A DNA stretch of 64,000 nt from NCBI GenBank assembly GCA_035571835.1, contig DATNBU010000001.1, positions 1-64,000 of the forward strand, in the 5' to 3' direction. Below are positions 1 through 64,000 of this stretch, piece by piece. This stretch comes from Candidatus Limnocylindrales bacterium (GTDB lineage: Bacteria > Desulfobacterota > Binatia > UBA1149 > CAITLU01). How positions within the stretch are numbered: position 1 is the stretch's first letter; every line of letters starts with the position of its first letter. Made by a program: the position numbers and the translations under genes. Below the pieces are notes generated by a model, which saw only the letters and a list, made by a program, of their open reading frames with translations, searched no databases and was not told where the DNA came from.

Positions 1-1666
1 GCTTCGCACCGGTGTACAGCCCCGAGAAGTTGCGTCCTTCGGCGCCCGCCGGCTGCGCGAGGCCCGCAAGACCGAGAAGCGTCGGCGCCACGTCGACGAT
101 GCTGACTTCGCCCGCGACTTCGGCGGCCGACGGACGCAGCCCCGGAACCTCGAGCACGAACGGAGTGTGCAGCACCTCTTCGTAAAGCGTGCGGTGGTGG
201 CCCTTGTTGCCGTGCTCGAAGAACTCGTCTCCGTGATCGGCGACCACGGCGATGATCGTGCGGCCGCTAAGGCCAAGACGCTCGATCGTCTTGCGAAGCC
301 GCGCGATGTGGTCGTCGACCAGGCGGATCTCGCCGTCGTACAGCGCGATCAGGTGCTGCAGGTCGCGCGGGTTCATCGACTTGTCGATGGCGGGATCGAA
401 GTAGAAGTTGTTGCCGGTGACGGTGCCCTTGTAGTCCGGGTCGAACATCGTGTCGTACGGCGCGCCCGGCGCATAGTCGTAGTGCACGTCCCAGAAATGC
501 AGGAACAGGAAGAACGGCCTGTCGTGCGAGCGCGCGAGGAACGCGTCGGCCGCATCGATGAGCGCCGGCGCCGTGACGCTGCGGTACGACTCCTCGTTGG
601 TGTCGAAATGGATCGTGCGGTCGTCGTAGTCGTCGAAGCCGCGCGCGAATCCGTAGCGCGAGCTCAGGTAAGGAGCCGATACGATTGCATGGGTTTCGTA
701 GCCGCCGCTGCGAAACGCGTCGGCGACGGTCTCGACGCTCTCCGGAAGACTGCGGTCGTCGGAGACGACGCCGTGGCCGAGAAGCGAGCGGGCCGTCAGC
801 AGCGACATGTGCGCCGGCAGCGTCCACGACGTGGTGCTTGTGCTGTGGCGGAACACGACTCCGGCGCGACCGATCGCATCGATGGCCGGCGACGTTTCGC
901 GGCCGTAGCCGTAGATGCCGAGATGGTCGGCTCGCAGGCTGTCGATCGAAATCAGCACGACGTTGTCGCCGGCTGCCGGGGAAGCAGCCGGCGGCTCGGG
1001 CGGCTGCACCGGAGGCCGGGCATTGGCGTCCCGCGATGCAAGGCCCGCCGCAAACAGCGCGAGCACGACGGCCGCGGCCGCGGTGGCCTCGATGGTTACG
1101 CTGCGCGCCAGCACGGCACGCGCGGCGACGCCGGCCATGAGCAGCACGGCAATCGCGAATCCGGCTCCGCCCTGGACCACGTCGCGGAACACGGCGCGCA
1201 GCAGATTGAACGCGGTCGCCGACTCCGGCGTCTGGAAGGCCGCAGCCCAGACCGCAATGTGAACGAACAGGCACGTGACCACAATCAGCCCGAGAGCCCT
1301 TCGCAACCGGTCACTGTGGCACGCTTCGGCCGGGCGGCCGACCGACGCCAGCGTGAGCAGCGGAGCGAGCACGAGCGCCACCAGCGTCGCGACCGCAATG
1401 TTGATCGCGACCAGCTCCGGCGCGAGCGCGAGCTTGGACGCGAAGCCCTGCGGTACGAAGCTCTGCAGCAGCAGCGGAATCGGAAGATGGTCGGCGCAAA
1501 GGAAATAGATCTTCGCGAACGCGTCGTATGCGTGCGTCGGAAAGAAGCGGTACGGCGCCAGCAGCAGGTCGCGGTTCAGCCACGCAACCAGCAGCGTCTC
1601 GATGACGGCCTGCATCGTGCCGAGAACGATCCCGGCAACGGCCAGATCGATGAAGCGACGTTTCAC
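1..1666 (-). CDS. Membrane-anchored alkaline-phosphatase-superfamily (sulfatase-fold) protein, C-terminus cut by window edge
   Basis: About 555 residues are visible; the reading frame stays open to base 1. The GTG start at 1666 overlaps the upstream glycosyltransferase stop as GTGA. The N-terminal ~210 residues contain several hydrophobic segments. A soluble domain follows, starting VVLISIDSLRADHLG with metal-binding Asp near residue 242. The nucleophile region reads SWTLPAHMSLLT, so Thr near 282 sits where sulfatases have Cys. The metal motif VADHGDEFFEHGNKGHH is present. It is a clear paralogue of the 39030-41030 protein, with the same N-terminal membrane layout. The Thr points to a phosphotransferase or phosphodiesterase (EptA/LtaS logic) rather than a sulfatase. 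Likely role: modifying an extracytoplasmic glycan or lipid; the substrate is unknown. Confidence 0.85.
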   Translation of the reverse strand, partial: MKRRFIDLAVAGIVLGTMQAVIETLLVAWLNRDLLLAPYRFFPTHAYDAFAKIYFLCADHLPIPLLLQSFVPQGFASKLALAPELVAINIAVATLVALVLAPLLTLASVGRPAEACHSDRLRRALGLIVVTCLFVHIAVWAAAFQTPESATAFNLLRAVFRDVVQGGAGFAIAVLLMAGVAARAVLARSVTIEATAAAAVVLALFAAGLASRDANARPPVQPPEPPAASPAAGDNVVLISIDSLRADHLGIYGYGRETSPAIDAIGRAGVVFRHSTSTTSWTLPAHMSLLTARSLLGHGVVSDDRSLPESVETVADAFRSGGYETHAIVSAPYLSSRYGFARGFDDYDDRTIHFDTNEESYRSVTAPALIDAADAFLARSHDRPFFLFLHFWDVHYDYAPGAPYDTMFDPDYKGTVTGNNFYFDPAIDKSMNPRDLQHLIALYDGEIRLVDDHIARLRKTIERLGLSGRTIIAVVADHGDEFFEHGNKGHHRTLYEEVLHTPFVLEVPGLRPSAAEVAGEVSIVDVAPTLLGLAGLAQPAGAEGRNFSGLYTGAK

Positions 1667-2643
1667 CGTGACAGATCCGGGCGCACGGGGGAAAGGTCGC
1701 CGGCGAAGCCGATTCGTTCGCGAACCACGTAATGAGGGCGGTGCTTCACTTCCTCGAAGATTCGTCCGACGTACTCACCGATCACGCCGAGCGAGAGCAG
1801 CTGCACGCCGCCGAGGAACAGCACGATCACGACCGTGGAAGTCCAGCCGGCGATCGGCGTGCCTCCGAAGAGCCGCGCGAGCAGCAGATAACCCATGTAG
1901 CCGAGCGCAATGGCGGAGACGAGAAGGCCGACGTTGCTGACGAGGCGCAGCGGCACGTACGAATACGAAACCAGCCCGTCGAACGCGAGCTTCATGAGCT
2001 TGGCCAGGTTGTACTTGGACTCGCCGGCAAAGCGGGCTTCGCGGTTGTACTCGTATCCGATCTGCCGGAATCCGGCCCACGTGCGCAGGCCGCGCACGAA
2101 ACGGTTGCGCTCCGGCATCGACTTGAGAATGTCGATCACCCGCCGGTCGATCAGCGAGAAGTCGCCCGAGTCGAGCGGGATGTCGAGATACGACACGTGC
2201 CGCAGCAGCCAGTAGAAGGCCTTGTACGCGCCGCGCTTGAAGAAGCCTTCCTTGCGCTTCTGGCGGATCGCGTAGACGACGTCGTAGCCTTCGCGCCAGC
2301 GCGCGATCATGTCCTTGAGCACTTCGGGTGGATCCTGCAGGTCGCCATCCATCGCGATCACCGCCTGGCCGCGCGCGTGATCGAGGCCGCACGTGATCGC
2401 CGTCTGGTGCCCGAAGTTGCGTGAGAAATGGATCGACCGGAAGCGCGGATCGCGCTTGTGAAACTCGCGGAGCATGCGCTCCGAGCCGTCGCGGCTGCCG
2501 TCGTTGACGAAAATGACTTCGTACTCTTCCCCGAGCGCGCCGAGCGACGTCGACAGACGCTCGAACAGGCGGTCGAGCGTCTCTTCCTCGTTGAAAATCG
2601 GAATGACGACCGACAGCATCGGCGTCACGTCAGTTTCGCTCAC
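1663..2643 (-). CDS. Family 2 glycosyltransferase with C-terminal membrane segments (GtrB/ArnC/DPM1-like)
   Basis: Predicted to transfer a sugar from a nucleotide sugar to undecaprenyl phosphate at the cytoplasmic membrane. The N-terminus carries LSVVIPIFNEEETL, then FVNDGSRDGS and MDGDLQDPPE (the DXD-like metal site). Two hydrophobic segments follow near residues 235-300, as in GtrB/ArnC. The chosen GTG start at 2643 has GGGGAG seven bases upstream. The frame stays open to 2682, but the extra 13 residues come from a 25-bp tandem repeat and lack family similarity. The stop overlaps the next gene's start (GTGA). It may supply the lipid-linked sugar used by GT-C type enzymes. Confidence 0.9.
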   Translation of the reverse strand: MSETDVTPMLSVVIPIFNEEETLDRLFERLSTSLGALGEEYEVIFVNDGSRDGSERMLREFHKRDPRFRSIHFSRNFGHQTAITCGLDHARGQAVIAMDGDLQDPPEVLKDMIARWREGYDVVYAIRQKRKEGFFKRGAYKAFYWLLRHVSYLDIPLDSGDFSLIDRRVIDILKSMPERNRFVRGLRTWAGFRQIGYEYNREARFAGESKYNLAKLMKLAFDGLVSYSYVPLRLVSNVGLLVSAIALGYMGYLLLARLFGGTPIAGWTSTVVIVLFLGGVQLLSLGVIGEYVGRIFEEVKHRPHYVVRERIGFAGDLSPVRPDLSR

Positions 2644-2650
2644 ACCTGTT

Positions 2651-2656
2651 CTCCCC
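2651..2656 (-). promoter_or_regulatory. Shine-Dalgarno of the GT2 gene
   Basis: GGGGAG on the minus strand, seven bases before the GTG at 2643. It supports starting the GT2 gene after the tandem repeats instead of inside them. Confidence 0.5.
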
Positions 2657-2657
2657 A

Positions 2658-2732
2658 CTGGTTTCGGTCGCTCCCGCTCCACCTGGTTCCGGTCGCTCCC
2701 GCGTCACCTGGTTTCGGTCGCTCCCGCGTCAC
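2658..2732. repeat. Three 25-bp tandem repeats between two glycosyltransferase genes
   Basis: Three copies of ctggtttcggtcgctcccgc plus gtcac (2658-2682, 2683-2707, 2708-2732), differing at only a few bases. On the transcript each unit holds a GGGAG purine run and a GTGA or GTGG. The repeats fill the gap between the GT4 stop (2736) and the GT2 start (2643). A 25-bp unit changes reading frame from copy to copy, so the repeats are probably not a protein extension. Confidence 0.85.
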
Positions 2733-2735
2733 CGG

Positions 2736-3956
2736 TCATCGCGGCCCGACCGGCTCCCGCAAGCCTTCGTAGACCGCCTCAATCTGCGGCAGCACGCTGT
2801 CCCACGTCAGCCGCTCGAGAAACGTGCGCCGCGCCGCATCCCCGAGGGCCCGCCGCTCCCCGGGGTCGCGACGGCAGCGATCGAACGCGCGGGCCATGGC
2901 GGCTGCGTCGTCGTCTGCGACGACGATACCGTCGACCCCGCTGCGAAGGATCTTCGAGCCGCAGCCGGCGGAGACAGTCGCCCTGGCCGCGCTCATGTAG
3001 TTCAGAAGCTTGACAGGATAGCCGGAACCGAGTCGCCGCGGTAGCGTCAGAATGTCGCTCGCGGCCATGGCTCGACGCGTCTCGTCGTGACTGCGAATGA
3101 CGTGGATCTTGAGGACATCCCCGAGCGCAGATGCTTCGGCGATGGCGGCGAACGATCGGGGGACCGAATGCGTCGCGATGAGCAGCCGGACGGGCTGCTG
3201 TGCCGGCTCGCGAGCGGATTGCCGGCCCGGCATCCCGCTGGCAAACAGCCGCATCGCTTCGAGCAGCAGCGGAAGGTTCTGGTACGCGTCCAGATTTCCG
3301 CAGTAACCGACCACGAAATCGTCTTCGGCAAGCCCGAACGCGGCCCTGTCCACCGCGCTCGCCTGATCGCCTCCGTCGTCGTGTACGGCCGGCGGTATGA
3401 CGGAAATCGAGCGAGCCGGTGTCCCGCATTTCACGAGTTGCGCGGCCGACCACTCGCAGAGCGCAATCGTGCGGTCCGCGCTGCGCGGAATCGTTCGGTC
3501 GAGGAGTCTGCCGAGGGCCGACGCGAGCCGTCGCGGGATGCCGCCGTGGAAGTACGTTTCGAGCTCATCGCCCATCAGGTTGTGGCTGTGGTAGACGACC
3601 GGAACTCCGGTGACGGCTCGCGCCACGAGGCCTGCGACAGCGGCTTCGTAGTTGTGAGCGTGGATCACGTCGATGCCGTGCCTGCGGACGACGCCGATGA
3701 GCCTTGCGGCCAGCAGCCCGTCGAGAAGCGGCTTGGCGAGGTTCGGCCCGGACCGGCGCGAGTCGTCGCCCGGTACGCGCGGCGTGCGATGATGGCTGTA
3801 GCCCCGCCCGGTCGTATCGTCGCCCTGCCCATAGGTCAGCAGGTGCACGCGATGACCGGCGGCCGCGAGCCGTTCGGCCATCTGGCCGACGAAGACCTGC
3901 GAGCCCTGCGGAGACGGAAACGGACAGGCCGCGACCAGCGCGATGTTGCGTTTCAA
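2736..3956 (-). CDS. GT4-type glycosyltransferase
   Basis: A 406-residue retaining glycosyltransferase with the GT-B fold. The N-terminus ALVAACPFPSPQGSQVFVGQMAERL is the usual first Rossmann element, and a His-rich acceptor region (VIHAHNYEAA, VYHSHN) follows. The C-terminal donor site is atypical: GSGYPVKLLNYMSA replaces the common EGxxxxxLEAM, although the equivalent helix is present. The start is TTG at 3956, overlapping the previous stop as TTGA; the conserved N-terminus supports it. Probably adds one residue of the EPS repeat unit in the cytoplasm; donor and acceptor cannot be told. Confidence 0.85.
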   Translation of the reverse strand: MKRNIALVAACPFPSPQGSQVFVGQMAERLAAAGHRVHLLTYGQGDDTTGRGYSHHRTPRVPGDDSRRSGPNLAKPLLDGLLAARLIGVVRRHGIDVIHAHNYEAAVAGLVARAVTGVPVVYHSHNLMGDELETYFHGGIPRRLASALGRLLDRTIPRSADRTIALCEWSAAQLVKCGTPARSISVIPPAVHDDGGDQASAVDRAAFGLAEDDFVVGYCGNLDAYQNLPLLLEAMRLFASGMPGRQSAREPAQQPVRLLIATHSVPRSFAAIAEASALGDVLKIHVIRSHDETRRAMAASDILTLPRRLGSGYPVKLLNYMSAARATVSAGCGSKILRSGVDGIVVADDDAAAMARAFDRCRRDPGERRALGDAARRTFLERLTWDSVLPQIEAVYEGLREPVGPR

Positions 3957-5623
3957 GACAGGTATCCGAGCGCACGAAGCCGCTCGCGGACCTCATGCTC
4001 TTGTTCGTCGTCGTATTCGAACAGGCCCGGAAGTCCTGGCATTGCATCGCTTACGACCGGCTCGAGCGCCTTCGTCGAAACGAGCGACCGACCTTGCATC
4101 TCGGCCGACGGCTCGACGCCGGCCAGCGCACAGACGGTCACGCCGAGGTCGGCCAGCGTGCACTCAGCCGCGACAGCTGCGGCGTGCGGACTATCGGCCG
4201 CCGGCGTGCCCGGCCCGGCCAGCACGGCCATTCCGTATGGGCTGTGCACGCCGCTCGTCGACGTGCCTTTGGCCCCGCTGGCCTCGCTGCCTCGCATCCG
4301 GCGCAGCCATTCGCGCTCGATCCCTCCGCGGCTCGGCCCGGCCGCGTACGCGTAGCTGCCGGGGCGCCGGAGCTCGAGCACGAGGTCCGGGTAGCGGCTC
4401 GCGAACGGCCCGTCGAACAGCTCTTCGCGGCGGCGAACCTTGACGGTGACCGGGCCGCCGTCGATCGGATCGCGTGCATCCAGAAGCTCCCTGGTCACGC
4501 GCTCGAGGATGCGCTCCGCATCGCTCGGAGCCACGATTCCGCCCGGCTCGCGACCCTCGAGGTTGAGGCGAAGCGACGGGAAGTACGGCAGCTCGTCGCT
4601 GTACACCTCGGTCTTCGACCAGTCGACGTTCGCGAAGCGCGCGCGCGATTCGATGCGGTCGGCGATGGTCCCGGCCGCAGCGAAAGCCCGCGCGTGAAGC
4701 GACCGCGGAATCACCGCAAGCGCGGTGCGCTTTACGCGCGCCGCCAGCGACTCGCCGCCGCCGTCACGAAAGGCGAGCAGACCGCAATCTGCGAGCCAGC
4801 GATTCCAGAACACGATGCGGTCCGATGCCCCCGCGCTGCCGTGGTCGCTCAGCACCAGCACGTTCGCATCCGGACCCGCCGCGCGCACGAGCTCGCCGAG
4901 AGCATCGTCGAGCGCGGCGTAGACGTCGCCGATCGCTTCGCGAGGTCCGGCCGCATGGCGCGGGGAGGCGGCATCATCGAAATGCCAGAAGTGGTGCGAG
5001 ACCGTATCCGATTCCATGTAGTGCACGACGAACACGTCGAGCGCGCTGGCTGCGAGCAGCTCGAGCGCAATGCGCGTGCGCAGACGAATGTCGCCGAGCA
5101 GCCGCTGATGCGTGTCGCGGTGCCAGTCGCCGTCGATCCGGCCTTGCGGAATTCCTTCAATGCCAAGCCGGCCATGTCGCGCGCGGATCTCGTCGGCAAG
5201 AGCCGGCGGATGCGTGGCGCGACGCGTGCGGCTCGATCCGAGCGGCGTGTCGAAGCCGCAGATCTCGAATACCGCCTGCCCTTCCGGCGGAAACGTCGCC
5301 GGCACGCCGTACATGCCCACTCGTCGCCCGGCCGCAGCCATGCGCGCAAGCACCGTCGGCATGCGCCGGTCCGACGCATTCGCAAAACGGAAACCGTACG
5401 TGCCGTCGCGCGGTATCGTGAAATCGGTGACGCCGTGCCGATCGGGCATCGCGCCGGTAAGAAAGCTCGTCCAGGCCGGAAACGTGACCGCAGGAATCGT
5501 CGACGAGACGCGCCACGTGCGCCCGCGTGCGATCAGCGAGTCGAGCACGGGCATGCGGCCGTCGGCACGAAAACGGTTCGCCAGCTCCAGCGATGCCCCG
5601 TCCCAGCCGACGACCAGCAGCAT
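3953..5623 (-). CDS. Type I phosphodiesterase / nucleotide pyrophosphatase-family protein
   Basis: A 556-residue alkaline-phosphatase-superfamily enzyme. MLLVVGWDGAS opens with the first metal Asp (D8). The nucleophile segment is IPAVTFPAWTSFLTG with Thr47, the TFP motif of NPP phosphodiesterases. Later VVHYMESDTVSHHFWHFD and VLSDHGSAG supply metal ligands. It ends in RLRALGYLS, a tail shared with sulfatase-fold relatives. There is no signal peptide or membrane segment at the N-terminus, so a cytoplasmic location is possible; this is odd if it edits exported glycan. Chained by a TTGA overlap to the GT4 gene, so expressed with the EPS enzymes. Substrate unknown. Confidence 0.85.
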   Translation of the reverse strand: MLLVVGWDGASLELANRFRADGRMPVLDSLIARGRTWRVSSTIPAVTFPAWTSFLTGAMPDRHGVTDFTIPRDGTYGFRFANASDRRMPTVLARMAAAGRRVGMYGVPATFPPEGQAVFEICGFDTPLGSSRTRRATHPPALADEIRARHGRLGIEGIPQGRIDGDWHRDTHQRLLGDIRLRTRIALELLAASALDVFVVHYMESDTVSHHFWHFDDAASPRHAAGPREAIGDVYAALDDALGELVRAAGPDANVLVLSDHGSAGASDRIVFWNRWLADCGLLAFRDGGGESLAARVKRTALAVIPRSLHARAFAAAGTIADRIESRARFANVDWSKTEVYSDELPYFPSLRLNLEGREPGGIVAPSDAERILERVTRELLDARDPIDGGPVTVKVRRREELFDGPFASRYPDLVLELRRPGSYAYAAGPSRGGIEREWLRRMRGSEASGAKGTSTSGVHSPYGMAVLAGPGTPAADSPHAAAVAAECTLADLGVTVCALAGVEPSAEMQGRSLVSTKALEPVVSDAMPGLPGLFEYDDEQEHEVRERLRALGYLS

Positions 5624-5656
5624 GCCGCTCAGCCCGCCCGGCGGTGTCCGGCGCCG

Positions 5657-5683
5657 GGAAAACCGCGACGTCCACGGTTTTCC
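5657..5683 (-). terminator. Stem-loop between two phosphodiesterase-type genes
   Basis: A perfect 9-bp inverted repeat (ggaaaaccg / cggttttcc) with a 9-base loop, 37 bases after the 5721 stop. There is no T-run, so it may be an attenuating or mRNA-stabilising hairpin, not a true intrinsic terminator. Confidence 0.35.
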
Positions 5684-5720
5684 GTTCGGGTGTCAGCCTT
5701 GTCGACAGCGGAAGTCAGCA

Positions 5721-7580
5721 TCAGTTGGCGTAGCCGAGCGCGTGGAGCTTTTCCTGCGTGGCGGAATCGATGGAGCCGCTCGTACCCGAAACCGCCCGTG
5801 AGCCGGCCAGCGACTTCATCGCTTCGAGATCCGTCTTCAGCTTCTCGACGACCTCGGTGTTGGCCGCCGCCACGTTCTTCGTTTCTTTCGGATCGGACGT
5901 CATGTCGTAGAGCTCGACCGGCGCAAGGCCGCGCGGGTTGCCGGCGTTGGCGAGGATCAGCTTCCAGCGATCGGTGCGGATCGAGTGCAGCACATTGCCC
6001 TCGTGGTCTTCCTCCTGGAAGAACGCGGCCGGCGTCGGCGCATTCGAGAACAGGTCGCGGCCCTGCCACTGCGCGGGCGCCGTCACGCCCGCACCGGCCA
6101 CGAGCGTCGGTGCGATGTCGAGCAGCTGGACCGGCGCCTTCACGCGCGTGCCGCCTTTCGCGTTCTTCGGCAGCTTGATGATGACCGGCACGCGCGACTC
6201 TTCGTCGTACAGCGTGGTGCCGTGCCACCAGCCCTTGTGCTCGTAGAATTCCTCGCCGTGGTCGGCGACCAGCGCGATCACCGTGTCGTCGTAGTGCCCG
6301 GAAGCCTTGAGCGCTTCCCACAGGTTGCCGAGGAAGCGGTCCAGATACTCGACGTTGCTCGAATAGAGGCTCTGCAGCCGGTCGCGCTGCGACGGATCGG
6401 GATCCGGCGTGTCGACGCGGGCGACGGCGACGCCGTTGTAGGGCATCTCGAAATACGGATCGTGCGGATCCATGTAGTGGATCAGCGCGAAGAACGGCCC
6501 CGATGCATTCTTGTCGAGCCACGGAAGCGCAGCGCCGTTGACCGTCTGCGCGTCCTGGTAGTAGTGCTGCACCCACTTGCCTTTGGACAGGAAACGCTCG
6601 CGCACGAGCCGCATGAGGCTGTAGAACGCCAGCTTGGAGCCGGAGTCGGTCGCGCCGAAGAAGAAGTCGGGCGTCAGGTAGTAGTACTCCTGGAAGCCCT
6701 GCTCGAAGTGGAACGACGGCGCGACGTTGATGTTGGTCACGTAGCCTACCGTGCGGTAGCCGGCGTCCTTCATCGTCTCGGCAATGGTCGTGACGCCGTC
6801 GGGCAGGAAGTCGGTCTTGTACATGACCTTGTGCGACGACGGATAAAGCGACGTAAGGATCGTCGCGACCGACGGCCGCGTCCACGTCGAGTTCGAAAAT
6901 GCGTTCTCGAACAGCACGCCGTCCTTGGCCAGACGGTCGGCTCCGGGAGTCTTGCTGGTCGTCGATCCGTACACGCCCAGATGATCGGCGCGCAGTGTAT
7001 CGGCAATGATCAGGATGACACTCGGTCCCTGCGCGGTACCGGGAGCGGTCGGCGGCGGCTTCGGCCGCATCATCATGTCGAGGCTCGCCGTCGCCGCAGC
7101 TCCGCCGGCGACGAGAAGGATCGAGAACATGAGAGCCGCAAGGATCCCGTTGCCGCCCTCACGCGACACCGCGAGCAGGAGCCGCCGCACGACGAGCAGG
7201 AGAACGACGGCACCGACGATCAGGCCGACGTGCACGAGCAGGCCCTTCTGCGACGCGATCGGAAGGCTCTCGGCGAAGACGTCGCGCACGATGCGGAAGC
7301 GCGCAATGACGAGCCCGAACAGCGCCGCGACGAGCCCGCACGACAGCGCTGCGGCCCGGCGCGGATCGCGCGCGAGGAACGGCAGCACCGCCGTCGCGAC
7401 GCCGATTCCGGCGCCGACGCAGGCGCCGAGAAGCCCGTACGACAGCGCCCCGAAGCGGAACACACCGTACTCGTCGCCGCCTCCCGTCCAGCCGATCACG
7501 GCCGCTTCGAGAAGCCCGATCAGGCTTCCGCCGGCAAAGCCGCCGATCACGGCGGAAAGAATCTTGCGTAGCGCGCGCAT
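5721..7580 (-). CDS. Membrane-anchored sulfatase-fold protein with Thr nucleophile
   Basis: 619 residues. About four or five hydrophobic segments span residues 10-165. A Pro-rich linker follows, then the catalytic domain from VILIIADTLRADHLG (D194). The nucleophile region NSTWTRPSVATILTSLYP places Thr234 where sulfatases carry Cys. Further metal-site motifs are HYMDPHDPYFE and VADHGEEFYEHKGWWHG. The C-terminus EKLHALGYAN is typical of this superfamily. Without Cys or FGly it is unlikely to be a true arylsulfatase; transfer or removal of a phosphate-linked group on a surface polymer fits better. The ATG lies 3 bases after the previous stop, with AAGGAA upstream, so it is co-translated with the 7584-9692 lipoprotein. 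Confidence 0.88.
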   Translation of the reverse strand: MRALRKILSAVIGGFAGGSLIGLLEAAVIGWTGGGDEYGVFRFGALSYGLLGACVGAGIGVATAVLPFLARDPRRAAALSCGLVAALFGLVIARFRIVRDVFAESLPIASQKGLLVHVGLIVGAVVLLLVVRRLLLAVSREGGNGILAALMFSILLVAGGAAATASLDMMMRPKPPPTAPGTAQGPSVILIIADTLRADHLGVYGSTTSKTPGADRLAKDGVLFENAFSNSTWTRPSVATILTSLYPSSHKVMYKTDFLPDGVTTIAETMKDAGYRTVGYVTNINVAPSFHFEQGFQEYYYLTPDFFFGATDSGSKLAFYSLMRLVRERFLSKGKWVQHYYQDAQTVNGAALPWLDKNASGPFFALIHYMDPHDPYFEMPYNGVAVARVDTPDPDPSQRDRLQSLYSSNVEYLDRFLGNLWEALKASGHYDDTVIALVADHGEEFYEHKGWWHGTTLYDEESRVPVIIKLPKNAKGGTRVKAPVQLLDIAPTLVAGAGVTAPAQWQGRDLFSNAPTPAAFFQEEDHEGNVLHSIRTDRWKLILANAGNPRGLAPVELYDMTSDPKETKNVAAANTEVVEKLKTDLEAMKSLAGSRAVSGTSGSIDSATQEKLHALGYAN

Positions 7581-7583
7581 CGT

Positions 7584-9692
7584 TTACAGTTCCTTTTGGA
7601 CGGACGGCTTTTCGCCGTCCTTTCGGACGGACGGCTGGTCGCCGTCCTTTGGTTTGGCGGACGGCTGGTCGCCGTCATTTGCGGCCGACGGCTGGCCGGA
7701 AGGTGGCGGCGCGGCGATCTTCAGCACGTGGCCGTCGTACGGCGCCGGTACCGGAACGCCGAGCAGCGTGAGAATGGTCGGAGCAAGATCGCCGATCGCG
7801 GGGTGCTCGTCGCCGATCTTCACGTTGGAAAGCAGGATGCCGTCGGTCAGCGCGGTATCGGTCGTCGCGTGGTCGCCGCTCCACTTTTTCATGTTGTCTT
7901 CGAACAGGCCTTCGGGCGCGCCGCCGAGCGGCGTCGCCGACGACACGCGGTATCCGGAAGCCATGCCGATCTGCATGTCCTGCCCGTCGCCGAGCCGGTC
8001 GCCCTTCCAGGTCTCCTTGGCCGCATAGACCTTGTCGACGGCCGGCTTGCCGGTCTTCGGATCGATGACCTTCGTCATGCGCTCGCTGATGTCGCGGATG
8101 ACCTGATCGGCTTCCGCGCCCGGCGCGACGATGCCCTTTCCTTCGCGCCCGGCAACGTTGACGTAGATGCCGCCGACGCCGAGCGCATAGGCCTTCGTCT
8201 TCGACCAGTCGACGTCCTGGAGGAACTTCTTGGTCGTCGACTTCGCGCCGCCCTTCAGCGTCATGAAGCCTTCCTGGATGAGCCACGTGTTGACGTTGAA
8301 GCCGCGCCGCCAGCTGTGGAAGCCGTGGTCGCTGATCACGAACAGGATGTCGTCGGCGTCGAGCTTGGCGCGCACCTTGCCGATGATCTCGTCGGCGCGC
8401 TGGTAGGTCTTGAGAATCGAGTCGCCGTACTTGGCTGCCAGCGCCGCGTCGTAGCGCGGATGCTCGGCGTCGAGGAGCCGGTACATCATGTGCGATGTGC
8501 GGTCGGTCTCGACGAACACCGAAACCATGAGGTCCGTATTGCGGTTCTCGAGCTCGTGCAGCGTGATCGCTTCGCTCTCGCGGAACGTATCCCAGATGTC
8601 CTGCATGAACGCTTCCTCGTCGATGCGTTCCTCGTTGAGTCCCCACGTCTCGTGGTTCCAGCCGACGGTCTTGTAGTCGCCGACGGCCTTGACGAGCTCC
8701 TTCGCGTAGCCCGGCGGCTCGGTGACGTCGATCGCCGCGTCGGCCGGATCGTAGTTGATCGGCGACATGTACAGGTGGATCGCAGGCTCGACCTCGAGCA
8801 CGCGGAAGCGCGCCATGCCGGCAATGCTCGACATCTTCGTCACGTCGAAGCTCATCCGGAACCAGTCGCTCCAGCGCCCTGCTTCGACGGTTTCCTTGCG
8901 GCCGGCGAGCTCGATCGTCAGCGCGTCTTTTCCCGAGCGGGAGATCTTCAGTGGAACCGTAAGGCGTTCGCCGTCTTCGGAGAGCGGACCGACCGGACCT
9001 TCGATGATCGTCTCGACGCTGTCGCCGGCGCCGAGCGACAGCACCTTGCCGCCGAGCTCGGGGTTGGCCGCATCGCGCGGGCTGAGATCGCTCGCCCAGT
9101 AGTGAAACGTGCCTTCGCTGCCGCGGATGTCGGGAAGCCCGAGGCCGCCCTGCGCGTAGCTGTGCTGTTCTTTCTCGAGCGGATAGATGCACGGCACGCG
9201 CAGCACGACGCTGCGTTTTCCGGCGCGATCAGCGGTGGTCCAGAACGCTTCGCCGGACATCGTCGTCGTGAACGTCTCCGGTTTCGTCTGGAAAAGTCCG
9301 AACCGGTATTCGGCCTTGTGACTGACTGCACCGGTGCGATCCGGCAGATACGTCTTGGGATCGCGCAGGATGAAATCGAAAATTCCGTGACCGCCGGGAT
9401 TGAGGCCGGTGGTGAACGTGGACCACGCCGTGCACGACGACGGCGGCGTGGTCGTCTCGAGATGCCGGAACGTGCCGGTGCGCATCATCTCGGACATGTT
9501 CGGCAGCTTGGCCTGCCACTGCTCGACGAAGTCGGGATCGACGCCGTCAAAACCGAGCACGACCACGCGGCGGCCCGGCGCGGGGCCGGTGTCGCGCCTC
9601 CCCTCCCCGGAGCCGCAGCCGGCGAGCATCAGGGCCAGAAGGCCGGCGGGCACTACCGCGGCAAACAACACTCGATTCCTGTCCTTCGTCAT
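7584..9692 (-). CDS. Alkaline-phosphatase-family lipoprotein with Ser nucleophile
   Basis: 702 residues from the ATG at 9692; an in-frame TTG one codon earlier is less likely. The signal peptide ends in lipobox LMLAGC (lipidated Cys26). The catalytic domain starts VVVLGFDGVDPDFV (D49). The nucleophile segment PPSSCTAWSTFTTG puts Ser86 in the catalytic position. Other ligands are FVETDRTSHMMYR and VISDHGFHSWRRG. A long insertion around residues 190-330 looks like a beta-rich substrate domain. The C-terminal ~40 residues are a low-complexity repeat of DGDQPSxKxDG, encoded by short tandem DNA duplications. Predicted to act at the outer membrane or in the periplasm on a phosphodiester substrate. 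Confidence 0.85.
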   Translation of the reverse strand: MTKDRNRVLFAAVVPAGLLALMLAGCGSGEGRRDTGPAPGRRVVVLGFDGVDPDFVEQWQAKLPNMSEMMRTGTFRHLETTTPPSSCTAWSTFTTGLNPGGHGIFDFILRDPKTYLPDRTGAVSHKAEYRFGLFQTKPETFTTTMSGEAFWTTADRAGKRSVVLRVPCIYPLEKEQHSYAQGGLGLPDIRGSEGTFHYWASDLSPRDAANPELGGKVLSLGAGDSVETIIEGPVGPLSEDGERLTVPLKISRSGKDALTIELAGRKETVEAGRWSDWFRMSFDVTKMSSIAGMARFRVLEVEPAIHLYMSPINYDPADAAIDVTEPPGYAKELVKAVGDYKTVGWNHETWGLNEERIDEEAFMQDIWDTFRESEAITLHELENRNTDLMVSVFVETDRTSHMMYRLLDAEHPRYDAALAAKYGDSILKTYQRADEIIGKVRAKLDADDILFVISDHGFHSWRRGFNVNTWLIQEGFMTLKGGAKSTTKKFLQDVDWSKTKAYALGVGGIYVNVAGREGKGIVAPGAEADQVIRDISERMTKVIDPKTGKPAVDKVYAAKETWKGDRLGDGQDMQIGMASGYRVSSATPLGGAPEGLFEDNMKKWSGDHATTDTALTDGILLSNVKIGDEHPAIGDLAPTILTLLGVPVPAPYDGHVLKIAAPPPSGQPSAANDGDQPSAKPKDGDQPSVRKDGEKPSVQKEL
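7598..7698. repeat. Imperfect tandem repeats at the 3' end of the lipoprotein gene
   Basis: The core cggacggctggtcgccgtc recurs three to four times with spacing of about 24-33 bases, all in frame. It encodes the charged, Pro/Ser-containing repeats at the protein C-terminus. Similar duplications occur at other gene ends in this window. Confidence 0.75.
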
Positions 9693-9865
9693 CAACTTCC
9701 TCTGCTGCCTGTCGTCCGGATCTGCAGCGTGCTGAAAAGACTTCGCGGGCGTCGCTCGCGAGCCTTCGGCCGGGCCCGCGGCATTACGCCTGCGGGCGGC
9801 CCTCGGTCGTCAGCCTCTTCCTCTTCGGGAAACGGGCCCGTGGCCCTGCCGGACACTTGATCTGG

Positions 9866-11044
9866 TCAGGGCTTTTTCCCACTGCGGAGGTTCACGTACA
9901 AATTTTCGATCTGCCGAACCATGCCGGCCGCCGAGTAAGCGGCCACCACGCGCTCGCGCGCCGCGCTGCCCGTGCGCCGGCGAAGGTCGCCGCTGCCCAG
10001 CAATCGCGCGACTTTGACTGCCATCGCGTGCGAATCCGGGTAGTCGACGAGGAACCCGTCGACTCCTTCTGTGATGACCTCCGGGGCGCCGCCGACAGAC
10101 GTGACGACCACCGGAAGCTTCATCGACATCGCCTCGAGAATCGCGTTGGACATGCCCTCGCTCTCCGACGGCAGCACGAAGACGTCCATCGCCGCGAGAA
10201 CCTGCGGCATGTCGCTGCGGCGGCCCAGCAGATGGATGCTGCCCGCAAGACCGAGCGAGTCCGCGAGCGCCGCCGGCTCGGGCGGCATTTCGGACGCGCC
10301 GGCGATCAGAAGCTGCGCGTCCGGGATCGAGCGGCGCACCTCGGCCATCGCTTCAAAAAGCATCCGGAAGCCCTTGCGTGGCCTGAAAGTAATCGCGGTG
10401 CCCACAACCGGTGCACCGGCGATCCCGAGCTCGGCGCGCAGGCTCGCTGCGGCGTCGGCCGCGAGCTGGTCGGGATCGAAGCGGTCGGTGTCGATGCCGC
10501 TCGGGATCATCACCATGGGCGCCGGGAAGCTGCCCTCGATGTCGCGCGTGAACTCGAGCACCTGCCGGGAGTTCCCGGTGATCGCGTCCGAGCAGCGGCC
10601 GGAGATCGCGACCGCGACCCGCTCGGCGCGCCCCGCGGGCTTGTGAAGTCCCCTCTTGCTCGTCACGACGACCGGCACGCGAGCCAGCCGGCCCGCGGCC
10701 GCCGCGTAGAAGTTGCCGCGCAGGAGGTAGCCGTGCACGACCGCCGGCCCGATACGGCGGAGCGCCTTCGCAATCCGGTACAGCCCGAGAAGGTCGCGAG
10801 GGCTGCGAAGCGATCCGCTCATCCCGAACGTGCGCGTCTCGACGCCCGCAGCGCGGGCCTCGCCGAGAAGATTGCCATCGTCGCGAAGCACGAAGAGAAA
10901 GGGCCGGAAGCGCGAGCGGTCGAGGTTGCGGAAGACCTGCAGCAGGTGCGTCTGCGTGCCGCCGGTGATCATCGATGCGATCACGAACACGACCGGCAGC
11001 GGCCCGCTGCCCGCTCGAGACCGCTGGTCGGACCCCGGGCTCAT
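9866..11044 (-). CDS. GT4-family glycosyltransferase
   Basis: 392 residues, GT-B fold. N-terminal VVFVIASMITGGTQTHLLQVFRNL is a typical GT4 opening. NSRQVLEFTRDIEGSFPAPMV marks the interdomain region, FRPRKGFRMLFEAMAEV starts the donor domain, and SESEGMSNAILEAMSMKLPVV is the canonical EX7E nucleotide-sugar site. Expected to add a sugar to the lipid-linked EPS precursor on the cytoplasmic side. It is set apart from its neighbours by 98 and 170 bases, unlike the tightly overlapping genes elsewhere in the block. Donor sugar unknown. Confidence 0.9.
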   Translation of the reverse strand: MSPGSDQRSRAGSGPLPVVFVIASMITGGTQTHLLQVFRNLDRSRFRPFLFVLRDDGNLLGEARAAGVETRTFGMSGSLRSPRDLLGLYRIAKALRRIGPAVVHGYLLRGNFYAAAAGRLARVPVVVTSKRGLHKPAGRAERVAVAISGRCSDAITGNSRQVLEFTRDIEGSFPAPMVMIPSGIDTDRFDPDQLAADAAASLRAELGIAGAPVVGTAITFRPRKGFRMLFEAMAEVRRSIPDAQLLIAGASEMPPEPAALADSLGLAGSIHLLGRRSDMPQVLAAMDVFVLPSESEGMSNAILEAMSMKLPVVVTSVGGAPEVITEGVDGFLVDYPDSHAMAVKVARLLGSGDLRRRTGSAARERVVAAYSAAGMVRQIENLYVNLRSGKKP

Positions 11045-11142
11045 CTGGAGCCTTCGTTATGCCGGCGATACGCCGGGAATATCTCGAGAAAACACCCGCT
11101 CATGACGAAGGACTGGAAGCTGGTCGTGGTGCAGGACGCGGC

Positions 11143-13674
11143 TCAGGGTTTCCAGAACTGGTCGGTTCCGATCAGTCCCAGCGCCTGGCCGGCGAGCGGT
11201 CCGAACGGCTCGTAGGTGACCCAGTCCTTGACCAGGTCGCCGTTCGGCTCGAACGCGAGGATCTGCGGCGACGCGCCTGCTCCCGGAGCGACGATGATCT
11301 CCGCCTGGCCGTCGAGGTCCACATCGGCCGTCGTCACCGTCAGGCCGCCGGCAAACTGGAGCCCGAACTGCTTGACGAAAAAGCTGACCGGCGTGTCCGG
11401 CTTGTACTCGAATGCCGAGCCCAGAACCCTGTCGCCGCTGTCGTTGTTCCACGCGCGGATCCACAGCTGGCCCTTGGCCGGTGCCGTGATGATCTCCGGG
11501 CCGCCCTCGCCGTCGAGATCGCCGACGGCAACCGAGACGCCCGAATTGCCGTTGCTCGACGGATAGGCCAGCCACTCGGTCAGCTTGGTGCCGCCGCGGC
11601 CGAACACGCGAACGACGGGAAGACCGGCAGCCGGAGCCACGACGATCTCTTCGCCGTCGTTCTTCGTGGCGAGGTCTCCGCCCGCAAGGTTCACTCCGGC
11701 CGCGCCGATCGTCACGTTGTTGAACTTCTCCGCGGGTCCGAAGACTGCGAACTCGCGCAGCTTGGTCCACTCGATCAGTCCGGATGGAAGCTGGAACTCG
11801 GCCCACCAGATCTCGACCGGAACCGGTCCTTCGTTGGCGTCCGCCGGTGCGATCGCCATCTCGTCGCCGGCCTGCGTCGCGAAGTCGCCTCCGGCCACGT
11901 TGAGGCCGCCATGGTAGTTTGCCGGCCCGGCCGTAAACAGTGACAGGCGCTGCTTGCGCCGCGATGCCCTGTAGACCGCGACTTCCGGCGATGCGCCACC
12001 GCGGCCGGTTCCGATCACCAGCTTGGTCTTCGCGCCGTTCTGCGTATCGGCCCGGCGGCCGTCATCGAGGATCGCCATCGAAAGATGCGCGGACGCCTGA
12101 CCGCGGAACGGCCGGATCTCCGCTTCGCGCCGGTGGCCGAACGGATCAAAGCTTTTCACGACCGGCTCGCGTCCGAGACCGAGCCCGGAGACGAATACGC
12201 GTGTCTCGCGCCCGCGGCGTCCCGCGAAACTGCCGACCACCGCGCCATCTTTGCCGCCCGACAGGATGTAGACCGAGCCCGCTCCGCGCTTTCCGCCGGG
12301 AGCGTCGCCGGGTGCTCCGACGACGACGTCGCCGACGCCGTCCTGGTCGTAGTCGATCCCGCTCGCGAGCGTCTGGCCGAATCGCTCGAGCGCGAGCGTT
12401 CCGCTCTGCGTCCACAGCAGATGACCGTCGGCGCTGTCGAATGCGTGCACGCGTCCGGCCTGCGACTTTCCGAGAATCTTGGCGAGCGGAGCACCGGCGG
12501 CCACGTCGCTCAGCGTGCCGCCGTCGAGCGAGCCGGGCGCGGCAAGGGATGTTCCGAACGCGGCGAAGCGCTGCGGCGACGGCTCGTCGATCTCGAGCAG
12601 CGCGGGACCGGTTGCCGAATAGAGCGTGATGCGTCCGGCGTCTTCCAGTGCATCGGGTTCCGCGCCTGGTGAGCCTATCCACAGATCGTCGAGCACGTCG
12701 CCGTCCTGGTCACCGGCCGGCACAGCCGAGCGCCCGAGGCGATCGACGATCGTCTCTCCGACGTAGTCGCGCAGCACCGGATACGGCGATGCGCCGGAAA
12801 TGACCGACAGGCGTCCCGCGCGCGGCGCCAGCGTGGTCGTCGTCGTCGATGTCGTCGTGGTCGTTGATTCGTCGGCCGCAGCCGCGACCGCTTCGGAAGG
12901 ATGCGCGACGCGCGACGACGCGAACCAGTCGTCGATGCCGTCGCCGTCCATGTCGCCGGTCGCACCGACCAGGCTTCCCCACTGCTCGTCTTCGTCGACG
13001 CCATTGGTGCGCGAAAGCTGGCCGCCGCTTGCGCCCGACAGCAGGAATCCCGAGCCGCGGACTTTGCTGGAAACCTGTGCGCCGCTGGCACCGACCACGA
13101 CGTCGGCCTTGCCGTCGTGGTTCTTGTCGCTGACGGCCTGGACGCTCTCGCCGAAGCCGGCGTTCTGGCTGGTGCCGTCGACCGACCACAGCACTCCGCC
13201 CTGTGACGAGAACACTTCGACCTTGCCCGCTCCGAGAATGATGCCGCCGCCCGGCCGCGGCGCCGTGAACGTTGCCGACCCGATGACTAGCTCGGCCCGG
13301 GAGTCGCCGTCGAGGTCGGCGATCCAGTCGAGCGCCGAGCCGAAGGACTGTTCCGCATCGGTGCCTGCGAGCGAGAGCACGAGCGCGCCGGTCTTGCCGG
13401 AGAAGACCTTGATGCGCCCCACGTGGACCCGGGACCCTACGGATGCGCACGGTGCGCCGATGGCGATGTCGGGGAATGCGTCGCCGTCGTAATCGCGGCC
13501 CGACGCGATCGACCATCCGAACGCATCGCCCCCTTCGGGACCGCACTGGACCTCGAACGCCAGCGCAGGCCGTCCCTGGAACGCGAGCAGGATGGACAGC
13601 GCCGCGGTGAACAAACCCGCCACGCCACGCCGCCTTACGATGCGACCTGTCATGCTGTGAATGAGACTGGGCAT
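11143..13674 (-). CDS. Secreted FG-GAP/VCBS repeat beta-propeller protein
   Basis: 843 residues from the ATG at 13674; the frame continues to a TTG at 13728. A basic stretch and hydrophobic signal peptide ending PALA-F imply export. Residues up to ~500 hold FG-GAP repeats with Ca-binding loops such as DYDGDAFPDIAIGAP, DLDGDSRAELVIGSA and DYDQDGVGDVVVGAPG. A Thr-rich linker (STTTTTSTTTTTL) interrupts the propeller. The C-terminal ~350 residues carry a second repeat type ending EIIVAPGAGASPQ. It is probably a surface or EPS-associated adhesin or scaffold. It sits between a flippase and a glycosyltransferase, suggesting co-expression with the polymer. No enzymatic motif was seen. Confidence 0.82.
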   Translation of the reverse strand: MPSLIHSMTGRIVRRRGVAGLFTAALSILLAFQGRPALAFEVQCGPEGGDAFGWSIASGRDYDGDAFPDIAIGAPCASVGSRVHVGRIKVFSGKTGALVLSLAGTDAEQSFGSALDWIADLDGDSRAELVIGSATFTAPRPGGGIILGAGKVEVFSSQGGVLWSVDGTSQNAGFGESVQAVSDKNHDGKADVVVGASGAQVSSKVRGSGFLLSGASGGQLSRTNGVDEDEQWGSLVGATGDMDGDGIDDWFASSRVAHPSEAVAAAADESTTTTTSTTTTTLAPRAGRLSVISGASPYPVLRDYVGETIVDRLGRSAVPAGDQDGDVLDDLWIGSPGAEPDALEDAGRITLYSATGPALLEIDEPSPQRFAAFGTSLAAPGSLDGGTLSDVAAGAPLAKILGKSQAGRVHAFDSADGHLLWTQSGTLALERFGQTLASGIDYDQDGVGDVVVGAPGDAPGGKRGAGSVYILSGGKDGAVVGSFAGRRGRETRVFVSGLGLGREPVVKSFDPFGHRREAEIRPFRGQASAHLSMAILDDGRRADTQNGAKTKLVIGTGRGGASPEVAVYRASRRKQRLSLFTAGPANYHGGLNVAGGDFATQAGDEMAIAPADANEGPVPVEIWWAEFQLPSGLIEWTKLREFAVFGPAEKFNNVTIGAAGVNLAGGDLATKNDGEEIVVAPAAGLPVVRVFGRGGTKLTEWLAYPSSNGNSGVSVAVGDLDGEGGPEIITAPAKGQLWIRAWNNDSGDRVLGSAFEYKPDTPVSFFVKQFGLQFAGGLTVTTADVDLDGQAEIIVAPGAGASPQILAFEPNGDLVKDWVTYEPFGPLAGQALGLIGTDQFWKP

Positions 13675-13732
13675 GAGGACGATTGCACCCGAACCAATGC
13701 AGATTGGCAGAACGATGCCGGTCCGCAAGCCA

Positions 13733-15151
13733 CTATTCCGGGTTGCCCGCTCCTCCCCGCCCGCGCTTGCCGAAGCGGCTGGCGACCTCGGCCGTCAGCC
13801 GGCGCCAGCGTTCGAAGTCGCTCCGATTGAGGACCAGCGGCGTGTACCACGCGAGGCCCGATTCGCGCAGGAAGAACCCGTAAAGCAGCAGCGCCGCCGC
13901 CGTGTACGACGCGCTCGTTCCGATGGCCGCGCCGAGAATTCCGTAGCGCGGGATCAGCCACATGTTCAGACCGATGTTGCCGCCGAGCGCGATGTAGGCG
14001 GCGATCACGTTGATGACCTGGCGGTCGCGGGCCGTGAAGTCGCGCGACAGCAGCACGTACAGCGACATCATGACGATGCCCCACGAGATCCAGACGAGCG
14101 GCACCGCCGCCGGCTCGTACGCGACTCCGTACAGCCAGACGATCGCGAAGCGCCCGACGAGCGTCAGCACCACCGCCGCGAGCACGGCGATCGCGAGCGT
14201 CTGCCGGCACGCGGCCGCGGTCATCGCGTGCACCTTGTCCTCCGGCATTCCGGCGAGCCGCGGGAACATCGCAAGACCGAGCGATTGCGGAATCGACATC
14301 ATCTGCTCGGCGAACTTCGCGCCGATCGAGTAGAACGCGACTTCCGACGGCGTCAGGTAGAGCGAGCACAGGTAGACGCCGGCCTTGAAGTTGAAGTGCG
14401 ACGCGATGATCTGCAGGTGCGACTTCATCCCGTAGCGCAGCATCCGGTGAAACAGCGGACGGTCGAACGTGAACCGTAGCGGCGTGTCCTTGTGGATCGT
14501 CCAGAACACCCACAGCAGCATCACCGTGTTGAGCGCCACCGACACGCCGAGCGCGCCCGGCAGCCCGAGCCGCAGCCCGATCAGAACCGTGGCCATCAGC
14601 ACCAGCGCGATGACCGACTCGCCCAGCAGCCGCGCGTTGTACACGCGGAAGCGGTCGGTCGCCTGCAGCACGCCGTACAGGTAGCTCTCCATCAGCAGGA
14701 TCGGGATCATCGGACAGATGGCGACGAGTGCCCATAGCGGAACGCCGCGCAGCACGGTCGACAGGATGTACTGGTGGAAAATGAGCACGCCGGCGATCAG
14801 CACGGCGCCGGTGCCGAGACCGAACCAGACTGCGGTCGATGCCACGACCGAAACGTCCTGCTTCTCGCGACGGATGAAGTAGATCGTCGCCTGCGCCTGC
14901 CCGAACTTGGTGAGCGTCGTCAGCGACGCCGGAAACGTCGAGACCAGCGAGAAGATTCCGCGCAGCTCGGGACCGAGCCAGCGTGCGGTGATGACGCCGA
15001 TGATGACGCCGAAGCCCATCTTGGCGAAGATCGTCGCGAGCGTGCCGCCGAAGTCCTCGATCAGGCGGTACAGCGACGAACCCTGCGCGCGCCTGGCCGC
15101 ACGCGCGGGTTGCACGGGTTCGTCGATCGCCTGCCCCACCGACTCGCTCAT
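13733..15151 (-). CDS. Wzx-type polysaccharide flippase (MOP superfamily)
   Basis: 472 residues with about 12-14 hydrophobic helices, the size and layout of O-antigen/EPS flippases. An N-terminal cytoplasmic stretch precedes GTLATIFAKMGFGVIIGVITARWLGPELRG, the classic first helix with a GP turn. Expected to move undecaprenyl-linked repeat units across the inner membrane for Wzy-type assembly. A polymerase (Wzy) was not identified in the window. The ATG at 15151 overlaps the stop of a repeat-encoded leader ORF (ATGA), so translation is probably coupled to it. Confidence 0.9.
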   Translation of the reverse strand: MSESVGQAIDEPVQPARAARRAQGSSLYRLIEDFGGTLATIFAKMGFGVIIGVITARWLGPELRGIFSLVSTFPASLTTLTKFGQAQATIYFIRREKQDVSVVASTAVWFGLGTGAVLIAGVLIFHQYILSTVLRGVPLWALVAICPMIPILLMESYLYGVLQATDRFRVYNARLLGESVIALVLMATVLIGLRLGLPGALGVSVALNTVMLLWVFWTIHKDTPLRFTFDRPLFHRMLRYGMKSHLQIIASHFNFKAGVYLCSLYLTPSEVAFYSIGAKFAEQMMSIPQSLGLAMFPRLAGMPEDKVHAMTAAACRQTLAIAVLAAVVLTLVGRFAIVWLYGVAYEPAAVPLVWISWGIVMMSLYVLLSRDFTARDRQVINVIAAYIALGGNIGLNMWLIPRYGILGAAIGTSASYTAAALLLYGFFLRESGLAWYTPLVLNRSDFERWRRLTAEVASRFGKRGRGGAGNPE

Positions 15152-15261
15152 CCGTCGAGCCTTCTGACCGACTCGCTCATCGCTCGTCTTCTGAACGACT
15201 CGCTCATCGCTCGTCTCCTGAACGACTCGCTCATCGCTCGTCTTCTGAACGACTCGCTCAT
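15148..15261 (-). CDS. Repeat-encoded 37-residue leader ORF upstream of the flippase
   Basis: The ATG at 15261 overlaps the HprK-like gene stop (ATGA), and its TGA at 15150-15148 overlaps the flippase ATG at 15151. The product is three copies of MSESFRRRA followed by MSESVRRLDG: short, basic and with no known function. In-frame ATGs lie at 15234, 15207 and 15180, each preceded by a GGAGACGAGCG-like purine run. It probably arose by tandem duplication of the original HprK-like/flippase junction, because the flippase itself begins MSESV. A coupling device with little peptide function is as likely as a real small protein. Confidence 0.45.
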   Translation of the reverse strand: MSESFRRRAMSESFRRRAMSESFRRRAMSESVRRLDG

Positions 15262-15272
15262 CGCTCGTCTCC
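15149..15272. repeat. Tandem duplication of a translation-initiation module
   Basis: ATGs at 15261, 15234, 15207, 15180 and 15151 are spaced 27, 27, 27 and 29 bases. Each unit carries ATGAGCGAGTCG followed by a purine-rich SD-like stretch for the next ATG. The 29-base last unit changes the frame and places a stop over the flippase start. Confidence 0.9.
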
Positions 15273-16400
15273 GTTTCCGAGGGCGTCGAAGAGCTCGGCG
15301 AGGACTTTTTCGCGCATGAAGGTGACGAGGTCGTTCGATGGCGGCACGTGCAGCGCGAACGACGGCACCAGCTCGGCCAGACGATCCGATGCCGTGGTCT
15401 CGTCGTAGCGACGGGCGCCCGAGACGAGGTCGAGGACTTCGTTCATGATCGAGATACGGCGCATCTCCTTGGCCATCGTGTTGGCGGCCCGCAACCGCGC
15501 CGCGCTTTCGCGAGGAACCAGCGGCTTCAGCTGGAACTCGCTCGAACGCTCGACGTGCAGCAGCACGCCGGCCCGCTGCGGCATCATCTCGATGTCCGAC
15601 GTGCGGTAGGCATCGCGCGCGAACACGCGCTTTTCTCCGGTCTGCGTAAGGCGCGCTGCGCCGGCGCCCGCCAGACGACGGCTGCGCTCGTCGAGCAGCA
15701 GCAGCTCCGGACAGGCCATCACGCGATATCCGTCGTGAAGCAGCAGGTTGTCGGACAGCATGCGGTGATCCGCATCGGCAAGCATCGCGACCGACAGCGA
15801 CGACTTGCCGCAGCCCGGCATTCCGACGAGCACGACGGCGCCGATGCGCGTGGCGACTGCGCTCGCATGCAGCACGTTCCAGCCGGCGCCGCGGCTGAGC
15901 CACCAGAGCACCGGATGGTAGAAGAGATAGTAGAGCAGCGTCGAGAAACGCCGGCCGCGCATCTGCTCGAGCTGCGAGCGATGCCGGATGCGCTGGAGCG
16001 CTTCGGCCCGGCCGCCGGTCGCCAGGTGAAAGAAGTAGCGGCCGGTCACGTCGAGCCGCTCGTCCTTCATGGCGAGCTCCATCTGCAGGTCGGGAAAATC
16101 GTCGATGCGCAGCCACTGCGCGCCGGCTTCTCCGAGGAACAGGTCGCGGTCGGGCCGCCGCGTCCAGATCATCGGATCGAAACCGTCCCCGCCGGACGCG
16201 CCACTTTCCTTGTGGCGCGGCGGCATGCCCTCGCGCCACTGGAGGCGCGAGCGGATGTCGAACTTGCCGCTGTCCGCGACGATCCACGGCTCGAGGGCAG
16301 CCCGCGCGTAGTCGGCGAATGCGGGAAGCTCGCTCTCGATGCGTACGCGTACGCCGTGAAGCTCGAAGCATGCGGCCGGATTGGCGACGATCGCGCTCAT
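15258..16400 (-). CDS. HprK-like P-loop kinase of an EPS locus
   Basis: 380 residues from the ATG at 16400, which overlaps the upstream GT4 stop (ATGA); the frame is open further upstream but without family similarity. Residues 193-201 are the Walker A motif GMPGCGKSS. It is preceded by NVLHASAVA, the His-containing strand of HPr-kinase-like proteins, and followed by LSDNLLLHDG. The N-terminal ~150 residues are an uncharacterised domain. HprK-like proteins phosphorylate Ser or small molecules, but no HPr/PTS gene is visible, so a sugar or unknown protein may be the target. Its place between a glycosyltransferase and the flippase ties it to EPS production. Confidence 0.75.
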   Translation of the reverse strand: MSAIVANPAACFELHGVRVRIESELPAFADYARAALEPWIVADSGKFDIRSRLQWREGMPPRHKESGASGGDGFDPMIWTRRPDRDLFLGEAGAQWLRIDDFPDLQMELAMKDERLDVTGRYFFHLATGGRAEALQRIRHRSQLEQMRGRRFSTLLYYLFYHPVLWWLSRGAGWNVLHASAVATRIGAVVLVGMPGCGKSSLSVAMLADADHRMLSDNLLLHDGYRVMACPELLLLDERSRRLAGAGAARLTQTGEKRVFARDAYRTSDIEMMPQRAGVLLHVERSSEFQLKPLVPRESAARLRAANTMAKEMRRISIMNEVLDLVSGARRYDETTASDRLAELVPSFALHVPPSNDLVTFMREKVLAELFDALGNGDER

Positions 16401-17644
16401 GCGAGCGCCTTCGCCGTCGCCGCACGGCCCGACGGCGGGCGTGCGGCTTTCTCGAACACCGCCGTCATCAGCGCGACATGGCGGGCGAGCGCGAAGCGCT
16501 CGGCGGACACGCGCGCAGCGCGCATGAGATTCTCGCGCCTGTCGCGGCTCGCGAGGATCTCGTCGAGGCACGACGCCAGTGCATCGGCATCACCGGGAGC
16601 GACGAGCACCGCATCGACGCCGTCATGGACGAACTCCGGAACGCCGCCGGCGCGAGTCGCGACGACCGGCCTGCCGACGGCCATGCCCTCGATGATCACG
16701 CGCCCGAACGGCTCGCCGCGCACCGAGGTGTGCACGAGGATGTCCATGGCATTGATCAGCTCGGGTACGTCCGGTCGTGCCCCGGTCCAGACGACGCGCG
16801 CGGTCAGTCCGCGGTCGCTCGCCATCGTGCGCAGCTCGTCTGCATACGCGGCGCCGCTGCGGTGCGTGCCGCCGACGAAGACGGCGATGAGCCGCGGACG
16901 CCGGTCGCGCAGCAGATCGAGCGCTTCGAGGAGAACGTGCTGGCCTTTCCACGGCTGGATGTTGCCGACCACGCCGCAGACTTCGGCATCGGCCGCAATG
17001 CCGAGCTCCGCGCGGACGTCGACCGCGCTGCGCACCGGCTGGAACGACTCGAGGTCGAGCCCGTCGTAGATGACTTCGAAAAATCCGGGGCGCATCCCGC
17101 CCGCGCGGCAATGGTCCTCGATCGCCCTGGTCATCGAGACGCATGCCGCGACCGAGCGCGACAGCCAGCGCTCGACCCACGTCCACTTGTCGAAGCCCTT
17201 GGCATGGACCACGCACGGAACCCGCAGCAGCCGCGCCGCCAGGATCGCGTCGGCGTTGCCGCGAAAACCGTTGCACACGTAAACAAGATCCGGCTGCATC
17301 GGCGCGATCATGCGGCGAAGCCGCCAGGCCGCCGGCACGGTCTCGAACAGGAATGTCGCCGTGGTCCGGGCGAGCCACAGCAGCGACGACACTGCGCCGA
17401 CGCGCTTCGCGCGTTCGTAGGGCCGCGCCTGCTGCAGCCGATGCTCTTTCGGAAGGCGGCGCCGCGCGAAGACTTCCACCGGAATGCGCTCGGCTTCGAG
17501 CTCCGCGATGCACGGCTTGTGCTCGTAGAGAATGACCGACGGCGAGATCTTCGTGCGGTCGATTCCGCGAAGCAGCTCCAGCATGCCGGTCAGCGAACCG
17601 CCGACCACGCTTCCGGACGAAGCCTCGAGGAATACGACTTTCAC
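16397..17644 (-). CDS. GT4-family glycosyltransferase
   Basis: 415 residues from GTG 17644, which overlaps the previous stop (GTGA). The open frame runs on to 18388, but that part is antisense-like shadow of the SDR gene. N-terminal KVVFLEASSGSVVGGSLTGM is the GT4 nucleotide-free domain. Donor-site motifs are GNIQPWKGQHVLLEAL and GEPFGRVIIEGMAVGRPVVAT (EX7E with Gly spacing). Predicted to add one sugar to the EPS precursor. Flanked on both sides by 4-base overlaps (SDR and HprK-like genes), so the three form a tight translational unit. Confidence 0.9.
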   Translation of the reverse strand: MKVVFLEASSGSVVGGSLTGMLELLRGIDRTKISPSVILYEHKPCIAELEAERIPVEVFARRRLPKEHRLQQARPYERAKRVGAVSSLLWLARTTATFLFETVPAAWRLRRMIAPMQPDLVYVCNGFRGNADAILAARLLRVPCVVHAKGFDKWTWVERWLSRSVAACVSMTRAIEDHCRAGGMRPGFFEVIYDGLDLESFQPVRSAVDVRAELGIAADAEVCGVVGNIQPWKGQHVLLEALDLLRDRRPRLIAVFVGGTHRSGAAYADELRTMASDRGLTARVVWTGARPDVPELINAMDILVHTSVRGEPFGRVIIEGMAVGRPVVATRAGGVPEFVHDGVDAVLVAPGDADALASCLDEILASRDRRENLMRAARVSAERFALARHVALMTAVFEKAARPPSGRAATAKALA

Positions 17645-18627
17645 GACGCGGCCCGAAGGGACTCCTCGAGACTCGTGCGCAGGTCGACCGCCGGTGTCCA
17701 TCCGAGCTTTGTGCGTGCGGCGTCGGTCGAATAGCGCGCGCTGCGCTCCGAGCGCAGCAGCTGGTACGCCGGAGACCACGGTCGCCGTTTGGCGAGCTTG
17801 TGCGCGAAGTCGACGGCCTTGACCGCCGGCGAGATCAGCGAAACCGGCAGGTAGATGACGCGAAGCGGACGCGAGCGCGCCTCGCTCAGCGTGCGGAAGT
17901 ATCGCTGCTGGGTCAGGTCCGGATCGTCGATCACGTTGAAAATGCCGCGCTCGACGTCCGGTACCGTGCCGGCGAGCACGACCGCGTCGGCGGCGTTGTC
18001 CACGTACGTGAGCGGCACGCGGTACTCGGGACTGCTGACGACGGCAAGAAGGTTGGGCCGAAGGAATTTCTTGACGCGCCCGAGGAAGACGTTCTGGCCG
18101 GGCGGCTTCGGACCATACAGAACGCCGGGACGCACGACGACGACGTTGCGGCCGGTACGCACGGCCGTCGATGCCAGACGGTCCGCGTCGAGCTTCGAAC
18201 GCGTGTAGTGACCGCGCAGGAACGGCTGGCGGTCGTAATCGCTCTCGTCGCCGATATCCATTCCGTCGCGGTCGATGTTGAAGATTCCGAGCGAGCTCAC
18301 GTGCACGAATCGCGTGGCTCGTCCGGCCAGCGCCGCGTCCATGAGCCGCTGCGTCGCTTCGACGTTGACGCGGAAGAACTCGTCCCACGGACCGCTCGTC
18401 GTCACGCGGGCTCCCACGTGGTAGACGACGTCACAGCCGGCCGCGACCGCGAGCAGCGGCTCGACATCGTTCAGGTCGCCGCGGACGACCTCGACTCCTT
18501 TCTGCTCGAGCGCGTCGGCCGCTGCGCCTTCGCGTGCGAGCGCCACGACCTGGTCGCCGCGCGCGACGAGCCGCTCGACGACGCGGCTTCCGAGAAACCC
18601 GGTACCTCCGGTGACAAATGCTCGCAT
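17641..18627 (-). CDS. Extended SDR NAD(P)-dependent sugar epimerase/dehydratase-like enzyme
   Basis: 328 residues. VTGGTGFLG (residues 5-13) is the dinucleotide-binding motif. The catalytic Ser111/112 (VSSLG) and Y141-x3-K145 (YTRSK) are intact. Likely converts a nucleotide-bound sugar for the EPS pathway; alternatively a 3-beta-HSD-like or dihydroflavonol-reductase-like SDR, since these families share all visible motifs. The ATG at 18627 follows a 28-base gap after the Gfo/Idh gene. Its stop overlaps the GT4 start. Confidence 0.85.
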   Translation of the reverse strand: MRAFVTGGTGFLGSRVVERLVARGDQVVALAREGAAADALEQKGVEVVRGDLNDVEPLLAVAAGCDVVYHVGARVTTSGPWDEFFRVNVEATQRLMDAALAGRATRFVHVSSLGIFNIDRDGMDIGDESDYDRQPFLRGHYTRSKLDADRLASTAVRTGRNVVVVRPGVLYGPKPPGQNVFLGRVKKFLRPNLLAVVSSPEYRVPLTYVDNAADAVVLAGTVPDVERGIFNVIDDPDLTQQRYFRTLSEARSRPLRVIYLPVSLISPAVKAVDFAHKLAKRRPWSPAYQLLRSERSARYSTDAARTKLGWTPAVDLRTSLEESLRAAS

Positions 18628-18655
18628 GTGCTACTCCGACGCCGCGAAGGCTGCG

Positions 18656-19870
18656 TCAATCTCCGGATACGGCGCGGGTTGGGGCAGACTGCGCTTTGGC
18701 GGCCGGCTCGACGTCGCCCGCAGCAGGCTTCGGTGCGGCTTCCCCGTGGGCACGCGTTGCCGAACTCCGCGTCCGCGACCTGGAGGGCTTGCTTGCAGGA
18801 GCAGGCGCAGCGGGCGCTGCACTTCTGACCGGCGAAGCGCCCACGGCCTCCCAGATCCGCGACGTCACGTCCACCACCGCGGCGGCTTCCGCTTCGGTGA
18901 CCGGCGGCGGCGTGCCGCGACGGACAGAGTCGTAGAAACGGCCGATGAGCTCGCCCATGCCGGGATAGAAACGGATCTTGCCGCGCGCGAAGTCGATCGT
19001 GTTCTGCGTGGTCTGTCGTACCAGCTGCCACGCCTCGTCGAGATTCGGCAGCGGCTTCGCGATGATCTTCGGCACCTTGTAGTCGCGGCGCCGCACGATC
19101 GTCATGTTGTTCAGATTGACCTCGACGGTCATGCGCGAGCCGCACAGCTTGAGCGTGTTCATCATCGGCGACGCGTTCATCGAGATCGTCAGGCTGCCGG
19201 TCCGGCCCTGTCCCTGCATGAGGACGCGAAGCTCTTCGATGCGATCGCCGCCTTTCGGTGAGAATGCGACGGCTTCGAGGCGGTCGACCGCACCGAGAAA
19301 GTAGAGCTGCAGGTAAAGCGGATGCGGGACGAGGTCGCCGATGCCGCCGCCGGCCAGCTCGCCGAGCCACCCGCGTTCGCTGGCCACGCCGGCCTGGTAG
19401 CTTTCGATCGCGACCAGATCACCGAGCGCCCCGCTCTCCCACAGATGCCGCGCGACGAGCATCGGCGGATCGAACAGCCGGTTGTGACCTGCGGTAAAGA
19501 ACGTCGAGCCGCGGCGCGCGGCGGCCGACATGAGCTCGACGTCGGCGGACGTCAGCGCGAGCGGCTTTTCGACGAGCGTCGGAATGCCGCGCTCGAGCGA
19601 CATTGCGGCCACGCGCGCATGCGTGTGCGGCGGCGTCAGCACGTGCACGGCATCGGGGCGTTCGATCTCGAGCATCTGTTCGACGTCGCGGTAGACGCGC
19701 TGGATGCCGTGCCGGTCGGCAAGCTCGCTCGACGCGGCGATCGACAGGTCGCAGACCGCAACCGGATCGCCGCCGGCCTTCTTGACGTACGGGAGATGCG
19801 AGTTGGCGATGACTCCGCAACCGATGATTGCGACGCGAAGCCTGCCGTCTGCTCCCTTGCTGGTGCTCAT
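18656..19870 (-). CDS. Gfo/Idh/MocA-family oxidoreductase
   Basis: 404 residues. The Rossmann motif VAIIGCGVIANSHLPYV lies near the N-terminus and LVEKPLALT is the family's EKP signature, with the Lys that orients the substrate. GHNRLFDPPM follows. Expected to oxidise or reduce a sugar or nucleotide sugar with NAD(P). The last ~65 residues are an Ala/Pro/Ser-rich, basic tail not usual for the family and probably disordered. Lies between two other dehydrogenases, suggesting a three-step modified-sugar route. Confidence 0.88.
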   Translation of the reverse strand: MSTSKGADGRLRVAIIGCGVIANSHLPYVKKAGGDPVAVCDLSIAASSELADRHGIQRVYRDVEQMLEIERPDAVHVLTPPHTHARVAAMSLERGIPTLVEKPLALTSADVELMSAAARRGSTFFTAGHNRLFDPPMLVARHLWESGALGDLVAIESYQAGVASERGWLGELAGGGIGDLVPHPLYLQLYFLGAVDRLEAVAFSPKGGDRIEELRVLMQGQGRTGSLTISMNASPMMNTLKLCGSRMTVEVNLNNMTIVRRRDYKVPKIIAKPLPNLDEAWQLVRQTTQNTIDFARGKIRFYPGMGELIGRFYDSVRRGTPPPVTEAEAAAVVDVTSRIWEAVGASPVRSAAPAAPAPASKPSRSRTRSSATRAHGEAAPKPAAGDVEPAAKAQSAPTRAVSGD

Positions 19871-19900
19871 GGTCGATGTTCTCCTGCGCGCGGCTCGCGC

Positions 19901-20896
19901 TTACAGCGCGATCGGCGTCGCCAGCCGGCAGATCAGCCCGGCAGGTGCGGCCTTGACGAACGAGCACGCGTTGACGGCGCTCGCGAGCGTGGCCAGGTCG
20001 CCCTGCAGCCCGATCGGAAAACGCACGATCACCGGAGGCCGTCCGTCGATCTGGATTTCGTCGAACGGCTCTTCGCAATCGAGACGCATCGTCAGTGAAA
20101 AGGAGATCTCCTTGCCGTCTTTCGCGACAGCCTTCGCGGTGTGGGCAAGACCGAGCACCTGTCCGGGAAGAACGACTTCGCCGGCGCGCTCGACACGACT
20201 CGTTGCGACGACCGGCTCGAGGGTCTGCTCGACGTCACCGACCTCCCATCCGAGCGCGGCAGCGATGTAACGAACCGATTCAGAGAAGCCGGCGTGCCCG
20301 ATGGAGAACGTGCTGGTGCGCGCGCGCACCGCGTCGGCATCCTGACCGACGCCCATCTTCCTGCGCAGCGCATTGCGGCGCTTGGAAAGATCGACGAGCC
20401 TCGTTCCGCGCACGGCGGTCGGCGCGAGCGTCTGCGACGAAAGATAGGTGGGCAACCGGTCGAACAGGAATCCGGGATTGACGCCCGCAGCGAACAGCGT
20501 CACGCCGGCACGCTTCGCGGCTGCGTCGAGGCGTGCGGCGGCATCGTCGCGGCTGCCGTAAGGCCAGATCACCTCTTCGGCCGTGGTGACCACGTTGCAG
20601 CCGGCTTCCATCAGCAGGATCAGGTCGGCCTCGATGTCGTCGATGTGAGAGCCGGCACAATGGAACGCGATGTCGATCTCGCGCGCCTCGGCGATGGCTT
20701 CACCCAGTGTCGAGCAGATCGGCACGCCGCCGCTGCTGCCCCACAGCGACGCGAGCGGCTGGCCGACCTTCGACGGATCGAGATCGACGGCTGCGACGCT
20801 CTCGAGCCGACCGGTCGCCGCGCTTTCGCGCGCGATCCCCATGCCGATCTCGCCAAGGCCAAAATGTAGAACCCGGAGCTTACCGTGCTCGCGCAT
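19901..20896 (-). CDS. DapB/2,4-diaminopentanoate-dehydrogenase-like NAD(P)-binding protein
   Basis: 331 residues. N-terminal LRVLHFGLGEIGMGIARE is a Rossmann motif. VVTTAEEVIWPYGS and LFAAGVNPGFLFDRLP are the sequence landmarks of the Ord/dihydrodipicolinate-reductase-like family. Family members act on amino acids or amines. In this context it may make an amino-acid or imine substituent for the polysaccharide, but that is inference. Strong SD (AGAGGAAG) 4-6 bases before the ATG at 20896, which comes directly after a degenerate tandem repeat. SD quality and spacing suggest independent translation initiation. Confidence 0.75.
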   Translation of the reverse strand: MREHGKLRVLHFGLGEIGMGIARESAATGRLESVAAVDLDPSKVGQPLASLWGSSGGVPICSTLGEAIAEAREIDIAFHCAGSHIDDIEADLILLMEAGCNVVTTAEEVIWPYGSRDDAAARLDAAAKRAGVTLFAAGVNPGFLFDRLPTYLSSQTLAPTAVRGTRLVDLSKRRNALRRKMGVGQDADAVRARTSTFSIGHAGFSESVRYIAAALGWEVGDVEQTLEPVVATSRVERAGEVVLPGQVLGLAHTAKAVAKDGKEISFSLTMRLDCEEPFDEIQIDGRPPVIVRFPIGLQGDLATLASAVNACSFVKAAPAGLICRLATPIAL

Positions 20897-20927
20897 GTCT
20901 TCCTCTGTTTCTTCGATGGAGCCAGAA

Positions 20928-21018
20928 GCCGTCAGGCGGTTTCGCTAGTCCCGTCAGGCTGCTTCGAGGTCCGGTCAGGCTTAAATCTTCGATGATCCGG
21001 TCAGGCCACTTCTTCGAT
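20928..21018. repeat. Degenerate tandem copies of a stop-codon region
   Basis: On the minus strand the end of the SDR gene (TCGAAGAAGTGGCCTGACCG) is followed by three diverged copies keeping CGAA...GCCTGACNGG, spaced about 21-26 bases. The gap up to the 20896 start is largely made of these copies. Confidence 0.65.
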
Positions 21019-22086
21019 CGAGCTGTCGGCCGGATCGTTCATCTCGAGCAGGCACTCGCGGCCGAAACCTGCAAAACCGTGCTGGCGCAGCCACGCAAGG
21101 TTCGAGTAGCGCGCGTCGGTCCAGTCGAGGCGATCCTTCTCGAGGAGCGCCTTCACTTCGTCCACGCCGCTCTCGATCGTGTGCGCGGGTACGAACCCGA
21201 GCACGTGCCGGATCTTGTCGAAGCTCACGCGATAGCTGCGCAGGTCGTCCACGCGTCCGCCGGTCTCGACGCGGGTTCCGGGGATGCGGGCGGCGACCAG
21301 CTCGGCGGTCGCGCCGATCGTGAAATTGTTCTCGTTCGACCCCACGTTGAAGGTCTCGCCGCTGACCAGATCCGACGACGATTCGGCCGCGAGCAGGAAG
21401 GCCTCCGCGACGTCGCGGACGTGGACGTGCGGCCGCCATGCGTCGCCCCCGGTGACCGTGATCGTGCCCTTCCTGACGGCATTGCAGGTCATCGTGTTGA
21501 TCATCAGGTCGAAACGCGGCCTGGGCGAGGCGCCGAAGACCGTACCGAGGCGGAGCATCACGACGCTGCGGCCGTCGAGCTCGCGGCGAAGAATGCCTTC
21601 GGAAACGATGCGGCTGCGTGCGTAGAACGAGACCGGATTCAGGCGCGAGCCTTCGTTCAGGATCAGGCCTTCGGTGGCGCCGTACACGCTGCACGAGGAG
21701 GCAAAGACGATGCGCTCGAGATCCGGGTGATGGCGAACGACGTGGCAAAGGATCTTGGTCGATTCGATGTTGATCGACGTGGTCTCTTCGCGATCGATCT
21801 CGCAGGCTCCGTCGCCGACGAGCGCCGCAAGCGCGATGATCGCACGCGCACCGGCGGAGGCCCGCATCATGTCGCGCACGTTGCAGATGTCGCCGTACTG
21901 GATGTCGAGTTTCGGATGCGAAGCCAGGCTGCGGATACCGGAGTTTCCGTAGAGGAAGGTCTCCAGCACGCGAACGCGATAGCCGCGCTCGAGCAGCATG
22001 CGAACCAGGTGCGAGCCGACGTAGCCGGCTCCGCCCGTGACGAGAACCAGGTCGTCGGAAGTCAGGAAATTGTGCTGCATCGGCAT
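21001..22086 (-). CDS. NAD-dependent epimerase/dehydratase-like SDR with Lys-to-Arg active site
   Basis: 361 residues from ATG 22086; another ATG at 22080 is equally possible. LVLVTGGAGYVGSHLVR is the cofactor motif. FASSCSVYG supplies the catalytic Ser region. The active-site Tyr155 is present, but the expected YxxxK reads Y-A-R-S-R159, so the catalytic Lys is Arg. The codon is CGC, not near a frameshift. Family members act on NDP-hexoses. Either the enzyme tolerates Arg or it has another reaction or a binding role. Its end is the source of the tandem repeats that follow. Confidence 0.85.
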   Translation of the reverse strand: MPMQHNFLTSDDLVLVTGGAGYVGSHLVRMLLERGYRVRVLETFLYGNSGIRSLASHPKLDIQYGDICNVRDMMRASAGARAIIALAALVGDGACEIDREETTSINIESTKILCHVVRHHPDLERIVFASSCSVYGATEGLILNEGSRLNPVSFYARSRIVSEGILRRELDGRSVVMLRLGTVFGASPRPRFDLMINTMTCNAVRKGTITVTGGDAWRPHVHVRDVAEAFLLAAESSSDLVSGETFNVGSNENNFTIGATAELVAARIPGTRVETGGRVDDLRSYRVSFDKIRHVLGFVPAHTIESGVDEVKALLEKDRLDWTDARYSNLAWLRQHGFAGFGRECLLEMNDPADSSIEEVA

Positions 22087-22093
22087 CGGGGCA

Positions 22094-23533
22094 TCAGGTT
22101 TGTGAGGAGAGCACGACCTTTTTCAGCGGTTCCGTGGTGGCCTGGGCCAGCAGGTCCGAAAGTGCCGGGACGAGACGGTATTCGAGGCCGAGCTTGTTGC
22201 AGGCCTCGGTGATCTCACGCAGCACGACCGGATCGAGATCCACGAGCGACACCAGAACCATTTCAACGCCGTGCAGGCTTGCCGACATCGCAATGTCGGT
22301 CGCGCCGCCCATGACGCGGACCCCGTGGATCAGCGCGCCCCAGCGATGGGGCTCGTGATCGATGATCCCCACAGGCATGAAGCGCGACTTCGGATCCTCG
22401 AGCAACGAACGAAGAATGGTCTCGCCGCCGTGTCCCGCACCGGCTACCAGTACTTTGATGAACGGGCCCCTCTCCTCGTTCCGGGCCGCGCCGCTCTGTA
22501 CGGTCCGCATGACATAGCGCGTACCGCCGACGAGGAAAAGCAGTACGATCCAGTCGATCAGGAAGACGGCTCGCGAATGGCGCTGCACGGAGAACGTCGC
22601 GGCGATGACGAGCAGCGCCGAGCTAACGCTGACGGCCTTGACGAGCGAAGCGAGATCGCGGCGGCCGAGCCAGCGCGTCGAGCGTTGATAGACTCCGTAA
22701 TAGAGGAAGACAGGCGGCTTGATCACCAGCACCCAGGCCAGGGTCTTGCCGGCATACACCCACAGCTCCGGGTTCAGGCTCCAGTCGAACTTGATGAGGT
22801 TGGCGAGCACGTACGCGGCCACCATCAGCAGCATGTCGAGTCCGAGCGCCGCGAAGCGGTAGCGGTTGCGCTCGAAGAACCGCAGCTTGAACTGCGAGAA
22901 GACGACCTTGAGGAAACCCGCAATGAGGAACCGGAGGTCCCCCCACAGCGTCGCGCCTTCGACGTACGCGAGATCGCGCGCGAGCTTCTCGGGCAGGATG
23001 TGCTGGATGTAGAACTCCTCGACGTTCTCGCAGCCGTCGGGATACTTCTCGATCTCGTCGCGCCCGTCCATCTGGCTCGGGCCGATGATGCCGGGCTTGA
23101 CCTCGAGCACCCCACGGAACCTCGGCGCATAGAAGTTCGTGAAGTACGGGTCTTCGGGACGCGGGCCCACGAACGACATATCGCCGAGCAGCACGTTGAG
23201 AAGCTGCGGCAGCTCGTCGAGCTTGGTCCAGCGCAGGAAATGCCCGACCGCGGTGATGCGCGGGTCGCGCTTGACGGTCAGGCGCGCGCCGCTGCGGTAC
23301 GCGCCGACGATCATCGTGCGGAATTTGAAAATGCGAAAGACCGTGCCCCCCGGCCCGGCGCGTTCCTGCCGGAAGAACACCGGGCCGCGCGTGTCGAGCT
23401 TGATCGCCGCAGCGATGGCGGCGAACAGCGGCCAGAGCACGAACATCCCGCAGAACGCAATCACGAAGTCGACGATGCGCTTGGCCCGTTTGTCCGCGTT
23501 CGTCATTCCGCTTCCACTACCCATTTCGCTCAC
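22094..23533 (-). CDS. Polyprenyl-phosphate sugar transferase with swapped domain order
   Basis: 479 residues from GTG 23533 (GTGA overlap with the GT4 stop). Residues ~15-205 are the monotopic PGT domain: RIVDFVIAFCGMFVLWPLFA membrane hairpin, FRQERAGPGGTVFRIFKFRTM, KLDELPQLLNVLLGDMSFVG with the catalytic D-E pair (D106-E107), and KPGIIGPSQMDGRDE. Residues ~225-345 hold four hydrophobic helices, then a Rossmann domain begins VLVAGAGHGGE (363-371). In WbaP/EpsE-like enzymes the four-helix plus CoA-binding-3 part is N-terminal and the PGT domain C-terminal; here it is reversed. It should start EPS repeat synthesis by loading a sugar-1-phosphate onto undecaprenyl phosphate. Confidence 0.9.
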   Translation of the reverse strand: MSEMGSGSGMTNADKRAKRIVDFVIAFCGMFVLWPLFAAIAAAIKLDTRGPVFFRQERAGPGGTVFRIFKFRTMIVGAYRSGARLTVKRDPRITAVGHFLRWTKLDELPQLLNVLLGDMSFVGPRPEDPYFTNFYAPRFRGVLEVKPGIIGPSQMDGRDEIEKYPDGCENVEEFYIQHILPEKLARDLAYVEGATLWGDLRFLIAGFLKVVFSQFKLRFFERNRYRFAALGLDMLLMVAAYVLANLIKFDWSLNPELWVYAGKTLAWVLVIKPPVFLYYGVYQRSTRWLGRRDLASLVKAVSVSSALLVIAATFSVQRHSRAVFLIDWIVLLFLVGGTRYVMRTVQSGAARNEERGPFIKVLVAGAGHGGETILRSLLEDPKSRFMPVGIIDHEPHRWGALIHGVRVMGGATDIAMSASLHGVEMVLVSLVDLDPVVLREITEACNKLGLEYRLVPALSDLLAQATTEPLKKVVLSSQT

Positions 23534-24960
23534 GCCGCCGATGCCGTGACGAGCGGCGGAATCCGCTCGTCGAACACGTGACAGAGATCGTCGAGGTTCT
23601 TGTTTCGGTCCCAGATGTCGGCGACCCGTGCGAGCGCTGCAGCCCGAAGCTTCTGCGCGAGCACCGGATCGTTCGCGATGCGCGCGAGCGCATCGGCAAT
23701 CGCCTTCGCATCGCGCTGCGGTACCAGGATGCCGGAGACGCCGTCGATGACGAGCTCGGAGATGCCGCCCATGTTCGTCGAGACCACGGGAAGACCCACG
23801 GCCATTGCTTCCGCAATGACGTTCGGAATGACGTCCTGGCGCCCGAAGTTGGTCATTTCAATGCTGCCCATCGCGAACCCGTCGCAATCGCGATAGAGCG
23901 AAACGAGCTGATCGTGCGCCAAATAGCCGTGAAAAACCACCCGATCTTTGATCCCCAGCCGCTCGGCCTGCGCCGCCAGATAGGCTTTCTGCGGTCCGTC
24001 GCCGGCCAGGTGCAGTTTTGCGTTGACGCCCTGCGCCACGAGCATCGCAATGGCTTCGACGACGAAGTGGAAGCCTTTGTACTCTTTGAACCAGCCGACC
24101 GCGACGACGCGGAACTCGTCGCCAGGAGCACGCGGGCCGGGCTGAAAGCGATCGAGGTTGGTGCCGTGATAGTTGAGCACGATGCGCCGCGCCACGTCGG
24201 GCGCGACCATCGAGGAGAGGTAGCGGCGATTGTAGTCGGCGCACGTGACGAAGAACTCGGCAGCCTCGAGCTTTGCCGGAAGCATCCACGGCATCATGTG
24301 GATGTCGTACGCGTGGGCCGTGACACTGAACGGAATCCCCGCCCACTCGCGAATCAGCATGCCGACCGTCGCCGGATACGTGGCCCAGTGGCAATGCACG
24401 TGAGGCACTTCTTCGGCGCGAAAGACTTCGGCGAGATAGATCGCGTGCGGCACCATGAGCCACGACTTGATGAGGTAGAACCACTTGTTGCCGCGATACA
24501 GGTAGTCGAGCCAGTCCTCGAGACCGAACGTTTCGGGTCCCGGAGCGCTCCTGTCGCCGCGTTTGGTCGGCACCGGCCGCCGCCACGCGCGCAGCACCGT
24601 TCGAAACAGTCCGAACACGCCGCGCGGGTTCTCGCGAAGGCCGCGCACGAACGGCGCCCACAGCTCGCGCGAGCCGTAACCAGGGCAGTAATGTGTTTCG
24701 TCGATCATCCCGCGTGCTTCGGCCTGCTGCAGCTTCGGGTCGACGCGCGACAGCAGCGAGAACAGCGGGATCTCGTATCCCCTCGCCTTCATCCCGACGA
24801 CTTCGGCCAGCGTGAAGGTCTGGTTGATGACGGGGAACAGCGGGAACAGGTATGCGATTCTGCGCCGCGACCCGTCCGCACCGTCCTCCGCAGCATGTTC
24901 GGCAATGCGGTAGCTTGAGAGTGGGCTCGTCGCCCACGCCCTGCTGGACATCATCTTCAT
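23530..24960 (-). CDS. GT4-family glycosyltransferase (EPS)
   Basis: 476 residues. After ~30 variable residues, RIAYLFPLFPVINQTFTLAEV is the conserved GT4 start seen in exopolysaccharide enzymes. HVHCHWATYPATVGM and VTAHAYDIH are acceptor-side His motifs. VGWFKEYKGFHFVVEA and NFGRQDVIPNVIAEAMAVGLPVV form the donor site. ATGs at 24960, 24954 and 24951 cannot be separated. Directly downstream of the CpsD-like gene (12-base gap) and overlapping the sugar transferase, consistent with adding an early sugar of the repeat unit. Confidence 0.9.
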   Translation of the reverse strand: MKMMSSRAWATSPLSSYRIAEHAAEDGADGSRRRIAYLFPLFPVINQTFTLAEVVGMKARGYEIPLFSLLSRVDPKLQQAEARGMIDETHYCPGYGSRELWAPFVRGLRENPRGVFGLFRTVLRAWRRPVPTKRGDRSAPGPETFGLEDWLDYLYRGNKWFYLIKSWLMVPHAIYLAEVFRAEEVPHVHCHWATYPATVGMLIREWAGIPFSVTAHAYDIHMMPWMLPAKLEAAEFFVTCADYNRRYLSSMVAPDVARRIVLNYHGTNLDRFQPGPRAPGDEFRVVAVGWFKEYKGFHFVVEAIAMLVAQGVNAKLHLAGDGPQKAYLAAQAERLGIKDRVVFHGYLAHDQLVSLYRDCDGFAMGSIEMTNFGRQDVIPNVIAEAMAVGLPVVSTNMGGISELVIDGVSGILVPQRDAKAIADALARIANDPVLAQKLRAAALARVADIWDRNKNLDDLCHVFDERIPPLVTASAA

Positions 24961-24972
24961 GATGCTGCGGCG

Positions 24973-25704
24973 TTACCCGATCATCGCGGAGAACCGCTCG
25001 GGGATGTATTGACGTGTCTTGTTGAGAACGACGCCGAGAATATTGGCGCCGGATTCGCGAAGGATTTCAGTTGCACGGGCGGCAACGCTGACAGGCGTGG
25101 CATCGGCCTCGACGACGAGGATCACGCCGTCGACGAGCGCGGCCAGCGCGCGGGCGTCCGGATAGAGCGTAACAGGCGGCGCATCGATCAGCGTCACGTC
25201 GGCGAGGCGCGCGAGGCCTTCGACGACCTCGGGAGTCTTCGGATTGTCGATGACGTCGACGGCGCTGAGGCGTCCGTTGCCGGCCGTGACGATCGCTACG
25301 CCTTCGAGATCGGTCGGCTGGATGACCTCGTCGAGCCGCTTGTCTTCGGCGATGACGTTCATGAAACCGGCCTGGCCGCTGACGTTCATCAGTCGCCAGA
25401 GAGCCGGCGTGCGCAGGTTGACGTCGACCAGCAGCGCGCGCGAGCGACCGCCGCTCGCAATCGCCTTGGCGAGCAGGCACGCGACGCTCGACGTCCCTTC
25501 GCCATGCAGTGAGCTCACGACCAGCACGCTGCGCACCGTGTCGCCGACGGCCGAAGCCATGAGAGCGCGGCGCAGCTCGTAGTAATCGTCGGCGCCGTGG
25601 AGCGGGATCGTCGGAGCAACGTGCTCGACATCGAACGTCTCCGCCGCCCTTTCCTGGGCGCGCAGAGCTTCGGCACGTTTGAGCGCTTCGTAGGTCTTGC
25701 TCAT
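24973..25704 (-). CDS. CpsD/BY-kinase-like EPS ATPase with degenerate P-loop
   Basis: 243 residues from ATG 25704 (MSKTYEALKRAE, the usual start of these proteins); the frame is open to 25794. Fold and context match bacterial tyrosine kinases that control chain length with Wzz. Key residues differ: Walker A reads SSLHGEGTSS with Thr71 where GKS has Lys, and Walker A' reads LLVDVN (D94, N96) instead of DxD. Walker B TLIDAPP is kept. The C-terminus NKTRQYIPERFSAMIG has a single Tyr, not the usual Tyr cluster. Probably a regulatory ATPase or pseudokinase acting with the 25724-27319 membrane protein. Confidence 0.8.
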   Translation of the reverse strand: MSKTYEALKRAEALRAQERAAETFDVEHVAPTIPLHGADDYYELRRALMASAVGDTVRSVLVVSSLHGEGTSSVACLLAKAIASGGRSRALLVDVNLRTPALWRLMNVSGQAGFMNVIAEDKRLDEVIQPTDLEGVAIVTAGNGRLSAVDVIDNPKTPEVVEGLARLADVTLIDAPPVTLYPDARALAALVDGVILVVEADATPVSVAARATEILRESGANILGVVLNKTRQYIPERFSAMIG

Positions 25705-25723
25705 CGATGATCGCCGCCGGTCG

Positions 25724-27319
25724 TCAGACCGGTCGGCCGCCTCCGTTGTTCCCGTTGCCGCGACGATTGCCAGGACGTCTCGCGTTGCCGACACGGTAGC
25801 CGTTGCCGGCGTTGTTGCCCTGGTTGCCCTGCTGGTTGTTCTGCAGGTTGTTGCCCTGGAAGTTCAGGTTCCCTCCAGGACCGCCGCCGCCTGCGCTTGC
25901 GGGAATTGCCGCGAGCACCGGCAGGTCGAGATGGTGGCGTACATCGAGATCGCTGTTCATGACCGGGTTGATGAGCTCGAGCAGCACGGCCGCGCTCACG
26001 CCGAGGAGCAGCGCGAGGAAGCTGGTCAACGCGAGCGTCACGAAACGGTAGTCCGCTTCGCGTGCAAGCGGCCCGGCCGCTGCCTCGATGACCGAGACGT
26101 TCGACAGGCCGGCCAGGTCCATCGCTTCGGAGATCTTGGCTTCGTTGAACTTGCCGAGGACCGCGTCGTACTGGTTCTTGGCTTCTTCGCGGTCGCGCCG
26201 CAGGCGCATGACTTCGTAGTGCTTGGCGTGCAGCACGCGGATCTTGCCTTCGTAGTCGGTGATGCGCTCGGCGAGCATTGCGCGCCGGGCTTCGAGCGCG
26301 CCGAGCTCGGCCTGCGACGTCAGCAGCTCTTCCTGGAGCCGCCGGCGGGTAGGTGTCTGCGACATCTTCTTGCGGCCGATGACGGTGCCTTCCTGGCCGG
26401 CGAGCTGCGACTTGATCGCGGCCAGCTCGGTCTCGACGTCGACGACGAGGCGGTGTTGCGGCGTGTAGAGCTGCAGCAGCCGCTCGCGCTCCATCTCGAG
26501 CCGGGCGACGTTCTGGCGGAGGTAACCGAGCAGCGGGTTGGGGACCATCTCGGTCTCGACCGCTTCCTGCTCCGGAATGTATTCGAGCTCGGCTTCGTAT
26601 GCCGCGACCTTGGTCGTCAGCTCGGTGACCTGGGCTTCGGTGCGGCGAAGGTCGGCCTCGAGCTGCGCCCTCTGGCGCATCATGTTGTCTTTCTCGGTCG
26701 CGACCGAGGTCAGGCCGTTGGTCGCATCGAAGCGCTCGAGCTCGAGGTCGGCCTGGACAAAGCTTTCCTTGGCCGACGCCGTCTCCTTTCCGTAGAACTC
26801 GAGCGCACCGGAGGTCTTGTGCTTCTCGATGTGCTCTTTCTCGTACAGGTCGACGAGCGTGTTCACGGTCTGGATCGCGAAGTCCGGATTGGAGCTTCGA
26901 TAGGAAACTTCGACGACGTTCGACTGCGGGCGCCGCATCGCCGCAATGCGCTGTTCGAGCTGCACGACCGACGGCACCGGGAACGCGCCTTCCGGGTTGG
27001 TCGCCGATTGCGTGTCGAGCTCGTCGTGAAGACGCCGGATGAGATCGCGGCTGCGCAGCAGCTGGATCTCCGAGTTGACCATCATTTCATTCGGCAGCGA
27101 GTCGGCCGCGTGTTCGCGTTCGAGCGGCGAGATCTCCACGTAGCCGCGGTCCTTCGTGATCATGATCATCGAGCGCGCCACGTACGACGGCTGGCGGATC
27201 ACGAAGTTGAAGAAATTGAACGGCACGACGATCGTGACGATGAGGAGCGCGACGAGCCGCCACCGCTTGAAGATGGCAGTGATCGCCTGTCGCAGAAGGT
27301 AGAGAGATCGCTGGTCCAT
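25724..27319 (-). CDS. Wzz/GumC-type chain-length determinant protein
   Basis: 531 residues. The N-terminal cytoplasmic stretch and membrane helix (residues ~20-40) are followed by a long periplasmic coiled-coil region (~170-400). A second helix (~425-450) precedes ELINPVMNSDLDVRHHLDLPVLAAIP, the conserved C-terminal segment of the family. The protein should form an inner-membrane oligomer that sets polymer length and contacts the Wza export pore. The last ~45 residues are an unusual Asn/Gly/Arg-rich tail (NNLQNNQQGNQGNNAGNGY), cytoplasmic by topology and near the CpsD-like partner. It lies 6 bases after the export lipoprotein gene. Confidence 0.92.
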   Translation of the reverse strand: MDQRSLYLLRQAITAIFKRWRLVALLIVTIVVPFNFFNFVIRQPSYVARSMIMITKDRGYVEISPLEREHAADSLPNEMMVNSEIQLLRSRDLIRRLHDELDTQSATNPEGAFPVPSVVQLEQRIAAMRRPQSNVVEVSYRSSNPDFAIQTVNTLVDLYEKEHIEKHKTSGALEFYGKETASAKESFVQADLELERFDATNGLTSVATEKDNMMRQRAQLEADLRRTEAQVTELTTKVAAYEAELEYIPEQEAVETEMVPNPLLGYLRQNVARLEMERERLLQLYTPQHRLVVDVETELAAIKSQLAGQEGTVIGRKKMSQTPTRRRLQEELLTSQAELGALEARRAMLAERITDYEGKIRVLHAKHYEVMRLRRDREEAKNQYDAVLGKFNEAKISEAMDLAGLSNVSVIEAAAGPLAREADYRFVTLALTSFLALLLGVSAAVLLELINPVMNSDLDVRHHLDLPVLAAIPASAGGGGPGGNLNFQGNNLQNNQQGNQGNNAGNGYRVGNARRPGNRRGNGNNGGGRPV

Positions 27320-27325
27320 CGGTCT

Positions 27326-28042
27326 TCAGTACCCGAGAGGCCGGACGGTCGGCTCGCGAATCGGGATGAGGTCGACGATCCACTGGCGAACCCAAAGGTC
27401 GGCATTCGTGATCCACGTGGCAGGCACGTAGATCACGTCATTCGGGCCGAGTGCGAGATCCTGCGAGGTATCGCCGGTCTCCAGAACACGGCGAAGATCG
27501 AGGCGCTTGGCAGAGTATCCGCCCTGCGCATTCCAGGCGATGTGCAGCACGCTGTCGAGGCGCGCGCCGTACGTGAATCCTCCTCTTTCCATGACCGCAC
27601 GGATCGTCGTGACGCCGGGCTTCAGGATCACGTAGCCGGGCTTCTTCACTTCGCCGCCGATGTAGGCCCGGTAGTTGGTGTATTCCTTGACGGCCACGTT
27701 GATCTGCGGCTGCCGGTACGTGAGCGCTGCGCGGCGCGTAATCTCGGCGCCGAGCTCGTCGGCCGTCAGGCCGACCGCCTGGAACGCACCGACCGACGGC
27801 ACCACGAGCTGGCCGTCGGGTCCGACCGTCGCGTCGCCGGAAAGCTGATCGTGAAACTGCGAGTGGATGGTAACCCTGTCGCCGGGCTGAAGACGGTAGA
27901 TGGGAGAGACGACCGGCTCGGAACCTGCACCCATTTCGAGAGCGGGAGCGGCTTCGGGCGCGAGCGCAGCAGCATTGTAGTTATGAAAGCAGCCGCTCAA
28001 TACGAGAGCCGGCAAAACAATCATGAGTACGCGTGCTTTCAT
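27326..28042 (-). CDS. Wza-type polysaccharide export lipoprotein (SLBB/Poly_export)
   Basis: 238 residues from ATG 28042; the frame is open to 28261 but the signal peptide starts here (MKARVLMIVLPALVLSGC, lipobox LSGC). YRLQPGDRVTIHSQFHDQLSGDATVGPDGQLVVPSVG is the Poly_export domain. The SLBB-like domain follows (YIGGEVKKPGYVILKPGVTTIRAVMERGG). A C-terminal WVRQWIVDLIPI helix resembles the amphipathic outer-membrane-spanning end of Wza. First gene of the EPS block, so its upstream 540-base gap should hold the main promoter. Confidence 0.93.
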   Translation of the reverse strand: MKARVLMIVLPALVLSGCFHNYNAAALAPEAAPALEMGAGSEPVVSPIYRLQPGDRVTIHSQFHDQLSGDATVGPDGQLVVPSVGAFQAVGLTADELGAEITRRAALTYRQPQINVAVKEYTNYRAYIGGEVKKPGYVILKPGVTTIRAVMERGGFTYGARLDSVLHIAWNAQGGYSAKRLDLRRVLETGDTSQDLALGPNDVIYVPATWITNADLWVRQWIVDLIPIREPTVRPLGY

Positions 28043-28582
28043 GAACCCCGCTTGCAAACCTGAGACCGCGCCACGAAGAGACTTCGCGACATTTTCGATG
28101 GCGTTGCCGCCACTGTTTCCGACTGCGGAGGAAGAGCGAAAATGCGTAACCAAACGATGCGATTTCCAAGCGGCACGAGGACAGACATCGCCATCTGCAA
28201 CGGACCCTCCGCCCAGTCCGCTGCTGCTAGCTACACGTCGTCCCCGCACGGAATTCCCCACCCCAGCTCAAGCCGACCCGAACGGCTTCGGAATGTGACC
28301 ACCGATGCAATCGTCCACCGCCAAACGCGATGCGGCATGTACAACCCGAGCCCTGACGAATAGAGCATACTTTGGAAAGTTACAACAAATCCTCAACGTG
28401 TTCCGCACCTTTAGTCTAGTCGATGTTCGGAGAGACGCCGGCCTTCGGCTACCGCTCGCCGAGGGCCAGTCGACCAGTCATGCGCGAAACGAGTGTGAGG
28501 AGGCCACTACCAGGCGTCGCGCTGACGCACGGAGAGTACCTGTGCGTCCGACGTCCAACAAGACACGAAAATCGCGGAATCG
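28043..28582. other. 540-base intergenic region upstream of the EPS block
   Basis: Contains no convincing gene. The stretch about 28360-28420 is the most AT-rich part and is a likely promoter zone for the minus-strand EPS operon. I could not find a good -35/-10 or a -24/-12 (GG-N10-GC) pair at a sensible distance from 28042. Confidence 0.5.
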
Positions 28583-30871
28583 TTACTGAGACCGGGGTCC
28601 GAGCAGCTGCCGCGCTGCGGCCAGCGCCGCTTCCCGCCCGGTGAAGCCGGTGGCGTAAACCGTCTGCACGGGGTTGTCGTGCCCTTTGCTCGCGGTTCGC
28701 AGCTCGCGGCCCGGCAGCCGGGACGCTGCCCATGACGAAGCCTTCGCGATCTCGCCGGGTTCGGTGCTTTCCGCGACCAGCACGCGATAGCCGCCGCCCT
28801 GGACCGGATCCACCATGTGCTCCGGCTTGAGGAACGGAACGAAGACCTCGCTTCCGACCGGCAGCTGGTGCGCGTTACGGATCTCGGGGTTGTAGCGATA
28901 GATCTCGGTCAGCACCGACGAATCGACGCTTCCGTAATACTGCATCGCGATAGCCCAGACCGTGTCGCCTCGCGTCACGCGCAGGTGCCGCCCGACGGCA
29001 GGTGCCTCGCCGGCTCTCGGCGCACGTGCCGGAGCGGATGCCGCGGTATAAGACGCTGCATTTTCGAGCCCGTCCGCGAGTCCGGTCGGTGCCGAGGCGA
29101 CCGACGGTGGTGCTTCCGCGGGCAGCCGCGATGCAGGCGTGGCCGGCGGAGGCAGCTCGGTTCGGCGCATGGCTTCCGCCGTCCGCGCTTCAGCGGCACG
29201 CGCTTCTGCCGCTTTGGCTTCGGCGGCCTTCGCCTCGGCCGCCTGCCGCTCGATCTCTTTGCGCTGGCGCAGCGCCTTGGCCTTTTCGTCGTCGCTCAGC
29301 TGATCGCTGATCGACGTCCGCTTCGAGAGCGAGGCAACGTCACGACCCCTGAGGTCGGACGCCGGCTCCGGCGAACCGCTGCCGTACAGCCGGGCGGCAG
29401 TCGAGCGGGCCGCCTCTTCGGCTCGCCGCAAACTGCCCTGGACTGTCTCACCGATGGCGGCTTCCTGCGCCGCTGCCTGGTTGGCTTCTTCCGATGCGGC
29501 CGGGTCCGGTCGCGCGGGAGCCGCAGGCAAGGTCAAAACGGAAGATGCCGGCGGCTGTGCCTGAGGCGGACTTGCCACGTTGTACGTGGTGTCGCCGAGA
29601 GCGCCGACGGCCGGCGGAAGGCCGGCCTGCAAAGACGGATCGCGCGTCGGCGCCGACGGGGGACTGGCTGCGGCCGTCGCTTGCGTCGGGACAGCAGGCG
29701 GGACCTCCGCCGGAATGCCGTAGAGCCCTTCGGGTTTGGCCGGAGCAGGGACAGACTCCGGTGCCGGAGCCGGTATCGGTGCGACCGGTGCAGCGGGAGC
29801 GACATTCGGACGCGGCGGTTCCACGCGCGCAACGGCAACAGGCGCTGGGGGCGCCGGCCGTGCGGAAGCCGAGGCTGCTTCCGGCGCCGGCGTGGTCTTG
29901 ACGATCGACGACAATCCCCGCGACGACTCCCACGGACGATCGGCGAGGCCGCGCCCGAGAGCGAATGCGGCACCGATCACGACCACCGCTGCGATTCCGT
30001 ACCGCAGCGCCGGCCGGGAAATCTTCTCGCGAAAACTTCCCATCCACGCCTGCGAGCGCGTCTCGCCGTCGAGATCGCGAATCGCCGCATTCATCACCGA
30101 GATCGTGATGCGCTCGCTGCCTTCGGCGAACGCAACCATCATTGCGTTGTCGCAGATCACGTTGATGACGCGCGGGATTCCCTGCGACGCCTGCCAGCAG
30201 CGCATCAGGGCGGCGCTGGTGAAAAGCTCGGCCTTCTGACCGCCGGCGCTTCGCAGGCGCGTTTCCACGTACGCACGGATCTCGTCGCTGCGCATCGGCT
30301 TGAGCGTGGCCCGCACGCCGATCCGCTGCCGGAGCTGGCGCAGGTTCGGCCGCCGCAGCTTTTCTTCCAGCTCGGGCTGGCCGCTCAGCACGATCTGCAG
30401 GATCTTTTCCTTGGAGGTCTCGAGGTTCGACAGCATGCGAAGCTCTTCGAGAACCTCGTCGTCGAGCGTCTGGGCTTCGTCGATGATGACGACGACGTTG
30501 CGTCCGTCGGTGAGCTGTTCGAGCAGGTAATGGTTGAGCCGCTCGATCAGTTGCAGGCGGCCGCCCGGATCCGTGCGGATGCCGAGCTCCATGCACAGGT
30601 ACTCGAGAAGCTCGTCGAATGAGACTCCGGGGTTGAAGACGAAGACGACGCGCGTCTCGCCCTCGATCTCGTCGACGATGCGACGCAGCAGCGTGGTCTT
30701 TCCGGTACCCGCCTCCCCGATCAGTGTCAGGAAGCCCTTTCTCGACTTGATCCCGTAGAGCACCGCGGCGAGGGCTTCGCGCGTGGACTCGTTGATGTAG
30801 TGGAACTTCGGGTCCGGGGTCAGATTGAAGGGATTTTCCGAGAGGTGGTAGAAGTGAGCGTACATCTCCAA
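28583..30871 (-). CDS. GspA/ExeA-like AAA ATPase with periplasmic LysM and SPOR-like tail
   Basis: 762 residues. The N-terminus MYAHFYHLSENPFNLTPDP (a second ATG at 30865 is possible) and AAA domain resemble the ATPase linked to exosortase/EPS loci. Walker A is GEAGTGKTT (52-60), Walker B VVVIIDEAQ (126-134). One membrane helix lies at 291-307. A long Pro/Ala-rich region and an AEAKAAEAR coiled coil follow. A LysM domain (RGDTVWAIAMQYYGS, PVGSEVFVPF, near 640-690) and a C-terminal SPOR-like segment complete it. It could couple ATP hydrolysis to remodelling or docking at peptidoglycan for EPS export. Family members are usually shorter. Confidence 0.85.
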   Translation of the reverse strand: MEMYAHFYHLSENPFNLTPDPKFHYINESTREALAAVLYGIKSRKGFLTLIGEAGTGKTTLLRRIVDEIEGETRVVFVFNPGVSFDELLEYLCMELGIRTDPGGRLQLIERLNHYLLEQLTDGRNVVVIIDEAQTLDDEVLEELRMLSNLETSKEKILQIVLSGQPELEEKLRRPNLRQLRQRIGVRATLKPMRSDEIRAYVETRLRSAGGQKAELFTSAALMRCWQASQGIPRVINVICDNAMMVAFAEGSERITISVMNAAIRDLDGETRSQAWMGSFREKISRPALRYGIAAVVVIGAAFALGRGLADRPWESSRGLSSIVKTTPAPEAASASARPAPPAPVAVARVEPPRPNVAPAAPVAPIPAPAPESVPAPAKPEGLYGIPAEVPPAVPTQATAAASPPSAPTRDPSLQAGLPPAVGALGDTTYNVASPPQAQPPASSVLTLPAAPARPDPAASEEANQAAAQEAAIGETVQGSLRRAEEAARSTAARLYGSGSPEPASDLRGRDVASLSKRTSISDQLSDDEKAKALRQRKEIERQAAEAKAAEAKAAEARAAEARTAEAMRRTELPPPATPASRLPAEAPPSVASAPTGLADGLENAASYTAASAPARAPRAGEAPAVGRHLRVTRGDTVWAIAMQYYGSVDSSVLTEIYRYNPEIRNAHQLPVGSEVFVPFLKPEHMVDPVQGGGYRVLVAESTEPGEIAKASSWAASRLPGRELRTASKGHDNPVQTVYATGFTGREAALAAARQLLGPRSQ

Positions 30872-30931
30872 TGTGTCCAGTGTGCCTTGCCGGCCGCCTC
30901 GGGCAGCCTCGTCAGGAACGTTATCGCATGA

Positions 30932-30955
30932 TGCACGGTGGTACCCAACCGTGCA
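30932..30955. promoter_or_regulatory. Perfect inverted repeat upstream of the LysM-ATPase gene
   Basis: tgcacggt and accgtgca flank an 8-base centre containing ggtacc. It lies 61-84 bases before the ATPase ATG and after the sigma-54 regulator gene. It could be an operator for the adjacent regulator or an mRNA hairpin; no T-run follows. Confidence 0.35.
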
Positions 30956-30997
30956 CGTAAGACAAGAGACGTTTTAACGGGTCGCAAACGGACCGGA

Positions 30998-32404
30998 TCA
31001 GCCCGTCGACTGGGGCTCGCGAGGACGCCGGAAATCCTCCCGCTTCAGCCCGTGCTGCTTCATCTTGCGATGCAGCGTGGCTGCGTCGACCATGGCGTGC
31101 TTGGACGTCGAGGAAATCCCGCCTCTGGCGCGGCGCAGCACGGACGCCAGGTAGTCTTTCTCGGCGCGCTTCAGGAACTCGCGCAGCGGCAGCTCGTAGT
31201 CGCGAGCCCGGCCCGGGCCGGTTGTCGCCGACGGCGAGCCGCTTCCGACCGGCAGATCGACGTCCTTGATCATCGGCCCGGCGGCCTTGAGGATCGACCT
31301 CTCGAGCACGTTGCCGAGCTCGCGAACGTTTCCCGGCCAGTGGTACGACATCAGGACCTGGAGCGCCTTGTTGGACACGCGCATTCCGCCCCGTTCCCGG
31401 GAGTGCGGATTGTTCTTCAGGATCTCGGTCGCCAGCAGCGGGATGTCTTCGAGCCGGTCGCGCAGCGGCGGGATCACGATCGGCACGACGTTGATGCGAT
31501 AGAAGAAATCCTCGCGCATCTCGCCGCGCGCGACCATCTGCTCGAGGTCGCGGTTGGTGGCCGCGATCACGCGGATGTTCACCTTGATCAGGCGGTTGCC
31601 GCCGAGCTTTTCGACCTCGCGCTGCTCGAGCACGCGCAGCAGCTTGAGCTGCATCGATGGTGAGATGCTCTCGATCTCGTCGAGGAACAGCGTGCCGCCG
31701 TTGGCCAGCTCGATCTTGCCGGTGCGGTCCTGGACGGCGCCGGTGAACGCTCCGCGCTCGTGTCCGAACAGCTCGGTCTCGAGCAGCGTATCCGGAAACG
31801 CCGCACAATTGATCGCCACGAAGCGCCCGCTCTTGCGACGGCCCTGGAAGTGCACGGCGCGCGCCGCCAGCTCCTTGCCCGTGCCCGACTCGCCGGTGAT
31901 CAGAACAGTCGCGTCGTTTTGCGACAGCGCCTCGATCGTCCGGAAAATCTCGTGCATGACGGGATTGCGGCTGACCATGTTCGCGAACGAATAGCGCTCC
32001 GAAAGCTGGCTGCGCAGATAGCTGATTTCATCGAGCAGCCGGCGCTTTTCCAGGATCTTTTCGGTCGCCAGCAGGATCTCTTCGCGCTCGAACGGCTTGG
32101 TGATGTAGTCGTTGGCACCCTGGCGGATGGCCTCGACGGCGCCTTTGATCGATGCGTAGCCGGTGATGATGATGACGCCGAAGTCGGTCCAGCGTTCGTG
32201 GATCTGCCGCGTAAGGCTGAGACCGTCGGTGCCCGGGATCTTCAGGTCGACGACGCCGAGTGCGTAGTCGAACTGTTCGAGCAGCGCCAGTGCCTCGGTC
32301 GCATTGCCCGCGCTGTCGACTTCGTAGTGCCGCTCGCGGAACAGGTCCTCGAGCTGGCGGCAGATGAGAGGATCGTCGTCTACGACTAGAATACGTTGCG
32401 CCAT
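30998..32404 (-). CDS. Sigma-54-dependent NtrC-family response regulator (PrsR-like)
   Basis: 468 residues from ATG 32404 (MAQRILVVDDD); the open frame starts 14 codons earlier inside the upstream gene's end. The receiver domain has phospho-acceptor D53 (VVDLKIPG), TGYAS and K-P (TKPFERE). The AAA domain has GESGTGKE (171-178), the sigma-54 contact loop GAFTGA (218-223), and FLDEIE Walker B. The C-terminus is a Fis-type HTH (STSKHAMVDAATLHRKMKQHGL). Placement beside the LysM-ATPase and EPS block suggests it activates EPS genes from -24/-12 promoters. Only 2 bases separate it from the kinase-like gene. Confidence 0.92.
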   Translation of the reverse strand: MAQRILVVDDDPLICRQLEDLFRERHYEVDSAGNATEALALLEQFDYALGVVDLKIPGTDGLSLTRQIHERWTDFGVIIITGYASIKGAVEAIRQGANDYITKPFEREEILLATEKILEKRRLLDEISYLRSQLSERYSFANMVSRNPVMHEIFRTIEALSQNDATVLITGESGTGKELAARAVHFQGRRKSGRFVAINCAAFPDTLLETELFGHERGAFTGAVQDRTGKIELANGGTLFLDEIESISPSMQLKLLRVLEQREVEKLGGNRLIKVNIRVIAATNRDLEQMVARGEMREDFFYRINVVPIVIPPLRDRLEDIPLLATEILKNNPHSRERGGMRVSNKALQVLMSYHWPGNVRELGNVLERSILKAAGPMIKDVDLPVGSGSPSATTGPGRARDYELPLREFLKRAEKDYLASVLRRARGGISSTSKHAMVDAATLHRKMKQHGLKREDFRRPREPQSTG

Positions 32405-32406
32405 CG

Positions 32407-33012
32407 TCACGCTCCCTGGGAAGCAACCGGCAGCTTCAGCGTCCACGACGAGCGATCGCCGTTTTGAATGTCGAGCGCTCCACCGTGCAGCTCCGCGATC
32501 CTCGCGGTGAGCGCGAGCTTGAGATCGTCGGGCACGCCGGTAGTGACGCCTTGCAAGCGGTGGATTCGAAGGCCGACCGGATCACCACCGATCAGCTCGA
32601 TGACAATCGGTGACTGCGTGCGGTCGTCTCCCGATGCGGCACGGCACAGGAATGCGAGCGCCTCGGAGATCCTTCCGGGATCCACGCTCACCTCGCACTG
32701 GCCCGCATCCAGATCTCCGGCCAGCTCGACGGGACGCAACCCGACGTGCTGGCGCAGGCTCGCGACCAGGTCGTCCATGCGCACGAGCAGCCGGCGCAGC
32801 TCGACCGGCCGGATGTACTGCATCGTCGAGCGCGCGATCGATTCGACGTTCTCGATGCTTTCTTTCAATCCTGTCAGCAGCGAGTGAAGCTTTTCATTTT
32901 CGGGATCCACCGCTCCTTCGATCAGCTCGAGGAAGTAGTAGGCGCGGTGGATGTGATTGGCGAGGTCGTGTGACGCCTCGGAAAGGACACGCTGATCGTC
33001 GATCTGTGTCAC
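32407..33012 (-). CDS. Degenerate histidine-kinase-like / ChpT-like phosphotransfer protein
   Basis: 201 residues from the GTG at 33012 (GGAGG nine bases upstream); ATG 33060 would add 16 residues. The DHp-type helix SEASHDLANHIHRAYYFLELIEG holds the candidate phospho-His15. The C-terminal ~90 residues look like a Bergerat ATPase fold but lack the N-box and the DxGxG motif (only VSVDPGRISEALAFLCR and HGGALDIQN remain recognisable). No sensor or membrane segment. It therefore probably relays phosphate from another kinase to the sigma-54 regulator, or binds it, and is unlikely to autophosphorylate. Confidence 0.65.
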   Translation of the reverse strand: MTQIDDQRVLSEASHDLANHIHRAYYFLELIEGAVDPENEKLHSLLTGLKESIENVESIARSTMQYIRPVELRRLLVRMDDLVASLRQHVGLRPVELAGDLDAGQCEVSVDPGRISEALAFLCRAASGDDRTQSPIVIELIGGDPVGLRIHRLQGVTTGVPDDLKLALTARIAELHGGALDIQNGDRSSWTLKLPVASQGA

Positions 33013-33021
33013 GCCGCCTTG

Positions 33022-33026
33022 CCTCC
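33022..33026 (-). promoter_or_regulatory. Shine-Dalgarno deciding the start of the kinase-like gene
   Basis: GGAGG nine bases before GTG 33012. The alternative ATG at 33060 has no clear SD. Confidence 0.4.
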
Positions 33027-33170
33027 GGAACTCGATGGATGCGCGACCCGCTCTCCCCATCAACCTGCGATACCCGGGATTGCCTCTCGAGCATTGCAAG
33101 CTTGCGTCGCATAGAGCCCGGATTCGGGCAGCTTTGCAAGCTCCGGAAGTGGCGTAAAAGCGCAGGTGGG

Positions 33171-33542
33171 TCAGCGGCCGTCCGGTTCCTCGCCGAGGAT
33201 CCGCTCGCGGATGGCCGTCGGGTCGAGCGCCAGCGCTTCGCAGACATTGTTGAACGAGAACGGCGAATCCCAGTCCTCGCAGCTGAGCCAGAACGCTGCC
33301 TGGCGGCGCAGGATCTTCGGGTTCTCGCGGGGGGCCTTGAGACGTCCGGCATAGCAGGCCACGGCATCCTCGAGGACGGCCAGCATCAGCGCGCGCTCGG
33401 GCGTGCGCTCGTTCTGATCCTCGATGAGCGGATCCTGGGCCGTCGCCGAAAAGAACGACCGCGGTCGCGTCCGCGTGAAGCGCTCGCTCTTGTTGATGGA
33501 TGGCTGTGCCGCCGGCTGGGTGGTGTGTGCCGCTTTCCTCAT
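33171..33542 (-). CDS. Small conserved hypothetical protein
   Basis: 123 residues from ATG 33542, preceded by AGGAAGAGGAAG; the frame is open to 33695. The C-terminal half reads FWLSCEDWDSPFSFNNVCEALALDPTAIRERI. The spacing W-x-FSFxxxCExLxLDPxxxR recalls a small conserved protein I remember from deltaproteobacterial genomes; its function is unknown to me. The N-terminus is basic (KSERFTRTRPRSFF). No signal peptide or membrane helix, so cytoplasmic. The position upstream of the kinase-like/sigma-54 genes makes a regulatory role possible. Confidence 0.65.
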   Translation of the reverse strand: MRKAAHTTQPAAQPSINKSERFTRTRPRSFFSATAQDPLIEDQNERTPERALMLAVLEDAVACYAGRLKAPRENPKILRRQAAFWLSCEDWDSPFSFNNVCEALALDPTAIRERILGEEPDGR

Positions 33543-33768
33543 CTTCCTCTTCCTCCACAGGACGGCAGGAGCCGTCGGTTCGGCCGCGTGGCCGTATGCG
33601 GAGGTCAGAGCAATCCCGAAGCCAGCTCGGGAACCGGAAGAAAGTGCTTGAAATCGCTCGATTTGCGCGTAACCGCGCGGCCGCCGCCCGTACAAGTTCG
33701 GACAGCGGCGGACAGAACCGTGCGCACTACCCAGATTTGACGGCGGACCGATCCGCCCGCGCGGCCGG

Positions 33769-35436
33769 CTAGGAGGCCGCGAGCAGTTGCCGCGCGATGA
33801 CCTTCAGCTCGAGGACGGGCTTGACCCCCTCGAAAATCGGAAGAACGGTCGCATCGACGACGTAGCGCGAGATGGGGTACTCCTCGGCATAGCCCCACCC
33901 CCCGTGCAGCAACTGCCCTTCCTGGGTCACGGCCACGGCAACGTCGCACGCGAGGAGCTTGGCCATCGCCGGCTCGAGCGAAATCGTCTCGTCGGCGTCC
34001 ATCGCACGCGCCGCACGATAGGTGATCTGGCGCGCGACCTGCGTCGCCGTCGCCATGCGCCCGAGCTTGTACTGGGTCAGCTGGAAGTCGACGAGCGCAC
34101 TGCCGAACTGCTTTCGATCGATCGCATAGGCTGCGGCCGCTTCGAGCGCAGCCTGCGCGAGGCCGGTTGCGCGCCCACCCGTCTGCAGGCGCCCCGCCGC
34201 GAAGCCGTTCATCTGCAGGTAGAATCCCTTGTTGAGTCCACCCTCGCCGCCGATCAGGTTCTCGGAAGGCACGAAGTAGTTCTCGAACGCGAGCGTGTAC
34301 GAATGCATGCCGCGGTAGCCCGGAGTCGCGTCCGCCTTGCCGTGCAGCACGCCGCCGGTCGGCTGGCGCATCTCGAACTCGTGGCCGTCGAACGCATCCT
34401 TCTCGACGATGAACAGCGACAGACCGCGTGCTCCGGTCTTCAGGTCGGGATTGGTGCGTGCGAGCAGCGCAAGCACGTTCGCGCGGCCGGCAAACGTGCA
34501 CCATGCCTTCGCACCGTTGATCAGCCATCCGCTGCGTCCGCCGACTTCCGCCGGCTCCGCACGGCACGCGACCGATGCGACGTCGGATCCGGTATTCGGC
34601 TCGGTCACGGAGATGCCGACCATGATCTCGCCGGCGCTGACCGGTGCCAGCCACTTCTTTTTCTGCTCTTCGGTCCCGCCCTTGAGCAGGGCCTTGGTCA
34701 GGATCTCCGGCCTCGTGATCAGCGAGCCCGCGGCTGCGAGCGATACGCGCGACAGCTCCTCGGTCGTGATGATCATCGCGAGGTTGCCCATGCCGAGGCC
34801 GCCGTACGTCTCCGGCGCAGACATCCCGAAATATCCCATGTCGGCCATCGCGCGGATGAGCGTGTCGGGCACCAGCTCGTCGTGCCGGTGAATGCGCTCG
34901 GCAAGAGGCGCGACTTCTTTCTGCGCGAAGCTTCGCACCGAGTCGCGCACCATGACGACGTCGTCCTCGGGCATCCATGCGTTGTTGGCTCCCCGCTGCG
35001 ACGCCGTTGCGCGGCCGATCGAGCGGATGCGGTCTTCGCTGGCGCACGCTTCGATCCGCTCGCGGATGGCTGCCGAGCCGAGCGTACGATCGAACAGCCC
35101 CTGCGGCAGCGCGAAATCCGATCCGGCCGCGACCATCTGGCCGCAGAGCCGGGCGGCGACTTCACCAGCGTATACGGCAGCCTCGTCGACGAGCACGCCA
35201 GCGTCGATGCCGGCCGCTACGGCGCCGCGCGCGTAGTCGAGCATTGCGCGCGCAGCAAGGGCTTCGGTCGCTACGTAGGCGACGCGCTCGGAGTGGACCT
35301 GCCACGAGTCGATGTTCTTTCCGCCGTCGGTGCGCTCGGATGCGGATTTTACCGCCGCGCGAACGATCTCGTCCGTCGCGTCGACGATCGAAGCGATCTC
35401 CTCGACGCTGATCTTGCGTGCCTGCCTCTCCTGCAT
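33769..35436 (-). CDS. Acyl-CoA dehydrogenase resembling (2S)-methylsuccinyl-CoA dehydrogenase
   Basis: 555 residues from ATG 35436 (MQERQ), much longer than the ~380 of ordinary members. The extra N-terminal ~140 residues match the layout of Mcd from the ethylmalonyl-CoA pathway. The flavin-binding region [29 protein letters not shown] and [17 protein letters not shown] are Mcd-like, as is [18 protein letters not shown]...DRKQFG. The C-terminal [19 protein letters not shown] and LPIFEG complete the fold. It would oxidise methylsuccinyl-CoA to mesaconyl-CoA using FAD and ETF. Other pathway genes are not in the window, so a related branched acyl-CoA substrate is possible. GGAG lies about 10 bases before the ATG. 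Confidence 0.8.
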
Positions 35437-35635
35437 TTCGTGTTTGCTCCTGCGCTTGGACACGCTCCCGGTGGAGCGGCGCGGCAACGTCTACGGGCGG
35501 TCCGGTACGGTGTCAACGTGCCCGCGCGAACCGGGCCGCGGAAGCTTTCGCGGCCATGCCTGCCATGTTATGCATGCTCGCGCCGCACGCACCGCAATGC
35601 GCGCCCGTCGCCTGCGACCCGCAGCATGAGCACTC

Positions 35636-35640
35636 AGGAG
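35636..35640 (+). promoter_or_regulatory. Shine-Dalgarno of the cyclophilin gene
   Basis: AGGAG six bases before ATG 35647; it supports this start over the ATG at 35626. Confidence 0.5.
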
Positions 35641-35646
35641 TTGCCG

Positions 35647-36315
35647 ATGAATTCGCCGTTCCCCGCCGTTGCCGGTTCCCTATCCACATGCGCCCGTCCT
35701 GCGCTGCTCGCTGCCGCGCTGGTTCTCGCCATCGGCCCGACGGGCGGCTGCTCGAAAGGCCCCGACAAGGCGAGCGCGCCGAAGAGCGCCGCGACGGTTG
35801 CAGCGGGCCCGAGCGTCGTGATCAAGACCAACAAGGGCACGATCGAAGTCGAGCTCTATCCCGACAAGGCTCCGGCAACCGTCAAGAACTTTCTCGACTA
35901 CGTCGACGCCGGTCACTACGACGGCACGATCTTTCACCGCGTGATCAAGGATTTCATGATCCAGGGCGGCGGATTCGTGCCCGATGGGCAGCAGAAGCCG
36001 ACCAAGCCTCCGGTCAAGAACGAAGCCAACAACGGGCTCAAGAACACCCGCGGCACGATCGCGATGGCCAGAACCCAGGTCGTCGACTCAGCGACCGCGC
36101 AGTTCTTCATCAACCAGGCCGACAACGCGTTCCTCGATTTCAAGGCCGAAACTCCGGGAAGCTTCGGCTACTGCGTGTTCGGCAAAGTCACCTCCGGCAT
36201 GGACGTCGTCGACGCGATCGCAAATGCACCCAAGCCCGAAAGCAAGACTCCGGGTGTGTTCCAGGACCGTCCGAAGGACGACGTCATCATCGAATCGATC
36301 AAGAGGAAGGGCTGA
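35647..36315 (+). CDS. Exported cyclophilin-type peptidyl-prolyl isomerase
   Basis: 222 residues. A signal sequence ([16 protein letters not shown]) ends in Cys and may be a lipobox, though TGGC is weak. The cyclophilin domain has [37 protein letters not shown] with the catalytic Arg, and [18 protein letters not shown]. It speeds X-Pro isomerisation of exported proteins in the periplasm. The ORF runs open upstream for over 1.8 kb, but that part is antisense to the acyl-CoA dehydrogenase. Divergent from the Mcd-like gene and followed at 15 bases by metF. Confidence 0.9.
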
Positions 36316-36330
36316 CGCCCGACGACCTCG

Positions 36331-37197
36331 ATGCACATCTCGTCCCTGCTGTCGCGGGGTGAGCCGGTTTACTCGTTCGAGTTCTTCCCGCCGAAGACCG
36401 AGGCCGGGGACCGCGCACTCCTCGCCACGCTCGCTGAGCTGCGGCCGCTGCGTCCGGATTACGTGTCGGTTACGTACGGCGCCGGCGGAAGCACACGCGA
36501 TCGCACCGTGGAGCTCGTCGGCTACATCCTGAACGACCTCGGCATCGAGGCCATGGCCCACCTGACCTGCGTCGGCGCATCGCGCGGCGAGCTCGCCTCG
36601 GTGCTCGACCGGCTCGAGGCCACCGGCATCCGCAACGTGATCGCGCTGCGCGGCGATCCACCGGCCGGTGAAGCGGAATTCGAGCCGCACCCCGACGGAC
36701 TTACCTATGCAAACGAGCTCGTCGCGCTGATCCGCGCGCAGCAGCGCCCGTTCTGCGTCGCTGCCGCGTGCTATCCCGAGAAACACATCGAAGCCGTATC
36801 GTTCGACGCCGACCTCGAGGCGCTGCAGAGCAAAGTCGGCGCGGGCACGGACTTCCTGATCACGCAGCTGTTCTTCGACAACCGGTTGTATTTCGAGTTC
36901 GTCCGGCGCGCCCGCGAGGCCGGCATCCGGATCCCGATCGTTGCCGGCATCATGCCGATCACGAACCTGTCGCAGATCGAGCGCTTCACGCAGCGATGCG
37001 GAGCGAGCATCCCCGCCGAGCTGCATGCGCGCCTGGAACCTCATCGTGACGACCCGGAGCGCGTCGAAGCGCTGAGCATCGACTATGCGATCGGGCAATG
37101 CCGCGAGCTGATCGAGCGCGGAGCGCCGGGAATCCATTTCTACACGCTCAACCGCTCGCGGGCGACGCGCGACATCCTCACCGCGCTGCGCCGCTGA
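36331..37197 (+). CDS. metF: 5,10-methylenetetrahydrofolate reductase
   Basis: 288 residues, normal bacterial MetF length. YSFEFFPPKTEAGD, VSVTYGAGGSTRDRT and NVIALRGDPP are the family signatures. ITQLFFDN and GIMPITN follow at the expected places. Reduces 5,10-methylene-THF to 5-methyl-THF with FAD and NADH, feeding methionine synthesis, in the cytoplasm. No riboswitch is visible upstream; it lies 15 bases after the cyclophilin gene and 6 bases before the GT39-like gene. Confidence 0.95.
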   Translation: MHISSLLSRGEPVYSFEFFPPKTEAGDRALLATLAELRPLRPDYVSVTYGAGGSTRDRTVELVGYILNDLGIEAMAHLTCVGASRGELASVLDRLEATGIRNVIALRGDPPAGEAEFEPHPDGLTYANELVALIRAQQRPFCVAAACYPEKHIEAVSFDADLEALQSKVGAGTDFLITQLFFDNRLYFEFVRRAREAGIRIPIVAGIMPITNLSQIERFTQRCGASIPAELHARLEPHRDDPERVEALSIDYAIGQCRELIERGAPGIHFYTLNRSRATRDILTALRR

Positions 37198-37203
37198 ACC
37201 GAT

Positions 37204-39024
37204 TTGTCTCCGTCACAGCTCACGAACGGGCTGCGTGCGCGCTGGAAGCAGCTGCGGGCGAGCTTCGTCGCTCCCGCGCTCGTCGCGGTCGTCGCGCTGT
37301 TCGTCTATTCGCGTGCGCTCGACTGGGGTCTTCCCGGCGGCGACGAAACGTGGGCCGCGGATGCGATCAAGCCGAGCGCTCCGCTGGCCGTCGCGTTTCA
37401 CAACTTCGGACATGGCTGGAACAGCGGATGGTTCTGGTTCAAATATCCGCCCTTTCACGCGTTCCTGCTCTGCGCGCTGTACGCTCCGTATCTCGCGTGG
37501 CTGTGGGCGACCGGCGGCCTTGCCGGCTTCCAGTCCGACTATCCGTTCGGCCTCGCCGATCCGGTCGCATCGCTTTCCATGCTCGCATGGATCGGTCGCG
37601 CGGCCAGTGCAGCGATGGGCGCCGGATGCGCGCTGCTCGTCTACGCGTGCGTGGCGCGGAGCTTCGGCCGGCGTGCCGCAGTCTGCGCGGCGCTCGTGAC
37701 GACCTTCGCGTATCCGATGGTGTTCTATTCGCAGACCACCAACGTCGAGGTGCCGTACCTGTTCTGGCTGCTGGCCTCGCTCGTCGGCGCGGTTCGCATC
37801 ATCGAAGACGACCGCCGGCTGCGATGGTGGGTCCTGCTCGGTGCGGGAGCTGCGCTGTCGGTGTCCACCAAGGAGCTCGCGGCCGGAGCGTTCCTTGCCG
37901 TGCCGGTGGTGATCGTGGTGCGCTCGCTCATCATGCGGGTCCCGGTGTGGACATGGATCCGCGGCGGGCTGGTGGCCGGCCTCAGCTTCGCGATCGCGAT
38001 CGCGCTCGCCAACAACGTCCTGTTCAATCCGCTCGGCTTCGTCCAGCGCACGAAGTTTCTGACCCAGACGCTGCCGTCGGAAATCGCGCTGCGCTACGCG
38101 CCGTACTACTTCCCGATCCAGCTCGGCGGCAATCGCGGCGCCGGCGTCGAGCTTGCGCAACTCTCGCTCGCATTGTCCCGCCTCAGCGCAAGTCTCGGCT
38201 GGCCGACGCTCGCGCTTTCGATCGCCGGGTTTCTGATCGCGGCGAGACGGCGGCCCGCGTGGACGCTGCTGCTCGTTGCCGCCGGCGCCGGCTACTACCT
38301 CGTCAGCGTGCGGGCGATGCTCTCGCTCAGCCTGCGATACCTGCTGCCGCTCACGGTGCTTTGCTGCGCCGCATCCGGCATCGCAATCGCCGAGCTGGTG
38401 CGCGCGCGAACCGGACCCGCCGCGCGATGGAGACCGCTCGGCATCCTCGTTGCCGCTCTCGCCGCCGTGTGGATCTTCGCGTACGGCTGGGACGTCAACC
38501 GGATGATGGCCGGCGATGCGCGCTACGATGCCGAACGCTGGCTGGCACTTCAGGCCGCACGCCGGCCGCGCGTGGAAATCTACCAGAATCGCGCGTATCT
38601 TCCGCGCTTCCCCGAAGGCATCGACGTGATCGAAGTTCCCTATGAGCAGCGCGACGCGACGGCGTTCGCCGAGCGGCATCCGGACCTCGTCGTGCTGTCG
38701 TCGAGCGGCCTTTCGGGGATCACCGTGCGCTACAAGCAGGACTGGCAAAGCGATTCCGATGGCGACTCCGACGCCGACAGCGGCTACTCGCCTGCCCAGC
38801 GCAGCGCCGGCGGTGCAGTCATGAACTATACGCGTGACGCCAACGCCGAGTTCCTGCGAAGGCTGACCGCGGGCGAGCTCGGCTACACGGAAGCCGCACG
38901 TTTCTCGGTTACGCCGTGGATCGATCGTCCGCTGATCCAGAGCCTCAACCCCGCGATTGTCATCTACGCTGCCGCCTCGGCGCAGCCGGCCGCAATCCTG
39001 CCTCGGCCGGGCACGGCGGACTGA
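37204..39024 (+). CDS. GT39-like multi-pass membrane glycosyltransferase (GT-C fold)
   Basis: 606 residues starting with TTG 37204. About 11-12 hydrophobic helices fill residues 20-420, followed by a soluble periplasmic domain of ~180 residues. The first extracytoplasmic loop reads RALDWGLPGGDETWAADA with Asp-Glu, the catalytic metal motif of GT39/ArnT-like enzymes. Likely transfers a sugar from a polyprenyl-phosphate donor to a periplasmic acceptor. The DSDGDSDADSG stretch in the soluble part is low-complexity. Followed 5 bases later by the membrane-anchored phosphotransferase-like gene, so the two may decorate the same acceptor. The TTG start is weakly supported (no SD). Confidence 0.8.
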   Translation: MSPSQLTNGLRARWKQLRASFVAPALVAVVALFVYSRALDWGLPGGDETWAADAIKPSAPLAVAFHNFGHGWNSGWFWFKYPPFHAFLLCALYAPYLAWLWATGGLAGFQSDYPFGLADPVASLSMLAWIGRAASAAMGAGCALLVYACVARSFGRRAAVCAALVTTFAYPMVFYSQTTNVEVPYLFWLLASLVGAVRIIEDDRRLRWWVLLGAGAALSVSTKELAAGAFLAVPVVIVVRSLIMRVPVWTWIRGGLVAGLSFAIAIALANNVLFNPLGFVQRTKFLTQTLPSEIALRYAPYYFPIQLGGNRGAGVELAQLSLALSRLSASLGWPTLALSIAGFLIAARRRPAWTLLLVAAGAGYYLVSVRAMLSLSLRYLLPLTVLCCAASGIAIAELVRARTGPAARWRPLGILVAALAAVWIFAYGWDVNRMMAGDARYDAERWLALQAARRPRVEIYQNRAYLPRFPEGIDVIEVPYEQRDATAFAERHPDLVVLSSSGLSGITVRYKQDWQSDSDGDSDADSGYSPAQRSAGGAVMNYTRDANAEFLRRLTAGELGYTEAARFSVTPWIDRPLIQSLNPAIVIYAAASAQPAAILPRPGTAD

Positions 39025-39029
39025 GAGCG

Positions 39030-41030
39030 ATGGCGTCGCGAGCCTCGAGTTTCCTGCGCTGCCTCGGCGCACTGATGCTGCTGACGGCGACGACGTGGGC
39101 CGTCGAGATCCCGGCGCTGCTTTTCGTATGGCGTCACCAGACGCTGCCGCCGTACGCATTCTTTCCGAATCAGTCCTACGACTTCCTCGCCAAGATCCGC
39201 TGGTTTGCCGGCGCGCTCTTCGATTGGGCCCCGGGGCTGCCCGACCGCTTCGCGGGACTTGCGGTCGGCGACAAGCTTTCGGCTCTTGCGCCGCTGCTGC
39301 CGTCGACGCTCGTCGTTGCTGCCGCTGTCGGTGTCATCGGCGGCGCACTGTGTGCGCTCGTCTCGCGGCGGCGCGGAACGCTTCGCGGCGACCTTCTGCT
39401 GTGGGCCGCGCTTGCGCTTGTGGTCCACGTTGCCGTCTCGATTCCGGCGTTCAGTCTCGACGAAGGGCTGCGCATCAGCCGGCTTGCGTATCGCGCGCGA
39501 AGCCTGGTCGTCGACGGGATGCTGCTCGCGACCGCCGTATCGCTGGTCGCGTGGGTGCTCGCGTGGTCGCTCGCGCCGCTGTTCTCGCGTTCGCGGGCAC
39601 TGACGATTGCCGGGCTCGTCACAATGGTCGGTGCAAGCGCGCTGGCGATGACGAACGCCCGCCCCGCGCCGGCGGCGAAAGCCGCAGCGAGCGCACCCTC
39701 GGCGGGAGCACACCGCAACGTCGTGCTGATCTCGCTCGACAGTCTTCGCGCGGACCACGTGGGCGCCTGGGGCTACAAGCGCGACACGACCCCGAACCTC
39801 GACTGGTTCGCGAAGGAAAGCGTGCGGTTCCGCAACGCCATTTCGACGTCGTCGTGGACGCTGCCGACGCACCTGACGATGTTCACCGGCCGCTCGCAGC
39901 TTTCGCACGGCGTCGTCGTCGACACGAACGTGCTGCCGACGTCGGTACGCACGCTCGGCGAGATCTTCCACGATGCCGGCTATGCGACCGCGGGCTTCGT
40001 CTCCGGGCCCTACGTGAGCGGCCACTACGGCTACGACCGCGGCATGGACACGTATATCGACCTGAGCGCGCAGTGGGGAAAAGGCGCCGAGGCGCGCGCA
40101 GCCGTGCTGTCACCGCAGGTCAACGAAAAGGGCCTCGCGTGGCTCGACGAGACGCACGAAAAGCCGTTCTTTCTGTTCCTGCACTACTTCGACATTCACT
40201 ACGACTACGTTCCTCCGCCGCCGTACGACACGATGTTCGACCCCGGTTACACCGGCACGATGGACGGCCGCATGTTCATCGAGCGCGACGACGTCAATCC
40301 GAAGATGCCGCCGCGCGATCTCGAGCATATCCTTGCGCTCTATGACGGCGAGATCCGTTTCACCGACGAGCACGTCGGCCGGGTCCTCGACCGGCTGCGC
40401 GAAAAAGGGTTGCTCGATTCGACGGCGGTCATGATCGTCGCCGACCATGGCGACGAGTTCTTCGAGCACGGCAACAAGGGTCATCACCGCACCGTCTACG
40501 ACGAGGTCCTGCACGTGCCGATGCTGCTGCGGCTTCCCGGCGGCGAGCACGCCGGAGAGACGATCGATGCACAGACGAGCCTCCTCGACGTGTTTCCGAC
40601 GCTGCTCGATGCAGCCGGCCTGGCCGCGCCGGAAGCAACCGAAGGCGAAAGCCTGGCGGGCTGGATCCGCGGCTCGACGAGCACGCGTACGGCCGTCTTC
40701 TCCGATTTCTACGACAAGCGCGGTTTCAACCTGCAGGTCTCGCGCCGCACGCCGGACGAGAAGACCATCCAGCACTTCAACCGCATCACGCACCCGAAGC
40801 AGGGAGCGCTCGAAGATTACGATCTGGCCGGCGATCCCGCCGAGAAGAGCAACCGCGCCCGGTCCCGTCGCGCCGAAGTCGCATCCGCCGTCGAAGCCAT
40901 GACGGCGTGGCTCGACGGGCAGTGGCGTTTTCATCGCCGCACCGAAACCGAGACCGGCGGCAATGCATCGATCCAGATCGACACCGAAACGATGCAGCGG
41001 CTGAAGTCGCTCGGCTACGTCGGCGAGTAA
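39030..41030 (+). CDS. Membrane-anchored sulfatase-fold protein with Thr nucleophile (paralogue of the 1-1666 protein)
   Basis: 666 residues from ATG 39030. About five hydrophobic segments span residues 10-205. The catalytic domain begins VVLISLDSLRADHVG (D237). The nucleophile region SSWTLPTHLTMFTGRSQ has Thr277 in the Cys position. VADHGDEFFEHGNKGHH provides metal ligands. It ends in RLKSLGYVGE. Layout and many motifs match the protein at the left edge. Predicted to transfer or cleave a phosphate-linked group in the periplasm; the Thr makes true sulfatase activity unlikely. Immediate neighbour of a GT39-like enzyme. Confidence 0.88.
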   Translation: MASRASSFLRCLGALMLLTATTWAVEIPALLFVWRHQTLPPYAFFPNQSYDFLAKIRWFAGALFDWAPGLPDRFAGLAVGDKLSALAPLLPSTLVVAAAVGVIGGALCALVSRRRGTLRGDLLLWAALALVVHVAVSIPAFSLDEGLRISRLAYRARSLVVDGMLLATAVSLVAWVLAWSLAPLFSRSRALTIAGLVTMVGASALAMTNARPAPAAKAAASAPSAGAHRNVVLISLDSLRADHVGAWGYKRDTTPNLDWFAKESVRFRNAISTSSWTLPTHLTMFTGRSQLSHGVVVDTNVLPTSVRTLGEIFHDAGYATAGFVSGPYVSGHYGYDRGMDTYIDLSAQWGKGAEARAAVLSPQVNEKGLAWLDETHEKPFFLFLHYFDIHYDYVPPPPYDTMFDPGYTGTMDGRMFIERDDVNPKMPPRDLEHILALYDGEIRFTDEHVGRVLDRLREKGLLDSTAVMIVADHGDEFFEHGNKGHHRTVYDEVLHVPMLLRLPGGEHAGETIDAQTSLLDVFPTLLDAAGLAAPEATEGESLAGWIRGSTSTRTAVFSDFYDKRGFNLQVSRRTPDEKTIQHFNRITHPKQGALEDYDLAGDPAEKSNRARSRRAEVASAVEAMTAWLDGQWRFHRRTETETGGNASIQIDTETMQRLKSLGYVGE

Positions 41031-41056
41031 TTCCGCAATTTCACGCGAAGGCTGCG

Positions 41057-43003
41057 TCAGCCCGGGGCGCGCCGCGTCGCGATGCCCGACACGCTGGCGA
41101 TCGTAGCGATCAGCTCCGCGGGCTCGACGGGCTTCGACAGGTGCATCTGGTAGCCCGCGAGCATCGCGCGCGTTCGGTCTTCCGAGCGCGCGAACGCCGT
41201 CAGTGCGACGGCCGGCGTGGTGTGACCGAGCGCCCGCTCGAGCACACGGATGTTGCGGATCAGCTCGTAGCCGTCCTGCTCGGGCATACCGATGTCGCTG
41301 ATGATCACGTCCGGACGCGACGCCTTGAACGATTCGATCGCTTCGCGGGCCGAGGCTGCGCAGTCGGGACTGGCGCCGTGCCCGACGAGCAGCCGGCGCA
41401 CGACTTCGCGTGCATCAGCCTCGTCGTCGACGACCAGCACCCGCAGGCCTTCGAGCGACATCGGATCACTCGGGAACTTCTGCGGCTGCATCGGCGACCG
41501 CGGGTGCGAGCGATCGGCGGTTTCTTCTTCCTGTTCGTGAATCGGCATCAGCGGCAGCTCGACCGTGAACGACGACCCCTGGCCCTCGCCGCCGCTTCGT
41601 GCGCGCACCGTTCCGCCGTGAAGCTCGACCAGCTGCTTGACGATCGACAGCCCGAGACCGAGGCCGCTGTGACGGCGCGTGGTCGAGCCATCGGCCTGGC
41701 GAAAGCGCTCGAACACGTACGGCAGGAACTCGGCGCGAATCCCCTGCCCCGTGTCCGTCACCGAAATCTCGACGTGCGAGTTCACGCGCGACAGCGCGAG
41801 CTGGACGCGGCCGTCCTTGCCGGTGAACTTGATCGCGTTCGACAGAAGGTTCCAGACGATCTGCTGGAGCCGGTTCGGATCGCCGCGCACGGGCCCGACC
41901 TTGGGATCGATGAGCGTCTGCAGGCGGATGCCCTTGGCTTCGGCGGCCGGTCCGACCGTGGCGAGCGCGGTTTCGATGACTTCCGGAAGATTCACCTGCT
42001 GGACGTCGAGCCGGAGCTTGCCGGCGACGATGCGGCTCATGTCGAGCAGGTCCTCGATGATCTGCGTCTGCATGCGCGCATTGCGCTCGATGACTTCGAT
42101 CCCCTTGGCGGCGTCTTCGGGCGCAAGCTCGCCTTCGCGCAGCATCATCGCCCAGCCGAGGATTGCCGACAGCGGCGTGCGCAGCTCGTGCGACAGCGTC
42201 GCGACGAACTCGTCCTTCAGGCGGCTCGCGCGCTCGACCTCGCCGCGCGCGCTGCGCTCGCTCTCGAGCAGCTGCTCGCGCTGAACGTGCGCCACCTGGA
42301 GCTCGAGGTCCTGCTTCTGGATCTGCGTGAGCATTTCGTTGAAGACGTCGGTGAACGCTCCGAGCTCGTCGTCACCGTACTTCCTCGCCCGTGCGGAATA
42401 GTCCTTGGTTTCGGAAACGTGGCGTGCCGCCGACGCAAGCTCGGCGATCGGCTTGATGAGGAACCTGCGGATCCGGCTCGCGACCAGGAACGCGCCGAGC
42501 ATCGTCAGCAGCGCGATGATGAAGACGATGCTCGCGTTGTACCACGCGCGCGAGATCGCCGCGCTGCGATCGAAGACGACCTGAAGGCGACCGACCTCGC
42601 CGGCGGGACCGCGGATCTCGTCGGTCACGATCATCCAGCTTCCTTCGAGCCGCCGTCCCTCCTGCCACATCGCGAAAACCGGCGGCCGGATGGACGGATT
42701 GTCGTAGCGCGCGAAGACCTTTCCGTCCGGCGTGTAGAGCGTGGCCGATGCAACGTTGTCCGAGTTTTTCAGCGCCGCCAGCGCTTCGTTGCCGAGCTGG
42801 GGGTCGCCGAACGCGAGCGGCGCTTCGCTGTTGCCCGCGATGATGTGCACCTGCGCGTCGGCGAGCGACGCCGTTTCATGCTCGGTGTCGAAGTAGTCGA
42901 TGACCGCAAGAACGGTCGACACCGAGAACACGGCAAGGCCGGTCGTCAGCGTGACGAGCAGCGTCAATTTGGTTCCGAACGATCGGATTGGACGCAGTCT
43001 CAT
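41057..43003 (-). CDS. Hybrid sensor histidine kinase / response regulator
   Basis: 648 residues. Two N-terminal membrane helices (~15-35 and ~180-200) enclose a periplasmic CHASE8-like domain. HAMP and coiled coil follow. The HisKA phospho-His lies in FVATLSHELRTPLSAILGW. The HATPase has NLLSNAIKFTG (N-box), VTDTGQGI, FERFRQADG and GLGLGLSIVKQLVELHGG, all intact. A C-terminal receiver holds RVLVVDDEADAR, SDIGMPEQDG and the Lys of LSKP. The start overlaps the YfiR stop (TAATG). It likely senses a state of the adjacent TonB receptor or YfiR protein. Confidence 0.95.
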   Translation of the reverse strand: MRLRPIRSFGTKLTLLVTLTTGLAVFSVSTVLAVIDYFDTEHETASLADAQVHIIAGNSEAPLAFGDPQLGNEALAALKNSDNVASATLYTPDGKVFARYDNPSIRPPVFAMWQEGRRLEGSWMIVTDEIRGPAGEVGRLQVVFDRSAAISRAWYNASIVFIIALLTMLGAFLVASRIRRFLIKPIAELASAARHVSETKDYSARARKYGDDELGAFTDVFNEMLTQIQKQDLELQVAHVQREQLLESERSARGEVERASRLKDEFVATLSHELRTPLSAILGWAMMLREGELAPEDAAKGIEVIERNARMQTQIIEDLLDMSRIVAGKLRLDVQQVNLPEVIETALATVGPAAEAKGIRLQTLIDPKVGPVRGDPNRLQQIVWNLLSNAIKFTGKDGRVQLALSRVNSHVEISVTDTGQGIRAEFLPYVFERFRQADGSTTRRHSGLGLGLSIVKQLVELHGGTVRARSGGEGQGSSFTVELPLMPIHEQEEETADRSHPRSPMQPQKFPSDPMSLEGLRVLVVDDEADAREVVRRLLVGHGASPDCAASAREAIESFKASRPDVIISDIGMPEQDGYELIRNIRVLERALGHTTPAVALTAFARSEDRTRAMLAGYQMHLSKPVEPAELIATIASVSGIATRRAPG

Positions 43004-43602
43004 TAGGGGATTTCTTCGCCGCCGACGATCTTCGCGAGCTTGAGCACTTTTGCGCTGATCGTCACACGCGATTTCTGAATGGCTTTCGGATTGGCCTGAA
43101 ACAGTATCCGATCCTGCTCGAAGACAAAGCCGATCATGCCTCCATTCTCGACGAAGTCGGGGGTGTCGCCGACGGTCAGTGTCTTCGACGGATTCAGGCG
43201 TGCAAGGATCGTCGCAATCGGTTCGGGTCCCGCCGAGCAGATGTACACCAGATGGGACTGCTCGAGACTGCGGTAGAATTCCTGACGGTCAGCGTCATCC
43301 GAGCCGTACGGTGCGTGCTCGAGCACGACCTGACGCCCACCGATCGGCTGGCTGTGACGGATGACCTCGGACAACACCTTGTCGTCGTCGCACTCCCCCA
43401 CCTCGGTAACGACGATCGGGCTGTCGGGCTGCTCGAACGCATCGTCGGGCCATTGCGAATAGCGGATGAAGTTGAGGACGTAGGCCGCCTTGACGCGTCC
43501 TGCCTTCTCGACGTCGAGCGTCTGCGCATGCGCACGCACCTCGCCGCCGGCGACGATCGCAATCGTCGCGAGCAACAGGAACGTGTGCAGGCAGCGCTTC
43601 AT
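43003..43602 (-). CDS. YfiR-family (DUF4154) periplasmic protein
   Basis: 199 residues from ATG 43602. The signal peptide MKRCLHTFLLLATIAIVAGG is followed by VKAAYVLNFIRYSQWPDDAF, the YfiR signature start, and VYICSAGPEP and GFVFEQDRILFQANPKAI at the C-terminal end. YfiR-type proteins repress a membrane-bound signalling partner in the periplasm. Here the partner is probably the hybrid kinase encoded next, joined by a TAATG overlap, and the upstream gene is a TonB receptor. Confidence 0.88.
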   Translation of the reverse strand: MKRCLHTFLLLATIAIVAGGEVRAHAQTLDVEKAGRVKAAYVLNFIRYSQWPDDAFEQPDSPIVVTEVGECDDDKVLSEVIRHSQPIGGRQVVLEHAPYGSDDADRQEFYRSLEQSHLVYICSAGPEPIATILARLNPSKTLTVGDTPDFVENGGMIGFVFEQDRILFQANPKAIQKSRVTISAKVLKLAKIVGGEEIP

Positions 43603-43631
43603 GAATCTGGCCGTTTCCCTCGACAAAACGC

Positions 43632-45611
43632 CTAAAAGTGGAAGTTCACTTCTGCATAGACCGCACGCTCGACCTGAACGTCGGACGCTTCCCTGTGCCG
43701 TTCTTCGAGAAGGTTCTGCCCCCAGAGGACCAGGTCGATGTTCTTCGTGGCGTGCCACGTTACGCCCTGATCGAGTCTCACGTACGACGGCACGCCGAGC
43801 GTGACGACATCATCGACGTAGTAGAGTCCGGTATTGAGCTCGATCTGGTCGGTCAGGTCGAAGAAGGAGAAGACCTTCACCTGGTGATGCGGTGAGGTAC
43901 CTTCGTCCGACGGCAGAATATCCCCGTGAATCTCCAGTTTGACGTATGAGTAGGACCCCTCCAGCGACCAGCGTTCGAACGGCCGCCACATGGAACTGAC
44001 CTCGACACCGTAACTCTCCCCGGATCCGGCATTCGCGAACGTCCCGATGAGCGTCTTCGGAACGAACAGCAGGTTCGAATAGTCGTTATAGAAAGGAGCG
44101 ATGTCGAGTGTGAGATTTTCGAAAAACCGGTGCCGGTACCCGATTTCATACGCGATCAGTTTTTCCGACTTCGCGTCGGGATTGCCGAGCACGCCGACCG
44201 GCTGCTGCTGCCCGCCGGCTTCGGCAATTGCGACGACCAGGAAGCCGTCCTGTTCGAGGCGGGTCGGCACACGAACGGGTCGCGAGATCGACGCCCACAG
44301 GGTGTCGCGATCATCCGGCGTCCACCACAATCTCCCCCCGGGCTGGACCTCGAATCCGGTGAAGCTGTTGTTCTCGAGCTTGGTGCCGATCATCGCGAAC
44401 AGCTCGTTCGGAACGAGCGTGATCGTGTCCTGGACGAAACCGCTGATCGTGTTGAGCTTGCGCGACCTGGGATCGAGCGAGACGATCTCGCTGTCGCGCG
44501 ACCGGTCGGCGCTGGTGCGGTCTCCGAGACCCCACTGGATGTCGTTGCGCGCGCCCAGGCGGAAGTAGTGGCGGAAGTCGAAATCGATCGTGTCGCGCTC
44601 GACGTGGAACCCCGCAGCCTGCGTGCGTGACGTACGATCGTAGTACGCCTGCATCGACAGGCCCGCGGTCGGTGAAATGGCGTGACTGCCGCGCATCAGC
44701 AGGTTGCCGCCGTTGGTCCAGCCGGTGTTGATGTCCTGCAGCGGCTTCTGGTTCGCCTGCGGAATCGCCGTCGACTCGCCGAGATGCCCGAGGTTGTAGA
44801 TGTCGCCCTGCACGGTGAAGTTCGTGAGCCCGTGCGGAATGTCGACGCGGAATCCGCCGTGTGCGAGGTCCCATGCGTCGTGCGCGGAATCGGTGCGCTC
44901 GCGGCCGGGTCTGCACTCGCCCGCAGCATCGAGATCGCAGTTCTGCTGCGAGTAGTGATCGCGGTCGAAGTATTTGCCGAAAACCCGGTACGTTGCGTTT
45001 CCAAGCTTGCCGCCGTAGCGGGCCGACGCGAAGCCGTGCTCGATGTTTCCGCCGCCGGCCTTGACGTACAGGCCCTGCGTCTCGGCCGAGCTCTTGGTGA
45101 TGACGTTGATCACGCCGTTGACCGCGTTCGCGCCCCACAGCGTGGCGCCCGGGCCGCGGATGACTTCGATGCGCTCGAGATCCGTCAGCAGGATGTCCTG
45201 GACGTCCCAGAACGTTCCGCCGAAGAGCGGGTCATAGACCGCGCGGCCGTCGATCAGGACGAGCGTTTTGTTGGCGAGCCCTCCAGCGAACCCGCGCATT
45301 CCGACCGTCCACGAATGGGAGTTGGTGCTGCCCACGTACACACCGGGAACGATTCGAAGAACGTCGGCAAGCGTGTGGTGCCCCGTGCGGCGAAGCTGTT
45401 CCGGGGTGATCACGTACACCGCGGCGGGTGACCGGAACCAGTCCTCCTCCGAACCTGCGACGGTCGTGACCTGGACATTCATCAACTCCTCGATCGGCGC
45501 TGATGCTGCCTCCTCGACCGTGAACTCGCGCGCGGCGTCTGCCGAACCGGCGAAGATGAATGCTGCCGCAGCGGTGAGCGCTGCGACGAGTGCGGTTGTG
45601 AAGCGTGCCAT
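43632..45611 (-). CDS. TonB-dependent outer-membrane receptor
   Basis: 659 residues from ATG 45611, with signal peptide ending ADA-A. The plug domain contains LRRTGHHTLADVLRIVPGVYV, MRGFAGGLANKTLVLIDGR and ERIEVIRGPGATLWGANAVNG. The beta-barrel ends in VYAEVNFHF with the terminal Phe of outer-membrane proteins. The ligand cannot be told; siderophore, cobalamin or an oligosaccharide are all possible. It begins the operon TonB receptor, yfiR-like gene, hybrid kinase with close spacing, arguing for a sensing role in addition to uptake. Confidence 0.93.
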   Translation of the reverse strand: MARFTTALVAALTAAAAFIFAGSADAAREFTVEEAASAPIEELMNVQVTTVAGSEEDWFRSPAAVYVITPEQLRRTGHHTLADVLRIVPGVYVGSTNSHSWTVGMRGFAGGLANKTLVLIDGRAVYDPLFGGTFWDVQDILLTDLERIEVIRGPGATLWGANAVNGVINVITKSSAETQGLYVKAGGGNIEHGFASARYGGKLGNATYRVFGKYFDRDHYSQQNCDLDAAGECRPGRERTDSAHDAWDLAHGGFRVDIPHGLTNFTVQGDIYNLGHLGESTAIPQANQKPLQDINTGWTNGGNLLMRGSHAISPTAGLSMQAYYDRTSRTQAAGFHVERDTIDFDFRHYFRLGARNDIQWGLGDRTSADRSRDSEIVSLDPRSRKLNTISGFVQDTITLVPNELFAMIGTKLENNSFTGFEVQPGGRLWWTPDDRDTLWASISRPVRVPTRLEQDGFLVVAIAEAGGQQQPVGVLGNPDAKSEKLIAYEIGYRHRFFENLTLDIAPFYNDYSNLLFVPKTLIGTFANAGSGESYGVEVSSMWRPFERWSLEGSYSYVKLEIHGDILPSDEGTSPHHQVKVFSFFDLTDQIELNTGLYYVDDVVTLGVPSYVRLDQGVTWHATKNIDLVLWGQNLLEERHREASDVQVERAVYAEVNFHF

Positions 45612-45892
45612 TTCCCGCTGTGGGCGCACCGAGCCGGGTCCGGCTTCAGCAGCCCTTGCAGGTGAGGCAGAACTCCGTCGATCCATGTCGATTGCCCTCC
45701 AGACAGTTCGGACAGCAGTCTCGAGGCCGGCCCCTCTATGCCGGTCGAACGAGGCTGACGCCATGCCAGCTTACTGAATGTCAGCGCCGTGGATAGCTTT
45801 GCTGTTCCGCTCGCTTGGCGACTCCGCCGTCAAAGTCGAACGTGCCTGCGCGTATTGGCGCATCCGGGCGGGTACCCGGGATGTGAGAAAGG

Positions 45893-47035
45893 TCAGAACC
45901 CTTGGAGCGAGGCGAACCGGTCGCGATGCCACGCCGCGTCGCCGAAGGTCATCTCCGAGCCGCGCATCCGCTTGAGATAAAGCCCGATGTCGTGCTCGTC
46001 GGTCATGCCGATGCCGCCGTGCATCTGGACGCCTTCATAGCCGGTCAGCACCGCGGCGTCCGAACAGCGGGCCTTGGCCACGGAGACCAGTGCGCGTGCG
46101 TCCGCGGCAGCATTGTCGAGCGCCGTCGCTGCGCCGAGCACGGCCGAGCGCGCCAGCTCCAGCTCCACATAGACCTTGGCTGCGCGATGCTTGAGCGCCT
46201 GGAAGCTGCCGATCGGCACGCCGAACTGCTTCCTGGTCTTCAGGTACTCGAGAGTCATCTCGAACGTGGCGCGCATGTTGCCGAGCATCTCGGCGCAAAG
46301 CCCGACCGTCGCACGGTCGAGTGTGTCTTCGACGACGGCCGCGCCGCCCCCTTCGTTACCGATCATCGCGGACGCCGGAACCTCGACGTCCGACAAGCGC
46401 ACGATCGACGACGGCCGCAGGTGCATGGTCTTCTGCGGAACGACCGTAAGGCCGGCAGCTCCACGTTCGACCAGGAACAGCGACAGGCCGGCCGCGTCGC
46501 GCTCGCCGCCCGAGGTTCGCGCAACCACGACGAGCGTGCTTGCGGTCGCGCCGTCGAGCACGAGCGTTTTCTCGCCGGAGATCCTGTAGCCGGTTCCGCT
46601 TCGGACTGCGCGCGTCGCCGAGACGGTCCGGTCGTAGCGCGAACCGCGCTCCTGCCACGCCAGCGTCATCGTGCGCGTGCCGTCGGCCACCGACGGAAGG
46701 ATTTCCTTCTTCTGCTGGTCGCTTCCGCCGAGAAGCACGGCGTTCGCGCCGAGCAGGACGGTCGACAGCAGCGGCTCCGGAACGAGGTTGCGCCCGAATT
46801 CCTCCAGAACGCATGCCAGCTCGACGTTTCCCATGCCGAGCCCGCCGTACTCCTCCGGTATGAGGATGGCAGGCCATCCGAGCTCGGCCATCTTTGCCCA
46901 CAGCTGCGGCGAGTATCCGGCCGGATCGTCGCTGTCGCGAAGCTGGCGAACCCGGGCAACCGGTGACTCCTTCTTTACGAAGTCGGCAGCCGACGATTTC
47001 AGCATCTGTTGGTCTTCGGTCAGTACGAGGCCCAT
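45893..47035 (-). CDS. Acyl-CoA dehydrogenase, probable partner subunit
   Basis: 380 residues. Normal N-terminal fold ([15 protein letters not shown]) and C-terminal VQMHGGIGMTDEHDIGLYLKR. The C-terminus lacks the EGT-type catalytic Glu stretch present in the 47192-48397 protein, so this subunit may be non-catalytic or may bind FAD only in a complex. Adjacent pairs of this kind form alpha2beta2 dehydrogenases for steroid side-chain or other bulky acyl-CoAs in actinobacteria (FadE26/27-like). Same orientation as its partner, downstream of the repeat-filled gap. Confidence 0.85.
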   Translation of the reverse strand: MGLVLTEDQQMLKSSAADFVKKESPVARVRQLRDSDDPAGYSPQLWAKMAELGWPAILIPEEYGGLGMGNVELACVLEEFGRNLVPEPLLSTVLLGANAVLLGGSDQQKKEILPSVADGTRTMTLAWQERGSRYDRTVSATRAVRSGTGYRISGEKTLVLDGATASTLVVVARTSGGERDAAGLSLFLVERGAAGLTVVPQKTMHLRPSSIVRLSDVEVPASAMIGNEGGGAAVVEDTLDRATVGLCAEMLGNMRATFEMTLEYLKTRKQFGVPIGSFQALKHRAAKVYVELELARSAVLGAATALDNAAADARALVSVAKARCSDAAVLTGYEGVQMHGGIGMTDEHDIGLYLKRMRGSEMTFGDAAWHRDRFASLQGF

Positions 47036-47070
47036 CTGTATTCACCTGGCCGCCGCGCTTCGCGGCTATT

Positions 47071-47189
47071 GCGCGCTCTGCGCGCATTCCTGTGGCGCGC
47101 TCTGCGCGCATTCCTGTGGCGCGCATCGCGCGCGAAAACATTGGCGCGCCGCGTGCGCGCAAGCCTGCGCGCACCGTGCGCGCGAAACG
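47071..47189. repeat. Five degenerate 23-25-bp repeats between two acyl-CoA dehydrogenase genes
   Basis: Two identical copies of gcgcgctctgcgcgcattcc plus tgtg (47071-47094 and 47095-47118), then three diverged copies keeping gcgcgc-N3/5-gcgcgc. Each has a palindromic GC core that could form a small hairpin in the mRNA between the two genes. Confidence 0.8.
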
Positions 47190-47191
47190 GG

Positions 47192-48397
47192 TCAGTCGGG
47201 AAGTCCGAGCACGCGTTTGGCGATGATATTGAGCTGAACCTCGGAGGTGCCGCCTTCGATCGAGTTGCCGCGCGCCCTGAGCCACGCGCGCGTCGCATCG
47301 AGCTCGGTGCTGTCGAAGCCTTCGCCGTCCCAGCCGAGCGCCTGCGGGCCGAGGATGCCGACGAGCAACGCCGTACGGTCCTTGTTGAGCTCGGTCGCGT
47401 AGTATTTGAAGATCGACGACTCCGGGCCCGGCTGCTGCCCGAGCTTGGCCGCTTCCTTGGTGCGCCTCAGCGTGAGCTCGAGGCACGTCTTGTCCATCGT
47501 CAGCTGCGTGATGCGGTCGCGCAGCACGCCGTCGCGAAGACGGCCGTTCGCGTCGTCGCCGACATACGAGCGGGCCGCCTTGACCAGCTCGTTCTTGTCT
47601 TCGGACTCGTTGAACGCTTCGCTGATCATGCTGCGCTCGTGGCCGAGCAGCGCCTTGGCCATCGTCCAGCCGTTGCCGACGCCGCCGACGACGTGCGCGT
47701 TCTCGGCACGCGCGTCTTCCAGGAACGTCTCGCAGAACGGCGAATACCCGCTGATGAGCTTGATCGGCTTTACCGTCACGCCCGGCTGATCCATGTCGAT
47801 CAGCATGAACGTGATGCCTTCGTGTTTCGGCTTGTCGAATTCGGTGCGGACCAGCACGAACATCCAGTCGGCCTTGTCGGCGTAGCTGGTCCAGACCTTC
47901 TGGCCGTTCAGGATCCAGTGGTCGCCGTCGCGAACGCCGCGGGTCTGCAGTCCGGCAAGATCCGAACCTGCGCCCGGCTCCGAGTAGCCCTGGCACCAGC
48001 GGACCTCGCCGCGGCAGATCTCGGGCAGGAAGCGGTGCCGCTGCGCGTCGGTTCCGTACTGCAGCAGCAGCGGACCGATCATCGTCAGGCCGAATCCGAT
48101 CAGCGGCGGCTTTGCGCGGATGCGTCGCATCTCTTCGCCGAGCACTTTCGCTTCTTCCTTCGAAAGCCCTCCGCCGCCGCAGTCCTTTGGCCACGTGGGC
48201 GCGGTCCAGCCGCGCGATGCCATGCGATCGAGCCACAGCTTCACGTCCGGATTCGGATACGTTTGTTTTTTCCCGCCCCAGGCCAGCTCATCGGCAAACG
48301 ACGAGCTGACGGTACCCGCGCCCCAGCGCATCGATGCCGGACAACTGGCCTCGAGCCAAGCCCGCGTATTTTCCCGAAAAGATTCGATTTCGCTCAT
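47192..48397 (-). CDS. Acyl-CoA dehydrogenase, catalytic subunit candidate
   Basis: 401 residues. GWTAPTWPKDCGGGGLSKEEA, WCQGYSEPGAGSDLAGLQTR (flavin/substrate loop), WILNGQKVWTSYADKADW, and the C-terminal SIEGGTSEVQLNIIAKRVLGLP with the likely catalytic Glu region. Matches the subfamily used for CoA esters of sterol side chains or cyclic acids. It uses FAD and passes electrons to ETF. Upstream of and co-oriented with the 380-residue relative, consistent with a heteromer. No thiolase or hydratase genes nearby to reveal the pathway. Confidence 0.9.
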   Translation of the reverse strand: MSEIESFRENTRAWLEASCPASMRWGAGTVSSSFADELAWGGKKQTYPNPDVKLWLDRMASRGWTAPTWPKDCGGGGLSKEEAKVLGEEMRRIRAKPPLIGFGLTMIGPLLLQYGTDAQRHRFLPEICRGEVRWCQGYSEPGAGSDLAGLQTRGVRDGDHWILNGQKVWTSYADKADWMFVLVRTEFDKPKHEGITFMLIDMDQPGVTVKPIKLISGYSPFCETFLEDARAENAHVVGGVGNGWTMAKALLGHERSMISEAFNESEDKNELVKAARSYVGDDANGRLRDGVLRDRITQLTMDKTCLELTLRRTKEAAKLGQQPGPESSIFKYYATELNKDRTALLVGILGPQALGWDGEGFDSTELDATRAWLRARGNSIEGGTSEVQLNIIAKRVLGLPD

Positions 48398-48492
48398 CGG
48401 CCGGCGAGTCTAACGGACATCTTTGCCATTCCCAACAGCGGCACGCGCCGGTATTGTCGAGGTGCATCCAGCGGGCTGGTTCCGCGCGCTTC

Positions 48493-48500
48493 GGGGGAGG
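48493..48500 (+). promoter_or_regulatory. Strong Shine-Dalgarno
   Basis: GGGGGAGG five bases before ATG 48506; fixes the start of the secreted protein gene inside a longer open frame. Confidence 0.6.
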
Positions 48501-48505
48501 CCGGC

Positions 48506-49291
48506 ATGAGCACAAGAACGATCCTCGGTAATTCTTTCGACAAGTGTTTCGGGCAGCGATTCGCAGCGCGCCGCCGGCCGCGAGTGCAACGCAGGATCGT
48601 CCGCCTGGCGTGCGCCGTATGGCTGGCCGGCGCCGTCATGCACGGCAGCGCGTACGCCGGGCCGGCTTCGGCAACTCCGCTGCTGTTCCCGATGGTCGCG
48701 ACCATCTGCGAGATTCTCGATACCGGCGGCAATCCCGCCTGCGGTCGCGAAATCATCATCGGAGGCAAGGACGAGTCGCCTGCGTGCACGATCAACCCGT
48801 CCGACTGCGTGCACGACAACAATGCGCAATTCTTTCCGTTCACGTACGGCGAGAATCGCATGGGCGGCGTGCACGCCGACGACGTCGCCGATCTCGCGTC
48901 GCGCGGAGGCCTGTGCCTCGGCGGCGATACGGCCGCGTGCGACGGCCTACCGTATGTCGCGATGGACGAGCTCGTGATGTCGAAGAACAAGGTCTCGCGC
49001 CTCGCGGCACTCCGCCGCGGAACTTTTCCGACGTTCTTCCACGACGAAATCACCGCGGGCCACTCCGTCGTCGTGCAGCTTCCCGTCATCGATGAGGTGG
49101 ACTGCGAGAAACCGGCCACCGGCCTCGAACCGGACCGCCTCGTGCTCGGAGTGGTCACGCTCGACCTCCGCGAGCTCGAGGTCTTCGGCACGCGCCAGGA
49201 GCGCTTCCTGCGCGCGGTGCTCGTGTGCGGCGTGACCACCGGCGAGCCGGGCGACGGCGTCTACGATTTCGGAACCAGCGGTACTCCGTAG
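48506..49291 (+). CDS. Secreted protein of unknown function
   Basis: 261 residues. A basic N-terminus is followed by hydrophobic LACAVWLAGAVMHGSAYAG, so a signal peptide. The mature part has several Cys (ICEILDTGGNPACGRE, DESPACTINPSDCVHDNN, GGLCLGGDTAACDGL, VDCEKP, VLVCGV), suggesting disulfides. I do not recognise a family. Divergent from the acyl-CoA dehydrogenase genes; converges on the beta-propeller gene with a 14-base gap. Confidence 0.75.
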   Translation: MSTRTILGNSFDKCFGQRFAARRRPRVQRRIVRLACAVWLAGAVMHGSAYAGPASATPLLFPMVATICEILDTGGNPACGREIIIGGKDESPACTINPSDCVHDNNAQFFPFTYGENRMGGVHADDVADLASRGGLCLGGDTAACDGLPYVAMDELVMSKNKVSRLAALRRGTFPTFFHDEITAGHSVVVQLPVIDEVDCEKPATGLEPDRLVLGVVTLDLRELEVFGTRQERFLRAVLVCGVTTGEPGDGVYDFGTSGTP

Positions 49292-49305
49292 CCCGCGCCG
49301 CGCAT

Positions 49306-50793
49306 TCAGTCGCCGTCGCGAATCGCGACGATGCCGCCGACCGTACCGACGTACGCTGCCCTTTCCGTCTTCGGGCGCAGCGCAATGCCCGCATAGTGGT
49401 TGTTGAAGCTCAGGCCAGTTCCCGCGAGCTGTTTCCACACCGTTGCACCGGTACGGAAATCGAGCGCCGTCCAGAACCATGCGTCGCTCGTCGTGTTCAC
49501 CGGGTCGGGATCTTTCGTGTAGAGGTAGACGAGACCGGTCTTCGTCGAGACTTTCGGCACGCAGCTCGGCGCGCGCTCCGTGCTCGTCCAGACCACCTCG
49601 CAGCCGCTTCCATCCTCCGCGACGTCGATGCGCGTGATGCCCGGCGACGAGACCGGGCCGTTCAGCGTCGTAAGAAGATAATACCCGTAGTTGTTCTCGA
49701 CGATCAGCGAGTTGCCGACCGCGATCAGGGAATTCTCGGTAGCGCTCGCGCCGGCCGAAAACACCGGCACTTCGCAGACGACGCGGTCCTGGCCCGGGGC
49801 GAGCGCAGCATCCTTGCGGTAGACCACGACGTTCATCGGATCGGCGTTGTCGGTAATCGCCACGTATCCGCCGTTCATGATCGTCGGCGTGGTGCCGGAG
49901 CCCGCGTTGAACTGGCCGGTCTTCTGGACGCCGCTGTTCTGGTACGGCTGCGACCAGACGGCCGCCGGGACATTGTCGGCGCCGGCAGCGAAGCGATACA
50001 TGCTCGTGTCCGAGACGATGTAGACGGCGTCCTCGTCGACGGCGAACGAGTTCTCGATCTCTTCGCCGAGCGTGATGCTCTGCGTCTCGCCGCTTTCCAG
50101 GTCGAGCACGCCGACGATGCCGCTGTAGCGGCCGACGAACCACGCCCTTCCCTGCCAGTCCGGCAGCACCGACGTGATGCGATCGCCGGCGAGCACGCCG
50201 CTCAGGTCGTACTCTCCCGCAAGCGAAAGATACGGCGCCGACTTGTTCACCTGATAGATGAGGATGCGCCCGTCGGCTGCGCCGATCACCGCGCGATCCT
50301 TGTTGTCGAGGTAGAAGTAGACCCCGCCCGAGGAGCTCGTGAACGGGTCCTGGCCGGGCGGCGCTTCGACGTACGGAAGATCCACCTGGGCCAGGGTCCG
50401 CAGGCTGCCAGGCTCGATCACATAGAGCACGCGTGTCGAAAGGTTGCTGCACGCGGTGACGATGCGGCCGGACCGGTCGAACGCGATCGAAATGCAGTCG
50501 CGTCCGAGCGAAGTCGAAAACACCTGCGGATCGCGTCCGACCGGACCCTTTCCCCAGTACGTGTCGGTCATCCACGGATCGTTGTGGAGGTTGCTGCGGC
50601 CGTTCCTTGCCATGAACGGATGCTTCGGCGGCTTGTCGACCTTCAGCGGCTTCGCCGCTGCGGCAGCACCGCTGTACGCAGGCAGCGTCGTTGCCGCGCC
50701 GCTGCTGGCGATGGGCCCGGCGAACGCCGGCAGGACGGCGGTAAGAACCAACGTGACAGCGAAAAGGGAGGCTGCGGCGTGATGGCGGCTCAT
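49306..50793 (-). CDS. Exported PQQ-like beta-propeller protein
   Basis: 495 residues from ATG 50793; signal peptide SLFAVTLVLTAVLPAFAG. Repeated blades include CISIAFDRSGRIVTACSN, DRAVIGAADGRILIYQV, GRAWFVGRYSGIVGVLDLESGE and AAYVGTVGGIVAIRDG, as in PQQ-like or YncE-type propellers. No catalytic PQQ-site signature seen. Perhaps a periplasmic or surface scaffold. Divergent from the AraC regulator. Confidence 0.75.
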   Translation of the reverse strand: MSRHHAAASLFAVTLVLTAVLPAFAGPIASSGAATTLPAYSGAAAAAKPLKVDKPPKHPFMARNGRSNLHNDPWMTDTYWGKGPVGRDPQVFSTSLGRDCISIAFDRSGRIVTACSNLSTRVLYVIEPGSLRTLAQVDLPYVEAPPGQDPFTSSSGGVYFYLDNKDRAVIGAADGRILIYQVNKSAPYLSLAGEYDLSGVLAGDRITSVLPDWQGRAWFVGRYSGIVGVLDLESGETQSITLGEEIENSFAVDEDAVYIVSDTSMYRFAAGADNVPAAVWSQPYQNSGVQKTGQFNAGSGTTPTIMNGGYVAITDNADPMNVVVYRKDAALAPGQDRVVCEVPVFSAGASATENSLIAVGNSLIVENNYGYYLLTTLNGPVSSPGITRIDVAEDGSGCEVVWTSTERAPSCVPKVSTKTGLVYLYTKDPDPVNTTSDAWFWTALDFRTGATVWKQLAGTGLSFNNHYAGIALRPKTERAAYVGTVGGIVAIRDGD

Positions 50794-50886
50794 GGCGGTC
50801 AATCTAGTCCGCGCCGGCGGACCACGGGTGCCATCCTCGGGCACTCCGCGTGTCAACAGGACAGAATTCCGCCGGGGCCGTCGCGC

Positions 50887-51939
50887 ATGTATCGTCGCGG
50901 CCCGATGCGCGCCGACCTCCTCATCTCCGGAAGCTGGACACGCATGGTGCTCGCCAGCCTCGAGCAGGTCGGGCTCGATCCCCGCCGACTGTGCGGCGCG
51001 GCCGGCCTGTCGTACGCGCAGCTTTCGGATCCGGACGCACGCGTGCCTCGTGACATGGCGGGACGCCTGTGGCGCGAAGCGTCACGCGAAAGCGGCGATC
51101 CGCTGATCGGACTGCATGCCGGAGTGCGCGTCGCGCCGGCCGCCAACAACCTGCTGTCGCACATGGTCATCAGCAGCCCGACCTTCCTCGACGGGCTACA
51201 GCGCACGATCCCGTACCAGCGCGTGCTTGCGCACGGACGCGTCGTCACGCTCGAGCGGCGCCGCGACCTGTACGCGATCTGTTTCCGGCGCGTCGACGGC
51301 GATCTCGCGATCACGCGCAACGAAATCGAGTTCATGACCGCGGCCTTCACGCGGCTGGCCCGCTTCGCCGTGGCCAGGCAGTGGCGGCTTTCCGGCGTCC
51401 GATTCGAATTTCCGGCTCCGCTCTCCACGGCGGAGTACGAGCGGGTGTTCGGTTGTCGGGTCGCGTTCGCCGCGCGCGAGAACAGCCTTCTCGTCGCCGA
51501 GGAAGTCATGACGGCGCCGCTTGCCCACCACTGCCCGGCCGTGCTCGAAGCGCTGCAGGCTGCAGCCGACTCCGCCATCGAGCGGCTTCAGCGCCCGAGC
51601 GTCGTCGGCGAGGTGCGTTCGCGCATCCTTGCGCGCATGCGGCTTCGCCGGCCGGATTCGTCCGTGGAAACCATTGCGGCCGAGATGCACGTGAGCCCCC
51701 GCACGCTGCAGCGCCGCCTCGAGGCTGAAAGCGCGAGCTTCTCGGCCGTCCTCGAGCAGGCCCAGCGCGACCGCTGCCTCGAGCTGCTCGGCGGACCGGC
51801 GACGCTCGAAGAGATCGGCACGGCGATCGGCCTTTCCGGCTCGCGCGCGCTCGCAAGGGCGTTCAAGAGATGGACCGGCCGCACGCCGTCCGAGCACCGC
51901 CGGTTGAGCCGCGTCGAGCCGGACGTGGCGAAAATCTAG
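50887..51939 (+). CDS. AraC-family transcriptional regulator (N-terminal arabinose-binding-like domain)
   Basis: 350 residues from ATG 50887; ATG 50905 is equally usable. The N-terminal ~180 residues match the domain of OruR/ArgR-like AraC proteins (LEQVGLDPRRLCGAAGL, DPLIGLHAGVRVAPAANNLL). Two HTH motifs lie at the end: SVETIAAEMHVSPRTLQRRLE and TLEEIGTAIGLSGSRALARAFKRWTGRTPSEHRR. Binds DNA as a dimer, probably in response to a small ligand. Its target may be the divergent propeller gene, but that is only context. Confidence 0.9.
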   Translation: MYRRGPMRADLLISGSWTRMVLASLEQVGLDPRRLCGAAGLSYAQLSDPDARVPRDMAGRLWREASRESGDPLIGLHAGVRVAPAANNLLSHMVISSPTFLDGLQRTIPYQRVLAHGRVVTLERRRDLYAICFRRVDGDLAITRNEIEFMTAAFTRLARFAVARQWRLSGVRFEFPAPLSTAEYERVFGCRVAFAARENSLLVAEEVMTAPLAHHCPAVLEALQAAADSAIERLQRPSVVGEVRSRILARMRLRRPDSSVETIAAEMHVSPRTLQRRLEAESASFSAVLEQAQRDRCLELLGGPATLEEIGTAIGLSGSRALARAFKRWTGRTPSEHRRLSRVEPDVAKI

Positions 51940-51951
51940 CGGGCACGCGAC

Positions 51952-54345
51952 CTACGGCGTGTAGAGTCGCGCCTGCGGAATCACCTGCTTCGGCTGGCTC
52001 GCGCTCGACCACGAGAGCCGGATCGCCGCGCGGTTGGTCTTCTCGAAATACTCGATGCGGATGCTGTACTTCTGTCCGCCCGTCAGTGTGATCGCACCGC
52101 TCGCCTCCGCGGTATTGGGGCTTACCCAGCGATCGATGAGCAGCGCGTTGTTGACCCACAGCCGCACTCCGTCGTCCGCCAGCAGGTAGAACGTGGTCGG
52201 ACCCGTGAACTGCGGCTGGACCTGTCCGGTCCAGCGCGCGCTGAAATTGTCGGTCGGGTAACCGGTAACCGGCGCGCCCTTGCCCCAGTCGAAGCTCACC
52301 GTGGGATCGATGCGCGTGGTTGCGGTTCCCGTCAGATCGCGAGTTCGGAAATACGCGCCCGACAGACCGTTGCCGTTCACCGCCACCGGCGAGAAGCTCG
52401 CCGTGTAGGTCGTCGCGGCACTCGGTGTCGTTACGTTGTGCGTCGCGGCACCGCTGTCTGACCACGACGAGAAGTTCCACGTCGTAGACCCGGAGGTCTG
52501 CGGCGAGACAGCCCCGATACTGCGCAGCATTCCGACGACACCGAGAACCGACGACGGCGCCGTCACCGGCTGGCCGTCGAGCGTGAGCTGGAGCCCGGTC
52601 GGACTGCTCGCGAGCGTGATCGTGGACGTGTTCGGAACCACGTCACGGAACACGGTATGCACGAGATTACCGGAGTCGCGCACCGTCAGGTAGATGCGAT
52701 ACCACACGTTGGCTGCGGTCTCGCCGGTATTCGGGATCACGAAAGAGCCGCTGGTCACTCCGCTGAACGGCTGGATGAACGGATGCACGTGCGTATCGTG
52801 ATGGAAGTCGACGCGCCACGTGAAGGACGACGCCGGGATCGACGGATCTTCCTGGTCCGCTGCGGTGCCCGCATACAGAATCGTCTGCCCGGCGTTGTAG
52901 TGGGTTCCCGCGGCCGGCTGCGTGATGGTCGCCGTCGGCGCGGTGTTGGCGGTGACCGTCAGCGTCGCATCCGCGCTCGTGTCCGATCCGAAATCGTTCT
53001 GGACGACGCAGCGGAACAACGCACCGTTGTCGGACTGCTGCACGTTCGAGATGTTCAGCGTGGCAGCATTGGCGCCGGTGATGTCGGCGTGGTTGCGCTG
53101 CCACTGGTACAGGAGCGGCGGGCTCCCCGACGCGGAAACCGAGAAGCTTGCGGTCGCACCGACCGTGACCGTCTGGCTCGAGGGGTCCTGCGTGACGTTG
53201 GGCGGGTCGCTCGACGTGTAGCGGATGCGCCCGACCGCTCCCGCGCCACGTGCAAGATAATAGAGGCTACCGTCGCTGCCGACGCGAAGATCGACCGGCG
53301 CCGAAACCGAGCTGGCGAAGATCGGCGCGCCGTTACTGGACGGAGGCGCGTCCGGATCGATCACCCGGATCCAGTTGCCGCAGTAGTCGGCGAAGAAGTA
53401 CAGCCCGTTGTAACCCGAAGGGAACGAGACCGTCGACGGACTGTAGAACGCGCCGCCGGTGATCGCGCAGCCTTGCGAGTGGTCGTACGAGTAGATCGGG
53501 CAGGTAAAGCCGGAGCCGGTGCAGCCGACCGGACCTTCGGAGGTCGGCCAGCCGTAGTTTGAGCCTGCGATGCCGTCGTCGATCTCTTCCCACGTATTCT
53601 GTCCGACGTCGTTGATGAGCATGCGACCGCTGGCCGGATCGAACGTGAACGTGAACGGATTGCGCAGCCCGCGGGCCCAGATCGCCCGGTTGTTGCCGGT
53701 AGCCGTCTGGTAGAACGGATTGTCGGTCGGAATCGTACCGTCGGAATTGATGCGCAGGATCTTGCCGAGGAGATTCGTCATCGCCTGCGAGTTCGAGCCG
53801 ACGGCATTCTCGCCGGCTGCAATGTAGAGCTTGCCGTCCGGGCCGAAGTGCAGCGCGCCGCCGTTGTGGTTGGTCGCGCTGAGGTTCTCGAGATCGAGCA
53901 GCACGGTCTCGCCGGCCTGGGCGACATCCGGATTGGCAAGGCTCGCGGTGAAGCGGCTGACCCGGTTGTGGATCGGCGACGTCGACGTCGTGTAGTAAAC
54001 GTAAATGAAACGGTTGCTCGCAAAGTTCGGATCGAACACCACGCCGAGCAGGCCGCGCTCGCCCGACGAATTGACCGATAGCGTCAGGAACGGTGTTGCC
54101 AGCAGCGCTCCGTTCTTGATCACCCGCAGCGCGCCCGTCTGCTGAGAGACGAAGATCCTGCCGTCGGGCGCGATCTCCATTGCCGTCGGCGATGCGAGCC
54201 CGCTCGCGACCACGCTGTCGCTGAAGCCGGCCGGAACCGTCGCGGCCGGTGCCGGCGTGCTCGTGCACAACATCAGGAACAGGACGGCAGTAGTGAATCG
54301 GAAAGGTCCGCAGCCCGGCCGGCTGCCCATCGTACGAAAAATCAT
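51952..54345 (-). CDS. Secreted glucose/sorbosone-dehydrogenase-like propeller with Ig and PA14 domains
   Basis: 797 residues from ATG 54345, preceded by GGGGGG; the open frame extends upstream without similarity. Signal peptide (FTTAVLFLMLCTSTPAPAA). The six-bladed GSDH propeller includes RGLLGVVFDPNFASNRFIYVYYTT, NHNGGALHFGPDGKLYIAAGEN and GLRNPFTFTFDPASGRMLINDVGQNTWEEID. An Ig-like domain follows (SSQTVTVGATASFSVSASGSP), then linker and C-terminal PA14-like domain (FSARWTGQVQPQFTGPTTFY, DDGVRLWVNN). Probably a PQQ- or Ca-dependent sugar oxidase or sugar-binding enzyme outside the cell. Confidence 0.88.
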   Translation of the reverse strand: MIFRTMGSRPGCGPFRFTTAVLFLMLCTSTPAPAATVPAGFSDSVVASGLASPTAMEIAPDGRIFVSQQTGALRVIKNGALLATPFLTLSVNSSGERGLLGVVFDPNFASNRFIYVYYTTSTSPIHNRVSRFTASLANPDVAQAGETVLLDLENLSATNHNGGALHFGPDGKLYIAAGENAVGSNSQAMTNLLGKILRINSDGTIPTDNPFYQTATGNNRAIWARGLRNPFTFTFDPASGRMLINDVGQNTWEEIDDGIAGSNYGWPTSEGPVGCTGSGFTCPIYSYDHSQGCAITGGAFYSPSTVSFPSGYNGLYFFADYCGNWIRVIDPDAPPSSNGAPIFASSVSAPVDLRVGSDGSLYYLARGAGAVGRIRYTSSDPPNVTQDPSSQTVTVGATASFSVSASGSPPLLYQWQRNHADITGANAATLNISNVQQSDNGALFRCVVQNDFGSDTSADATLTVTANTAPTATITQPAAGTHYNAGQTILYAGTAADQEDPSIPASSFTWRVDFHHDTHVHPFIQPFSGVTSGSFVIPNTGETAANVWYRIYLTVRDSGNLVHTVFRDVVPNTSTITLASSPTGLQLTLDGQPVTAPSSVLGVVGMLRSIGAVSPQTSGSTTWNFSSWSDSGAATHNVTTPSAATTYTASFSPVAVNGNGLSGAYFRTRDLTGTATTRIDPTVSFDWGKGAPVTGYPTDNFSARWTGQVQPQFTGPTTFYLLADDGVRLWVNNALLIDRWVSPNTAEASGAITLTGGQKYSIRIEYFEKTNRAAIRLSWSSASQPKQVIPQARLYTP

Positions 54346-54494
54346 GCTGATCCCCCCGCCTCTGTCAGGCTTGGCCGGATTGTTACCCGCTTCGCCGCCG
54401 ATTGCAGCACGGTTGCACGCCAAACGTTCAAAAATGTCGGCCGATCCGCGTTCGGGTTCGCGCGGTGCCGGATTCTGCGGCACCGTCGCCGGCA

Positions 54495-55715
54495 ATGTCG
54501 TCCGCTGCCTGCATCGTTTGGGGGCCCGAGCTCTCACCGTTTCTCCTCAAGCTCGAGTCGATGCTCGTGCACCACGGCGTCGCGTGGAGACGGCTTCCGC
54601 GCGACGGCACACGCCTCGAGAACGTTCGTGTATCGCTGCGGATCCGCCGCGCGGTACGGACGCGCACGGCCCTCAGGCCTCCCGCCAACGACGTGCTCGA
54701 TGAATATCCACTGGTGCCGTTTCTCCTCACGGAGAGCGGCGCAGTGCTCTACGATTCGACTGCGCTTGCGTCGTGGCTCGACCAGCGTGACGCCGATCGG
54801 TCGCAGCCGCTCGTGCCTGTGGATCCGGCCGCACGCTTCGTCGCCGCGCTGATCGACGAGGCTTTCGACGAGTTCGGCCTCTACATGGTCCACCACAACA
54901 GGTGGAAGCTCGCCGCGGCCGACAACGATTCACCCGGCGCACGGCTCGCGCGCGAATACGCGCGCCTGCTGCCGCCGGCCTCGTCGCGCCTGTTCGCGCA
55001 GTGGTTCGCGCGCCGTCAGGTACGGCGCCTGCCGTACCTTTTCAGCGTCGCGCCCGATGGATATCGGGTTGCCGGGCTTTCCGCGCCGCTGACACCGCCG
55101 GCGCGGCCCGGATTTCCGCCGACACACGATCTTCTCGAAGAGGCATGGCGGCGCTACCTCCGCGCGATCGAGACCGTGCTCGAGGAGCAGCCGTTTCTTC
55201 TCGGTCCGGCGTTCACGCTCGCCGACGCAAGCGCTTACGGTCAGCTGTCGATGAATCTGACCGATGGCCTCGCGGCAAGACGCCTGCGCGAGCTTGCGCC
55301 GCGGACGTTCGACTGGTTGGTTTCGATTCGCGAGCGCCGGCACGCCGGAACTCGCGGTGAGCCAGTGCTCGCACCTTGCCTGCAGAGCCTGCTCGAGGTC
55401 GTGATGGCGACGTACGTACCGCTCATGCAAGCCAATGCCGCGGCATGCGCCGAATTGCTCGCGCGAGGCGAGCCCAGCTTCAACGAGAAAGCATTCGACA
55501 AAGGGCGCGGTCTATTCGACGGCGAGCTGCTCGGGCACCGGTATCGCAGCGTGGCCAGGAGTTTTCAGGCGAGATCCTGGCGTGACCTGTGCGCACTCTG
55601 GTCGGCTCTCGACAGCGACGCAAAACGGCAGATCGCCGGACTCGTTCCCGGCGATCCGCTCGATGCGACATTCGTCGCACCGGCTGTCGCATTCGGTGCG
55701 GGTGCTTCCGGTTAG
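54495..55715 (+). CDS. Glutathione S-transferase-like protein
   Basis: 406 residues from ATG 54495. The N-terminal thioredoxin-like part (CIVWGPELSPFLLKLESMLVHHGV) and GAVLYDSTALASWLD (the ES/DS glutathione contact) fit the GST fold. The helical C-terminal domain contains EEQPFLLGPAFTLADASAYGQLSMNL (N-capping box). About 180 residues longer than a classical GST, so a distinct subfamily with an extra C-terminal domain. Substrate unknown. Converges on the membrane protein gene with stop codons overlapping by 3 bases. Confidence 0.8.
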   Translation: MSSAACIVWGPELSPFLLKLESMLVHHGVAWRRLPRDGTRLENVRVSLRIRRAVRTRTALRPPANDVLDEYPLVPFLLTESGAVLYDSTALASWLDQRDADRSQPLVPVDPAARFVAALIDEAFDEFGLYMVHHNRWKLAAADNDSPGARLAREYARLLPPASSRLFAQWFARRQVRRLPYLFSVAPDGYRVAGLSAPLTPPARPGFPPTHDLLEEAWRRYLRAIETVLEEQPFLLGPAFTLADASAYGQLSMNLTDGLAARRLRELAPRTFDWLVSIRERRHAGTRGEPVLAPCLQSLLEVVMATYVPLMQANAAACAELLARGEPSFNEKAFDKGRGLFDGELLGHRYRSVARSFQARSWRDLCALWSALDSDAKRQIAGLVPGDPLDATFVAPAVAFGAGASG

Positions 55716-57073
55716 TTCATTTTCAGATCGACATGCCACGCCGCCGAGCGTGGCCACAGCGCGACACGACAGACCGGCTTCGCCTCCGCTTCGCACGCGC
55801 GAACCTGGTCGCGAAACGACGGGCCCGACATCGTGAAATCGATCGACGGGCTCGTGTACCGCTGGACCACGCCGGTCAGTCCGACGACGACGAGCATCGC
55901 GAGGGTGCAGCGCCTTAGCCACGCGTCTGATGACGTCGTCCCCCACGCCAGCAGCAGGCAGAGCGACATCGATCCGAACAGGAAATAGCGCGCACCGCCG
56001 AGCCCGGAGATCATGTCGCGGGGATTGCCGAGCGAACCGAACGTCTGGATCAGCGAGACCAGTACCCACAAGCCGGCCACGTAGGCGGTGAGCCCGCCGG
56101 CAGCAGACCGGCTGCTGGCTGCTACGGCGGTTCCTGCAATCGTCGCCGCAAGGACAAGGGTTCCGACGAGCGAGCCGTCGATCGCCGGCAGATGCTGGCG
56201 GATTGCCTGCGCGAGCCCGTTGGCAAACTCGGCGGTGAACATCGGCGCAATCACCGATTGAAGCACCGTCGGCAGCACGAGCACGGAAAGATCGCTCGGA
56301 TACTGCCGTCCGGTGCTCGCGTGCAGATAGAGTGACGCGAGGTGGACGAGCGCACATACTGCTCCAGCCGCGCCGAGTGCGAACAGCGTGCTGGATTTCT
56401 CCTCGACCGCACGCAGGAAGAAAAACGGAGTCGGAAGCACGCCGGGGATTCCCGCGATGCCGCAAACGACCGCCCACGCCGTCACCAACGCCGGCCGCTT
56501 CGATAGAAACTGTTCCGGCATCGCGAACACGAGCAGCATCGAAACGCCTGCAACCCACTGCAGATTGGTCGCCGACAGCCAGACTTCGTAGCTCTGCGGC
56601 ACGAGCGCCCACGCCGCAATCAGCAGAAGCCCGGCCGTTCTCGACAGGCTGTAGCAGGCCGCGAGCGAAGCGATCTGGAACGCGACCGCGGCATGAAATG
56701 CGAGCGCGAGATACGTCGTAACGAACGGCGCGTAGGCCACCGGAACGAGCGTCGACAGGTAGACGACGACGTTGGTCAGGCCGAGGTAGCTGCCGAGGTA
56801 CGTGTTCTGGAGCGCCCCGGCCAGCGAAAGGCTACGGAAGGTCGCAAAGAACGCCGAGCCTTCTTCGGCCCAGAACCGCGGGTCGTACAAAAGCACCGGA
56901 CATTTCAGGAATGCGATGACGAGGAACACGCCCACATACAGAGCGTGCTCGGCACGCCCCGGTGTGGCCGCGGCCGGCGCTGCCACACCGGGCGCTGCCA
57001 CGACTTCGCTGATCACCGGCGCCACAGGCTGCCGTTCGCGAGCTCTGCTGCGACGCTTCTCCGAATCTCTCAT
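55712..57073 (-). CDS. Multi-pass membrane protein, possible GT-C glycosyltransferase
   Basis: 453 residues with 10-11 hydrophobic helices. The first loop reads DPRFWAEEGSAFFATFRS with an acidic pair followed by FF, at the place where GT-C enzymes keep their catalytic acid. I do not recognise the exact family. N-terminal ~40 residues are basic and cytoplasmic. The C-terminal soluble part is short (CEAEAKPVCRVALWPRS). A sugar-transfer role is plausible but unproven. Confidence 0.65.
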   Translation of the reverse strand: MRDSEKRRSRARERQPVAPVISEVVAAPGVAAPAAATPGRAEHALYVGVFLVIAFLKCPVLLYDPRFWAEEGSAFFATFRSLSLAGALQNTYLGSYLGLTNVVVYLSTLVPVAYAPFVTTYLALAFHAAVAFQIASLAACYSLSRTAGLLLIAAWALVPQSYEVWLSATNLQWVAGVSMLLVFAMPEQFLSKRPALVTAWAVVCGIAGIPGVLPTPFFFLRAVEEKSSTLFALGAAGAVCALVHLASLYLHASTGRQYPSDLSVLVLPTVLQSVIAPMFTAEFANGLAQAIRQHLPAIDGSLVGTLVLAATIAGTAVAASSRSAAGGLTAYVAGLWVLVSLIQTFGSLGNPRDMISGLGGARYFLFGSMSLCLLLAWGTTSSDAWLRRCTLAMLVVVGLTGVVQRYTSPSIDFTMSGPSFRDQVRACEAEAKPVCRVALWPRSAAWHVDLKMN

Positions 57074-57171
57074 GACGGGCTGCTTCTAGACGTATGGGAA
57101 TCGAGACACCAGAGGCGGCGATGTACCCGCTTCGCGTCATGCGATCCGCGCAGCTCTCGGCGTCGAGCTCG

Positions 57172-58179
57172 TCAGAGTCCGCCGCGCACCGCGCGCGCGA
57201 ATCGGTTGTTCACCTTGGCGGCCGGAAACACGCCGCCGCCGTCGAAGCGAACGTAGTAGGCCGATGTCGCCGGGTTCGAGCTCATCGCCGACCAGTATCC
57301 GCCGGTGCCCGTCGAACCCGGGAACGTCGGGTCGATGCACGGAGTCGTGCTGCACGTGGTCACAGCTTCCGGCTCGAGCAGGATGCCCTTCAGCTCCAGT
57401 GCCGTCGGCAGGCGCCAGTCGCAATGACCCGCGAAACAGCTGGCTCCGTCGTCGGCGACGTCATTGAGAACGTCGAGGAAAAGGGTCTTCAGGGTTCCGT
57501 CGAACGCGGTGGTCGTGCTGGTCCACCTGTAGTCGTTGTTGACGCCGTGAGGATCCGGGCACGTCGCCAAGTCCGGACACAGCACGAACGCGCCCGGCAC
57601 TCCCGACTTCTGCTCCCACATCAGGCCTGTCCACAGGTCAGTTACCGTCTGGTCGCCGTTGTCGCGATAGCGCGACGGCACTGCGCCCGCATAAGCGCAG
57701 CCCGTGAAGTCCAGCGAACACCGACTCGTGCACGCGAGGCCCGGCGAGTCGCTGGCACCAAAGCTGGAGCACGTCTTCCCGTCAAGATCCGTTCCATCGC
57801 ACGTCTCGCCGAGTTCGACGATGCCGTTGCCGCAAGCAAACGGCAGTACACCGCCGCCGAGTTTGTCGGCGACACCGTCGTCGCAGGCATCGATGAAAGC
57901 TTTGACCGCTGCGGCGTCGCCCATGCTCGGACACAGCGTCGGCGCGGCTTTATCCTCGGTAGCGGGGAACTTGTCGTTGAACTTGCCCTCGCACTTGCTG
58001 TAGTCGGCTGTCCCGCCCTTGACGGCGACGCCCGCATCGACTTTCAATCGACACGCCGCGTACGAGCTGCTCGCCTTGAGCTTGCCGGATTGGCAGACGA
58101 GCGCCTTGTCGGCGGCCTCGGCCACGCTCACGTTGAGGATCATCAAGGCTATCAGAGCGATCACACTGTTGTTCATCAT
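57172..58179 (-). CDS. Secreted DUF1566-domain protein with a Cys-rich CGNG repeat
   Basis: 335 residues from ATG 58179 (or 58176); signal peptide NSVIALIALMILNVSVAEA. The middle holds CGNGIVELGETCDGTDLDG and LACTSRCSLDFTGC, a Cys-rich module common in Myxococcota-like surface proteins. The C-terminal DUF1566 (Lcl) domain contains DNGDQTVTDLWTGLMWEQ, CDWRLPTALELKGIL and YWSAMSSNP...FARAVRGG. The function is unknown; related proteins are surface or fimbrial. The open frame extends upstream for ~2 kb on this strand as shadow of other genes. Confidence 0.8.
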   Translation of the reverse strand: MMNNSVIALIALMILNVSVAEAADKALVCQSGKLKASSSYAACRLKVDAGVAVKGGTADYSKCEGKFNDKFPATEDKAAPTLCPSMGDAAAVKAFIDACDDGVADKLGGGVLPFACGNGIVELGETCDGTDLDGKTCSSFGASDSPGLACTSRCSLDFTGCAYAGAVPSRYRDNGDQTVTDLWTGLMWEQKSGVPGAFVLCPDLATCPDPHGVNNDYRWTSTTTAFDGTLKTLFLDVLNDVADDGASCFAGHCDWRLPTALELKGILLEPEAVTTCSTTPCIDPTFPGSTGTGGYWSAMSSNPATSAYYVRFDGGGVFPAAKVNNRFARAVRGGL

Positions 58180-58323
58180 CGTGCCAATGTCGCACGCGGC
58201 CCCTGCTGACGCGAGGAGTTGGGTACCCTGAGAGCTCGCCTTAGTCCGTGTTAGGGCTTCTCGGGATCGAAGAGCGTCGCAAAACCACTCGCTAAGCGAT
58301 TCTCGTGCGGGCATCCTTGCGCT

Positions 58324-59700
58324 ATGCATTCCGCAAGATTCGCATTCGCAGTGGCGCTGGCAATGGCGACAGGTGCGGCCGCACAAACTCTGCCGGCTCC
58401 CTGCCCTGATGTTCCGTTCATCACCGACGTTCCGCTGATCGAAGCCGGCGCGCCGCCCGACACCATTACGGTCGATCCGGCGGGGATGACGGCAATCGCG
58501 GGCTACTGCGACCCCGTGCTGGCGCGCTGGCGCGTACGCAGTGACGGCACCGCAAAGCTTCGCGCGCGATGGGACACATGCGGTGCTTTCGAGCGCATAA
58601 GGCTGCGCATCGAGTTCGCCGGCGACTGCGTTTCGGCCTCCGGCAAGCTGTCCGCGCGACATCAGTCGCGCGTGCTTTTCACCGCTCTCCCGGAAGGAGG
58701 CGCAACGACGACGACGAATCCTGGCGGAACCACAACTACCCTCGATGGCGGAACGACGACGACCACGCTTGGCGGCGGCAGCGGAGGCGGCGGAATCTTC
58801 GAGGCGCCGAACCCGTGGAACGAGGACGTCTCGGGCCTGCCGCCTTCGGGCCAGAGCGCAACCATCATCTCCGCGCTGGCGGCAGCCGGCGGATGGGGCA
58901 ACGGGAACAACTTCCAGATCGACTTCGGGCTGCACGTCCTTCAGCGGATCGCATCGACGCCGTTCGTCACGTTCCAGAAGAGCGCCGGCTACTATTCGCC
59001 GGACTGCGACGAGCCTTTCGCGTTTCCCCGCCCTGTCGGCGGCGCGGCCGAAGGCCAGTCCGGCTACTCGTGCCCGGTAGGGAGCGAGGATTGTCATATC
59101 CTCGTCGTCGACCCGATCGCGAAGCGGCTGTACGAGATGTACAACGCGACATCGTCGGGCGGCACGCTGGTCGCACGCTGCGCGCTGCAATGGGACTTGA
59201 CCCGCTCGTATCCCGACGGCCTTCGCGGCGAGCAGTGCACGTCCGCCGATGCCGCGGGCTTTCCGATCGCGGCAATGCTGTTCACGGCCGACGAGGTCTT
59301 CGCCGGCGAGATCGATCACGCGATCCGTTTCATTCTTCCGAACGCCCGCATGCGTGCGGGCGTCTACGTTCACCCTGCTTCTCATGCGGGCGGACCGTCG
59401 GGCGGTCCGAACCTGCCGCCCTACGGCGTGCGCTTCCGCCTGCGCGCCGACTATCCGCTTGCGACGCTTCCGACCGAAGGTGCACGCGTCGTCGCTCGCG
59501 CGCTGCAGAAGTACGGCATGTTCCTGTCCGACGGCGGCAACATTGCGCTCACCGCGGCGAGCGATACGTACACGACGCACACGTGGAGCGAAGTCGGCAT
59601 CGATTCGCACTCGATGTACGGCATCCAGGTCACCGACTTCGAAGTGGTCGAGCTCGGGCCGACGATTCCGCTCACCTACGACTGCGTGCGCAATCCTTAA
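58324..59700 (+). CDS. Secreted protein of a conserved extracellular family, with Thr-rich linker
   Basis: 458 residues; signal peptide MHSARFAFAVALAMATGAAA. The N-terminal ~110 residues form a small beta domain. A Thr/Gly linker (TTTTNPGGTTTTLDGGTTTT) joins it to the main domain, which starts PNPWNEDVSGLPPSGQSATII and contains DCHILVVDPIAKRLYEMYNA, CTSADAAGFPIAAMLFTADEV, HAIRFILPNARMRAGVYVHPA and KYGMFLSDGGN. I recall similar domains in actinobacterial secreted proteins of unknown function. No catalytic site is identified. Confidence 0.75.
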   Translation: MHSARFAFAVALAMATGAAAQTLPAPCPDVPFITDVPLIEAGAPPDTITVDPAGMTAIAGYCDPVLARWRVRSDGTAKLRARWDTCGAFERIRLRIEFAGDCVSASGKLSARHQSRVLFTALPEGGATTTTNPGGTTTTLDGGTTTTTLGGGSGGGGIFEAPNPWNEDVSGLPPSGQSATIISALAAAGGWGNGNNFQIDFGLHVLQRIASTPFVTFQKSAGYYSPDCDEPFAFPRPVGGAAEGQSGYSCPVGSEDCHILVVDPIAKRLYEMYNATSSGGTLVARCALQWDLTRSYPDGLRGEQCTSADAAGFPIAAMLFTADEVFAGEIDHAIRFILPNARMRAGVYVHPASHAGGPSGGPNLPPYGVRFRLRADYPLATLPTEGARVVARALQKYGMFLSDGGNIALTAASDTYTTHTWSEVGIDSHSMYGIQVTDFEVVELGPTIPLTYDCVRNP

Positions 59701-59750
59701 AAAGAATCGCCTGCCGACCGGCACCGGCGCGGCCGGCATGCGACTTCCGG

Positions 59751-60347
59751 CTAGCTCGCAGCAAGGACCGCCTTGGCCAGTGCCTTCCGCAACGCGCTGG
59801 CCGATCTGCTCGCCCCCCAGCCGCGATCCACCGCAAGAAGTTCCCAGACCTGCACGGAGGAACCTGCCCACAGATAGTCCGCCGAAGTTTCGATGGTCCA
59901 TCCCTCTGCAAGCGCGCCGTCGCGACGAAGACTTTTCGTCAACGTTCGATAACCACCGCGCAACTCCTCCATGCGGTCGGCCCAGGCAGCGGCTGCCTCG
60001 GGATCCTCGCTGCGAGCACGCATCAGCGTAGTCGCGACCGGATGGATGGTCGGAACAAAATCGAACCAGACAGCGAGAAACGCGTCCAGTCGTCGAATCG
60101 GATCCTTGACGGCGAGTGCTTTGCGAAATTTTGCGTGGATGTCGGCGCGCTCGTCCGCGCGCTGCACGAGTGCGACGAGGAGCCCGCCGCGCGAACGAAA
60201 GTGGATGTAGACCGCCTGGCGCGTGAGGCCGGCCGCCTGCGCGACCTCGACCATGGAGACCGCTTCGCCTTTCTTCGCGAACAGCTTCCACGCGACGTCG
60301 AGAATCTCGGCGCGCGTCCGAACCGAGCGTGGATGCAAACTTGACAC
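59751..60347 (-). CDS. TetR-family transcriptional regulator
   Basis: 198 residues from GTG 60347 (MSSLHPRSVRTRAEIL). The N-terminal HTH reads VSMVEVAQAAGLTRQAVYIHFRSRGGLL, the canonical TetR signature. The C-terminal helical ligand domain is of the TetR_C type. Divergent from the DUF1330-like gene by 56 bases; the palindrome and promoter between them suggest it represses that gene and itself. Confidence 0.92.
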   Translation of the reverse strand: MSSLHPRSVRTRAEILDVAWKLFAKKGEAVSMVEVAQAAGLTRQAVYIHFRSRGGLLVALVQRADERADIHAKFRKALAVKDPIRRLDAFLAVWFDFVPTIHPVATTLMRARSEDPEAAAAWADRMEELRGGYRTLTKSLRRDGALAEGWTIETSADYLWAGSSVQVWELLAVDRGWGASRSASALRKALAKAVLAAS

Positions 60348-60369
60348 GTGTAAACTCTACGGATAGCGT
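60341..60369 (+). promoter_or_regulatory. Candidate promoter and TetR operator for the DUF1330 gene
   Basis: TTGACA (60341-60346), 17-base spacer, TAGCGT (60364-60369). The palindrome acacgtgt (60344-60351) overlaps the -35 box and the GTG of the TetR gene. The arrangement fits autorepression and repression of the neighbour. Confidence 0.45.
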
Positions 60370-60390
60370 CGCCGCCGATCAACCCCGGCA

Positions 60391-60396
60391 AGGAGG
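60391..60396 (+). promoter_or_regulatory. Shine-Dalgarno of the DUF1330 gene
   Basis: AGGAGG seven bases before ATG 60404. Confidence 0.6.
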
Positions 60397-60403
60397 ATTC
60401 TGC

Positions 60404-60814
60404 ATGACCCTCGACGCTCAAACACAGACGAAGCGCCTGGTCGCGCATTTCGGCGAACAACACGGCCCGACCGCCGCACAGTGGGAGCGTGCGCTGTCCG
60501 GTCCCGGTGGCCCCATCACGCTGATCAATTTCTTCAAGCTCCGCGCCGACGGCGGCGAATCCCTGGGGGCTATGATGCGCTACGCTTCGGTCAGCGGCCC
60601 TGCGCTGGAACGCGTCGGAGGACGCTTTTTGCTGTCCGGCCCCTTCGAGATGACGTTCATGGGCGACGACGAAGACTGGGACATCGTTGCGATCGCATCC
60701 TATCCGGATCGCGCGGCTCTTCTCGCGCTGCACGAGGACGAGGCGTATCGCCTGGCATGGTCCGATCGCGTCGCCGCGGTCGACCGGCAACGCGTCGTGA
60801 TCGCAGCCGGCTAG
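60404..60814 (+). CDS. DUF1330/dimeric alpha-beta-barrel protein
   Basis: 136 residues from ATG 60404. GPITLINFFKLRADGGES, VGGRFLLSGPFEMTFMG and WDIVAIASYPDRAALLAL are the features of the small dimeric ferredoxin-like barrel (DUF1330/EthD-like) family. Reaction unknown; such proteins bind small molecules or act in monooxygenase or decarboxylase roles. Divergently paired with a TetR repressor, which suggests induction by a small compound. Confidence 0.85.
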   Translation: MTLDAQTQTKRLVAHFGEQHGPTAAQWERALSGPGGPITLINFFKLRADGGESLGAMMRYASVSGPALERVGGRFLLSGPFEMTFMGDDEDWDIVAIASYPDRAALLALHEDEAYRLAWSDRVAAVDRQRVVIAAG

Positions 60815-60818
60815 CTCG

Positions 60819-60833
60819 CCCGACGCAGTCGGG
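60819..60833 (+). terminator. Weak stem-loop after the DUF1330 gene
   Basis: cccgac-gca-gtcggg hairpin 4 bases after the stop; no T-run, so terminator function is uncertain. Confidence 0.25.
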
Positions 60834-60886
60834 AGCAATGAACGATCCCGAGTCTCCACCGTGCCGCCTCGCTCCAACGACGCAGG

Positions 60887-62128
60887 CTAGCGCAGCCATA
60901 GCTCATTCGGCGGCCAGTACCCCGGCGGAATCGTCCATCGGTGAATCAGGGCACCGTCGGTTATGGTCCTGCGCTCCACGAAGTGGCCACCCATTCCTTG
61001 GCTCACAAGGACGAGCTCGGTTCCTCGAAACTCGACATAGACACGTTGCCAGTACTTAGAGTGACTGATTCCGAGCCCCCTTGCGGTAATGTGCCAAGCG
61101 ACGGCTCCGGTCGCCGTGTCGATTTTCGCCAGATGCACGCCGTCATCGGAATATCCCAGATGCGTTTCAACGAGGATCAAGCCATCTGCGAGTGGGTAGA
61201 TACGTGCGGGCGTATGTGTGAAAGCCGGAATCGGCGGAGTCACATGCCAAATCTCTTGACCGCTTCGAGTAAGGCGCGCCGTTCTCGATGAGCTTGTTAT
61301 GTAGTTGTTCCCGACACGACCGGGATATGGACCCAGCTTCGATTCGGATACGGTCACGACGATCACGTCGCCCCCCGGAGCGATCTGGTGCGCTGCATGC
61401 AGAGCCTCTCCATCGAGAACGAACTGAAGTGATCCGTCCGCAGCGTACGCCCGAGTCCAGCCATTACTTCCAGTTCCCTCATTGCTGACGATGAGGATGT
61501 CGCCGGTGGCGATCGCGGGCTGCGGGTCCGAATCCTCCGGTAAGGTAGCGCGCCACGTCTCCACACCGTCGGTGAGCCGACGGGCAGCTACCGTATCGCC
61601 GTCAACGGCAACGACGAGTCCGTGGGCTGCGATCAAACGGTCTTGCGGGCGGCCCGAGTGCCAGATTTTCACACCGCTTGTCTCATTGACGCCGGTCACG
61701 CCATCTTCGACTGCCAATGCGATCACCCCGCTACCCTCGGCCCAGAGCGGCGGACGGAGTGAATCGTAAGACGGATACGCCCACTGCACGGCCCCTCCCT
61801 TGCCGAGCAAGGAAATCCTCGTGTCGCGAACCGTGGGATTCGAGACGGCGATGATCCCGTCCGTCGTGGTCGTCATCTTCGCTGCATCGACGAACAGGTC
61901 TTCGTGCCTGAACTTTCCAGCTTCTCCCGGCACCGGTTCTGACCACGTGTATGGGGAGCCGCCGGGCACCGTGCCGACGATGCTTCCGTCGGTCACACTC
62001 ACGAACCTGTTCCCGACTAGAACCGGTCGCTCAGGTTGGTCGGCGCGAGCCGCCGACGTCGCAGCGACAACGAACGCAGTTGCAGCGGCCAGCGCGATTG
62101 TGCCGGTGCGAAGGAATCTGTGCGCCAT
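60887..62128 (-). CDS. Exported PQQ-like beta-propeller protein
   Basis: 413 residues from ATG 62128 (or GTG three codons earlier). Signal peptide TIALAAATAFVVAATSAARA. Propeller blades include VLVGNRFVSVTDGSIVGTVPGG, VVAVDGDTVAARRLTDGVETWRATLP, HLAKIDTATGAVAWHIT. No active-site signature for PQQ enzymes seen. Could be a BamB-like scaffold or a ligand-binding propeller. Codon use here seems less GC-biased than in the EPS genes, as in the following small genes, perhaps indicating a more recently acquired segment. Confidence 0.75.
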   Translation of the reverse strand: MAHRFLRTGTIALAAATAFVVAATSAARADQPERPVLVGNRFVSVTDGSIVGTVPGGSPYTWSEPVPGEAGKFRHEDLFVDAAKMTTTTDGIIAVSNPTVRDTRISLLGKGGAVQWAYPSYDSLRPPLWAEGSGVIALAVEDGVTGVNETSGVKIWHSGRPQDRLIAAHGLVVAVDGDTVAARRLTDGVETWRATLPEDSDPQPAIATGDILIVSNEGTGSNGWTRAYAADGSLQFVLDGEALHAAHQIAPGGDVIVVTVSESKLGPYPGRVGNNYITSSSRTARLTRSGQEIWHVTPPIPAFTHTPARIYPLADGLILVETHLGYSDDGVHLAKIDTATGAVAWHITARGLGISHSKYWQRVYVEFRGTELVLVSQGMGGHFVERRTITDGALIHRWTIPPGYWPPNELWLR

Positions 62129-62206
62129 TGATTTCACCGTCGCCTCTGCTCCAGATTCGGCTCGTATCTGACTGTCGTCGCGGCCCTTGTGGACCATCCG
62201 GAGGGA

Positions 62207-62524
62207 CTACGAAATCGTCAACTCCACAAAGTCTCCAGGTCGCAATGCATCGACGGCTTCGACAACGGCGGAGAGCGCCTGCTGGATCCTTGGCCAACTC
62301 GTTGTAGAAAGTACCACGATCGCGAGTTTCCGACCGGTGACCTTCTGTTGATACTGAAGGCTCTGGTCCGTGGTGACGAGGGCATCGAACGATGCTTCCG
62401 CCACAGCGAGCAACTCGCCATTCGTCAGCGTTCCCCATCCGCCCTCGTAAGCTGTGACTACGATGTGCTTTTCGAGGGCAGCTCGAAGCGGGACGGGCGT
62501 GCCCTGATCGAAGAGGATCCTCAC
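62207..62524 (-). CDS. DUF5615 PIN-like toxin
   Basis: 105 residues from GTG 62524. MRILFDQGTPVPLRAALEKH, GWGTLTNGELLAVAE and DALVTTDQSLQYQQ are the acidic landmarks of the PIN-like DUF5615 family, predicted RNases. It lies 19 bases after the DUF433 gene, the usual order antitoxin then toxin. Acts in the cytoplasm on RNA; target unknown. Confidence 0.85.
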   Translation of the reverse strand: MRILFDQGTPVPLRAALEKHIVVTAYEGGWGTLTNGELLAVAEASFDALVTTDQSLQYQQKVTGRKLAIVVLSTTSWPRIQQALSAVVEAVDALRPGDFVELTIS

Positions 62525-62543
62525 CGACGATGACGATCGAGCA

Positions 62544-62762
62544 TCAGGCCGCCGCGAGGCTTCGCTCGGCGTGTTTCAGGACGGCATCGACCTGTTCACG
62601 GCTGACACCTGGGAACCAGGAAAGGAAATCGGGCACGCGCGCTCCATCTTCGAGATTCTCGAAGAGCGCTTTCACCGGCACCCGGGTTCCCTTGAAGACC
62701 CAGACGCCACTGACGGTGTCAGGGTCTCGTTCAACTGCCGGGCATTGATCCCAAGCGAGCAT
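62544..62762 (-). CDS. DUF433 antitoxin
   Basis: 72 residues. VERDPDTVSGVWVFKGTRVPVKALFENLEDG and FPGVSREQVDAVLKHAERSL match the DUF433 winged-helix-like family, which pairs with DUF5615 toxins. Would neutralise the toxin and probably autoregulate the operon. Confidence 0.85.
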   Translation of the reverse strand: MLAWDQCPAVERDPDTVSGVWVFKGTRVPVKALFENLEDGARVPDFLSWFPGVSREQVDAVLKHAERSLAAA

Positions 62763-63081
62763 GTGGGAAATCTACCTCAGAGCGGTCCGTCCGCCAAGGC
62801 GAGCCCTGTTCCCCCTCGATTGACAGCAAGTCGCACGGAAACCCCGACGACAATCCTGATGGTCACACCGAGCGATTCGCGACCCGCACGACCGCTGAAT
62901 AGAAGTGACGTATGTCCAGAGAAGTGTCCTTCGACATTGCGAGTCGGAACCAGCTGGTAGACTGGCTCCGGGAAGCCGAACTCCTGCGATGAGATGGCGT
63001 CAGCTCTGGAAAAACACATATCCTGTTCCTGGATAGCCCGCGGCGCCGAAGCGAAACATCTGCGGGCTGGAGGAATTCTCG
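62763..63081. other. Intergenic region with one copy of a diverged direct repeat
   Basis: No convincing gene. Holds the first copy of a ~75-base repeat (62921-62996). GGAGGA at ~63069-63074 is the SD of the following gene. Confidence 0.5.
62921..62996. repeat. Diverged direct repeat, copy A
   Basis: Shares gaagtgtc, ttgcga-t-ggaaccag-tg, gac-tggct--ggga and -tcctgcg-gaga with 63712-63785, allowing small gaps. Roughly three quarters of positions agree by eye. Confidence 0.55.
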
Positions 63082-63705
63082 ATGACACGCACGCATATGC
63101 TGGTTCCCATCGCAGTCGTTCTCGCAGCCCTGCTGATCGTTCCCGGCGCTTCCGCGCTCGACAAGTGCAAGGCCAAGACCGATTCGAAAGATGGGACCAT
63201 CCTGGTCTCGGCCGCGAGCGTCGATGGCACGCTGAAGTGGGGCGGCTCCGCGTCGGGAGCGACCAACGCTTTCTTCAATCCGACCTGCGTCGCCGCGGGT
63301 GTCGCGAAGGGCTGCGTGCTCGGTGATGTCGGCAGCGAAGCTCGAATCACGCCGCCTCGGCAGTGCACGATCTATCTGGCGGACGATACTGGCAGCTGCT
63401 CCGTTTTCCTCAAGGGTTGTACGCCGACCGCACAGGGCTTCATTACGGCCCCTTCGACCGGTTCGGTCCTCTGCCCTGCCAGCAGCATCTGTAGCGGTCA
63501 GATCGTGGAGGATTGCCCAGGGAACTCTGCAGCGGCGAGCATCGTTCGTTGCGAACCCCAGCTTCAGCCCGGCGTCAACGTCGTATCCACCGACCCGGTG
63601 TTCGGGGCGACGGTCGCGTGTGACGTGACACTGAACAACACGAACGCAAGTCCTGTCCTGGTGAACGTCGATATCGAGGCTTTGTGCATCCCTGCGGCAG
63701 ACTAG
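63082..63705 (+). CDS. Small secreted Cys-containing protein of unknown function
   Basis: 207 residues; signal peptide VPIAVVLAALLIVPGASA. The mature part carries many Cys (KCKAKTDSKDGTILVSA, NPTCVAAGVAKGCVLG, QCTIYLADDTGSCSVFLKGC, CPASSICSGQIVEDC), suggesting disulfide bonding. GGAGGA about 8-9 bases before the ATG. I recall similar proteins in uncultivated deltaproteobacteria-like genomes but no function. Flanked by two copies of a diverged repeat. Confidence 0.75.
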   Translation: MTRTHMLVPIAVVLAALLIVPGASALDKCKAKTDSKDGTILVSAASVDGTLKWGGSASGATNAFFNPTCVAAGVAKGCVLGDVGSEARITPPRQCTIYLADDTGSCSVFLKGCTPTAQGFITAPSTGSVLCPASSICSGQIVEDCPGNSAAASIVRCEPQLQPGVNVVSTDPVFGATVACDVTLNNTNASPVLVNVDIEALCIPAAD

Positions 63706-63711
63706 CCGAGT

Positions 63712-63785
63712 GAAGTGTCTCCACTGCGACTTGGAACCAGTTGAAGACGTGGCTGAGGGATCTGCAAATCCTGCGGAGAACCGGA
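63712..63785. repeat. Diverged direct repeat, copy B
   Basis: Second copy of the repeat at 62921-62996, immediately after the 63082-63705 stop and before the lipoprotein gene. Confidence 0.55.
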
Positions 63786-63799
63786 GCGCAGGCGACGCA

Positions 63800-64000
63800 A
63801 TGAGAATGCGTCTGTTGAACTGCTTGGTCGGGGTGTTGCTCGCGCTGGTGTCTTCAGGCTGTAAGACACCCGACGGGCCGCGGCTCGCCTTGCCGGATCA
63901 AACGACGTCCGCGCCACTACCGGCTGGGTACGTGCGCGTCGTTGTTTTCAACGATACATTCGAAGCGATGAACTTCGACAACTCCGGCGTCATGCGAATT
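63800..64000 (+). CDS. Probable lipoprotein, cut by the right edge
   Basis: 67 residues visible from ATG 63800. The N-terminus MRMRLLNCLVGVLLALVSSGC has the length and pattern of a lipoprotein signal, though SSGC is not an ideal lipobox. The mature start is KTPDGPRLALPDQTTSAPLP, then VRVVVFNDTFEAMNFDNSG. The frame is open to a GTG at 63710, which lies within repeat copy B; the signal peptide favours the later start. Function unknown. Confidence 0.6.
   Translation, partial: MRMRLLNCLVGVLLALVSSGCKTPDGPRLALPDQTTSAPLPAGYVRVVVFNDTFEAMNFDNSGVMRI

Follow-up and report, generated by a model that had tools for sequence, protein, structure and literature searches.

The junction between an HprK-like kinase gene and a polysaccharide flippase gene, in a 64-kb stretch of DNA (hereafter the window), is filled by a tandem array of 27-bp units that forms a 37-codon open reading frame (ORF) overlapping both genes. 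The array is probably a lineage-specific minisatellite that has been kept as a nearly harmless insertion, with the doubly coupled leader ORF as its by-product. The upstream gene (15258-16400, minus strand) is an ORF of 380 amino acids with a weak and partial match to NCBIfam TIGR04352, HprK-related kinase A (31.6 bits, cut-off 200), and gave no match in a Pfam search at E 0.001. The downstream gene (13733-15151, minus strand) is a Wzx/MurJ-like flippase by Pfam, with Polysacc_synt_3, Polysacc_synt and MurJ all exceeding their cut-offs. Polysaccharide-type genes surround the pair according to Pfam and NCBIfam, most of the NCBIfam matches being below cut-off.

Tandem Repeats Finder places the array at 15140-15270 (minus strand), with 4.8 copies covering the whole junction, and its score of 209 is the highest within the window. 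At periods of 15 or more, 20 order-5 Markov copies of the window reached 64 at most, so this head-to-tail array stands above chance as a minisatellite should. Five minus-strand ATGs (ATG1 to ATG5, at 15261, 15234, 15207, 15180 and 15151) are spaced 27, 27, 27 and 29 bases apart, and the flippase starts at the last of them. From ATG1, the repeat-made leader ORF (15148-15261, minus strand) is translated as MSESFRRRAMSESFRRRAMSESFRRRAMSESVRRLDG, which is MSESFRRRA three times followed by MSESVRRLDG. The HprK-like TGA (15260-15258) lies inside the ATGA of ATG1, and the leader's own TGA (15150-15148) lies inside the ATGA of the flippase start. Stop and start on the same strand share bases at both ends of the leader, as in ATGA-coupled gene pairs.

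The units hold pieces of both flanking genes. The first three (U1-U3, 15181-15261, minus strand, 27 bp each, delimited from the sequence and by alignment) are near-identical, differing by a single A/G in U2 that is synonymous in the leader frame, and their ends resemble the 3' end of the HprK-like gene (GAGACGAGCG or AAGACGAGCG). The fourth (U4, 15152-15180, minus strand, 29 bp) aligns as a diverged copy of the flippase's own first ~31 bases. From the HprK-like 3' end onwards, the surroundings of ATG1 are identical to those of ATG3 over 24 bases; together with the alignment of U4 to the flippase, this means that the units span the junction. The length of U4 is 2 mod 3, so the leader stop falls on the flippase start; likewise, the net insertion is 110 bp, also 2 mod 3, and the ATG1 frame therefore ends exactly on the flippase start to give the 37-codon ORF. 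A preliminary description of this DNA had reported the same coordinates, ATG spacing and ATGA overlaps, all of which were correct on re-measurement, and its proposal of a tandemly duplicated junction agrees with the two-gene make-up of the units. Its argument that copy-number changes of 27 bases keep the leader open also holds, since 27-bp steps leave the net length at 2 mod 3.

To place the array in an evolutionary setting, we compared the junction among relatives that carry the flippase in the same gene order at 56-79% identity (for example, genomes G001-G002 and G004-G012). A contig scan with the single flippase protein returned no relative, and a scan with alignment A1 returned eight loci, labeled Deltaproteobacteria (3), Binatota, Binatia, UBP10, Proteobacteria and uncultured bacterium (1 each). 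From these labels, the genome itself probably belongs to Binatota. An HprK-like match was present in 11 of 19 relatives' flippase loci and lay upstream of the flippase in 10, and all 10 of these junctions were examined. At the HprK-like/flippase junction of these 10 relatives, the array is absent altogether. Taking the first in-frame flippase start, stop and start overlap by four bases (NTGA) in five of them (ATGA in G005 and G006, TTGA in G001 and G002, GTGA in G007), and in G008, G009, G010 and G012 the stop and likely start range from an 8-base overlap to a 4-base gap. In G004 (locus L007) the HprK-like frame is disturbed at the junction. The sole repeat within 200 bases of the 10 junctions is a 12 bp x 2.0 repeat inside the flippase gene of G001; the window has a repeat of the same size at 14989-15012. 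The nearest relative is G001, from the same genus, whose flippase is 79% identical, and an in-frame ATG 27 bases beyond the TTG of G001 offers an alternative flippase start, which makes an ancestral 4-base overlap probable, not certain. The absence of the array from the 10 relatives examined points to an insertion, specific to this lineage, at a junction that is itself old and closely spaced. As the species is represented by one genome, the recency and neutrality of this insertion rest on comparison between species.

These observations suggest the following order of events. The ancestral HprK-like and flippase genes would have overlapped or almost touched, probably by NTGA, and a segment spanning their junction would have been duplicated in tandem and then expanded by 27-bp steps. 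Because each copy carries the stop-start overlap and adjoining bases, the HprK-like stop would have been kept at the first copy and the flippase start at the last. Most likely, ribosomes finishing the HprK-like gene can resume at ATG1, translate the leader and begin again at the flippase, and some may load directly at ATG1 or ATG3. With ribosomes restarting across the leader, the insertion would be cheap. We propose that the minisatellite survived because the stop-start overlap was kept, and that, being nearly harmless, it has persisted in a genome where such arrays are often gained.

The geometry itself can arise in a single step. We simulated one tandem duplication of 20-60 bp, with unit lengths drawn evenly, at 135 array-free real 4-base-overlap junctions from this genome and G001 (8100 trials). 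A doubly coupled leader resulted in 2681 trials (33.1%), and 99% of those had a unit length of 2 mod 3. The other outcomes were an in-frame N-terminal extension of the downstream gene (33.4%), a frame running past the second start (29.5%) and early closure (4.0%). With one third of simulated duplications giving double coupling, the geometry needs no selection beyond survival.

Arrays of this general kind are abundant in the sampled genome. In 58 of its 61 stretches, including the window (1.18 Mb; three stretches under 8 kb were dropped), we found 96 arrays with a period of 15 or more, of which 64 have 21-33-bp units and six are REP-like. Of the 90 that are not REP-like, 15 have a period of 27, the most frequent value. 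The arrays carry differing sequences in coding and non-coding places, and half (48/96) are mostly non-coding, compared with 14.7% of the sequence. The same survey yielded 66 arrays in G001 (37 of 40 stretches, 715 kb) and 14 in G005 (8 of 20 stretches, 160 kb), and with the same settings there were none in 150 kb of Escherichia coli K-12; an order-5 Markov control gave three arrays against 36 in the corresponding real 464 kb (periods from 12). Same-strand junctions are touched by 21 of these 90 arrays in the present genome, where random placement gives 8.4 (21 was reached in 0 of 2000 trials), and by 14 of 65 in G001, against 6.8 expected (10 of 2000 trials), an excess that is partly due to the preference of arrays for non-coding DNA. 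The same gene pair was adjacent in the other genome's sample for four of 20 junctions with a non-REP array in the present genome and five of 14 in G001, and at none of these nine conserved pairs did both genomes have an array, which indicates that array sites turn over fast. By score, the window's junction array ranks 12th of the 96. The survey, the junction preference and the site turnover together make the junction array as such ordinary in this genome.

Two further kinds of repeat were seen along the way. Within the window, a 27/30-bp repeat (7591-7695, minus strand) lies in the predicted C-terminal end of the gene at 7584-9671, adjoining the next gene's start. A REP-like repeat, built around GACAGACAC(C/T)GATTT and the complement or close variants of this sequence, is dispersed separately from the local arrays, with sites in L063 (11047-11103), L065 (6923-6976), L067 (19100-19151), L068 (2615-2678) and L078 (9181-9287).

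That arrays recur in the independent genomes G001 and G005 also bears on whether the array is an artefact of assembly, at least in its copy number. Tandem repeats are error-prone, the genome is in 46 contigs, and records for seven of the eight named relatives are labeled MAG. Against this, the copies differ from each other (one base in U2, and the diverged U4) and the array is a mere 131 bp. We therefore regard an artefact as highly unlikely, although the exact copy number could be wrong in the assembly.

In the samples of the present genome, G001 and G005, we compared same-strand junctions whose gaps measure 24-300 bases. An ORF overlapping both neighbors by NTGA was found at three of the 31 that have an array and at 10 of the remaining 538 (Fisher p = 0.029), in a test made after the window case was seen and including it; minus that case, the count is 2/30 (p = 0.13). 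When a 12-base tolerance was allowed on each side, bridging was not clearly enriched (4/31 versus 45/538, one-sided p = 0.27). All these counts are approximate, as our home-made gene caller misses or misplaces small genes; the non-array junctions include those with REP-like arrays only, and genuine small genes may be present among their 10 doubly coupled ORFs. The strict excess could be read as selection for coupling, but the duplication mechanism likewise predicts an excess of double overlaps at array junctions.

Besides the window, the doubly coupled array junctions are L170 in G001 and L154 in G005. In L170, a 30 bp x 1.9 array, different in sequence from that of the window, makes a 21-codon ORF with ATGA on both sides (its stop is at 19580 in minus-strand numbering). 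The L154 ORF has 42 codons, ATGA on both sides and its stop at 15898, again in minus-strand numbering, and is made by a 90 bp x 2.0 repeat; by eye, this repeat corresponds to the upstream gene's end, and its two ATGAs stand at non-matching places in the unit, making it a poorer fit to the junction-duplication scheme. Another array in the present genome (L123, contig C4, 5641-5715, minus strand; 27 bp x 3.0) has AAGGAG in every unit and GTG in the first two, and forms an ORF of 24 codons whose end lies 2 bases short of the next open frame's ATG; because this ORF was called as a gene, the junction is excluded from the 31. Within the window, the GT/GT2 junction has a 25 bp x 3.0 array (2658-2733, minus strand) with GTG and GGGAG in its units. 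There, a 30-codon GTG ORF starts 3 bases past the upstream stop and at its end overlaps the GTG start of the downstream gene by 4 bases. G001 has no array at the orthologous junction but does have a bridging ORF there, by eye unrelated in sequence.

The preliminary description had gone further and suggested a slippage-tunable translation relay. In such a relay, the number of 27-bp copies would determine how many ribosomes get to the flippase, and slippage would alter that number usefully. Part of this is plausible as far as can be judged from the sequence: the leader overlaps both neighbors, a geometry that would permit termination-reinitiation, and by analogy with known ATGA coupling a relay could run from the HprK-like stop through the leader to the flippase. 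Phase variation is common in polysaccharide-type genes, among which this pair sits, and copy changes of 27 preserve the frame. The SD energies point the same way in part. They are good at ATG1 and ATG3 (-6.6 and -7.4 kcal/mol), weak at the flippase ATG (-3.4) and almost nil at ATG2 and ATG4 (-1.0). For comparison, the median is -5.25 over 70 genes taken from the window plus four other stretches of the genome, and -2.8 over 200 positions drawn at random in the window. The usual 16S 3' end has one match in the genome. An SD-like run had been ascribed to every unit, and this is true of the runs before ATG1 and ATG3 and fails for ATG2 and ATG4. A weak flippase SD alongside good ones at ATG1 and ATG3 means that the flippase may depend on handed-on ribosomes. 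The tuning itself fares worse. Arrays of other sequence are common in coding and non-coding DNA of the sampled genome, looser bridging shows no clear enrichment, one third of simulated duplications give the same geometry, the leader's codons look non-coding (see below), and the 10 relatives examined do without the array. Moreover, U1-U3 are mutually in frame, so a change in copy number would alter leader length alone, a weak handle on coupling. Beyond the geometry and the weak flippase SD, a tunable switch is unsupported, and we consider it distinctly unlikely. It is likewise unlikely that a broader proposition holds as a whole, namely that in a minisatellite-rich lineage duplicated 4-base-overlap junctions recurrently give birth to doubly coupled small ORFs and that copy number sets downstream ribosome flux.

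The leader might instead encode a functional Ser/Arg-rich small protein. It has 37 codons, a good SD at ATG1 and, as the sole difference among U1-U3, a synonymous one, though one difference is too few to show selection. Its codon score is -13.0 in its own frame, and -16.7 and -3.7 in the other two. Arg codons that are rare in the genome (AGA 0.97, AGG 2.91 and CGA 4.13 per thousand) form a run in each of U1-U3 and a pair in U4, and the ORF matches no family in Pfam at E 0.001 or in NCBIfam at E 0.01. The leader's codons thus look unlike those of a selected protein, and given also its absence from the relatives examined, a small-protein function is very improbable.

Structure in the RNA offers another reading, in which each unit forms a hairpin with the purine run in its loop and the AUG in its stem, and folding of the array gates flippase initiation. 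The array region does fold stably (-65.5 kcal/mol, z -4.17 relative to dinucleotide shuffles, 0 of 200 shuffles as stable), but shuffling destroys the repeat and so probably inflates the z score. The flippase start region (-23.2) proved ordinary: when it was compared with 243 start regions taken across the window and 20 stretches of the same genome, 22% were equally or more stable. We consider gating by structure very unlikely.

A junction minisatellite, as favored here, resembles several known systems without coinciding with any. The closest precedent is the MIRU of mycobacteria, described in a 2025 review (PMC12548453, citing Supply 1997) as apparently mobile elements that insert at start codons and contain an internal ORF coupled at -4 nt; the same source holds that such insertions likely have minimal impact on expression, and that short ORFs may serve solely to deliver the ribosome to the next gene. 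The window array shares with MIRUs, as presented there, the position of the repeat at a junction and, as geometry only, an internal ORF coupled downstream at -4 nt (the leader TGA within the flippase ATGA). It differs in that MIRUs are found in many mycobacteria, whereas the window unit is built from its two flanking genes. The copy number of MIRUs varies from strain to strain. A 20-mer from the core of the window unit has four exact matches in the genome, all in the junction array, and four others with 3 mismatches each. Dispersed homologous copies of the MIRU kind were therefore not found, since no exact core copy lies elsewhere in the genome, and a unit built from its flanking genes indicates an origin different from that of MIRUs.

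The array also has the likeness of bacterial VNTR minisatellites. Its 27-bp unit and 4.8 copies are of usual minisatellite length and number, and the sampled genome holds many further tandem arrays; what sets it apart is that it spans a stop-start overlap on both sides. The 4-base overlap is in turn common to termination-reinitiation pairs of the ATGA type. According to PMC6728339, 13 of 14 overlapping gene pairs tested in Haloferax volcanii and E. coli showed strict translational coupling. As portrayed there, however, ATGA pairs join two ordinary genes, whereas the window has a repeat-made, putatively coupled 37-codon ORF between two overlaps. In the open-access literature, no paper on locally duplicated overlapping junctions was among the matches listed, where the MIRU review alone proved relevant, and none was found on tandem repeats in Binatota.

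The case suggests a simple rule: duplicating a segment that spans an NTGA overlap yields a doubly coupled ORF at once and leaves both genes intact, provided that the length gained is 2 mod 3. This rule could explain why minisatellites are tolerated at gene junctions, and it is a caution against reading every such leader as an evolved regulator.
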